In this document: positions 1-38,051 of the stretch, piece after piece
How the letters are laid out: each line of letters opens with the position of its first letter
How positions within the stretch are numbered: the stretch's first letter is position 1
From: Byssovorax sp.
GTDB taxonomy: Bacteria; Myxococcota_A; Polyangia; Polyangiales; Polyangiaceae
DNA length: 38,051 bases
NCBI GenBank assembly: GCA_025362495.1
Contig: JANYGI010000021.1
Span: 1-38,051, forward strand
Reading direction: 5' to 3'
The notes under the pieces: model-generated
Told to the model about the DNA's origin: nothing
The model's input: the letters and a program-made list of their open reading frames with translations, nothing else
The model's database searches: none
Made by a program: the position numbers and the translations under genes

Positions 1-140
1 GGCATCGGGCTTTCTGGTTGTGGATGTTGCGGTGTGAACAATCGCATTATCCATCGCGAGGAAGCCTTTGTCCATCCATTCAGCCGGCTAAATCATCAGA
101 ATTCAGCCGCCGACACCGATGCAAACCGGTGTCTGCACCC

Positions 141-440
141 AAGAGTGATCGCACGGCGGCGCTCTACCAGCTCTACTTCGGGGCTCAGACTGCGAGTCTG
201 CTCAAGAAGCTCATCCTGTCGGGGCAACTGGAGATGATGCGCGGGTGGATCCCCTCGCTCACGGCATCTCCAAATCCGGTCCTCAGCGCCCTCGGCACCC
301 GGCTCGCGAAGGCCGTCGCTGCCGCGGACGCGGCCATTGCAGCGCGCCTCGTCGCCGAGCAGCAGAATCGCGACTTTCGCGCCATCGGCGACCGCAAAGG
401 CCTGACTCGCTGCGCTGACGGACAAGAAGAAGGCCTGAGC
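141..440 (+). pseudogene. Remnant of an unrecognised gene
   Basis: One plus-strand frame here has coding character: mostly G/C third positions and a balanced, helix-prone translation with stretches such as AALYQLYFGAQTASLLKKLI and LAKAVAAADAAIAARL. There is no convincing start. The frame runs on without a stop into the end of the opposite-strand Uma2 gene, so an intact gene is unlikely. Upstream, 1-140 is less GC-rich and holds a small inverted repeat (GACACCG at 112-118, CGGTGTC at 127-133). I do not recognise the family. It could be the middle of a degraded gene or a chance open frame in GC-rich DNA. Confidence 0.3.
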
Positions 441-459
441 GGCCTCCCGGCCGGCGCGA

Positions 460-1050
460 TCACCCCTCCTCGTCTTCGTCCCCGAACAGCACCCCGACCA
501 GGAGGGGAATGGCCTCGAAGGGCTCCGGCGCGATCCGGTCGCCGCGCTCGGCGGTGAGGATCTCCAGATAGCCTTCGGGAGCCCACCGGTACACGGACAG
601 CGTCTCTTCGGCGGGATCCACTATCCAGGAGTGAGGGACCTGGTGCCGGTGATAGGCACGCTTCTTCTTGACCAGATCGTTGCGCCGGTTGGTCGAGAGG
701 ATCTCGCAGACCCAGTCGGGGCGGAGAGTCACGGGGACGCCCCGTGGCTGCTCGGGGGAGCGGTCGCGCCGCCAGCCGGCCACGTCGGGGCGGAAGGTGT
801 TGGCCGCGTCGAAGAACACGTCGACCTCGGTGGCGAACCACCAGCCGCCGGGCCAGCGTCCGCCGGGGCGCCGCTCGAACGGATCGATGCGCGCCGCGAG
901 CCTGCGCTGCACGCCGCCGTGCTCGCCCGAGGCCGCGCCCTTCTCGACGATGACGCCGTCGATGAGCTCGTGGCGCCGCGTCTCCTCGGGGATCGCGAGG
1001 AGATCCGCCAGCGAGGCGGCGGGGGGGATCTTCAATGCGGGCGCGTTCAT
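460..1050 (-). CDS. Uma2 family endonuclease-like protein
   Basis: 196-aa protein of the Uma2 (DUF820) family, which has a PD-(D/E)XK restriction-endonuclease-like fold. Visible family features are the N-terminal RRHELIDGVIVEKGAASGEH block, a central FRPDVAGWRRD block carrying the acidic residue, and RPDWVCEILSTNRRNDLVKK, where the Glu and following Lys match the ExK part of the active site. The VPHSWIVDPAEETLSVYRW strand is also typical. The ATG at 1050 was chosen because the family begins about 30 residues before the HELIDG block; the longer open frame upstream is antisense to the next gene. The family is numerous in large bacterial genomes and its role is unproven. No partner restriction or transposition gene is adjacent. 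Confidence 0.85.
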   Translation of the reverse strand: MNAPALKIPPAASLADLLAIPEETRRHELIDGVIVEKGAASGEHGGVQRRLAARIDPFERRPGGRWPGGWWFATEVDVFFDAANTFRPDVAGWRRDRSPEQPRGVPVTLRPDWVCEILSTNRRNDLVKKKRAYHRHQVPHSWIVDPAEETLSVYRWAPEGYLEILTAERGDRIAPEPFEAIPLLVGVLFGDEDEEG

Positions 1051-1113
1051 GCCCCGAGGATAGCGACTTCTCGCGGGGCGCCGGTCGCCGCGAACGGCCC
1101 TAGAGTGACGGGC

Positions 1114-1611
1114 ATGAAGCCCGGCGACCACCCCGATTTCTACCGCTTCGCCCCGCCCCCCGGCGCCTCCCGGCAGAGCACGATCGTCCTCGATCGCGAG
1201 GGCCGCTTCACTCACGACGGCGATCCCATCGACAACCCCAGGCTCGAACAGGCGCTGCGGAGCTGGATCGCGCGGCACCCCGACGACGGGGAGCTCATCC
1301 TCTCGAACGGCTACGATTGGTGCTACTTCCGCGTCGAGGACGCGCCCTTCATCGTCACGGCGCTCCACGACGGGGCGACGCCGACGCTGGCGCTCTTCGA
1401 CGAGACCGAGGAGCCGCTCGATCTCGAGACGCTGTCGATCGGGGAAGGGGGCGTCGTCTACGCGCGCGTGAAGAAAGGGGCGTTCGAGGCGCGCTTCTCG
1501 CGGCACGCGCAGACCCAGCTCGCGCCGCTGCTGGTGAGCGCCGATCCGCCGACGGTGCGAGTCGGCGCGCGGGAGCGGGTGCTGCCCGCGCGACGCGTCG
1601 CTGCGGCGTGA
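1114..1611 (+). CDS. DUF1285 domain-containing protein
   Basis: 165-aa cytoplasmic protein with the DUF1285 pattern: an IVLDREGRFTHDGDPIDNPR block followed by a strand-rich region ending in CYFRVEDAPFIVTAL, which matches the family VEDAPF signature. The C-terminal part (HAQTQLAPLL, then a basic tail) is less conserved. The ATG at 1114 lies 63 bp from the divergent Uma2 start, so both promoters must sit in this short gap. The gene is convergent with the next 74-aa gene, with 15 bp between the stops. The molecular function of DUF1285 is unknown. I see no membrane or signal sequence. Confidence 0.75.
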   Translation: MKPGDHPDFYRFAPPPGASRQSTIVLDREGRFTHDGDPIDNPRLEQALRSWIARHPDDGELILSNGYDWCYFRVEDAPFIVTALHDGATPTLALFDETEEPLDLETLSIGEGGVVYARVKKGAFEARFSRHAQTQLAPLLVSADPPTVRVGARERVLPARRVAAA

Positions 1612-1626
1612 TCGTCCGCGCGGCGA

Positions 1627-1851
1627 TCACTCGCCGGGATCGTGGGTCTCGGGGCTGAGCGGGATCGATCCCGGGGTGTGGTTGTGCCCCTCGCCAGAGG
1701 CGGGCGAGATCACCCCCGAGCCGCGGTACTTCTCGGGGTGAAACACGTGGGGATCGTAGGGCTTCTTCGCGGGGTGCGCGGGCTTGTGCTCGGGCGCCGC
1801 GGGCTCGGCATCGACGGCAGGGGGAGGCGCGCTCGGGCTCTTCTCGGTCAT
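1627..1851 (-). CDS. Small Pro/His-rich hypothetical protein
   Basis: 74-aa soluble protein rich in Pro, His, Ala and Glu, without Cys, signal peptide or membrane segment. The sequence HKPAHPAKKPYDPHVFHPEK looks disordered and could bind metal through its histidines, but this is speculation. The ATG at 1851 is supported by an AAAGGA ribosome binding site about 7 nt upstream on the minus strand. It lies 99 bp downstream of a kinase gene in the same orientation and may be co-transcribed with it. I recognise no family. The good ribosome site and compact placement make it likely real. Confidence 0.6.
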   Translation of the reverse strand: MTEKSPSAPPPAVDAEPAAPEHKPAHPAKKPYDPHVFHPEKYRGSGVISPASGEGHNHTPGSIPLSPETHDPGE

Positions 1852-1950
1852 GACGACGTCCTTTCGGTGGTCGGCGCAGTGTGGGCCTCCGTGACGCGGG
1901 CAGCAACGGGGGCGAGCCCGCGCAGCACATGCGCGTCATCGCGCACGCGA

Positions 1951-2940
1951 TCACCGCAGCGGGGACGTCGTCAGCGGCGGCGGATCGCGCACCGTGGAGG
2001 GCACCGCCTCGATCGGCTCGCAGGCCGGGGCGCGATCCTCGTCGGCGAGGCGCACCAGCATGCTCTCGTGCAGGTCGAGCGGCTCGCCCAGCTCGGCGAC
2101 GATGGCGTCGCGCATGGCCGCCGCGGTCTGGAAGCGGTCGCCCGGATCGAGGCGCAGCGCGCGGTGGGCGATCGCCGCGACGCCCGGCGAGATCCACGGC
2201 GCCGACTCCTCGACGGGGCGCGGCGGCTGGGTGCAGATGGTGACGATGAGCTCCCCCAGGGCCTCGATTTCCTGGTTGGGCGCGAGCCCCGCGAGGGCCT
2301 GGTAGAGCACCACGCCGAGCGACCAGAGATCGGCGCGATGGTCGACGGCCTTGGCCCCGCGCGCCTGCTCGGGCGCCATGTAGAGCGGCGAGCCGAGCAC
2401 CGCGCCGGTGCGGGTGAGCACCTCGGGCGCGATGTCCCTGCGAGCCCAGGTCGGCAGCACCTTGGCGACGCCGAAGTCGACGATCTTCACCGTGAGCGAG
2501 CCGCCCTCGCCGCGCGTGAGGAAGAGGTTCGCCGGCTTGATGTCGCGGTGAACGACGCCGGCCTCGTGGGCCTTCGCGAGCCCGGCGCAGGCCTGCCCGA
2601 CGATGCGCAGGGCCAGCGCCGGGGGCAGCGGGAGGAGGCGCTGGAAAAGGTCGCCGGCGTCCTCGCCCTCGAGGTGCTCCATCACCAGGAACGGGCCGCG
2701 CGCGTCGGTGCCGGCGTCGAGCACCCGCGCGACGTGGGGCGAGTCGATCGAGAGCGCGGCCTTCGATTCGCGGTGAAAGCGCTCGATGATCGTGGCGGTC
2801 TCGGCGGCGAGGCCGGTGAGGACCTTCACGGCGACGTCGCGGCCCTGGTCGAGATCGCGCGCGAGGTAGACCGATCCCATCCCGCCTTCGCCGAGGAGCC
2901 GATCGAGGCGGTACTTCCCGTGGATGAGGCTGCCGATCAC
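1951..2940 (-). CDS. Hanks-type serine/threonine protein kinase
   Basis: 329-aa cytoplasmic kinase. The glycine-rich loop GEGGMGSV starts near residue 17, the ATP-anchoring lysine is in VAVKV (K39), the catalytic loop is HRDIKPAN (131-138), the metal-binding DFG is at 155-157, and GSPLYMAPEQ marks the activation segment. After the kinase domain there is only a short polar tail, with no membrane anchor. I chose the GTG at 2940 (MIGSLIHGKYRLDRLLG) because kinases of this group begin about ten residues before the GKYRL strand; a TTG at 2979 would add 13 basic residues. The gene is divergent from a second kinase (start 3027), leaving an 86-bp shared promoter region. The substrate is unknown. Confidence 0.9.
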   Translation of the reverse strand: MIGSLIHGKYRLDRLLGEGGMGSVYLARDLDQGRDVAVKVLTGLAAETATIIERFHRESKAALSIDSPHVARVLDAGTDARGPFLVMEHLEGEDAGDLFQRLLPLPPALALRIVGQACAGLAKAHEAGVVHRDIKPANLFLTRGEGGSLTVKIVDFGVAKVLPTWARRDIAPEVLTRTGAVLGSPLYMAPEQARGAKAVDHRADLWSLGVVLYQALAGLAPNQEIEALGELIVTICTQPPRPVEESAPWISPGVAAIAHRALRLDPGDRFQTAAAMRDAIVAELGEPLDLHESMLVRLADEDRAPACEPIEAVPSTVRDPPPLTTSPLR

Positions 2941-3026
2941 GCGGGGCCGATGGTAGGCGCGCGCGTGTCCCCGTCGCAAGCGAAGCCCGGCGCTGCGCGG
3001 CGGACGATGATGGTATCGTGGTCGTG

Positions 3027-3899
3027 ATGGCTTACACCTCGGGCGATGTGATCGACGGGCGATACGATATCGTGGGCGTCATCGGCAAGGGCGCGCACGG
3101 GGTCGTCTACGAGGCGAGAGACCTGCTCCTCGGCTCGCAGGTCGCGGTGAAGTGCCTGCACGGCGACGTCGCGTCCGAGCCGGGCTTCAAGACGCGCATG
3201 GCCCGCGAGGCCCGCGCGATGGGCGCGCTCTCGGGCACCGCGGCGGCCCAGGTGCTGGCCTTCGGCAAGACCGACGACGGCGGGATGTTCATCGCGATGG
3301 AGCTCGTGCGCGGCCGCGACTTCGAGACCTACCTGCGCGAGATCGAGCGTCACGGCGGGCGGATCGGCGTCACCAAATTGGTCGAGCTGCTCGGCTCGAT
3401 CGTCGACACGCTCGAGGCGGCGCACGCGATAAGCCTCCTCCACCGCGATCTCAAGCCCGGCAACATCATGGTGCTCGACGCGCCCGGCCGCGGCCCGGTG
3501 CGCCTGCTCGACTTCGGCCTCGCCAAGGATCTCAAGGCCGATCCGCTCACGGCCGACGGGATGATCGCCGGATCGCCCGCGTACATGGCGCCCGAGGTCT
3601 GGCGCGGGAAGCCGGATCTGCTCGACCACCGCATCGACGTGTACTCGTTCGGGGCGATCGTCTTCCGCGCGCTCGCGGGCGCGCCGCCGTTCGATCCGCG
3701 TCAGCCCATCGATCGGATCCTGATCGCCGTGCTGCGCGGGGCGCGCCCGAGCCTGGTCGCGCTCCGGCCCGAGCTGCCGGCCGCGGTGGACGCGTGGGTG
3801 CAGAAGGCCCTGGCGATCAAGCCCGACGATCGCTTCCAGACGCCGCGCGAGCTGTGGTCGGCGTTCCTCGGCGTGATGCGGGTCGAGCTCGGTCGCTAG
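3027..3899 (+). CDS. Hanks-type serine/threonine protein kinase
   Basis: 290-aa soluble kinase consisting almost only of the catalytic domain. It has the glycine loop GKGAHGVV, invariant lysine in VAVKCL (K42), catalytic loop HRDLKPGN (139-146), DFG (162-164) and GSPAYMAPEV. It ends at LGVMRVELGR just after the final helix, so any sensing must be by partners. The ATG at 3027 starts MAYTSGDVIDGRYDIVGVIG, the usual spacing to the first kinase strand; a GTG nine bases earlier is also open. It is transcribed divergently from the 1951-2940 kinase. The two are different kinases, not a recent duplication: loops and linkers differ throughout. Confidence 0.9.
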   Translation: MAYTSGDVIDGRYDIVGVIGKGAHGVVYEARDLLLGSQVAVKCLHGDVASEPGFKTRMAREARAMGALSGTAAAQVLAFGKTDDGGMFIAMELVRGRDFETYLREIERHGGRIGVTKLVELLGSIVDTLEAAHAISLLHRDLKPGNIMVLDAPGRGPVRLLDFGLAKDLKADPLTADGMIAGSPAYMAPEVWRGKPDLLDHRIDVYSFGAIVFRALAGAPPFDPRQPIDRILIAVLRGARPSLVALRPELPAAVDAWVQKALAIKPDDRFQTPRELWSAFLGVMRVELGR

Positions 3900-3957
3900 A
3901 CGCTTGCGCGCGTTGGCGAGCCGGCGCACGTTTCGCACCGTGCAACACTCCCCTCTG

Positions 3958-4305
3958 ATGGTCGGCGTCGTTCACCTGCTGCTGACGGGCCTCAGCGTGC
4001 TCATCGTCGGCAAGGTGCTGCCGGGCGTGCGCGTGAAGTCGTTCGGCTCGGCGGTGGTGTTCGCGTTCGTCATCGCCGTGCTCAACGCCGTGGCGTGGAC
4101 GTTCCTCGCGCCGCTGTCGATCACCTTCACCGTGTTCACGCTCGGCTTCGGCGCCCTGGTGATCAACGGCCTGCTCTTCCTGCTCGCCGACGCCGTGGTG
4201 CCCGGCGTCGAGATCTCGGGCTGCCTCACGGCGATCCTCGCCTCGCTCGGCGTGACCTTCGTGAACTGGGCGATGCACTTCGTGGTGGGCCACTGGGCCC
4301 CGTGA
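3958..4305 (+). CDS. Phage-holin-family / 4-TM small membrane protein
   Basis: 115-aa inner-membrane protein with four predicted helices: VVHLLLTGLSVLIVGKVLPG, VFAFVIAVLNAVAWTFL, FTLGFGALVINGLLFLLADAV and CLTAILASLGVTFVNWAM. The order and the PGVxVKSF and PGVEISG loop pairs match the PF04020 'phage holin family' group of cellular proteins, homologous to Mycobacterium four-TM proteins. Despite the family name, no phage gene lies nearby and a lytic role is not implied. The ATG at 3958 was chosen; an in-frame GTG at 3940 would add six residues. It is convergent with the NCS1 gene, 11 bp apart. Confidence 0.75.
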   Translation: MVGVVHLLLTGLSVLIVGKVLPGVRVKSFGSAVVFAFVIAVLNAVAWTFLAPLSITFTVFTLGFGALVINGLLFLLADAVVPGVEISGCLTAILASLGVTFVNWAMHFVVGHWAP

Positions 4306-4316
4306 TCGGGCGGTGA

Positions 4317-5852
<1,536 letters not shown>

Positions 5853-5897
5853 GGCGATGCGCGAGGGTAGAGCGCGGATCGCCTGCCGGTAAAGCCG

Positions 5898-8800
5898 CTA
5901 ATAGCGATACTGCCAGAGCACATCGAGGCCGCCCGCGGGCTGCTCGCCCCCGACGGCCGCCGAGCCGCGGAGGAGCCAGCGCGGGAGGAAGCGCCAGTCG
6001 AGCGTCAGCACCGTCTGCTGCGTCTGGGCGCTGGCGTTGCCGCCGAGGCTGCTGCCCGAGGACGCCGTGCTCGATGTGCCGCCGGTGGTCGTCGTGTAGC
6101 TCGCGGTGGCGTGGAGCTGATCGCCGATCGCGTAGGCGACGCCGGGGCGGAGGGTGCCGTCGTCGTTGGTGCTGAACTGGGTGGAGAACCCTTTGAACAC
6201 CGTGCCGGAGAGCAGCGCGTTCACCTGCGACGACGCCAGCTCGACGGCGACGCCGCCGGCGACCTGCTGCGCCGACGCGCTCGGCCCCGTCTGCACGCCG
6301 CCGGCGAAGGTGCCCGAGTTGTCGGCCGCGCCGAGGAGCATCGCCAGGATCTGCGGCTGCGCGAGGGGCGGGTCGGAGCGGAACTTGAGCTTGTCGGAGG
6401 TGATCGGCTGGAGGATGCCGATGTACTCGACGAAGACGCTCGTGCCCTCCGGGGCGCCGCGCCAGCGCGCCTGCACGTTGAGGTACGGGTTCGAGGTGTC
6501 CTCGGCGCGGAGCCGCACGAGCCCCTTCTCCTCGATGGCGAACTGCTTGCCGAAGAACTGGAGCGTGCCGCCCGGGAGCAGCTCGATGTCGCCGCTGACG
6601 CGCGCCCGATCGGTGAGCTCGACCGTCGGCGGCGAGGTCTTCGAGCCCGACACCGTCACGTCGAGGTTGGTGCCCGCGACCTCGACGCGGCCCACGTCGA
6701 AGATCAGCTTCCACGCGAGGGCGTCCTCGGCGCGGGGCTCCTTGCCGGCGCCGAGGCGGTGCGAGACGCTGATGCGCGGGTTGTCGTCGAGGGGCTGCAC
6801 GCCGCGCGCGGAGTCGGCCGGCAGATCGAGGTGGAGCTGGGGGATGCTCACCGTCGCCTTGATCTCGTTGTCCTTTTTTTCTGCGGCGATCTTGATCGTG
6901 CCGCGCGCGTTGCCGAGGGGCACGCCCTCGAGCGTCAGGGGGATCTCTTCGCCCTTGGCGATCTCGAAGGCGCCGTCGGCGCGCTCGAAGCGCAGGCCGT
7001 CGAGGTGCGCCGTCGCCGAGCCGGTGATCCGCCCGCGCGTGCCCTCGGCGCGGATGTCGGAGAGCTCGATCGTGCCGTCGGGCTTGCTGGCGATGGTGAC
7101 GGTGAGGTCGTGGAGCTCTTGCCCGATCTGGGGCACGTGGATCACGCCGGATTTGACCTTCATGCGGGCGTCGATGCTCGCCTGATCGCCCGCGGCGAGC
7201 CGCTTCCAGCCGACGCGGACGTCGCCGTCGAGGTAGCCGTCGAGCTTGCTGAGGATGTCGGCGACGCCGGGATGGAACACGGCGAGGCGGAGGCTCTGCG
7301 CCTTGGCGTAGCAGTCGGCCGCGGTCTCGGCGTCGATCGTCGGCACGAGGCCGCGCCGCCAGACGACGCCCGCGAACGCCGACGCGTCGAGGAGACCGCC
7401 GTCCTGAGCCGCGAGGTGGGCCTGCACGCGCGCCGTGGAGTGATCGCCGGCGGCGCCCGTGGGGGCGGCGATGTCGACCTTGAGCGAGCCCTCGCTGAAG
7501 AAGAGATCCGATCCGATCTGGAGATCGGGCAGATCGAGATCGACCTTCATCGCCGGGTGCTCGTGGAGGCCGCTCATGGCGATGGTGCCGCTCATGTGGC
7601 CGCCGACGTCGTGATCGGCGAACCACGGGACCTCGCCGAGGGGCAGCTCATCGAGCTTGGCGTAGAAGCCCGCGGAGTACGTCGGCGCGCCGCCCGCGAG
7701 GAGCTTGCGCAGATCGAAGGCGATCTCGCCGTTGGCCGTGGCGATCTCCTTCGCGCCATCCTTGGCGTGGAGATCGATGGTGGCCTTCTCGGCGTCGTAC
7801 GTCGCGAGCAGCTCGGCGTCGATCGGCAGCGACCACGGCGTGGCCTCGTCGCCGGTGAGCCGCTGCGCCACGGCCAGCTTGAAGGTCGACACGCGCGCCG
7901 TGACGAACGGTTGATCGAGCGTCCCGTCGAGGTACGCATCAGCGCGGATCTCGCCGCTCAGCGCCGGTAGCTGGTCGAGCATGAAGCTCGGCAGCGTGAC
8001 GAACGACGAGAACCGCCGCTGCGGCACCGAGATGCGCCCCGAGATCGGCGCCCGTCGCAGCAGCGCCCAGCGATCCTTCGGGCGATCGACGAGCCCCGCG
8101 AAATCCAGCGTGGCCTTGATCGCGGCCTCGGTCACCAGCTCGCCGTCGAACAGCGCCGCGCGCAGCGTCGACTCGCCCGTGGCGCCGTCGACGTCGCCGT
8201 TGACCTGCACGTCGACCTTGCGCGACTCCCACGCGGGCGCCTCGCTGCCGAAGGGCTGCGGCCCGGCGAGCTCGAGCCCCGACGTCCGCGCGAAGAGATC
8301 GCGCACCGACACGAAGCGCTCCCCGGGCTTGCGCGCGAGGTCGAAGCGCGTGGCGAGCGTGCCGCGCACGTCGGACACGAAGAGCTGCGCGGCGGGGACG
8401 AGGCGCGCCACGCAGCGGAGATCCCAGTCGTCCGCCGCGACGTGGACCTTGCCGCTCAGCCGCGCGAGGCTCGCCGGATCGAGCAGGTGCCCCGGGAGCT
8501 CGCCCTCGCCGCCCGAGAGGCGGACCTCGGCGAACGCGCCGCTGCACGGCTCGCGATCGGAGCTCTTCTCCGAGGCGTGCGCGATCAGGCGGATCACGCC
8601 GTCCGTCGTGACCCTGTCGTCGTCGAACGTGGCCGTCACCAGCGCTGACACGCCGGTGAGCGCCGAGATCTCGCCGTTCTCGAGCTGCACCGAGACGTGG
8701 CCCTTGCGACCGCGCGCCGAGGGCTGGAGATCGACGTCGAAATCGGCGAGGCCGCGCACGCGCTGTAGGAGGCCCGCGAGCTTGCCGACGCGCTCGAGAT

Positions 8801-10781
8801 CGACGCCTTCCCCGTGGATTTTCCCGACCAGCTCGCGGTTCCGCACCGTGAGGCCGCCGGAGATCTTGCCGGTGCCCGCGCCCTCCAGATCGAGGCCCTC
8901 CAGGCGCACGCCGCCGTCGCCCGCGCCGATGCGCGCGATCGAGCCGTTCACCTCGGTGCCGTCGCGGCGCACGCGCACCTTCACGCCGCGCGCGCCCCGC
9001 GCCGCCGCGTCGAGCTCGCCCGAGATCCGCACGCCGTCCGCCGCGGGATCGTCGTCGGGCGCGCCCTCGCGCGGCGGGTGTGTGAGCGCCGTCGCGGTGA
9101 TCTGCGGCCTCAGCAGCGGGCCGTGAGCGCGGCCGGTGATGCGGTCGAACGCGTAGCCCGAGGCCTGGACCTGCCGGCCCCACACGGTGGCGTCGACGTC
9201 GATCGCGCCGGGCGCCGAGGTGCTGCCGTTGAGGTGGCCGTCGAGCCCGCCGTGATCGACGGCGACGCCGCCCGGCGCGCGGAGGCCGCTGTAGAGGGCG
9301 TTGACCTTGGCGTCGAGCACGCCCGCGCGCAGCGATCCGACGACGCGCACGTGGGCGCTCCCGCCGATGGCGGCCTTGATCCGCGGCACGGCGCCGAGCG
9401 AGGCGATGTCGCTGGTGGCCGCGAAGGCCAGCGCGCCGCCGGGCGAGAGCGCGAACGTCGCGTCGATCGGCGCCCCGTCTTCGTACAGCGTCGCGTTGCC
9501 GCTGAGCACGCCCCGATCGAGCACGAGATGCAGGTCGGCCGGCGGCACCGCGTCGGCGCCGATCGCGAACGCCGTCGTCGTCGCGTCGACCTGCAGGCGC
9601 TGGAGCGGGCCCAGCTCGAACTTCACGCGCCCGGCCACGTCGAGCGGCGTGGCGTCGAGGGCCACGAAGATCGCCGGATCGACGGCCTTCGCCGCGACGT
9701 CGGCCTCGAACCGCAGCCCCTGCTCGATGTCGAGGCGCCCTTCGATCGCCGCCTTTCCGCGCGGCCCGCGCGGGCCATCGAAGGTGACGTCGCCGTGGAT
9801 CGCGAACGTGGGAAGGTCGCCGTCGAGATCGATCGTCGCCGAGAGCGCCTCGTGGATCGGGAGGCCGGGGATCACCGTCGCGAGATCGTCGGGCGTCGCC
9901 CGCGGGATCTCGGCCGTCGCGGTGAGCCGACGCTCATCCATGCCGCCGCGCACCTGCACCTCGACCGCGCCGATCTGCCCGGAGAACACCGTCCACATCT
10001 TCATCGTCGCGGGCGCGGGGGCGCCCCCGTCGGCCGCCACCAGCGGCGTCGGACCGAGGCGGAGGTGGTAGTTCGCGGAGCCGGACAGCGTCGCGGGCAG
10101 GAGCGCGCGATCGGTGATCCCCGTCTGCTCGACATCGAGGGTGAGCCCCGCCTCGCCGAGGTGGAGCGCGCCGACGACGTTGCGCGCGTCGGTGTCGAGC
10201 GCGCGCGGCGCCGCGATCATCCCGTGGGCCCAGGCGTGGCCGACCTCGATGTGGCCGAGATCGACGCGCACCCCGCGCTGGCCGGGCGCTGCCGGCTTCG
10301 CGGAAGGCCGTAAAAGAAAGGCTTCGGCGATGGTCGGCAGCGTCACGCCGGGCTCGCGCTCGACCAGCACCGAGGCGTCGTCGACGCGCACGAACGGCAG
10401 ATCGATCCAGAGCGGGCCGCCGCTCTTGAAGATGTTGTAAACGATGCCGAGCACGTCGGCCTTGGCGTGGATCCCGCTGGCGCTGACGACCTGCGCGCCC
10501 CTCGGATCGAGCACGATCGCCGAGCGAATGTCGACGCCGCGGAGGCCGGCGTGCTCGATCTCCTCGGCGATGATCCGCCCCTCGAACACCGTGCCGAGCG
10601 CGCTGTTGACGATCGACAGGATCAGGCGCCGCGTCGGCGGCAGATCGAGGTGAATGACGACCGCGCCGACGGTGGCCGCGAGGAAGATCGCGCTGAACCC
10701 GAGCCCGACCAGGGCGCCGCCGAGCGCGCGTCGCAGCCGGCCAGGCGGGCGCGGCGGCGTCGGATCGGCGAGAGCGGACAC
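5898..10781 (-). CDS. Translocation/assembly module TamB-domain protein
   Basis: 1627-aa envelope protein. An N-terminal membrane anchor (ALVGLGFSAIFLAATVGAVV, roughly residues 21-42) is followed by a very long, repetitive, strand-rich region of AsmA/TamB type. It ends in a C-terminal TamB domain (DUF490, about the last 330 residues), where SGDIELLPGGTLQFFGKQF, LQPITSDKLKFRSDPPLAQ and the final aromatic tail DVLWQYRY are characteristic. TamB-like proteins bridge inner and outer membranes and are linked to lipid transport or outer-membrane protein assembly with a BamA/TamA partner. No such partner is in the window. The start is a GTG at 10781. On the coding strand, A AAA AAG occurs in frame near 6870-6880, an isolated A-rich run in GC-rich DNA. 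Confidence 0.88.
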   Translation of the reverse strand: MSALADPTPPRPPGRLRRALGGALVGLGFSAIFLAATVGAVVIHLDLPPTRRLILSIVNSALGTVFEGRIIAEEIEHAGLRGVDIRSAIVLDPRGAQVVSASGIHAKADVLGIVYNIFKSGGPLWIDLPFVRVDDASVLVEREPGVTLPTIAEAFLLRPSAKPAAPGQRGVRVDLGHIEVGHAWAHGMIAAPRALDTDARNVVGALHLGEAGLTLDVEQTGITDRALLPATLSGSANYHLRLGPTPLVAADGGAPAPATMKMWTVFSGQIGAVEVQVRGGMDERRLTATAEIPRATPDDLATVIPGLPIHEALSATIDLDGDLPTFAIHGDVTFDGPRGPRGKAAIEGRLDIEQGLRFEADVAAKAVDPAIFVALDATPLDVAGRVKFELGPLQRLQVDATTTAFAIGADAVPPADLHLVLDRGVLSGNATLYEDGAPIDATFALSPGGALAFAATSDIASLGAVPRIKAAIGGSAHVRVVGSLRAGVLDAKVNALYSGLRAPGGVAVDHGGLDGHLNGSTSAPGAIDVDATVWGRQVQASGYAFDRITGRAHGPLLRPQITATALTHPPREGAPDDDPAADGVRISGELDAAARGARGVKVRVRRDGTEVNGSIARIGAGDGGVRLEGLDLEGAGTGKISGGLTVRNRELVGKIHGEGVDLERVGKLAGLLQRVRGLADFDVDLQPSARGRKGHVSVQLENGEISALTGVSALVTATFDDDRVTTDGVIRLIAHASEKSSDREPCSGAFAEVRLSGGEGELPGHLLDPASLARLSGKVHVAADDWDLRCVARLVPAAQLFVSDVRGTLATRFDLARKPGERFVSVRDLFARTSGLELAGPQPFGSEAPAWESRKVDVQVNGDVDGATGESTLRAALFDGELVTEAAIKATLDFAGLVDRPKDRWALLRRAPISGRISVPQRRFSSFVTLPSFMLDQLPALSGEIRADAYLDGTLDQPFVTARVSTFKLAVAQRLTGDEATPWSLPIDAELLATYDAEKATIDLHAKDGAKEIATANGEIAFDLRKLLAGGAPTYSAGFYAKLDELPLGEVPWFADHDVGGHMSGTIAMSGLHEHPAMKVDLDLPDLQIGSDLFFSEGSLKVDIAAPTGAAGDHSTARVQAHLAAQDGGLLDASAFAGVVWRRGLVPTIDAETAADCYAKAQSLRLAVFHPGVADILSKLDGYLDGDVRVGWKRLAAGDQASIDARMKVKSGVIHVPQIGQELHDLTVTIASKPDGTIELSDIRAEGTRGRITGSATAHLDGLRFERADGAFEIAKGEEIPLTLEGVPLGNARGTIKIAAEKKDNEIKATVSIPQLHLDLPADSARGVQPLDDNPRISVSHRLGAGKEPRAEDALAWKLIFDVGRVEVAGTNLDVTVSGSKTSPPTVELTDRARVSGDIELLPGGTLQFFGKQFAIEEKGLVRLRAEDTSNPYLNVQARWRGAPEGTSVFVEYIGILQPITSDKLKFRSDPPLAQPQILAMLLGAADNSGTFAGGVQTGPSASAQQVAGGVAVELASSQVNALLSGTVFKGFSTQFSTNDDGTLRPGVAYAIGDQLHATASYTTTTGGTSSTASSGSSLGGNASAQTQQTVLTLDWRFLPRWLLRGSAAVGGEQPAGGLDVLWQYRY

Positions 10782-10860
10782 GGCACCGAGCTTAGTGCTT
10801 CCTTGCCGCGGTTACCCTCTCCGCGCAGCAACTCGTCAGAAATGCCCGGCAGACGCGGCT

Positions 10861-12561
10861 CTACGCGACCTTCTCGAGCTCCAGGAAGAGCTGCCCGAGC
10901 TCGGGCTTCGACCGGAGCGGGGCGCAGAAGCGGCTCGCGACGTGGAGCAGCTCGGCCTCGAGCAGCTCGGTGCGGCGGCCCATCTCGGCGATCTTCTGCT
11001 GGCTCTTCTGGCGGCGATCTTCGAGGCTCTTGTCGAGCGAGGCCAGGCTGTTGCGGAGCGCCTTGATCTGGGCGTCGACGTCGGCGATCACGCGCTCTTT
11101 CTTCACGGCCTCGCCGTCGGCGTCGAGCTCGTGGCGGCGCACGTCGTACCAGCGACCGACGAGGTCCGAGAGCTTGCCGTACGCCGCCGCCAGCTCGCGC
11201 GTGGGCTCGGCGAAGCCGCCGCGGCCCTCCCACCCCATCAGGTCTTTGTGGGCGGCGATCACCTGCGGCGGGAACAGCTTCGACTGCACCGCGAGCGGGG
11301 CCACGGCGAGGCGCAGCCCGCGGGCCTCCTCGCGCGTCCGCGACACGTCGCTCGTGAGCGTATCCATCGCTTTTCCGAGGCGAAGTCGACCGTCGCGCCC
11401 CTCGTTCTCGATGGTCTCGAGGCGCTGCTGCTCCTCGAAGGCGCCGGCGCGGAGCGAGGCGATCTCGCGCAGGTGGCCCTTGAGCGCGTCGAGCATCCGC
11501 GTGACGTCGGCGGGCGCCGCGGGGCCGAAGGCGCGCGCCATCATGCGATCGAAGATCTCGGTGCGGCGCTCCCACGGGTGCGCCGTGTTGCGCAGCGAGG
11601 CCGACGGCGGCGGGGGCGGCGGCGCGACCTCCGCGGGGATCGCCACGCCGATGTTCTGTGCGATCGCGGTGAGCTGCGCCTCGACCCGGTGCGCGTCGAC
11701 GGGGCGCTGCTCCGGCGCCTTGGCCATCAGATCGAACAGCAGCCGATCGAGCGCCTCGGGCGCGTCCTGGAAGGTCTCGCGCAGGTGCGGCGGCGGCTCC
11801 TTCAGGTGCTTCATCAGCCAGCTTGCCGGATCGCTGGCGGTGAAGGGCAGCTTCCCCGTGAGCATCTCGAAGATCATGATCCCGAGGGCGTAGAGATCGG
11901 CCGGCGGGCCCGCGTCGATCGAGCTGCCGCGCTCCGGGGCCATGTACTGCGGCGTCCCGAAGATCTCGCCGAGGTTGGTCAGGCGCGCGTCCTGCGTGCA
12001 GCGGGCGATGCCGAAGTCGAGCAGCTTCACGTGATCGCCCGGGAGCAGGAACACGTTCTCGGGCTTGAGATCCCGGTGAATCACCTCGAAATCGTGGGCG
12101 CGGGCGAGGGCGCGGGCCATCTCGATGCCGATGACGAGGGCGCGGGCCATGGGCAGGCGGCCCTTCTCGAGCACGTCGGCCAGGCTCGATCCCGTGAGCA
12201 GCTCCATCACCAGGAAGGGGACGCCCTCTTCCGTCTCGCCCTGGTCGAAGATCTCGATGATGTTCGGGTGAGCGAGGCGCTGCGCGTGGCGCGATTCGCG
12301 GCGGAAGCGCTCGCGCGTCGTCGGGTCCTGGGCGAACTGCGGGTTCAGGACCTTGATCGCGCAGGGCCGGTCCACGAGCTTGTGGCGGGCCCGGTAGACG
12401 ATGGCCATCCCGCCCTTGCCCAGGGCCTCTTCGATGACGTAGCGCCCGGCGACGGTGGATCCGATGCGCGGATCCTTCGGCGAGACCAGGCTCGCGCCGT
12501 CGACGAAGCAGAAGGAGCTCTCGCTGGGGTAAGCGAGGTGGCACTGGGGGCACGTCTTCAT
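10861..12561 (-). CDS. Zinc-ribbon serine/threonine kinase with coiled-coil tail
   Basis: 566-aa protein. Residues 1-22 form a short zinc-ribbon-like motif, CPQC...FCFVDG (C4, C7, C18). The kinase domain follows at about 40-300: glycine loop GKGGMAIV, K70, HRDLKPEN (162-169), DFG (182-184) and GTPQYMAPE. After a proline run (near APPPPPPS) comes about 230 residues of charged helix with heptad-like pattern, including KALRNSLASLDKSLEDRRQK, likely a coiled coil. No transmembrane segment is seen, unlike many myxobacterial kinases, so it is probably cytoplasmic. The ATG at 12561 was chosen because the CPQC motif opens kinases of this type; the longer frame adds 15 residues without homology-like content. 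It is on the same strand as the upstream phosphofructokinase-like gene, 98 bp away. Confidence 0.9.
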   Translation of the reverse strand: MKTCPQCHLAYPSESSFCFVDGASLVSPKDPRIGSTVAGRYVIEEALGKGGMAIVYRARHKLVDRPCAIKVLNPQFAQDPTTRERFRRESRHAQRLAHPNIIEIFDQGETEEGVPFLVMELLTGSSLADVLEKGRLPMARALVIGIEMARALARAHDFEVIHRDLKPENVFLLPGDHVKLLDFGIARCTQDARLTNLGEIFGTPQYMAPERGSSIDAGPPADLYALGIMIFEMLTGKLPFTASDPASWLMKHLKEPPPHLRETFQDAPEALDRLLFDLMAKAPEQRPVDAHRVEAQLTAIAQNIGVAIPAEVAPPPPPPSASLRNTAHPWERRTEIFDRMMARAFGPAAPADVTRMLDALKGHLREIASLRAGAFEEQQRLETIENEGRDGRLRLGKAMDTLTSDVSRTREEARGLRLAVAPLAVQSKLFPPQVIAAHKDLMGWEGRGGFAEPTRELAAAYGKLSDLVGRWYDVRRHELDADGEAVKKERVIADVDAQIKALRNSLASLDKSLEDRRQKSQQKIAEMGRRTELLEAELLHVASRFCAPLRSKPELGQLFLELEKVA

Positions 12562-12659
12562 GGCAAGGGCAGAGCGCAGCGCCGGGCCGCGCTCCTGTGG
12601 CTGCACTCTACGAGCGTCCGCGCGACACGGTCAACGCCGCGGATCGCGCAGAGCCCGCT

Positions 12660-13850
12660 TCAGGGCGCGGGGAACGTCGACGGCGTGGGCGATCCGGCGA
12701 TGAAGTTCTCGCGGATCCACCCGCGAAACCCCGGCAACCCGAGCCGATCGAGGAGCGGCAAGAACGCGGGCTCGATGCCGTCTTCGCGGTGGATGTCGGT
12801 GAAGGCGCGCACGCCGACGTCGTGGGCGGCGAGGACGAAGGGCATGATCTCGGTGCGGCCTTGATCGAAGGCGTCGAAGAGCAGCGAGGCCTTGAGGTAC
12901 GCGGCGGAGACGTCGAGGAACGCGGGGCGCACGCCGCGGATGTAGCGGCTGAAGGGCTCGGCGATGATCCGCTTCTCGGGCGAGTCGACGAGGCCGGCGT
13001 CGGCGAGCTGCTGGCGAAAGAACACGCTCGCCGAGGGGCGATCCGACTGGTTCTTGCGGCGCTGGAGCTCGTACCCCTCGGCCACGACCACCAGGGCGTA
13101 GTCGGTCTTGCTCAGGGCGCGTGCGATCTCGGTGAGCACGCTCGAAGGCAGCTTGAAGAACGGCAGGATGATCAGGTGCGCCCGCGCCGCGACGCCGCAG
13201 TGGAGCGCGTGGCGCCCGCTGCGGTTGCCCATCATCTCGAGCACGTAAATGCGCTTGTGGGTGTAGGCGTCCTCGTTGAGGCCGCGGGCGATCGTGGCGC
13301 CGGCCTCGACGCCGGTGTTGAAGCCGATGGCGCGATCGCCGCCGACGTCGTTGTCGACGGAGACGTTGACGAAGCCGATCGGCAGGGCCGGATTCATCTC
13401 GCTCACGAGGGCCTTCGCGCCCTCGAAGGTGCCATTGCCGCCGACGCAGATCACGTGGGTGAAGCCCTGCGCCAGCACCGTCGCGGCCGCCTGCTTGCGG
13501 TTCTCGGGCTGGAAGAACCCGAGGTAGCGCTCGCTCCGGAAATCGCTGCCGGCGTCGAGCACGCGCCGCCCCATCGATCGCGCCGGGATCCCCTTCGCCA
13601 GCAGCGCATACCGCTCCTTCCGGCTGACGATCAGCCGCTCGAACGGCGGGTTCGACGTCGCGTCCCCCGTGAGCGAGCGGAACCCCTGCGTGGCCGCCCA
13701 GACCTCGTACCCGCGGCGCTCGCCCTCCTCGGTGAGGGCGACCGCGACCGACGAGTACCCCGGGGCGTTGCCGCCGTCGAAGACGAGGAGCAGCCGCTGC
13801 GAGGTCGCCGGGGCGGCGTTGGGGAGGCCGAACTCCACGAGGTTGCTCAT
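12660..13850 (-). CDS. Divergent 6-phosphofructokinase-like protein
   Basis: 396-aa protein with the phosphofructokinase fold signatures in order: FDGGNAPGYSSV (24-35), ICVGGNGTFEGAKAL (134-148), VSVDNDVGGDRAIGFNTG (163-180), EMMGNRSGRHAL (205-216) and VVVAEGYE. In canonical enzymes the first two motifs read GGDAPG and GGDG. Here both Asp are Asn, including the position that binds the catalytic magnesium, while the DND catalytic motif is kept. The C-terminal half has an added segment relative to the 320-aa ATP enzymes. It may use another phosphoryl donor or substrate, or be regulatory. The ATG at 13850 has a GGAG ribosome site four bases upstream. Confidence 0.75.
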   Translation of the reverse strand: MSNLVEFGLPNAAPATSQRLLLVFDGGNAPGYSSVAVALTEEGERRGYEVWAATQGFRSLTGDATSNPPFERLIVSRKERYALLAKGIPARSMGRRVLDAGSDFRSERYLGFFQPENRKQAAATVLAQGFTHVICVGGNGTFEGAKALVSEMNPALPIGFVNVSVDNDVGGDRAIGFNTGVEAGATIARGLNEDAYTHKRIYVLEMMGNRSGRHALHCGVAARAHLIILPFFKLPSSVLTEIARALSKTDYALVVVAEGYELQRRKNQSDRPSASVFFRQQLADAGLVDSPEKRIIAEPFSRYIRGVRPAFLDVSAAYLKASLLFDAFDQGRTEIMPFVLAAHDVGVRAFTDIHREDGIEPAFLPLLDRLGLPGFRGWIRENFIAGSPTPSTFPAP

Positions 13851-13900
13851 TTCTCCGCCGATGTACCACGAAGCGAAGGCGGCGCGGCGGCCGCTCGCGA

Positions 13901-14155
13901 GCGGGGCCGCGCGGAGTGAAACCGTACGCGGGGCGGTCGGGCGGGGAGCCGCGCGGTTCGAAACCGTGCGCCGAGCGGTCAGTCGGGGAGCGGCGCGGAG
14001 TGAAACGGCGCGCGGGGCGGTCGGGCGGGGGAGCCGCGCGGAATGAAACCGTGCGCGGAGCGGTCGGGCGGGGGAGCCGCGCGGAGTGAAACCGTGCGCG
14101 GGGCGGTCGGGCGGGGGAGCCGCGCGGTTCGAAACCGTGCGCGGAGCGGTCGGCC
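13901..14155. repeat. Six-copy 42-43 bp tandem repeat
   Basis: Six abutting imperfect units fill most of the 337-bp gap between the Bax-inhibitor and phosphofructokinase-like genes. The landmark GAAACC/GAAACG recurs at 13918, 13960, 14002, 14045, 14088 and 14131, giving periods of 42, 42, 43, 43 and 43 bp. Each unit contains a GCCGCGCGG block (GGCGCGG-like in one unit) and ends in GCGGTC. Units 1, 3 and 5 share AGTGAAAC and GGGGCGGTC, while 2, 4 and 6 share GAGCGGTC, so the array looks like a doubled 85-bp unit. There are no unique spacers, so it is not a CRISPR array. Confidence 0.9.
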
Positions 14156-14187
14156 GGCGAGCCGGCCCGGATCGAGTCCGGAGAGGT

Positions 14188-14889
14188 TTACTTCCGGCGG
14201 CCGAGCAGGCGGAGCATGAACAGGAACAGGTTGATGAAGTCGAGATAGAGAATCAGCGCCCCGAAGATGGCGCCCTTGTCCCCGGCCTCGCCGCCGACGT
14301 CGAGCTGCTTGATCTTCTGCGTATCGTAGGCCGCGAGGGCCGTGAACACGATCACGCCCACGAAGGTCGTGAGCCAGTAGAGCATCGTGCTCTGGAGAAA
14401 GATGTTCACCACCGAGGCGATGATCAGGCCGAAGAGGCCCATCATCGCGAAGCTGCCGACCCCGGTGAGATCGCGCTTGGTGGCGTAGCCATAGGCGCTG
14501 AGCGCGCCGAACGCGCCGGCGGTGATGAAGAACGTCGAGGCGATCGATTCGCCGGTGTACGCGAGGAAGATGACCGAGAGCGTGAGGCCGTTCATCAGCG
14601 CGTAGGCGAAGAACATCGCCCCTGCGGTCACCTTGCTGATGCGGTTCACCATGCTCGAGAACGCCCACACCATGGCCAGCTCGCCGAGGAGCAGGCCATA
14701 GAACACAATCCGGTTGCCGAGGATGATCTGGCGGGCGGCCTCGGAGCTGGCGACCAGCATCGCGGTCGCCCCGGTGACGGTGAGGCCGAGGGCCATGAAG
14801 GCATAGACCTGGCGAAAGAACGCGGCGTGCTCGCCGGCGGCCCGGGTTTGCGGGACGGCGTGCTGCGGATAACGGGCGGGCTCGTACAT
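14188..14889 (-). CDS. Bax inhibitor-1/YccA family membrane protein
   Basis: 233-aa inner-membrane protein with seven predicted helices and the BI-1 (UPF0005/TMBIM) architecture. The N-terminal FFRQVYAFMALGLTVTGATA helix, the MNGLTLSVIFLAYTG block, and the C-terminal AAYDTQKIKQLDVGG followed by GALILYLDFINLFLFMLRLL are all family hallmarks. The two Asp of YDTQ and LYLD match the pH-sensing pair described for bacterial BI-1 homologues that leak calcium. The ATG at 14889 is backed by GAGAGGA six bases upstream. The gene points towards the tandem repeat array and the phosphofructokinase-like gene beyond it. Its physiological role here is unknown. Confidence 0.93.
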   Translation of the reverse strand: MYEPARYPQHAVPQTRAAGEHAAFFRQVYAFMALGLTVTGATAMLVASSEAARQIILGNRIVFYGLLLGELAMVWAFSSMVNRISKVTAGAMFFAYALMNGLTLSVIFLAYTGESIASTFFITAGAFGALSAYGYATKRDLTGVGSFAMMGLFGLIIASVVNIFLQSTMLYWLTTFVGVIVFTALAAYDTQKIKQLDVGGEAGDKGAIFGALILYLDFINLFLFMLRLLGRRK

Positions 14890-15076
14890 GGTTTCCTCTC
14901 CGGCCAGTGCTGAGGCGCGAGAGCGTAGCACCCGTGGAGCCCGCCGGGAGCCCGCGATGGCCACGCTCTCGTGCTGCTCGCGCGGAGGCGCTCATGCAGG
15001 CGCCAGGTAGTCTCGCTCGTCTTGCCAAAGCTGAACGAGGCTTGACGAGGCTCGTGCGGTTCGCGGAGTGGTGGGG

Positions 15077-15125
15077 CCCCGACGAGCTTTGCTCGGCGGG
15101 GCGGCGAGGGCGCGTGCCCTCGCCG
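15077..15125. terminator. Two adjacent strong hairpins
   Basis: The first stem pairs CCCCGACGAGC (15077-15087) with GCTCGGCGGGG (15091-15101), with one mismatch and a 3-nt loop. The second pairs CGGCGAGGGC (15102-15111) perfectly with GCCCTCGCCG (15116-15125). They lie just past the stop of the minus-strand SnoaL-like gene and probably end its transcript. No clear T-tract follows on either strand, so termination is inferred. Confidence 0.5.
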
Positions 15126-15131
15126 TGGGAC

Positions 15132-15461
15132 TCAGAACATCGAGAGGCCGCTCGCGGTCGTCGCCGGCACGTCCTGGATCACGTCCCAGTGCTCGACAAT
15201 CTTGCCGTTCTCGACGCGGAACAGATCGGCGAACACCACGTGGCGCCCGGCGAACGTGCCCTCCGAGTGGGTGAACACCAGATCTCCTTCGGCGACGTAG
15301 CGGTAAGTCTTCGCGTAAACCATGCTGAGGCCGGCCTTCGCCAGATCGGCCATCGCCTCGCCGAAGCCGGCGAGCCCGTCGCCTACGCCGGGGTTATGCT
15401 GGTGGTAGCTGTCCGTGCTGATGTACGTCGTCAGCTTGTCCATCTGGTGGCCATAGAGCAC
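15132..15461 (-). pseudogene. 5'-truncated SnoaL-like (NTF2 fold) protein
   Basis: The C-terminal 110 residues match a SnoaL-like/NTF2-fold protein: STDSYHQHNPGVGDGLAGF, GDLVFTHSEGTFAGRHVVFA and DLFRVENGKIVEHWDVIQDV are standard strands of that fold. The first helix of the domain is missing. Recognisable sequence stops around 15461-15479, where the opposite strand becomes a LysR fragment. The open frame could start at GTG 15461 or ATG 15443 and may still be translated as a short form. Intact members are about 130-150 residues. I therefore score it as truncated, although a short functional protein cannot be excluded. Confidence 0.6.
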
Positions 15462-15467
15462 CTCGGC

Positions 15468-16064
15468 CCGCGCTTCGTGGCGCCGGTGGCCGCGGCGCTC
15501 GTCGCCCGGCACGCGCAGCTCCGCGTCGACATCGTCGCCGACGACGCCGCGCACGATCTGATCGCCGGCAGCTTCGATCTCGGCGTGCGCCTCGGCGCGC
15601 CGGGTGACTCGGGCTACGTGATGCGTTGACTCGGCGTGACGGTGGAGCCGATCGTCGCCGCGCCCGCGCTCGCGGATCGCTACCCGCAGGCGTCACGCCC
15701 GCGCGATCTCGCGGGCGCTCCCTGGGCGCGCCATTCGCTCCTCGCGCGGCACGATGTGATGACGTTCCGCGGCCCGCGCGGCGAGCAGGAAGAGATCGCC
15801 GTGGCGGTGCGCGCGGAAGCCAACACCGGCGACGGCGTGCGCGCGCTGCTCCTCGCGGGCGTGGGCTTCGGCGCGCTGCCAGAGCACCTGATCGCCGAAG
15901 ACCTCCAGCGAGGCGCGCTCGTGCGGGTTTGCCCGGAGTGGATCTGGAAGCAGATCACGCTCTGTGCCGTGCTGCCTTCGGCGAAGACGCGCCCCAAGCG
16001 AGTGACGCTGTTCCTCGCGGCGTTGAAGGAAGCGCTGGTGAGCGCGGGGGTCCCGGGCGGGTGA
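15468..16064 (+). pseudogene. LysR-type regulator, truncated with in-frame stop
   Basis: The translation is the substrate-binding domain of a LysR-type regulator: RFVAPVAAALVARHAQLRVD, GSFDLGVRLG, then AVRAEANTGDGVRALLLAGV and GFGALPEHLIAEDLQRGALV. A TGA at 15627-15629 interrupts it in the same frame, where family members have Arg before LGVT; a single C-to-T change of CGA would explain it. The DNA-binding helix-turn-helix half is absent, as sequence before about 15468 belongs to the opposite-strand SnoaL fragment. It is thus broken twice. The 5' breakpoint coincides with the truncation point of the SnoaL gene, suggesting one deletion or rearrangement joined the two remnants. Confidence 0.75.
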
Positions 16065-16172
16065 GCGCACTGCGAGATGCTGTCGGTCAGCTCGTGGCCA
16101 CAGCAGGGCATCCGGTGCGGCGCGGATAAATCGATCGTCGGCGATCGCCCGGGAGACGAGATCACGCGGACG

Positions 16173-16244
16173 ATGTTCTGCTCCGTCGCTGCGCTGGCGT
16201 TCGTCGCGGGCTGCCACGCGCCCTCGCCGCGCTCGCCGCGCTGA
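16173..16244 (+). CDS. Possible 23-aa mini-lipoprotein
   Basis: A short ATG frame encodes a signal-peptide-like sequence ending in a lipobox: CSVAALAFVAGC, then ten residues to the stop (HAPSPRSPR after the Cys). Such tiny lipoproteins exist (entericidin type), but this one lies in a decayed stretch between the LysR pseudogene and the ATPase gene and may equally be the leftover N-terminus of a lost lipoprotein gene. A weak purine-rich GGGAGACGAG lies 12-21 bases upstream of the ATG. The rest of 16065-16298 shows nothing clear. Confidence 0.25.
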   Translation: MFCSVAALAFVAGCHAPSPRSPR

Positions 16245-16298
16245 GCTGGCCCGGCGCGAGGCTTGCGGCAATGGCGCTCCCGGCGCAAAGCTGCGCGC

Positions 16299-17870
16299 AT
16301 GTCGAGGAGGTTCAACACCGCCGGCCCGTGCGAAGCGGAGCGGGACTACCTGGTGCCGCCCGCGGCGCGCTTCCCCGAGGCGCGCCGGCTCATCGACCAG
16401 CAGGGCTATTTCGTCCTCCACGCGCCCCGCCAGACAGGCAAGACGACGACGCTCCGCGCCCTCGCCGCCGCGCTCACCGCCGAAGGGCGCTACGCGGCGC
16501 TGCACTTCACCTGCGAAGAGGCCTCGGTCACGCGCGACGACTATGGCGCCGGAATGCGCGCGGTTCTCCACGCGCTCCGCAACGCCGCGGAGAACAGCCT
16601 TCCCCCGGAGCTTCAGCCGCCGCCGTTTCCGGACGCGCCCGACTCGCAGCTGCTCCACGCCGCGCTCCGCGCCTGGACGCACGCGTGCCCGCGTCCGCTG
16701 GTGCTCTTCTTCGATGAGATCGACTCGATGGTCGGCGACACCGTGATCGGCGTCCTCCGCCAGCTCCGGGCCGGCTTCACCGAGCGCCCGCAGCATTTCC
16801 CCTGGTCCGTGATCCTCTGCGGGCTGCGCGACATACGCGATTACAAGCTCGCGGCCGGCGGAAACCCCCCTCGGCTCGGCTCGTCCAGCCCGTTCAACAT
16901 CAAGGTCGAGTCGACCCGGCTCGCGGACTTCTCTTTCGCTGAAATGAGCGGCCTCTATGCTCAGCATACCGCCGACACGGGTCAACCCTTCACCGAGGCC
17001 GCGATCGCCCGCGCCTTCGAGCTCACGGCCGGACAGCCCTGGCTCGTCAACGCCCTGGCGCGAGAGATCGTCGAGAAGATGGGTGTCCCCACGCCCGAGT
17101 CGATCACGATTGACCACGTCGACCGGGCCAAAGAGCGGCTGATCCGCGCGCGGGCGACCCACCTCGACTCGCTGCTCGCTCGGCTGACCGAGCCCAGGGT
17201 TCGTCGCATCATCGAGCCGCTGATCGTGGGTGACGTGCTGTATGGCGACGAGCTCGACGACGACATCGCCTACGTCCGCGCCCTCGGCCTCATCGCGATC
17301 GATAACCCCGTTCGCGTGGCCAACCCGATCTACCGCGAGATCATCGTCCGGGTACTCGCGGGCGCGGCCGAGGGCAGCGTGACGGCCGAGCCGCATAGCT
17401 TCGTCTTGCCCGACGGCCGCCTCGCCTGGAAGAAGCTCCTCCGCGAGTTCGCGGGCTTCTGGGCCGAGCACGGCCTGTCCCTCCAGGCGTCGGTTCCGTA
17501 TCACGAGGCCGCGCCGCAGCTCGTGTTGATGGCCTGGCTGCAACGCCTCGTCAACGGAGGTGGCCAGATCGATCGCGAGTACGGCGTCGGCCGCGGCCGG
17601 GTGGATTTGCTGGTGCGCTGGCCGTATCACCTCGCGGACGGGACGAAGGCCGTGCAGCGGCGCGCGCTCGAGGTCAAGGTCTGGCGGCCCGGACAGGTGG
17701 ATCCACGCAAGCGCGGTCTGGAGCAGCTCGACGGTTACCTGGGCCAGCTGCGGCTCGCGCGTGGGGTCCTGGTGATCTTCGATCGGCGCAAGCCGGACCG
17801 GATCGTCCAGCCGCGCTTCGAGGACACGAAGACGCCGAAGGGGCGCGCGGTGCGGCTGCTGCGCGCGTGA
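16299..17870 (+). CDS. AAA-like ATPase with C-terminal nuclease-like domain
   Basis: 523-aa cytoplasmic protein. The N-terminus RRFNTAGPCEAERDYLVPP, Walker A PRQTGKTT (43-50), Walker B LVLFFDEID (about 134-142) and SPFNIKVESTRLADF belong to the AAA_35-like ATPase group common in myxobacteria and cyanobacteria. A winged-helix-like middle (GQPWLVNALAREI onwards) follows. The C-terminus has a PD-(D/E)XK-like pattern: GRGRVDLLVRW (Asp near residue 435), then RALEVKVWR (E-x-K near 457-459) and GYLGQLRLARGVLVIFD. Its biological role is unknown; defence or mobile-element roles are suggested for ATPase-nuclease fusions of this kind but not shown. The ATG at 16299 starts directly at the conserved N-terminus. 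A hairpin follows 20 bp after the stop. Confidence 0.8.
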   Translation: MSRRFNTAGPCEAERDYLVPPAARFPEARRLIDQQGYFVLHAPRQTGKTTTLRALAAALTAEGRYAALHFTCEEASVTRDDYGAGMRAVLHALRNAAENSLPPELQPPPFPDAPDSQLLHAALRAWTHACPRPLVLFFDEIDSMVGDTVIGVLRQLRAGFTERPQHFPWSVILCGLRDIRDYKLAAGGNPPRLGSSSPFNIKVESTRLADFSFAEMSGLYAQHTADTGQPFTEAAIARAFELTAGQPWLVNALAREIVEKMGVPTPESITIDHVDRAKERLIRARATHLDSLLARLTEPRVRRIIEPLIVGDVLYGDELDDDIAYVRALGLIAIDNPVRVANPIYREIIVRVLAGAAEGSVTAEPHSFVLPDGRLAWKKLLREFAGFWAEHGLSLQASVPYHEAAPQLVLMAWLQRLVNGGGQIDREYGVGRGRVDLLVRWPYHLADGTKAVQRRALEVKVWRPGQVDPRKRGLEQLDGYLGQLRLARGVLVIFDRRKPDRIVQPRFEDTKTPKGRAVRLLRA

Positions 17871-17890
17871 AGAGCCCTCTCGTCGGCGTA

Positions 17891-17923
17891 GGTGGGATGG
17901 CGCCTCGTGCGCTTCATCCCACC
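17891..17923. terminator. GGTGGGATG hairpin after the ATPase gene
   Basis: GGTGGGATG (17891-17899) pairs with CATCCCACC (17915-17923), and GCGC/GCGC inside can extend the stem. It lies between the ATPase stop and the convergent aldehyde dehydrogenase fragment, so it can act for both strands. The same stem recurs at 20850-20882. Confidence 0.6.
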
Positions 17924-17940
17924 TCGCGACGGGCATTTTC

Positions 17941-18097
17941 TCAGAACAGATCGCCAATCCGCTTGGCCAGGCTGCCGCCGCCGAACATCAGGCGCAGGCC
18001 CTTCTTGAACCACGCATAGCTCTTCTCCGTGCAGGGGAATTGCAGCGGATCCTTCTCGCCCATGGGGATGCGATCGACGCTGATGTGCTTGGTCGCC
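17941..18097 (-). pseudogene. Duplicated 3' end of aldehyde dehydrogenase
   Basis: These 157 bases encode the last 52 residues of the aldehyde dehydrogenase at 21200-22765 (ATKHISVDRIPMGEKDPLQF and the final SLAKRIGDLF). I count about five base differences, one changing Tyr to Cys. The match begins exactly at the stop codon and ends abruptly after ACCAAGCACATCAG. Beyond that lies a palindromic element, not dehydrogenase sequence. No start or catalytic part is present, so it is not a functional gene. It is either a segmental copy or the last piece of a second, destroyed dehydrogenase gene. Confidence 0.9.
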
Positions 18098-18107
18098 CGC
18101 GCATCGC

Positions 18108-18205
<98 letters not shown>

Positions 18206-18374
18206 ATCGTTTGAAAGCTGAGATCTGCCGCCACTTGATATCCGTGTGCCGCAGCAACCGACGTGTCTCACCTTCGGGTGGCGTCTGCGTTTGCATGGCA
18301 CAATGTGATAGCCAATTCCGACATCGAGTCGGATCCCCTGGACACGCTTTCGAGCAACCCGATAGGGTGGTGTA

Positions 18375-18453
18375 ATGAGCGACTCCCCCCCCGCCGATTC
18401 TCGTAGATCGATCGCGCGCCAGACACTGGCTGGCTTGTGCCGCGTTACTGCTC
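18375..18453 (+). other. Start and C8 tract of a frameshifted lipoprotein leader
   Basis: An ATG at 18375, preceded by AGGGTGG about five bases upstream, opens MSDSPP and then meets a run of eight C (18385-18392). In the present frame it stops at 18474-18476 after 33 codons. With seven or ten C it would read on into RARHWLACAALLLVALAIGS and join the downstream lipoprotein frame, giving a complete lipoprotein signal peptide. The true start of the next gene is therefore probably here. Either the tract varies in length or the sequence has an error. Confidence 0.65.
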
Positions 18454-19884
18454 GTGGCTCTCGCCATCGGTAGCTCGTGCACGTCCGAATCTCCACCGCA
18501 AGACGAGCACATCACCTCGGTCGCGCAGGCCTACGTGCCCGGTCAGAACAACCCAGCCTGCATGGCCGCCGCCTGTCCCGCCGGGCAAGTTCGCACGTGC
18601 GGCGATGTCTGCGTCACGCCTGTCGCCGTCGGCGGAGTATGTTCGCAGACGGACTGCCTGTCGAACAGCGTGTGTGATCCGCACTTCGGAGCGAGCTGCG
18701 AGCCGACGTCGGTCATGGGAGTTTTCAAGTGCGCTGCCGCTCCGACCGGCAAGGGGATCCTCGCCGCGTGCACGCCGAGCAGCTCACTCGACTGCCCGGC
18801 GGATACGTTCTGCAAGGACTTGACCCAGTGCGCGGGTGGCTCGGCCCTGAACGGGTTCTGCGCCGTCGGCGTGGAGGAAGGGTACGTCTGCGACTCGAAC
18901 TGGACGGATGCCTACGACCCGTCGCACGTGAACAAGAAGTGCTCTCCGTGCATGCCAGGCACCGTGTGCATGCCGGCCGGCAGTGACGGTCTCAGGTATT
19001 GCCACAAGCCGTGCTCGACGCCGGCCACGTGCCCGTGCAACGACAATGGCGAGACGAACGCCTGCTCGGGCGGCAAGTGCTACGTGTGTCGCTCGTTCGG
19101 GGGTGAGTGCGACGACGAGCACGTGTGCTGCGATGAAGCCAACAACAAGTGTGGGGCGTTCTCCGGGACCTGCTGCAAGAAACCCGGTCAGACCTGCTCC
19201 GCACAGAGCGATTGCTGCGGCCCGACCGAGGTCTGCCTCGCGGGCGTCACGCGCATCTGCGGCACCTGCAGGAACCTGCTCGACTCGTGCGGCGCGGACG
19301 ACGACTGCTGCATGGGCAAGTGCAGCGGAGGCCAGTGCGTCGCGGATTGCGCGAGCGATGACGGCGTGACCGACTGTGACACCGGCCTGCTGGGCGAGTG
19401 CAAGAAGGGGAAGATCAGCTGCACCAAGACGGGGCCGATCTGCAAACAGACCGTTTTCGCCACGGCAACCGAGACCTGCAACGGGAAGGACGAGAACTGC
19501 GACGGGAAGATCGACAACATCGTGCAGTCGCCCTGTGACAATGCTCATACGTTCGCCGGCGCGGATACGTGCCAGTCGGGCTTCGTCTCCGGTGGCCACA
19601 AGGAGTGCAAGGACGGGCTTCAGGTGTGCGTCGGCACGGAGAACGTCGACTACTGCGCCGGGAGCGCGTGCAACGTGGTGCTCGCGAATGGCACGTCGTG
19701 CGGTGCCTGTGGCGGCCAGCATTGCGGCGGAACGTTCGGCCTCTGCACTCCTGGGTCGACCTGCTTCGCGGATATGGGGACCTCGATGACGACGTGCCAC
19801 GTCAACATGGGCTGCCCGTCGAGTTACGCGTGCTGGCACCCGAGCCAGAATGGAGCCTGTTGTGTCAGTAACTGTACACCTTGA
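18454..19884 (+). CDS. Cys-rich secreted lipoprotein with MopE-like motif
   Basis: 476 residues as open from GTG 18454; the likely real start is ATG 18375 across a C8 tract. The signal peptide ends in a lipobox (AIGSSC), so the protein is probably a surface or outer-membrane lipoprotein. The mature part is extremely Cys-rich with many CC and CxxC pairs and must be disulfide-bonded. Residues ETCNGKDENCDGKID match the 'putative metal-binding' MopE/PF11617 motif frequent in myxobacterial secreted proteins. No enzymatic domain is seen. Codons are less GC-rich than in neighbours, suggesting acquisition. Its end overlaps the start of the next lipoprotein gene by up to 35 bp, so the two are translationally coupled. 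Confidence 0.85.
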   Translation: MALAIGSSCTSESPPQDEHITSVAQAYVPGQNNPACMAAACPAGQVRTCGDVCVTPVAVGGVCSQTDCLSNSVCDPHFGASCEPTSVMGVFKCAAAPTGKGILAACTPSSSLDCPADTFCKDLTQCAGGSALNGFCAVGVEEGYVCDSNWTDAYDPSHVNKKCSPCMPGTVCMPAGSDGLRYCHKPCSTPATCPCNDNGETNACSGGKCYVCRSFGGECDDEHVCCDEANNKCGAFSGTCCKKPGQTCSAQSDCCGPTEVCLAGVTRICGTCRNLLDSCGADDDCCMGKCSGGQCVADCASDDGVTDCDTGLLGECKKGKISCTKTGPICKQTVFATATETCNGKDENCDGKIDNIVQSPCDNAHTFAGADTCQSGFVSGGHKECKDGLQVCVGTENVDYCAGSACNVVLANGTSCGACGGQHCGGTFGLCTPGSTCFADMGTSMTTCHVNMGCPSSYACWHPSQNGACCVSNCTP

Positions 19885-20839
19885 GGCTGCTCTTCTGACG
19901 CTGCTGCTCGCCGGATGCACTCCCTCCGTGGAGACCACTGTGCCGCCGGATGTCGTCCCTGCGTCTTGCACGACGGCTCTGCCGTGCGGTACTCCGGCAC
20001 AGAGCTGCTGCGCTTCGCCGGTCGTCGAAGGGGGCACCTTCAACCGGCTCAACGATCCGAAGTGGCCGGCGACGGTGAGCTCGTTCCAGCTCGACGCCTT
20101 CGAGGTCACTGTCGGTCGACTCCGCACATTCGTCGAGTCCTATCCCGGCTCGAAGCCGAAGGCGGGAGCGGGCGAGCACCCGAGTATCGCGGGATCCGGC
20201 TGGCGCGAGTCGTGGGATTCGAAGCTCCCGGCGACACAGGCCGATCTGCGAAAGTGGCTCGCAACCCGGCTGGAGTCGATACCACCGCAGCCGGAGCTGT
20301 CGGCCTACATTGCCTGGTCCGACGAGCCGGCGGGCCACGAGCAGGCGGCTGGCAACATGATGTCGTGGTATCTCGCGTTCGCATTCTGCGCCTGGGACGG
20401 CGGTCGGCTCCCCACCGGAGCCGAGTGGAACTATGCGGCCGTCGGCGGCGCCGAACAGCGTCCGTACCCGTGGGGGGACGTGGCCCCGGACCCTTCGTTC
20501 GCGGTGCTGCGCGTCTCGGAAAACGGCGCGCTGGAGGCGTTCTCACCTGTGGGGAGCAAGCCTGCCGGCGTCGGCCGCTTTGGCCAGCTCGATCTGGACG
20601 GCAACCGCTTCGAGTGGATGCTCGACGCCGAGGGCACGATGGATCCCGGCAGCAAGGTCGATCTTCCGCTGCCCTGTCATGATTGCGCCAAGGCAGAGAG
20701 TCCAATTGCGATCTGGCGCTCGCTGCGAAACCAGTCCTTCTTTCAGCTTCTCAGCAACGCTGGGAAGTACATGATCTCCGAGCCCGCTACATATTACGAC
20801 GTAGGGCTCGGCCTCCGCTGCGCCCGCGATCTGCCGTGA
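19850..20839 (+). CDS. Formylglycine-generating-enzyme-like (SUMF1) lipoprotein
   Basis: 329 residues from ATG 19850; GTG 19862 is also possible. A short signal peptide ends in LLLAGC, giving a lipoprotein. The body is a SUMF1/FGE-sulfatase domain: WPATVSSFQLDAFEVTVGRL, SWYLAFAFCAWDGGRLPTGA, EWNYAAVGG, RPYPWGD, LDLDGNRFEWMLD and the terminal GLGLRCARDLP. I do not see the paired active-site cysteines of true formylglycine-generating enzymes at their usual place near the C-terminus, so it is probably a binding or structural member. The start lies within the last codons of the Cys-rich lipoprotein gene, a strong sign that the two proteins act together at the envelope. A GGTGGGATGG hairpin follows directly. 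Confidence 0.82.
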   Translation: MEPVVSVTVHLEAALLTLLLAGCTPSVETTVPPDVVPASCTTALPCGTPAQSCCASPVVEGGTFNRLNDPKWPATVSSFQLDAFEVTVGRLRTFVESYPGSKPKAGAGEHPSIAGSGWRESWDSKLPATQADLRKWLATRLESIPPQPELSAYIAWSDEPAGHEQAAGNMMSWYLAFAFCAWDGGRLPTGAEWNYAAVGGAEQRPYPWGDVAPDPSFAVLRVSENGALEAFSPVGSKPAGVGRFGQLDLDGNRFEWMLDAEGTMDPGSKVDLPLPCHDCAKAESPIAIWRSLRNQSFFQLLSNAGKYMISEPATYYDVGLGLRCARDLP

Positions 20840-20849
20840 ACCCGAGCGA

Positions 20850-20882
20850 GGTGGGATGGCGGCTCGCGCGCTCCATCCCACC
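20850..20882. terminator. GGTGGGATGG hairpin after the FGE-like gene
   Basis: A perfect 10-bp stem, GGTGGGATGG (20850-20859) and CCATCCCACC (20873-20882), with a 13-nt loop, 10 bp after the stop. It is nearly identical to the hairpin at 17891-17923. Confidence 0.65.
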
Positions 20883-20888
20883 CCGCCC

Positions 20889-20983
20889 GCAGCACCGCGC
20901 CACCCCGAGCGCAGCACCGTACCGACCCAGCGCAGCACCCCGCCACCCCGAGCGCAGCACCGTACCGACCGACCGCAGCACCG
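20889..20983. repeat. Phased GCAGCACC direct repeats, 43-bp unit
   Basis: GCAGCACC occurs five times at 20889, 20911, 20932, 20954 and 20975, with spacings of 22, 21, 22 and 21 bp. Within this, a 30-bp block starting at 20898 is repeated exactly at 20941. The remaining stretch to 21199 is very GC-rich non-coding sequence in which I see no other feature. Confidence 0.85.
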
Positions 20984-21199
20984 CTCCACGCCCGCCGCAC
21001 GCGCATCGCAGGGCGGCCGCGCCGGCCCGAACCCCGACCGCCGCGCTGTCGCCCGCCGCCCTCCGCGCCGCTCCCCGCCGAACGCGCCCCCGCCGGCAGC
21101 GCCCTCCGCGCCCCACCACCCCGAGCGCGCCCTCGCCAAGAGCGACCTCCGCGCCGCGAGGAGCGGGCTCCGTAGCTCCGCCCCGCACCGCGCTCTCGC

Positions 21200-22765
21200 T
21201 CAGAACAGATCGCCAATCCGCTTGGCCAGGCTCCCGCCGCCGAACATCAGGCGCAAACCCTTCTTGAACCACGCATAGCTCTTCTCCGTGTAGGGGAATT
21301 GCAGCGGATCCTTCTCGCCCATGGGGATGCGGTCGACGCTGATGTGCTTGGTCGCGCACATCTCGCGCAAAGCGTCGTCGCCCATGGCCCTTCCAAAGCC
21401 GCTCTGCTTGATGCCGCCGAAGGGCGCGTCGCTGGTGGCGCCGTTGTTGAGCACGTCGTTGACGAGCACGCTCCCGGCCTCGATGCGCTCGGCGAGGCGG
21501 CGGCCGTGCTCGCGATCGGCCGAGTACACATAGGCGTTGAGGCCGAGGTGCGACTCGTTGGCGAGGCGGACGGCCTCTTCCTCGGTCGACACGCGCATGA
21601 AGGGGACGATGGGCCCGAAGATCTCGTCCTTCATCACTGTCATCGTGTGGTTGCAGTTGGCGAGCACCGTGGGCGCGAAGAACTGGCCCGGGCCCGGGCC
21701 GCGCTCGCCGCCAATGCGGAGCTCGGCGCCCTTGCTCACGGCGTCGGCGATGTGCTTCTCGGCGATCTCGATCTGGTGGGGGAAAATGATCGCGCCGACG
21801 TCGACGAACTCCTGGCTCGGATCGCCCTGGCGCAGCTCGCGGGTGAGCTCGACGACGCGATCGAGCAGGCGATCGTGGATGTCGCGGTGGGCGTAGACGC
21901 GCTCGACCGAGATGCAGACCTGGCCGGCGTTGGAGAAGCCGCCGAAGACGATGGCGCGCGCCGTCTTCTCGAGCTCGGCGTCGGCGCAGGCGATGAGCGG
22001 GGCCTTGCCGCCGAGCTCCATCACGCAGGGGATGAGGCGCTCGCCGCAGGCCGCGGCGACGCGCTTGCCGGTGGCGACGCCGCCGGTGAAGACCAGGAAC
22101 TGGATGCCGCTGTCGATGAGCGCGGCGCCCGTCGCGCCGTACCCGGTGACGACCTGGAACAGGTCCTCGGGGAGGCCGGCGCCGTCCCAGATCTCCTTGG
22201 CTTTGAGGGCGATCAGCGGCGTCACCTCGCTCGGCTTGAGGACGACGGCGTTGCCCGCGACGAGCGCCATGATCGCGTCGCGCAGGGGGAGCTGGAACGG
22301 GTAGTTCCACGGCGAGATCACCGCGACGACGCCGCGGGGCACGTGGTGCACGGTGCTCTTCCGGTGCTTCATCAGGTGGAGCGGGATCTCGCGCGGGGCG
22401 AGGACCTTCGGGGCGACCCTGGCGAAGTGGGTGGCGAGGTCGGCGACGACCATGACTTCGTGCAAGAGCGCCTCGTGGCGCGGCTTGCCGCACTCGCGCA
22501 CCAGCAGATCGACGATCTCGTCCGAGCGATCGACGATGGCGTCGCGGAAGCGGAGGATGCGCGCGCCGCGCTCCTCTGCGGGCAGGGCGCCCCACGCCTC
22601 CTGCGCGCGATGCGCGCGCTGCACCGCGAGCCGCACCTCTTCCGCCGACGTGTTCGGCGCCTCGCCGATGAGCTCGCCCGTCGCCGGCGCGTAGCTCCGG
22701 ATCTTGGTGCTCGCCTGCCCGTTCGAAACGACCCCATTCCCCACGACGCTCGCCATGTGACCCAT
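21200..22765 (-). CDS. NAD(P)-dependent aldehyde dehydrogenase
   Basis: 521-aa cytosolic enzyme oxidising an aldehyde to its acid. The cofactor and active-site signatures are complete: SPWNYPFQLPLRDAIMALVA (Asn154), VVLKPSEVTP, FTGGVATGKRVA, the catalytic base in VMELGGKAPL (Glu250) and the nucleophile in GQVCISVERV (Cys284), then DEIFGPIVPF and PFGGIKQSGFGRAMG. The set resembles succinate-semialdehyde or broad-range dehydrogenases; the substrate is not fixed. I chose ATG 22765 because GGAGGA lies six bases before it. The C-terminal tail beyond the core (YAWFKKGLRLMFGGGSLAKR) is basic and long and resembles that of long-chain or membrane-associated aldehyde dehydrogenases. This tail is the part duplicated at 17941-18097. 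Confidence 0.95.
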   Translation of the reverse strand: MGHMASVVGNGVVSNGQASTKIRSYAPATGELIGEAPNTSAEEVRLAVQRAHRAQEAWGALPAEERGARILRFRDAIVDRSDEIVDLLVRECGKPRHEALLHEVMVVADLATHFARVAPKVLAPREIPLHLMKHRKSTVHHVPRGVVAVISPWNYPFQLPLRDAIMALVAGNAVVLKPSEVTPLIALKAKEIWDGAGLPEDLFQVVTGYGATGAALIDSGIQFLVFTGGVATGKRVAAACGERLIPCVMELGGKAPLIACADAELEKTARAIVFGGFSNAGQVCISVERVYAHRDIHDRLLDRVVELTRELRQGDPSQEFVDVGAIIFPHQIEIAEKHIADAVSKGAELRIGGERGPGPGQFFAPTVLANCNHTMTVMKDEIFGPIVPFMRVSTEEEAVRLANESHLGLNAYVYSADREHGRRLAERIEAGSVLVNDVLNNGATSDAPFGGIKQSGFGRAMGDDALREMCATKHISVDRIPMGEKDPLQFPYTEKSYAWFKKGLRLMFGGGSLAKRIGDLF

Positions 22766-23075
22766 CGTCGTCCTCCGTTGACTCTGTGGCACGCCGTGGT
22801 GTTCGCGCGCGCCGGATGTTCGTGGGCGCGCCGTGTGTCGCCCCTCGCGAGGTCGCGCGCAGCCTCGCGCATCGCCCCGTTCGAAGGCCCAACCCTAGCC
22901 CCGCCCGGCCCTCCATTCAATTCGTCAAATGCCGAGATCGACTGGCCTTCTCGATGTCATCGAGTCCGTCACGGGCAGTCAGTGTCGAGCGCGACGAAAT
23001 GTACGGTGACGCGCCGTGAGCCCCGGGACATGAATTGACCGGCTCCGCTGGACGCGGCGTCACGAACGAGGACCC
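22766..23075. promoter_or_regulatory. Divergent intergenic region, dehydrogenase/glgB
   Basis: 310 bp between two divergent genes, so it must hold promoters for both. It is less GC-rich around 22910-23010. The only sites I can name are the two ribosome binding sites at its edges (GGAGGA for the dehydrogenase; GAGGA five bases before glgB). No clear -35/-10 pair, operator or small ORF stands out. Confidence 0.4.
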
Positions 23076-25499
23076 ATGATCTCTGCCGAAGAGCTCGAGC
23101 TCGTCGCCTCCGTCGAGCACCCCGATCCGCACCGTGTGCTCGGGCCGCACGCCGACGAAGAAGCGGGAGGCGTCACCGTTCGCGCGTTCCGCCCCGACGC
23201 GCAATCGATCGCGCTGCAGCTCGACGGCGGCGGGCCCGCGACGCCGATGCGGCGCATCCATCCGATCGGGATCTTCGAGGCGACGCTGCCCGGCGCGACG
23301 TCGCCGCTCCGCTACACGCTCGAGGTGCAAGGCGACCACGGGACGACGGTGGGGCGCGATGCGTACGCGTTCCCGCCGTCCCTCGGCGATCTCGATCTGC
23401 ACCTCGCGGCCGAGGGGACGCACCGCGAGCTCTACCGGCACCTCGGCTCCCACGTGCGCGAGGTCTCCGGCGTGAAGGGCACCGCGTTCGCCGTGTGGGC
23501 GCCGAGCGCGCGCCGCGTGAGCGTCTCGGGCGACTTCAACGGGTGGGACGGCCGGCTCCACGCCATGCGCCGGATGGGCCGCGGGATCTGGGAGATCTTC
23601 GTCCCCGACGTGGGCGAGGGCGCGCTCTACAAGTTCGAGGTCAAGACCATGCACGGCGTGCTGATCTTGAAGGCCGATCCTTACGGCCGCGCGATGGAGC
23701 TCCGGCCCAACACGGCGTCGAAGGTCGTCACCTCGCACTACACGTTCGACGACGCCGCGTGGATGGCCGCGCGCCGGGAGCCGCCGGTGTCGAAGCGGCC
23801 GATGGCGATCTACGAGGTGCACCTCGGCTCGTGGAAGATCCGGCCGAAGCCCACCGGCGAAACGAAGGGCGATCCGGCCGAGCGCTGGCTCTCGTACCGC
23901 GAGCTCGCGACGGCGCTCGTCGACTACGTGGCCGACCTCGGCTTCACCCACGTCGAGCTCTTGCCGGTGATGGAGCACCCGTTCGACGGCTCGTGGGGCT
24001 ACCAGGTGTCGGGCTACTTCGCGCCGACGAGCCGCTACGGATCACCCGACGATTTACGGTATTTCATCGATCGCTGTCACCAGCGCGGGCTCGGCGTGAT
24101 CCTCGACTGGACGCCGGCGCATTTCCCGAAAGACGCCTTCGCGCTCGGCCGCTTCGACGGGAGCGCGCTCTACGAGCACATGGATCCCCGCCAGGGCGAG
24201 CACAAGCAGTGGAACACCTACGTGTTCAACTACGGGCGCCCCGAGGTGAAGAACTTCCTGATCTCCAACGCGCTCTACTGGCTCGAGGAGTTCCATGTCG
24301 ACGGGCTCCGCGTCGACGCCGTGGCCTCGATGCTCTACCTCGACTACGGCGCGTCGAACGCGTGGGAGTGGGTGCCCAACAAGTTCGGTGGCCGCGAGAA
24401 CCTCGACGCCGTGGCCTTCCTGCGCGAGCTCTGCGACGCCGTGCACGAGCGCGTCCCGGGCGCCGTGCTCGCCGCGGAAGAGTCGACGTCGTGGCCCGGC
24501 GTCACGCGGGCCACGTACCTCGGCGGCCTCGGCTTCGACCTCAAGTGGAACATGGGGTGGATGCACGACACGCTCGCGTACTTCGGCTTCGATCCGATCC
24601 ATCGCAACTTCCACCACGGCAAGCTCACGTTCGGGCTGATGTACGCGTACTCGGAGCGCTTCCTGCTGCCGCTGTCGCACGACGAGGTCGTGCACCTGAA
24701 GAAGTCGCTGGTGTCGAAGATGCCCGGCGATCGCTGGAAGATGCACGCGACGCTGCGCTCGCTCTACGGGTACATGTGGGCCCACCCGGGGAAGAAATTG
24801 CTCTTCATGGGGGGCGAGATCGCGCAGTGGGGCGAGTGGAACTTCGAGAGCGAGCTCGAGTGGAGCCTGCTCGGCGAGGCCGATCACGCCGGGATGCAGC
24901 GCCTCGTGCGCGATCTCAACGCGCACTACAAGAAGTACGCGGCGCTCTACCAGCTCGACGACGAGCCCGCGGGCTTCCGCTGGATCGACGCCAACGACGC
25001 GCCCCAGAGCGTGGCCTCGTTCATCCGGTTCCCGGCGCAGCCGCGCCCGGCGCTGGCCTCCGTCGACGCGACGTCGCCGGCGCCGAGCGTCGCACCCGCG
25101 CCGCTCCCGCCGCGCGGGACGAAGGGCGTGCACGTGGTCTTCGTCGGCAACTTCACGCCGCTGCCGCGCCACGGCTACCGCGTCGGCGTGCCGCGGCGCT
25201 GTCGCTACGTGGAGGTGCTCAACACCGACGCGAAGGAGTACGGCGGGAGCGGCCTCGGTAACCTCGGATCGGCGGCGATCGAAGCCGTTCCGTCGCATGG
25301 ATTCGATCAATCGATCGTGCTGACGCTGCCGCCGCTCGGGGTGCTGTGGCTGGTGCCCGAGCTGCTGGAAGATCCCGACGGGATCGAAGACGAGGCGCCC
25401 GTGGCCGCGTTCGCGCTCGCGACACCGTCGACCGACGAGGAGCGCGTGGCCTCGACCGAGCGCAACACGGGTAGCGTCCCGCCGCGTCGGCGACGCTAG
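23076..25499 (+). CDS. glgB: 1,4-alpha-glucan branching enzyme
   Basis: 807-aa GH13 branching enzyme that makes alpha-1,6 branches in glycogen. In order: an N1 domain (HPDPHRVLGPH), a CBM48 domain (FAVWAPSARRVSVSGDFNGW), then the catalytic barrel with YEVHLGSWK, GFTHVELLPVMEHPFDGSWG, DGLRVDAVASMLYLDYG (nucleophile Asp414), AAEESTSWPGV (acid/base Glu468) and LSHDEVVH (Asp536). It is longer than the 730-aa E. coli enzyme. A Pro/Ala-rich insertion lies in the C-terminal domain (PAPSVAPAPLPPRG) and there is a charged tail of about 50 residues. The ATG at 23076 has GAGGA five bases upstream. No other glycogen gene is adjacent. Confidence 0.96.
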   Translation: MISAEELELVASVEHPDPHRVLGPHADEEAGGVTVRAFRPDAQSIALQLDGGGPATPMRRIHPIGIFEATLPGATSPLRYTLEVQGDHGTTVGRDAYAFPPSLGDLDLHLAAEGTHRELYRHLGSHVREVSGVKGTAFAVWAPSARRVSVSGDFNGWDGRLHAMRRMGRGIWEIFVPDVGEGALYKFEVKTMHGVLILKADPYGRAMELRPNTASKVVTSHYTFDDAAWMAARREPPVSKRPMAIYEVHLGSWKIRPKPTGETKGDPAERWLSYRELATALVDYVADLGFTHVELLPVMEHPFDGSWGYQVSGYFAPTSRYGSPDDLRYFIDRCHQRGLGVILDWTPAHFPKDAFALGRFDGSALYEHMDPRQGEHKQWNTYVFNYGRPEVKNFLISNALYWLEEFHVDGLRVDAVASMLYLDYGASNAWEWVPNKFGGRENLDAVAFLRELCDAVHERVPGAVLAAEESTSWPGVTRATYLGGLGFDLKWNMGWMHDTLAYFGFDPIHRNFHHGKLTFGLMYAYSERFLLPLSHDEVVHLKKSLVSKMPGDRWKMHATLRSLYGYMWAHPGKKLLFMGGEIAQWGEWNFESELEWSLLGEADHAGMQRLVRDLNAHYKKYAALYQLDDEPAGFRWIDANDAPQSVASFIRFPAQPRPALASVDATSPAPSVAPAPLPPRGTKGVHVVFVGNFTPLPRHGYRVGVPRRCRYVEVLNTDAKEYGGSGLGNLGSAAIEAVPSHGFDQSIVLTLPPLGVLWLVPELLEDPDGIEDEAPVAAFALATPSTDEERVASTERNTGSVPPRRRR

Positions 25500-25513
25500 C
25501 GGTTCGAGGTGCT

Positions 25514-26191
25514 TCAGGCCGCCGAGGGTGGCGGGGCCTTCTCGGCGGCCTCGGCGCGGCGACGGCGAAGCTCGGCGAGGGCGGCCGCGGGATCGGCGCC
25601 GACCGACGGCGACGGCGACGGCGGCGCCGCGGGCTGCGGGAGCCACATGTCGATGGTGGTGACGACGGCCATCCCGCCGAGCGTGAGCAGCATGGCGACG
25701 CCGGAGATGGGCATCAGGATCGCCATCCCCGCGCTGCCGCGGACGAGCCACGGCGCCGCGATGTGCAGCCCGGTCGTCGCCACGGCCGCGACGACGCCCG
25801 CGTGCTGGAGCCAGAGCGGGAGCTTCGCGAGCAGCCACAGGTGCGCGAGCACGAGGACGTAGATCGGGATCGTGAAGAGGTGAAAGTGCGTCACCTCGAG
25901 CAGCTTGCGCTCGGACATCTGGACGACGATCGCGCGCGGTTTTTCGGCCTCGGGGGCGAGATCGATCTGCGGCCCGCCCGTCGCCGGCTTCACGTCGAGC
26001 CTCGCGGGCGCGGCGACCTCGGCGCCGGCGTAGTAGGCCGCCGGCCCCGCGTCGCCGACCGCCGCGCCGTAGAGGCGCCACGAGACGAAGAGGCCGATCA
26101 CCGCCGCAATCGCGAACGCCGTGTAGAGCATCTTCGAGCCGAGCGAGACGGCCCGCAGGCGGCCCGGGACCGCCGCCTGGAACTCCCTCAC
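25514..26191 (-). CDS. His-rich 4-TM membrane protein coupled to FMN-binding protein
   Basis: 225-aa inner-membrane protein of no family I recognise. TM1 is at about 21-43, then an exported loop with PQIDLAPE (IDLAPE at 76-81), TM2 at about 102-121 (FHLFTIPIYVLVLAHLWLL), TM3 at about 130-149 and TM4 at about 157-180. The tail is Pro-rich then charged (PSPSPSVGA, ALAELRRRRAEA). Histidines 102, 104, 117, 130 and 143 lie in or near TM2-TM3, a pattern compatible with haem or metal binding. It starts with a GTG overlapping the stop of the FMN-binding gene (GTGA), so the two are coupled. Plausible role: membrane electron donor or anchor for the flavoprotein; this is inference. Confidence 0.7.
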   Translation of the reverse strand: MREFQAAVPGRLRAVSLGSKMLYTAFAIAAVIGLFVSWRLYGAAVGDAGPAAYYAGAEVAAPARLDVKPATGGPQIDLAPEAEKPRAIVVQMSERKLLEVTHFHLFTIPIYVLVLAHLWLLAKLPLWLQHAGVVAAVATTGLHIAAPWLVRGSAGMAILMPISGVAMLLTLGGMAVVTTIDMWLPQPAAPPSPSPSVGADPAAALAELRRRRAEAAEKAPPPSAA

Positions 26192-26763
26192 AGCGCGCCG
26201 CTCTTGAGCGCCGCGTCGAGCACCAGCGCGTCGCGCTTCACGCCAAGCGCGATCGATCGCGACGAGATGCTGGCGCCGCTGACGATGTCGATGTCCTTGC
26301 CCGCGGTGATGGCGTCCTTCGCCGTCTTGCCGGCGAACTGCTTGCGAAAGCGCGGGCTCCGGATCTCGTCGCCGTAAGCCTCGCGGTACTCCATGATCTC
26401 GACCCGCTGCACCGCGCCGCCTAGGTCGAACTGCACGGCGAAGTCGATGTCTTCGTGCAGGCCGCGCTCGCGGTCGAGGACGATGGCGTAGCCGTCGCGC
26501 TTGCCGTCGGTGTCGGCGATGTAGATGTGCCAGTCCTTCGCGACGCTGGGCGCGCCGAGCTTGGCCGCGATCGCCGTCGCGTCGGCGTCGGAGAGCGAGA
26601 AGGCCTTGTTGCCGACGTGCTTCGACGTCGCGAAGAAGCTGCCGAGCACCGAGCCCGAGGTCCAGTACTGCGCGGCGTACGCGGGCAGCGCCGCAGCGCC
26701 GGCAGCGAGCAGCACCGCGGCGGCGAGGATCCGGCTCGGCCGGTGCGTGAAGAGGGTGCTCAT
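26188..26763 (-). CDS. Periplasmic FMN-binding domain protein
   Basis: 191-aa exported protein. A signal peptide (about 1-30, ending LPAYA) is followed by an FMN-binding domain of the NqrC/RnfG type. The covalent-flavin motif appears as DIVSGASISS (159-168), with Ser165 at the position where Thr or Ser receives FMN from an ApbE-type transferase. Upstream DGYAIVLDRERGLHEDIDFA and VQRVEIMEYREAYGDEI fit the domain's strands. ApbE itself is not in the window. I chose ATG 26763; an ATG at 26811 would add 16 residues but overlaps the shared operator. It forms the first gene of a two-gene unit with the 4-TM protein (GTGA overlap). Confidence 0.85.
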   Translation of the reverse strand: MSTLFTHRPSRILAAAVLLAAGAAALPAYAAQYWTSGSVLGSFFATSKHVGNKAFSLSDADATAIAAKLGAPSVAKDWHIYIADTDGKRDGYAIVLDRERGLHEDIDFAVQFDLGGAVQRVEIMEYREAYGDEIRSPRFRKQFAGKTAKDAITAGKDIDIVSGASISSRSIALGVKRDALVLDAALKSGAL

Positions 26764-26791
26764 CGAAGAAGGTCGAGCGAACCTGTCATTG

Positions 26792-26811
26792 TTGAAAGTC
26801 AAAGTCAACAT
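26792..26811 (-). promoter_or_regulatory. Shared operator motif, copy A
   Basis: Plus-strand reading TTGAAA GTCAA AGTCAACAT, 28 bp before the FMN-binding gene start. It matches copies at 29571-29590 and 31407-31426 without gaps (TTGAAAnnnnnAGTCAAYAT). It is AT-rich in a very GC-rich region and carries inverted TTGA/TCAA half-sites. Confidence 0.65.
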
Positions 26812-26845
26812 GGGTCTCCGTTCGACGCAACGGCTGCGAAAGGCT

Positions 26846-28222
26846 TCAATCGCGGACGCGGATCTCCAGGAAATTTTCGGCTTTCTCGATCCATGCGGCG
26901 GGGTGCAGGCCGGCGAGGACGTGGTCGACGGCGGCCTCGGCGATGTCGGCGCAGTGGTCGAGGTTGACGTGGAGGAAGAGCGCCTGGCGCCCGATGGGGA
27001 CGATGTTGCCCATCGTTGCCACGCGGGCCATCGTCGCGCGCCACTCGGCCATCCACCCGCGCCGGTAGAGCGGATAGACGCTGGGGACGAAGCGCTGGCG
27101 GACCTCGATCGGCTTCAGGCCGCGCGGGACGATGCCGGCCCACGTGAGCTGCGCGAGGAGCGCCGCGAGGAGCTCGCCCTGTCCGAAGTCGCGACGCGGG
27201 CCCCACGCGCCCTCGGGGATCTCGACGCAGAGGATCGTCTCGCCCGGTGTGCGCAGCGCGGGCGAGTAGTTCTGGATCTCGGCGACGCGGCCGAACCAGT
27301 GCCGCGCGTCGGGCGAGTAGTACGTCTCGGCGGCGCCGACGCGCTCTACCGGGAGCGCGATGTACACGAGGTACAGGCCGCGATGCTCGAGCTTGGTGGG
27401 CACGAGATCGCGGAGATCGCCGGCGAAGAGCACCGGGCCGCGATCGCGATCGCCGGGCTCGAAGGCGCGGCTGCGCTCGATCGGGACGCCGGCGCGCGCG
27501 AGCTCGGCCTCGAGCCAGCCGATGATCGACGCGGCGCCGCGCTCCGGGTAGACGAACGAGCCCGAGGGGCCGTCGTCGCCCGGCTCGTCGTCGCCGGCGA
27601 TCCAGCGAGCGGCGCGGCCTGCGGCGCTGGCGATGAGGGCCCACGGCCGCGTGGTGCTGACGCGCTTCTTGGCGATCGTCTGCGAGAGCTCGTCGGCGTC
27701 GAGGCCCCAGACCTTCTCGGCGTAGGGGCGGTAGAACGCGTGGTAGGCGCGGTCGCCGACGCGATCGCGCACGAAGCGCTCGAACCCTTGATCGCCCGAG
27801 GTGACGGCGCGATCGGCGTCCCAGCCGACGAAGGCGCGGCGTCGCCCGGCGCGCGCGAGGAAGCCCGCGGCGGTGGAGAGGCTCGCCGGCAGGCCGATGG
27901 CGCGAGCGAGGGCGAGGGCGTTCGGCGGGTAGGGGACGCGGCGATCGCCGAGGAGCAGCACCCCGCGGCGCGGTCGCTGCAGGAACGGCGTCTGCGCGTG
28001 GATCTCGCGGAACAGGGGCCGATCGAGGGCAGCGGGGTGGAGGCGGTGCGATCCGAGATCGCAGGGGATCCCCCGGAACTCTTCGGCGCCCGCGAGACCG
28101 CCGAGGCGCGGAGCGCGCTCGATCACCCGAGCGCGTCGGCCCCGGCGCGCGAGGAGCAACGCCGCGTAGAGGCCGGAGAGCCCGCCGCCGACGATCAGCG
28201 TCTCGGTCGCTACGCCGCTCAA
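26846..28222 (-). CDS. FAD/NAD(P)-binding oxidoreductase (amine-oxidase-like)
   Basis: 458-aa flavoprotein of the NAD(P)-binding-8/amine-oxidase superfamily. The dinucleotide motif LIVGGGLSGLYAALLLARRG (start near residue 8) and the ERAPRLGG segment define the FAD fold. FRGIPCDLGSHRLHP and FYRPYAEKVWGLDADELSQT resemble protoporphyrinogen-oxidase and UDP-galactopyranose-mutase-like members. The C-terminal part ends with MGNIVPIGRQALFLHVNLDH, the usual second FAD contact region. I chose TTG 28222 as start: it overlaps the porin stop (TTGA) and lies eight residues before the Rossmann motif. This implies translational coupling with the porin. The substrate is unknown; a haem-precursor, lipid or sugar-nucleotide substrate is possible. 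Confidence 0.8.
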   Translation of the reverse strand: MSGVATETLIVGGGLSGLYAALLLARRGRRARVIERAPRLGGLAGAEEFRGIPCDLGSHRLHPAALDRPLFREIHAQTPFLQRPRRGVLLLGDRRVPYPPNALALARAIGLPASLSTAAGFLARAGRRRAFVGWDADRAVTSGDQGFERFVRDRVGDRAYHAFYRPYAEKVWGLDADELSQTIAKKRVSTTRPWALIASAAGRAARWIAGDDEPGDDGPSGSFVYPERGAASIIGWLEAELARAGVPIERSRAFEPGDRDRGPVLFAGDLRDLVPTKLEHRGLYLVYIALPVERVGAAETYYSPDARHWFGRVAEIQNYSPALRTPGETILCVEIPEGAWGPRRDFGQGELLAALLAQLTWAGIVPRGLKPIEVRQRFVPSVYPLYRRGWMAEWRATMARVATMGNIVPIGRQALFLHVNLDHCADIAEAAVDHVLAGLHPAAWIEKAENFLEIRVRD

Positions 28223-29547
28223 TACATGAACCCCAGGCCGAAATTGATCTGGCGCTCGTCGAGGCCGAGCTTGCGGTTGCGGAGCTGGTAATCGGCCTTG
28301 AACGCGATCTCGCGGATCGGCCGGTACGAGGCGCCGAACGTGTACTCGCGGACGCTCTTCGTGGGGTTGCGATCGAAGCCGTCGGGCACCGCCGACTGCG
28401 TGTCGTAGTACTCGAGCCGCGCGAACGGGACGAGCTGGTGCGAGACGCCGAGCGGTCGCAGCACGTCGTAGCCGCCTTCCACATAGGCGCCGCGCATCCG
28501 CGTGGGCACGGGGCTCGTCGCGTCGGGAAACAGGGCCGCGCCCGTGGCGTCGAAGGTGTGCATCAAGGCTTCGGATTGCGGCAAATGCCACTCGGCGAAG
28601 AGCGCCTTCCACTCGAGCCCGGCGCGGTGGAAGCGGGCGTCGAGCGTGTAGCCGAGGACCGGCACGCTGAGGCTCACGCGCGAGTGATCGCGGAGGTAGA
28701 AGTCGGAGTTGCCGCCGGCGTCACCCGCGTAGCCCGACGCGCCGATCACGAAGCCGAGGATGGGCTCGACCTCGGCGCGACCGACGACCGACCAGGCCTT
28801 GGCCGCGGCGAACGAGCCGCCCTGGCGACCGCCCGCGAGGCCGTCGGCGGAGAGGCCGCGCGGGTCGAGCCCCGTCATGCCGTAGAGCTCGTAGCGCAGG
28901 CCCTCGACGGGGCGGCCGAAGAAGCCCGCGCCGATCTCGCGCCACGTCGAGGGGATGACCACCGTGTCGAGGCGCGGGCGCACGACGCCGTTGAACGTGG
29001 GCGGCTCGTGCACCGTGTTGATGATGCCCATCGGCACGAGGACGAGCCCCGCGCGCAGGCCGAGCGCGTCGCCGAAGAGCTTCCAGTCGAGGTAGGCCTG
29101 CTCGAGCTCGAACGCGCCGCTGCAGGTCGAGCAGGAGAGCGAGTGCTCGATCTCGAGCTCGGTGTAGACGCGGATGCGGCTCGTGAACGAGTGCGCGACG
29201 AAGACGACGAGGCGCGCGACGTCGGCCGACCAGCGCGTCTCACCGTCGCGACCGGAGGCGAGGCCGCGGATCAGGACCTCGCCGTAGCCGCCGATCGAGG
29301 TGTTCGAGGCGCTGCCCTCGGCCGCGTGAAAGCGCTGCTCGGTGAGGCCACGCACGAGGTCCACGTCGGGCGCGCGACCCGCGCCGAGCGCGATCGGCGG
29401 CTGCTTCGGCGGAGGAGGGGCCGCGTGCTCGGGGGCGAGGTCGATGGTCGGCCCGGCCGGCGCAGCGGTGTCCGCCGCGCTCTCCGCGGCGAAGCAAGCG
29501 AGGATGAGCGCGACAGCGGCAGCCGGGAGAAAGCGCAAACACGGCAT
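28219..29547 (-). CDS. Outer-membrane porin-like beta-barrel protein
   Basis: 442-aa exported protein. A signal peptide (about 1-25) is followed by a disordered Pro-rich segment containing PTIDLAPE (IDLAPE at 35-40), then alternating strands to the C-terminal aromatic end INFGLGFMY, typical of outer-membrane barrels. Segments such as RIRVYTELEIEHS, FELEQAYLDWKLFGDALGLR, and RAGLVLVPMGIINTVHEPPT followed by FNG resemble phosphate-selective porin O/P-like (OprO/P) proteins. There is one CSTC pair in an early strand loop. The ATG at 29547 lies 23 bp after the shared operator. The FAD oxidoreductase gene follows with a 4-bp overlap. The substrate is unknown. Confidence 0.72.
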   Translation of the reverse strand: MPCLRFLPAAAVALILACFAAESAADTAAPAGPTIDLAPEHAAPPPPKQPPIALGAGRAPDVDLVRGLTEQRFHAAEGSASNTSIGGYGEVLIRGLASGRDGETRWSADVARLVVFVAHSFTSRIRVYTELEIEHSLSCSTCSGAFELEQAYLDWKLFGDALGLRAGLVLVPMGIINTVHEPPTFNGVVRPRLDTVVIPSTWREIGAGFFGRPVEGLRYELYGMTGLDPRGLSADGLAGGRQGGSFAAAKAWSVVGRAEVEPILGFVIGASGYAGDAGGNSDFYLRDHSRVSLSVPVLGYTLDARFHRAGLEWKALFAEWHLPQSEALMHTFDATGAALFPDATSPVPTRMRGAYVEGGYDVLRPLGVSHQLVPFARLEYYDTQSAVPDGFDRNPTKSVREYTFGASYRPIREIAFKADYQLRNRKLGLDERQINFGLGFMY

Positions 29548-29570
29548 GGACGGGAGGTGTTTTCGCCGTA

Positions 29571-29590
29571 TTGAAAACGTTAGTCAATAT
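29571..29590 (-). promoter_or_regulatory. Shared operator motif, copy B
   Basis: TTGAAA ACGTT AGTCAATAT on the plus strand, 23 bp before the porin start. It is followed by CAATTTCAAC to 29600, so TTGAAA/TTTCAA form a larger palindrome and the minus strand shows three tandem hexamers (TTGAAA, TTGATA, TTGACT). This is the strongest of the three copies. Confidence 0.7.
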
Positions 29591-29637
29591 CAATTTCAAC
29601 GACGAGGCGTCTTCACGAATTCGATAGACTTTGTCAC

Positions 29638-31083
29638 CTATTTGTCGGGTCTTTTTTGCGTGATGTCCCAGAGTGCGAGATCGCTCCAGAGGGAGTCGAC
29701 GTAGCGCGAGCGGGGTCGGGCGAAGATCGGGCGCGCCTCGAGGCCGTGCTCGGCGAGCTGGCGCAGGAGCGCCGGCGAGAGCGCCTCGCCGGTGATCCAC
29801 GCGGCGCGAGGAGGTGAATCCGCGAGCGTCGGCGCGGGCAGAACGCGGCGTCCCGGGGCGCCCTCGGCGAGCAGCGGCCCGAGATCGAGGGTGATGATCG
29901 GCGTGTGATCGCTGGCGGCCGCGACGAAGGCGACGAGCGCCGCGGCAGGCGAGGGGACGCGGTGCGCGGCGACGAGCGCGGCGCCGTCGGTGATCCACTG
30001 CGCGGCGAGCAGCGCGACGACGGCGATCCCGCCGCGGAAGCGGGCCGCGAGGGCCTCGGCGCCGGCCGCGAGCGCGACGATCAGGATCGGCGCGAGCGGG
30101 ACCCAGTGGCGCGGCTTGTACGCGGTGTTCTGCCCGAGCGTCGCCCAGACGAAGTACGCGAGGGCGCCGACGACGAGCTCGGGTTGCCGTCGCAGCGCGG
30201 GCAGCGAGGCTCGCCGCGCCGCGACGACGAGGAGGATCGCCAGGAGCGGAGCGCCGAGCCAGCGCGCGGGCGGCGCGTCGATCCAGGCCCCGCCGAGGAC
30301 GTTGGCCCACAGGCCCCAGACGACGCCGTGCAGTCGATCGACGGGCGAGGTGACCGTGAGCGCGGAGCCGCCCCACCGCGTGAAATGACCGGTGCCCTGG
30401 CCGAGCGCGGCGATCACCAGCGGCCGCGCTCCCGCGACGATCACCAGCGGGACGAGCCACGGCACCACGCCCACGACGAGGTCGCGCGCGCGGGTGAGGT
30501 ACGCGCCGTGGCCGCCCTCGGCGCGCGCGACGACGACCGTCGCGACGATCGCGAACGGGAAATACGAGAGGCGCACGCCGAGGCCGACGCCGAGCGCGAG
30601 CAACGCCGAGGTGCGCAGCGACGCGGCGCGAGCGGGCAGGCGGCGCGCGCGCGCGAGGAGCCACAGCGCGAGCGCGATGCCGGCGGCGCCGGGCACGTCG
30701 CTGAGGAGCTTCTCCGACGAGAGCCACAGGAACGGCGAGGCGAGCGCGAGCGCTCCAGCGATCCACGCGGCGCGGCGGCCGAGCACCTCGAACGCGAGCA
30801 GCGCCGTGAGCACGACGAGCGCGGCGCCAGCGGCCGCCGAGACGATCGCGAGCGCCAGGTGAGCCGACGCGCCGAGCGCCGCGACAAGCTTCGCCGCGCC
30901 GATGTACACCGGATAAAATGGCGCGTGCGGGCGCAGCGAGGCGATGTCGAAGCGGTCGACGGCTAGGCGAAAGCGGAGCGCGTCGAGGTCCTCGTCGTGG
31001 TCGATGCGGTACGCGAGGCGAAGCGCGAGCGCGACGAGCCCGAGCGCCAGCAGGCCGGCGCGATCGCGGCGCGCGGGGCTCAC
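29638..31083 (-). CDS. Polytopic GT-C (PMT/ArnT-like) glycosyltransferase
   Basis: 481-aa inner-membrane protein with about ten hydrophobic helices and the layout of GT-C glycosyltransferases (PMT/GT39/ArnT-like), which use polyprenyl-phosphate sugars. The first exported loop holds the expected acidic pair (RIDHDEDLDALRFRLAV) followed by HAPFYPVYIGAAKLVAALGA. LWLSSEKLLSDVPGAAGIAL gives the typical second acidic site. The C-terminal 100 residues are a soluble periplasmic-type part (HTPIITLDLGPLL, then YVDSLWSDLALWDITQKRPD). It starts with GTG 31083, ten bases after the stop of a small secreted protein gene, so the two form a unit. The acceptor is unknown; the small secreted protein or a surface glycan are candidates. 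Confidence 0.72.
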   Translation of the reverse strand: MSPARRDRAGLLALGLVALALRLAYRIDHDEDLDALRFRLAVDRFDIASLRPHAPFYPVYIGAAKLVAALGASAHLALAIVSAAAGAALVVLTALLAFEVLGRRAAWIAGALALASPFLWLSSEKLLSDVPGAAGIALALWLLARARRLPARAASLRTSALLALGVGLGVRLSYFPFAIVATVVVARAEGGHGAYLTRARDLVVGVVPWLVPLVIVAGARPLVIAALGQGTGHFTRWGGSALTVTSPVDRLHGVVWGLWANVLGGAWIDAPPARWLGAPLLAILLVVAARRASLPALRRQPELVVGALAYFVWATLGQNTAYKPRHWVPLAPILIVALAAGAEALAARFRGGIAVVALLAAQWITDGAALVAAHRVPSPAAALVAFVAAASDHTPIITLDLGPLLAEGAPGRRVLPAPTLADSPPRAAWITGEALSPALLRQLAEHGLEARPIFARPRSRYVDSLWSDLALWDITQKRPDK

Positions 31084-31093
31084 GAGCGGCGCG

Positions 31094-31387
31094 CTACGGG
31101 GCCGCCGACCCGGAGCCGCTGCCCGCCTCGGGGACGCCAGGCGCCGTCGTCCCGCAATCGAGCGTGGTCGCGGGGGCCGGCGCGCCGTTGCCGACGCCGG
31201 AGCCGGCCTTGTTCGCGCCGTCGCCGTTGCCGGACGTGCCCGACGACGGCGTCGCCGCGCAGGTGCCGAAGCTCTCGCCGGCGTAGTCGAGGCACGCGCC
31301 GCCGAGGGCCGGGGCGACGAAGCCGAGCCCCGCGGCGGCGATCACGGTGCGGGCCAGGGCCCAGGGCGAGCGCGAAGCGGGGTTCAT
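31094..31387 (-). CDS. Small secreted Gly/Ser-rich protein
   Basis: 97-aa protein with a signal peptide (ARTVIAAAGLGFVAPALGG, about 12-30), two Cys spaced by ten residues (CLDYAGESFGTC) and one later Cys. A low-complexity, probably disordered tail is rich in Gly, Ser, Ala and Asn. The abundance of Ser/Thr in the tail would suit O-glycosylation, and the gene directly precedes a GT-C glycosyltransferase; this link is inference. The ATG at 31387 lies 19 bp downstream of the third operator copy. A much longer open frame upstream on this strand is antisense to two plus-strand genes and is not believed. I recognise no family. Confidence 0.6.
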   Translation of the reverse strand: MNPASRSPWALARTVIAAAGLGFVAPALGGACLDYAGESFGTCAATPSSGTSGNGDGANKAGSGVGNGAPAPATTLDCGTTAPGVPEAGSGSGSAAP

Positions 31388-31406
31388 CGCCCGCCACAAT
31401 GCCTTG

Positions 31407-31426
31407 TTGAAAACACAAGTCAATAT
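31407..31426 (-). promoter_or_regulatory. Shared operator motif, copy C
   Basis: TTGAAA ACACA AGTCAATAT on the plus strand, 19 bp before the small secreted protein start. It is identical to copy B at 16 of 20 positions and is followed by CAG rather than CAA. It lies in a 174-bp divergent region shared with the SUKH gene. Confidence 0.65.
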
Positions 31427-31561
31427 CAGATGGCGGGCCGGGTCACGGTTCACCGCAGAACCCCGCGCTTTCGCGTCCGCGGCTTCGGTTTGCCTACATT
31501 GTCGCCCCGATCCGCTGCTCGTTTTTTGCGTTGACGCCGGCGCAGAGCCTAGTTTCCGCCC

Positions 31562-32167
31562 ATGTCCGTCGCCTCTTGCCTCGCCGAAATCCGCGCGCTC
31601 AAGCTCGACCTCGCGCGCCTCGATCCGCGCGCCGGGATGCCGGTGCTGCCGCCCCCCGGGGCGACGCCGGCCGCCTTCCTCGCGGTGGAGCGCAAGCTCG
31701 GGCGCGCGCTGCCTGCGGCGTACCGCGAGCTCCTCGAGCTGCACGATGGATTCCCCCAGCTCTACCAGGGCGCGAGCCTGCTCTCGACCTCGCAGCTCGT
31801 ACGTGGCTCGTTCGTCGACGTCGCGCGGATGATGATCGATCTCGGTGAGCCCGGGCCCATCGGCGCTTCCCGGCGCCGCCCCGCGCTGGTGCCGTTCGGC
31901 ATCGACAGCACCGCCGAGACGATCTTCGCGTTCGACTGCGGAGCGCCCACCGGCGAGCCCGGCATCCTGCTGTGGATGAACGAGATCGGCGTGCGCCTCG
32001 ACGGGTTCGCCGCGTTCCTCGATTTCGTCATCGAGATGCTGCAGGCCGACGTCGAGGAGCGCCGCCGGTTCTTCGAGCCGGGGCTGCAGCGCCGCGTCGC
32101 CGATCCGTGGGGGATGGCGCTCGGACGCAGCCGCGCCGGTCACGCTCCCGGCGCGCACGCGGCGTAG
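31562..32167 (+). CDS. SMI1/KNR4 (SUKH) family protein
   Basis: 201-aa cytoplasmic protein with the SUKH-1 fold: PAAFLAVERKLGRALPAAYR, then ELLELHDGF, matches the defining N-terminal motif, followed by PALVPFGIDSTAETIFAFDC and GILLWMNEIGVRLDGFAAFL. SUKH proteins often act as immunity proteins to polymorphic toxins but many are regulatory or orphan. No toxin domain is visible within several kilobases. The ATG at 31562 begins MSVASCLAEIRAL. The gene opens a probable plus-strand operon with a Pro-rich protein (60 bp downstream) and a kinase. Confidence 0.82.
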   Translation: MSVASCLAEIRALKLDLARLDPRAGMPVLPPPGATPAAFLAVERKLGRALPAAYRELLELHDGFPQLYQGASLLSTSQLVRGSFVDVARMMIDLGEPGPIGASRRRPALVPFGIDSTAETIFAFDCGAPTGEPGILLWMNEIGVRLDGFAAFLDFVIEMLQADVEERRRFFEPGLQRRVADPWGMALGRSRAGHAPGAHAA

Positions 32168-32227
32168 CCTCGTTCGCCCTCCCCGGCGTCGCGCAGGCGT
32201 GATACTCGAAGGGCGGGATCCTACCGA

Positions 32228-33100
32228 ATGGCCTACGCCGTCCACACGCGCAGCTGCACGTATTTGCTCGACGACGACGGGGTCTGTCGCTGGACGCTCG
32301 CGCCGACGGGGGTGCCCGTCGCCGGCGCGGAGCGGTACCTCGGCGCGCAGTTCGTCGCCTGCCTCGACGTCCGCGAGATCGGCGGCCTCGTGGGTGAGCT
32401 GCGCATCGGCGCCGCGGCGCTCTTCGCGCGCTCCGAGAACGGCCGCCTCGTGCTCCTGCGCACGCCCGCGATCGAGTTCGTCGAGCACCGCGACGACGGC
32501 GCCGACGCCGCGCCCGAGACCACGGCCCCGCTGCTCGTCGCGCCGGAGCCGAGCCTGCCCGCGTACGCGCCCTACGCCGAGCCGCTGCCGGCGTACGCCC
32601 CGCGCGCGACCGCGGCGCCGCCTGCCCCAGCGCCTCGTCAGTACACGCCGCCCGCGTATGCGCCGCCCGCGCCGCCGATCCCCGCGACGCCGCCTCGCCG
32701 CCCCGCGCCGGCCGCGCCGGTGTACGTCGCGCCTGCGTACCGCGCGCCGGTGTACGCGCCGCCCGTCAGCGCTGCGCTGCCCGCGTACCCCGTGCCTGAT
32801 CACACGCCGCCCGCGTACCCCGAGGCCGAGCTGCCCGCGACGTCGACCGACACGCTGCCGCTCGCGCCGCTGCGCATGCCGCTGCCGGCGCCGCACTCGT
32901 ACGCGTGGCCGCGCATGCCCGATCCCACGATCGAACCGGAGCTCGAGCCCGACGGCGAGTTCCTCGACGAAGGCGACGTGGAAGAGCTGGTCACCTTCAG
33001 CGAGGTGACGCTGACCATCCCGCTCTACCGCCCCGATCCGCTGGCTGCGGCGCCGCTGCCTCGTCGGAACGTCATCGGCCCGGGCCGTCGCCTGCGCTGA
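32228..33100 (+). CDS. Hypothetical protein with Pro-rich repeats
   Basis: 290-aa protein of no recognised family. Residues 1-90 look folded (MAYAVHTRSCTYLLDDDGVC, FVACLDVREIGGLVGELRIG, FARSENGRLVLLRTPAIEFV). Residues about 100-215 are low complexity with repeated PAYAP, PPAYAPP and PVYAPP units. The end is acidic (EPELEPDGEFLDEGDVEELV) and then basic. No signal peptide or membrane segment. Pro/Tyr-rich linkers like this are common next to myxobacterial kinases and could be a docking or phosphorylation platform for the kinase encoded 42 bp downstream; this is inference. Confidence 0.7.
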   Translation: MAYAVHTRSCTYLLDDDGVCRWTLAPTGVPVAGAERYLGAQFVACLDVREIGGLVGELRIGAAALFARSENGRLVLLRTPAIEFVEHRDDGADAAPETTAPLLVAPEPSLPAYAPYAEPLPAYAPRATAAPPAPAPRQYTPPAYAPPAPPIPATPPRRPAPAAPVYVAPAYRAPVYAPPVSAALPAYPVPDHTPPAYPEAELPATSTDTLPLAPLRMPLPAPHSYAWPRMPDPTIEPELEPDGEFLDEGDVEELVTFSEVTLTIPLYRPDPLAAAPLPRRNVIGPGRRLR

Positions 33101-33142
33101 GCACCCTCACGCCGCATCCAGTTCGAGAACAGGCAAACACGC

Positions 33143-34567
33143 ATGACGGAAGCCCACCAGCAGCAGCGATACCGCGTCCTCTCGCGCATCGCCTCGGGCG
33201 GCATGGCCGAGGTCTTCCTGGCCGAGAGCGCCGGGATCGAGGGCTTCAAGAAGCAGGTGGCGATCAAGCGCGTCCTGCCGCACCTGAGCGAGAAGAAGCG
33301 CTTCATCTCGATGTTCCTCGACGAGGCGCGCCTCTCGGCGTCGCTCTCGCACTCCAACGTCGCCCAGGTCTTCGACATCGGCGTCGGCGACAACGCCTAC
33401 TTCATCGTCATGGAGTACGTCGACGGCGCCGATTTGAAGGCCGTCATCGAGTACATGAAGCGCGAAGGCCAGCGCTTCCCGGTCGAGTCCGCGTGCTTCA
33501 TCGCCGCCAAGATCTGCGAGGGCCTCACCTACGCGCACGAGCTCAGCGGCACCGACGGCGCGGCGCTCCAGATCGTGCACCGCGACATGTCGCCGCCCAA
33601 CGTGCTCATCACCAAGCACGGCGAGATCAAGATCGTCGACTTCGGCCTCGCCAAGGCGACGAGCCAGCTCGAGAAGAGCGAGGCCGGCATCATCAAGGGT
33701 AAATTCAGCTACCTCTCGCCCGAGGCCGCGCAGGGGCAAGACGTCGACGCGCGCACCGACATCTTCGCCGTGGGGATCATCCTCTGGGAGATGCTGTCGG
33801 GGAAGCGGCTCTTCCTCGCCGACACCGACTTCGGGACGGTGAAGCTCGTGCAGCAGGCGCAGATCCCCTCGCTGCGCGCCGACAACCCCGGCATTCCGCC
33901 CGAGCTCGAGGCCATCCTCGCCCGGGCCCTCGCGCGCGATCCGGCCAAGCGCTACCACTCGGCGCGCGACCTCGGCCGCGATCTCACCGATCAGCTCTAC
34001 CGGATGGGCCGCCCCGTCAGCGCCTACGACATCGCCGAGCTCGTGCGCGGCGCGACGGCGCAGCGCAAGAAGGCGCAGCCCGACAAGGGCTCGATCATCG
34101 ACAAGCTGATCGAAGAGGCGCTGCTCGAGTTCACCTCGCTGCAAGACGACAAGGCCGCGCCCGCCGCCGCCAGGGTCGACGAGCCGCTCAAGCTGGGCGG
34201 CTTCGAGGACATCGGCGGCTGGGCCGACGAGATCGCCAACTCGGTCGCGTCGGGCCCGACCTCGCGCGATCTCGTGCGCAACTCGCTCCCGATGGGCGCG
34301 TTCGTCGAGGGCAACCTCGCCGCGCTCGAGGACGACGAGCCCGACTCGTCCGGCTCGGCGCCCCTCGTGCCTTCGTCGGCGCCGCCGCCTCCCGCGCAGC
34401 TCGCGCCGGTGGCCCCGGCGTCGTCGCGCTCGCTCGCGCCGCCGTCGTCGAAGGGCGCGCCGATCGCGCCGGCCTCGCGCGGCGGCGGCGTCAAGATCAT
34501 CGCCGTGCTCGTCGCGCTGGTGATCCTCGCGGCCGGCGCCTGGTTCGGCGGCCTCATCCCGCACTGA
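33143..34567 (+). CDS. Membrane-anchored Ser/Thr kinase with HRDMSPPN loop
   Basis: 474-aa kinase. Its domain occupies about residues 10-295: ASGGMAEVF loop, K42 in VAIKRV, catalytic loop HRDMSPPN (146-153), DFG (166-168) and GKFSYLSPEA. In the catalytic loop the usual Lys after HRDL/M is Ser, as in the HRDVSPQN subgroup typical of myxobacteria; the catalytic Asp and Asn are kept, so activity is plausible. An acidic and Pro/Ser-rich linker (about 330-445) leads to one C-terminal membrane helix (IIAVLVALVILAAGAWFGGL) with almost no exported part, a tail anchor. It is the last gene of a probable SUKH/Pro-rich/kinase operon and converges with infC. Confidence 0.92.
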   Translation: MTEAHQQQRYRVLSRIASGGMAEVFLAESAGIEGFKKQVAIKRVLPHLSEKKRFISMFLDEARLSASLSHSNVAQVFDIGVGDNAYFIVMEYVDGADLKAVIEYMKREGQRFPVESACFIAAKICEGLTYAHELSGTDGAALQIVHRDMSPPNVLITKHGEIKIVDFGLAKATSQLEKSEAGIIKGKFSYLSPEAAQGQDVDARTDIFAVGIILWEMLSGKRLFLADTDFGTVKLVQQAQIPSLRADNPGIPPELEAILARALARDPAKRYHSARDLGRDLTDQLYRMGRPVSAYDIAELVRGATAQRKKAQPDKGSIIDKLIEEALLEFTSLQDDKAAPAAARVDEPLKLGGFEDIGGWADEIANSVASGPTSRDLVRNSLPMGAFVEGNLAALEDDEPDSSGSAPLVPSSAPPPPAQLAPVAPASSRSLAPPSSKGAPIAPASRGGGVKIIAVLVALVILAAGAWFGGLIPH

Positions 34568-34615
34568 GGTCGCTGCGGCGATCCACGCGCGGCGAGATCG
34601 TTGGAGCACCAACGA

Positions 34616-34651
34616 ATCGACCCCCGCCCCCCGAAGGGAGCGAGGGTCGAT
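34616..34651. terminator. Hairpin between the kinase gene and infC
   Basis: ATCGACCC (34616-34623) pairs perfectly with GGGTCGAT (34644-34651), and inner CGC/GCG can add pairs. It lies in the 101-bp gap between two convergent genes and can serve both strands. Confidence 0.55.
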
Positions 34652-34668
34652 GTTCCCCCGAGCGGCGA

Positions 34669-35475
34669 TCAGACCTTCGGAGCGGCCTTGGCGTCCGGCT
34701 TGGGCTCGGCCTTGGCGTCCGGCTTGGGCTCGGCCGTCGCGTCGGCCTCGTCCTCGTCGTCGTCGTCGTCGTCGTCACCGTCGCGCTTGAGAAGGTCTTC
34801 CTCGAGCTTGGCGATGGCCGCTTCTTCCGCTTCCTCGTGCGTCTGCTTATCGACGACACGCCCCTCGTGGATGGCCTTCTGACGGGCCTTCTCGGCGGCG
34901 ACGCGGGCCTGCGCGACCTTCTGCATCACGGCGGGCTTCGGGGCCATCAGCAGCGTCATCGTGCGCTGCTCCATCGCCGGGCGAACCTCGACGTTGGCCG
35001 TGGCTTCGCACTGCTGCACGATCCAGTCGAGCTGCTCTTGCGCCTTCTCCGGGTGCGTGATCTCACGACCGCGGAAGCGCACGGTGAACTTGACCTTGTG
35101 TCCGGCCTCGATGAAGCGGATGGCGGCGCGCGTCTTGAACTCGAGATCGTGATCGTCCGTCTTGGGACGGAGCTTGATCTCCTTGATCTCGACGACGCTC
35201 TGCTTGCGCTTGGCCTCGGTGGCCTTCTTCTTTTCGTCGTACTTGAACTTGCCGAAGTCGAGGATTTTGCAGACCGGCGGCTCGGCTTTCGGGTTGACCT
35301 CGACGAGATCGAGCCCTTGTTCCTGGGCCCGGCGGAGCGCCTCTTGCGTCTGGAGGACGCCGAGCATCTCGCCGTCTTTCCCGATCACGCGGACCTCGGG
35401 CACCCTGATACGCTGGTTGATACGGATCTGCGGCCCCCTCTGGGCCTGTCGCGGGTCGAAGCGTCTCATCGCCAT
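34669..35475 (-). CDS. infC: Translation initiation factor IF-3 with acidic C-terminal extension
   Basis: 268 aa against about 180 in E. coli. The IF-3 core is complete to about residue 180: INQRIRVPEVRVIGKDGEML, EVNPKAEPPVCKILDFGKFK, IKLRPKTDDHDLEFK, FTVRFRGREITHPEKAQEQL. About 88 extra residues follow: a charged helix, a run of seven Asp and then two copies of AEPKPDAK, encoded by a 24-bp tandem repeat (34687-34734) and a GTC triplet run (about 34755-34776). Myxococcus IF-3 (Dsg) is known for a C-terminal extension needed in development; this one is analogous. The ATG at 35475 is 14 nt from AGGAGG, an unusually long spacing; ATG 35469 is also possible. No rpmI or rplT follows. Confidence 0.96.
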   Translation of the reverse strand: MAMRRFDPRQAQRGPQIRINQRIRVPEVRVIGKDGEMLGVLQTQEALRRAQEQGLDLVEVNPKAEPPVCKILDFGKFKYDEKKKATEAKRKQSVVEIKEIKLRPKTDDHDLEFKTRAAIRFIEAGHKVKFTVRFRGREITHPEKAQEQLDWIVQQCEATANVEVRPAMEQRTMTLLMAPKPAVMQKVAQARVAAEKARQKAIHEGRVVDKQTHEEAEEAAIAKLEEDLLKRDGDDDDDDDEDEADATAEPKPDAKAEPKPDAKAAPKV

Positions 35476-35773
35476 GTGGTGTTTCGGTGCCTCCTTGGGC
35501 TCCCGATGGGGGAGCCAATGTTGATAGGGCTCGGGGCCGCGAGAATGCGGGCCGCGAGCGCGCTCGATCGAATCGAGCGTGAACCGTTGCACGACGCGCG
35601 CTGGTCGTCTCGTTGCCGAGAGCGCCCGGGCGCATTGCGCAGATGCAATGTCACCCGACTCGCCGCCGCAAGGCAACGGCCGAGCGCGTCCCCCGCGCAA
35701 ACAATGACCGATCCCGGCCGAGTCGGCGGGTGCGGATGGCGCCCCCCGGCGTCATTTTCCGGTCGGGGCGCTA
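35476..35773 (-). promoter_or_regulatory. infC leader region with hairpin
   Basis: 298 bp between thrS and infC. It contains AGGAGG (35490-35495) and a perfect stem CGCTCGAT (35561-35568) / ATCGAGCG (35572-35579). The length suggests a separate infC promoter or a regulated leader. I see no small ORF or clear promoter boxes. Confidence 0.4.
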
Positions 35774-37816
35774 TCAAGCGTCCTTCGGAATGATTCGGGG
35801 GACCATCGCCTCGGCGACGAGCAGCTCCGTGAACTGCTCCAGGGGCATCGCGCCAAGGTCGGCCTTGGTGTCGCGCGACCAGGGGGCGACCTTGCCCTCC
35901 TGCGCTTCGCGATCGCCGACGGCGAGGATGTACGGCACCCGCAGGTTGCGCGCGTCGCGCTTCTTCGAGCCGAGCTTCTCGTGGCTGAGGTCGGCGCGAG
36001 CGCGCAAACCCTTGGATTTCAGGTGCGCGACGACCTTCTGCGCGTACTCGTTCTGCCCTTCGCCGACGGTGATGATCACCGCCTGCTCGGGCGCGAGCCA
36101 CGCGGGGAAGGCGCCGCCGCAGTGCTCGAGGTAGATCGCGAAGAAGCGCTCGAGCGAGCCGAGGATGGCGCGGTGGAGCATGACCGGCCGGTGCTTGGCG
36201 CCGTCGGGCCCCGTGAAATCGAGCTCGAAGCGATCGGGCATCATGTAGTCGAGCTGGAGCGTGCCGAGCTGCCAGCTGCGCTTGAGCGCGTCCTCGATGT
36301 GGAACTCGAGCTTGGGGCCGTAGAACGCGCCCTCGCCCGGGGTGATCTCGAAGGGCAGGTTCGCCTCGGTCAGCGCGTCGGCGAGGGCCTTCTCGGCCAC
36401 GTCCCACTGCTCGTCGGTGCCGATCCGCTTCTCGGGCCTGGTCGCGAGCTTGATGTCGATCTTCTTGAACTGGAACGCGGCGTAGACGCCGTAGAACAGG
36501 TGCAGGAACGAGCTGGTCTCGCGCTTGACTTGCTCCTGCGTGCAGAAGATGTGGGCGTCGTCCTGGCAGAAGCTGCGGACGCGCGCGAGGCCGTGCACCA
36601 CGCCGCCGCGCTCGTAACGGTGGAGGCGGCCGAAGTCGGCCACGCGCCAGGGGAGCTCGCGGTAGCTGCGGTTGCGATGCCCGAAGATCAGGCAGTGGCT
36701 CGGGCAGTTCATCGGCTTCTGGCCGAGGCGCTCGAGGTCTTGCAGCTTCTGGATCACGACCTTGTCGCGCGCTTGATCGGCGGTGCGGTACGACTCGGCG
36801 CCCTCCGACTCCGGCACGACGCCCTCGCGCAGCGCGAGCCGGAGCTCGTCGAGGTGCTCGGCCGTGACGGGCAGGTACATGTTCTCCCGGTAGTTCGGGA
36901 GATGGCCGCTGGTCTCGAAGAGCTTCTTGTCGAAGATCTGCGGCGTGACGACCTCTTCGTAGCCGTGCGTCGTGTAGAGATCGCGGACGAAGCTCTGCAG
37001 GCCGTTGTAGACGAAGGCGCCGCGCGGCAGGAAGAACGGCATCGCCGGCGCGTACTCGTGGAACATGAAGAGCTCGAGCTCTTTGCCCAGCTTGCGGTGG
37101 TCGCGCTCCTTCGCCTCGGCGATGAGCTTCATGTGCGCTTCGAGCGCCTTTTGCGAGGGGAACGCCGTGCCGTAGATGCGCTGGAGCATCGCGTTGCGCT
37201 CGTCGCCGCGCCAGTAGGCGCCCGCCACGCTGATGAGCTTCACGGCGCCGATCGAGGCCGTGGTGGGCACGTGCGGGCCCTCGCAGACGTCGACCCAGGC
37301 CGAGCCTTCGCCCGTGTGATAGAGCGAGATCTCCTCGCCCTGGGGGATCGAGTCGATGATCTGCGTCTTGTACGACTCGCTCATGCCCGCGAAGAGCGAC
37401 TGAGCCTCGTCACGCGACACGACGGTGCGCCGGAACGACCGCTTCTCGCCGATGATCTCGACCATCGCGGCCTCGATCTTCGCGAGGTCGTCCTCGGTGA
37501 AGGTGCCCGACGGCTTGGCGAAATCGTAGTAGAACCCGGCGTCGGTCGCGGGACCGATCGTCACCTTGGTTCCAGGGAAAATGCGCTGGACGGCTTCGGC
37601 CATCACGTGCGCGGCCGAGTGGCGGAGCACGCGCAGGCCAAACGCGTCCGAGCTGCGGATGGGTTCGATTACCGTCGTGGGGGTACGGAGAAACGGGGTG
37701 TGAACATCCCGGACTTTTCCGTCGACTTTCCCGCCAACGATGGTCTTGTCGCGCGCCATCGCGTCGGCAAGCACTTCGCGCAAGGTCACCTTCGCCGAAG
37801 CGTCGTCTTTTTCCAT
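35774..37816 (-). CDS. thrS: Threonyl-tRNA synthetase
   Basis: 680-aa class II synthetase charging tRNA-Thr. An N-terminal TGS-like region (VTLREVLADAMARDKTIVGG) lacks the usual first strand and loop. The editing domain follows (LRVLRHSAAHVMAEAVQRIF with its HxxxH, later DVCEGPH). The catalytic core then has motif 2-like FGRLHRYERGGVVHGLARVR, the zinc Cys in KPMNCPSHCLIFGH and motif 3 in HRAILGSLERFFAIYLEH, and the anticodon-binding domain is at the end. The ATG at 37816 is only ten bases past the end of a tRNA-Val 3' half, with no Shine-Dalgarno sequence; TTG 37819 is also open. It is followed by infC, the usual order. Confidence 0.96.
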   Translation of the reverse strand: MEKDDASAKVTLREVLADAMARDKTIVGGKVDGKVRDVHTPFLRTPTTVIEPIRSSDAFGLRVLRHSAAHVMAEAVQRIFPGTKVTIGPATDAGFYYDFAKPSGTFTEDDLAKIEAAMVEIIGEKRSFRRTVVSRDEAQSLFAGMSESYKTQIIDSIPQGEEISLYHTGEGSAWVDVCEGPHVPTTASIGAVKLISVAGAYWRGDERNAMLQRIYGTAFPSQKALEAHMKLIAEAKERDHRKLGKELELFMFHEYAPAMPFFLPRGAFVYNGLQSFVRDLYTTHGYEEVVTPQIFDKKLFETSGHLPNYRENMYLPVTAEHLDELRLALREGVVPESEGAESYRTADQARDKVVIQKLQDLERLGQKPMNCPSHCLIFGHRNRSYRELPWRVADFGRLHRYERGGVVHGLARVRSFCQDDAHIFCTQEQVKRETSSFLHLFYGVYAAFQFKKIDIKLATRPEKRIGTDEQWDVAEKALADALTEANLPFEITPGEGAFYGPKLEFHIEDALKRSWQLGTLQLDYMMPDRFELDFTGPDGAKHRPVMLHRAILGSLERFFAIYLEHCGGAFPAWLAPEQAVIITVGEGQNEYAQKVVAHLKSKGLRARADLSHEKLGSKKRDARNLRVPYILAVGDREAQEGKVAPWSRDTKADLGAMPLEQFTELLVAEAMVPRIIPKDA

Positions 37817-37826
37817 CAATTTTTTG

Positions 37827-37869
37827 TAGGCGCGGCCGGTTTCGAACCGGCGACCCCTACCGTGTCAAG
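37827..37869 (-). pseudogene. 3' half of tRNA-Val(GAC)
   Basis: On the minus strand this reads from the anticodon loop (TTGACAC, anticodon GAC at 37864-37866) through GGTAG, a variable region, a perfect T-arm (GCCGG TTCGAAA CCGGC) to a CGCGCCT acceptor strand with discriminator A. The 5' half is missing: upstream sequence has no matching AGGCGCG acceptor strand, D-arm or 5' anticodon stem. A 3' tRNA half starting at the anticodon loop is the typical product of site-specific integration into a tRNA gene. Confidence 0.75.
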
Positions 37870-37981
37870 CTTCATAGGGGATGCGTCCGGCTTCTATAGA
37901 CAGGTCCCTGGCGGTGTCAAGCCGTGAATTTGCCAGGAATTTCAACCGCAGGCGTGACTCAGGCGGTCCAGCCGTGACGCC

Positions 37982-38024
37982 AGGTGGTGCTCCAGGTGGT
38001 GCTCCGGGAAGCGGAGCACCACCT
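37982..38024. repeat. Direct plus inverted 12-bp repeat forming a hairpin
   Basis: AGGTGGTGCTCC occurs at 37982-37993 and again immediately at 37994-38005, and its perfect complement GGAGCACCACCT is at 38013-38024 after a 7-nt loop. The 12-bp stem could terminate transcription. No gene is visible from 37870 to the window end. Confidence 0.7.
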
Positions 38025-38051
38025 GTTCTGAAAGAGCTTGTTTTCTAGAGC

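Follow-up and report, generated by a model that had tools for sequence, protein, structure and literature searches.

A probable Fur operator before three gene units of a putative periplasmic ferric-reductase module in Byssovorax

The Fur box of delta-proteobacteria is described as the 17 bp sequence WTGAAAATNATTTTCAW (Rodionov 2004, PMC545781), and the same paper describes Fur-boxed hypothetical porins, termed psp and weakly similar to PF07396, in Geobacter metallireducens and Desulfuromonas. PepSY-like clusters have been reported to be Fur-repressed in Shewanella and Caulobacter (PMC8238504, PMC10979944).

The locus described here lies on a stretch of 38,051 nt (hereafter the window; contig JANYGI010000021.1 of the Byssovorax sp. 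assembly GCA_025362495.1), for which we computed the sites, matches, conservation, neighbours and gene families given below. The three copies of a motif before three gene units are, judging from the sequence, Fur boxes rather than the operator of a dedicated regulator, with a probability of about 0.87. As a switch this is nothing unusual; the module that it appears to control has been little described.

Three motif copies and the genes behind them

A search of the window with TTGAAANNNNNAGTCAAYAT returned three mismatch-free copies on the plus strand (Table 1), and these remained the only ones when up to three mismatches were allowed. In 100 dinucleotide shuffles of the window, the pattern occurred 0.05 times on average and once at most. 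The first-pass annotation had described three ungapped, co-oriented copies of a 20 bp motif, AT-rich against a background of about 70% GC and placed 19–28 bp before the first start codons of two-gene units, and all of this was confirmed. As the module genes are on the minus strand, the motif reads ATRTTGACTNNNNNTTTCAA in gene orientation, and it stands 28, 23 and 19 nt before the start codons of the FMN_bind, porin-like and small genes, respectively. Over about 60 bp surrounding each site, the GC content is 46–56%, compared to 70.1% for the window. A dispersed repeat was also considered; the flanks differ among the three copies. No promoter or terminator pattern shared by the three units was found, and a sigma-70 scan of 25450–31600 gave no promoter-like match.

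In the 10.8 Mb genome, TTGAAANNNNNAGTCAAYAT matched exactly at three places, all in the window, at none with one mismatch and at four with two mismatches, and the reversed pattern matched nowhere. One of the four two-mismatch sites is located before bfd. Thus, the earlier remark that there was no further copy holds for the strict consensus, but not for this site or for the more degenerate boxes before the imelysin and FTR1 genes.

Table 1. Putative Fur boxes and genes of the three units (positions in the window)
Feature	Position	Strand	Remarks
Fur box A	26792..26808	-	before FMN_bind–TM225 unit; 20 bp motif 26792–26811; 24.4 bits, best in window
Fur box B1	29571..29587	-	before porin–FAD unit; 20 bp motif 29571–29590; 20.8 bits
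Fur box B2	29583..29599	-	second box overlapping copy B; 21.9 bits
Fur box C	31407..31423	-	before small–GT unit; 20 bp motif 31407–31426; 14.0 bits, rank 4 in window, weakest
FMN_bind (RnfG-like) protein	26188..26763	-	signal peptide; DxxSGAS flavinylation-type motif; PF04205 E 8.3e-9
Membrane protein TM225	25514..26191	-	four long helices with conserved His; suggested as electron carrier; without Pfam/NCBIfam family; model pLDDT 89.2
Porin-like outer-membrane barrel	28219..29547	-	weak match, BBP2 E 0.027, below cut-off
FAD-dependent amine-oxidase/PRK07208-like protein	26846..28222	-	PF01593 E 1.4e-12; NAD_binding_8 E 2e-14
Small exported protein	31094..31387	-	no family in Pfam/NCBIfam searches
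PMT-like glycosyltransferase (GT)	29638..31083	-	PF13231 E 3.2e-4, below cut-off

The arrangement in two-gene units is borne out by the coordinates: the FMN_bind and TM225 genes overlap by 4 bp, the porin-like and FAD genes overlap by 4 bp provided that the latter starts at TTG 28222, and the small and GT genes are 10 bp apart. The FMN_bind domain scored 36.4 bits against a cut-off of 22. Flavinylation motifs take the form Dxx[S/T]GA[S/T]; the window protein carries DIVSGAS, and the strict form is present in 12 of 14 aligned proteins. An orthologue of the porin-like protein matches Porin_O_P (E 0.0018, below the cut-off). Among the 49 members of the TM225 family, there was no match to PepSY, PF01794 or DUF4405 at E 0.01 and one weak match to PF01292, cytochrome b561 (E 0.0048). 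H102, H104 and H117 were found in 49/49 members and H143 in 38/49, the search patterns themselves having contained H102, H104 or H143. PDB searches revealed no resemblance of TM225 to known cytochromes, and its structural model gave no Foldseek match at E 0.001, only generic helical bundles, which tells nothing either way.

Identity of the box

Two earlier matrices had been trained partly on copies A, B and C, so their ranks for these copies were circular (the bfd and imelysin sites were outside the training of the later one). We therefore used a matrix built only from the 33 published delta-proteobacterial Fur sites (PMC545781, Table 3), which was also run over 405 kb of the genome with a reversed control. 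The four best positions in the window were the three motif places, with 24.4, 21.9, 20.8 and 14.0 bits, and 200 Markov resamplings of the window contained a mean of 0.125 sites of at least 14.0 bits, compared to the four observed. The second arm first seen at copy B is real, scoring as a box of its own. Copy C was below both the reversed-control maximum (16.4 bits) and one intragenic site (16.5 bits) in the 405 kb. When the genome was searched for a strict Fur palindrome, 19 rows were returned, including copy B and the imelysin site (contig C121), compared to 3 for the control. With one mismatch, the pattern TTGAMWNNNNNKTTCAA gave 43 rows compared to 9 for its reversed control; the four exact matches were the three window copies and the bfd site, the last being circular because a K had been written into the pattern to include it. 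Inspection of 22 loci from these rows (L135–L156) yielded no clear new target besides imelysin.

In the 405 kb, the next intergenic matches after the window sites were those at the imelysin (23.7 bits) and bfd (18.5 bits) genes, whose families were confirmed, with bfr following 213 nt after bfd. The gene for an FTR1 iron permease, fused to a cytochrome c domain, was picked before its upstream region was viewed and carries a 21.3-bit box over the start codon. Among the best 25 matrix matches, none of those near the 14 TonB-receptor matches was intergenic; the fur gene had no box among the published-matrix matches, and none was found in the upstream check of apbE, whose product is the single ApbE of the genome (C118:95836-96690, E 2.6e-84). 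A search for the FeoB_C domain found none in the genome.

Three Fur-family proteins were matched in the genome, on contigs C62, C118 and C126, and one of them is of Fur type. The C62 protein (PF01475, 122.9 bits) scored 98.6–107.3 bits with Fur models versus 72.9 bits with PerR, all below the NCBIfam cut-offs; the C126 protein best fits PerR models (97.6 bits), and the C118 protein is atypical. PerR and Fur boxes can look alike, so that the sites might belong to the C126 or C118 protein and answer to peroxide or another metal. We consider this improbable, as the co-targets of the box are iron storage and uptake genes, and the PerR-like gene is itself preceded by a different palindrome, ATTAGAAAGTTTCTCAG, with 9.6 bits in the Fur matrix; the published delta-proteobacterial PerR sites also differ from the Fur consensus (PMC545781).

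The TTGA/TCAA arms and the redox-active look of the module could also suggest a CRP/FNR-type redox regulator. The arms are spaced as TTGA-N9-TCAA, whereas the FNR site is TTGAT-N4-ATCAA. HcpR sites are TTGAC-N4-GTCAA-like, that is, TTGA-N6-TCAA (PMC545781). With this spacing, and with iron genes as co-targets, such a regulator is scarcely credible.

The early guess of a Fur-like regulator is thus strongly supported by the published matrix, by iron genes of the same genome with a like box and by conservation before orthologues (see below). The accompanying idea of a dedicated repressor is not, because the box is part of a broader iron regulon that includes bfd, FTR1 and imelysin, and the Fur-family matches are all on contigs other than that of the window. 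The sequence makes a Fur operator very likely at copies A and B and likely at copy C.

Conservation in relatives

In the Myxococcota/delta group, a strong box was present at the FMN_bind orthologue in 40 of 44 evaluable loci and at the porin-like orthologue in 12 of 21, and at the downstream TM gene in none of 47. This group includes a Myxococcales MAG (L205) with an FMN box score of 10.2, and several loci come from closely related MAGs, so that the 40 boxes correspond to 36 distinct site-plus-peptide pairs; some contigs of the orthologue set are also among L039–L058, and the two sets are not independent. In the Nitrospirota group, which also holds one Nitrospinae locus, a box directly at the gene was rare (porin 1/26, FMN 1/29 and TM 0/31 loci); a Planctomycetota locus (L215) is in neither group. 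At the place of copy C, four Sorangium loci scored only 0.9 to 9.4 bits, indicating that this site is not conserved there. Of the proposed control over all six genes, that of the FMN_bind–TM225 and porin–FAD units is likely, since their boxes recur before orthologues, but that of the small–GT unit is less certain, since copy C is the weakest with the published matrix and its place in Sorangium is low-scoring.

The neighbourhoods in relatives include FeoB sharing the intergenic region (L174) and ApbE together with bacterioferritin (L219), and one genome (G123) has an exact motif copy before a Bfd-like gene. Translation from the ATG within box A (207-aa ORF) was rejected for the lineage, because in Sorangium So0008-312 (L161) a stop separates the box from the ATG.

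Three co-oriented copies with TTGACT at a fixed place, 19–28 nt before start codons, might instead be a promoter element, such as an extended -35 or ECF sigma site. In many relatives, however, and likewise at FTR1, the box covers the start codon and follows a TTGACA-like/TATA-like pair (by eye), a position that does not allow for a promoter element; the sites in these relatives are also palindromic, and a matrix of published Fur sites finds the boxes, leaving this reading very improbable. Within a Fur operator, TTGACT, one half of the motif as read in gene orientation, probably serves as the -35 region as well (judged by eye, the promoter scan having given no match), which would account for the fixed orientation and asymmetry of the motif.

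Proposed function and comparison with known systems

A Fur-repressed periplasmic ferric-reductase module is our best reading of the locus, with the regulation well supported by sequence and the reductase function about as probable as its opposite. When iron is plentiful, Fe(II)-Fur, most likely the C62 protein, would sit on the boxes and block the three units; when iron is short, Fur would leave the boxes and the units would be expressed. The products would probably form a reductive iron-uptake module, in which the porin-like barrel lets ferric iron pass and the FMN_bind protein reduces it in the periplasm. Its flavin would be attached as FMN supplied by ApbE, and its electrons would arrive via the four-helix TM225, which may use heme or quinone. 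The ferrous iron would then enter by separate carriers, for instance the FTR1 permease, whose gene has a Fur box.

No gene of the module encodes an established iron reductase, a role in iron metabolism is not obvious for the FAD protein or the GT, and FMN_bind proteins serve many electron routes (PMC8238504, PMC10979944). It is therefore conceivable, at somewhat less than even odds, that the operator is Fur's but that the FMN_bind/TM225 pair feeds another periplasmic reductase, or that the FAD, GT and small proteins serve to produce an iron-controlled envelope sugar or pigment. The Fur box, the FeoB, ApbE and bacterioferritin neighbours in relatives, and flavinylation clusters already tied to iron assimilation (PMC8238504, PMC10979944) speak instead for the ferric-reductase module.

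More tentatively, the ferric-reductase module may represent a separate, as yet unnamed class of flavin-based ferric reductases repressed by Fur across Myxococcota and Nitrospirota, consisting of FMN_bind, a new four-helix His-rich carrier and a porin-like channel. In many lineages, the Fur operator would be built into the start and first codons of the flavoprotein (MKxVFN N-termini), with repressor site and signal-peptide start evolving as one sequence. In such start-codon boxes, regulatory and coding sequence share the same bases. With the analysis, genes that lacked names become an iron system of Polyangia that can be tested; it also provides a Fur-box reference for this group (bfd, FTR1, imelysin and the FMN/porin module) and offers TM225 as a new membrane partner, without a Pfam family, for flavinylated proteins. 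If true, it would explain how bacteria in whose genome no FeoB was found could supply ferrous iron.

Compared to the delta-proteobacterial Fur regulon, the window sites share the 17 bp box and are found by its Table 3 matrix, and copies A and B resemble the overlapping Fur boxes with a 6 bp shift in Desulfovibrio; one arm of WTGAAAATNATTTTCAW is TTGAAA, whereas the window copies have TTGACT there, and the core of that regulon is feoAB and fur (PMC545781), whereas in Byssovorax FeoB_C is absent and fur is without a box among the matches. As in EfeUOB/FTR1 uptake, an FTR1 permease and an imelysin (EfeO-like) protein are encoded in the genome, both genes with a box, but these sit away from the module, and FTR1 has its cytochrome c fusion. 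The porin-like gene is a regular partner in this module, and the word 'porin' is absent from the main texts of PMC8238504 and PMC10979944. TM225 differs from the PepSY-, MsrQ- and DUF4405-type iron-reduction systems in matching none of those families (49 members, E 0.01). Like those systems (PMC8238504, PMC10979944), the module combines an extracytosolic subunit, here with predicted flavinylation, with a proposed membrane electron carrier that has conserved histidines, and ApbE lies close by in some relatives.

Motif copies and Fur-box likeness

The first-pass annotation had described a 20-bp motif in three copies, 19-28 bp before the first start codons of three two-gene units. These units, on the minus strand, encode an FMN_bind protein and the four-helix membrane protein TM225 (copy A), a porin-like barrel and an amine-oxidase-like protein (copy B), and a small exported protein and a PMT-like glycosyltransferase (copy C). 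The motif, ATRTTGACTNNNNNTTTCAA in gene orientation, was indeed found exactly at all three positions with the described spacing, and the window held no fourth copy at up to three mismatches (shuffled windows averaged 0.05 copies). The 10.84-Mb assembly contained three exact matches and four sites with two mismatches; no site differed at a single position, and the reversed pattern gave 0 matches.

Positions of the motif copies, related boxes and flanking genes
Feature	Position	Matrix score (bits)	Context
Copy A	26792-26811	24.4	28 nt before FMN_bind start codon
Copy B	29571-29590	21.9, 20.8 (overlapping boxes)	23 nt before porin-like start codon
Copy C	31407-31426	14.0	19 nt before small-protein start codon
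bfd site	C112:3924	18.5	22 nt upstream of Bfd ferredoxin gene
Imelysin site	C121:19124	23.7	precedes imelysin gene
FTR1 box	L238:289-305 (C58)	21.3	covers start codon
Palindrome	L127:9575-9591 (C126)		just upstream of PerR-like gene
GlgB gene	23076-25499		adjoins TM225 gene
SUKH-1 (SMI1/KNR4) gene	31562-32167		divergent from small-protein unit

In sequence the motif is similar to WTGAAAATNATTTTCAW, the 17-bp Fur box of delta-proteobacteria given in PMC545781. A symmetric matrix made from 33 of that paper's printed sites was run over the window and 20 more stretches of its genome, 405,128 positions in all. The copies occupied the window's top four matrix positions, and sites of at least 14.0 bits numbered 4 against a mean of 0.125 in Markov resampling. 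Since the top intragenic match reached 16.5 bits and the reversed-control maximum 16.4, copies A and B are clear of background; copy C is not clear alone, yet it carries the exact motif.

Across all scanned stretches, the other high intergenic match preceded an imelysin gene (PF09375; EfeO-like match below cut-off). The bfd site, a two-mismatch motif match over which the ORF picker assigned an antisense frame, also scored high, and a bacterioferritin gene (TIGR00754, above cut-off) follows 213 nt after bfd. The FTR1 permease family was selected before its upstream region was inspected; its one match in the genome, a cytochrome c-FTR1 fusion, carries a box that covers the start codon, and a promoter-like pair, TTGATT/TAGGAT, can be made out by eye ahead of it. 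A repressor dedicated to the six genes had been suggested, which is not supported given these boxes at bfd, imelysin and FTR1. Counting against the Fur reading, no box was found at apbE, none at fur among matrix matches, and no intergenic one near the 14 TonB-receptor matches among the best 25 matches, some stretches ending at contig ends; a family search found no FeoB_C in the genome. The genome has three Fur-family matches; the C62 protein fitted Fur models best and the C126 protein PerR, with all of these model fits below NCBIfam cut-offs. The palindrome ATTAGAAAGTTTCTCAG before the gene of the C126 protein differs from the Fur box and is a possible PerR box.

Gene order and box conservation in relatives

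Relatives were sought by aligning TM225 to genome contigs (80 of 272 listed); those listed included Minicystis rosea, Sorangium cellulosum, many Myxococcota/delta metagenome-assembled genomes, and Nitrospirota. Genome G133, and G143 up to its contig end, retain the window's six-gene order small-GT-porin-FAD-FMN-TM, the five larger proteins sharing 55-66% identity and the small one 42%, and other families of the order retain porin-FMN-TM or FMN-TM. In locus L172, a glycosyltransferase of the same type lies between the FMN_bind and porin-like genes, downstream of a 31.6-bit box, which supports its being an occasional module member. A SUKH-1-type gene similar to that in the window stands at the same place in three Sorangium loci (L040, L159, L161), and M. 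rosea (L157) has a GlgB-like ORF on the same side.

With a threshold of 17.9 bits, the 99% level in a control set of 398 upstream regions scored with the published matrix, boxes preceded the FMN_bind gene in 40/44 evaluable Myxococcota/delta loci among the relatives listed (L205 re-sorted), the porin-like gene in 12/21 and the downstream TM gene in 0/47. This threshold is strict, because the top control match is itself FeoB, sharing an intergenic region with an FMN_bind gene (L174). The FMN loci below it were L165, L171, L205 and L218, although L218 has a 30.1-bit box close to its contig start; four Sorangium-type porin sites also fall short of it, at 11.3-16.2 bits, but share one position, 71-72 nt ahead of the start codon. 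Copy C is not conserved in Sorangium, its equivalent place scoring 1.8, 0.9, 8.7 and 9.4 bits in four loci. The earlier guess of a Fur-like regulator was well aimed: the published matrix, the iron-gene boxes and the orthologue boxes, as several independent sequence tests, support Fur regulation of the module. Separately, locus L047 (G138 C330) has a Fur-family gene preceded by a box, with the exact 20-bp motif ~0.5 kb beyond it.

Among the Nitrospirota relatives listed, porin-FMN-TM genes had a box directly upstream in hardly any locus by the published matrix. TTAATAATCGTTCTCAA (17.3 bits) was in the top three sites of 19/34 loci (L203-L236). In Nitrospira defluvii (L219), apbE and the porin-like gene diverge from either side of this site, and bacterioferritin follows downstream.

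By a rule-based choice of start, 24/40 boxed FMN loci have the box overlapping the start codon or directly adjoining it, yielding N-termini such as MKIVFN, MKSVFN and MKGVFN. Some of these show an upstream TTGAC-/TATA-like pair by eye, which would place Fur downstream of the promoter at those loci. Translation in Sorangium So0008-312 starts downstream of the box, since box and ATG are separated by a stop codon. The box lies further upstream in the window's lineage; because a promoter scan of the window gave no match, we only infer that its TTGACT half may be a -35 element.

A proposed ferric-reductase module

The FMN_bind protein carries an ApbE-type motif (12/14 aligned proteins), and the genome has one ApbE. 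The TM225 model has four long helices (pLDDT 89.2), and H102, H104 and H117 occur in 49/49 sequences and H143 in 38/49, some of these histidines having been part of the search patterns. In PMC8238504 and PMC10979944, flavinylation clusters with membrane cytochromes are tied to iron reduction, and those of PepSY-like type are also tied to Fur. From these features and links, we propose that the module is a periplasmic ferric reductase, repressed by Fur and coupled to a porin-like channel in the outer membrane, its enzymatic role being suggested by family, context and regulation. Fe(II)-Fur would repress the units, and iron shortage would release them. This analysis found no supportable role for the amine-oxidase-like, glycosyltransferase and small proteins.

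PDB searches gave no clear relative of the TM225 fold, and the open-access literature searched held no description of the module. TM225 lies outside the Pfam families used in the flavinylation-cluster work of those two sources; the operator adds a new member to a known type, and the module looks like a new form of flavin-based iron reduction.
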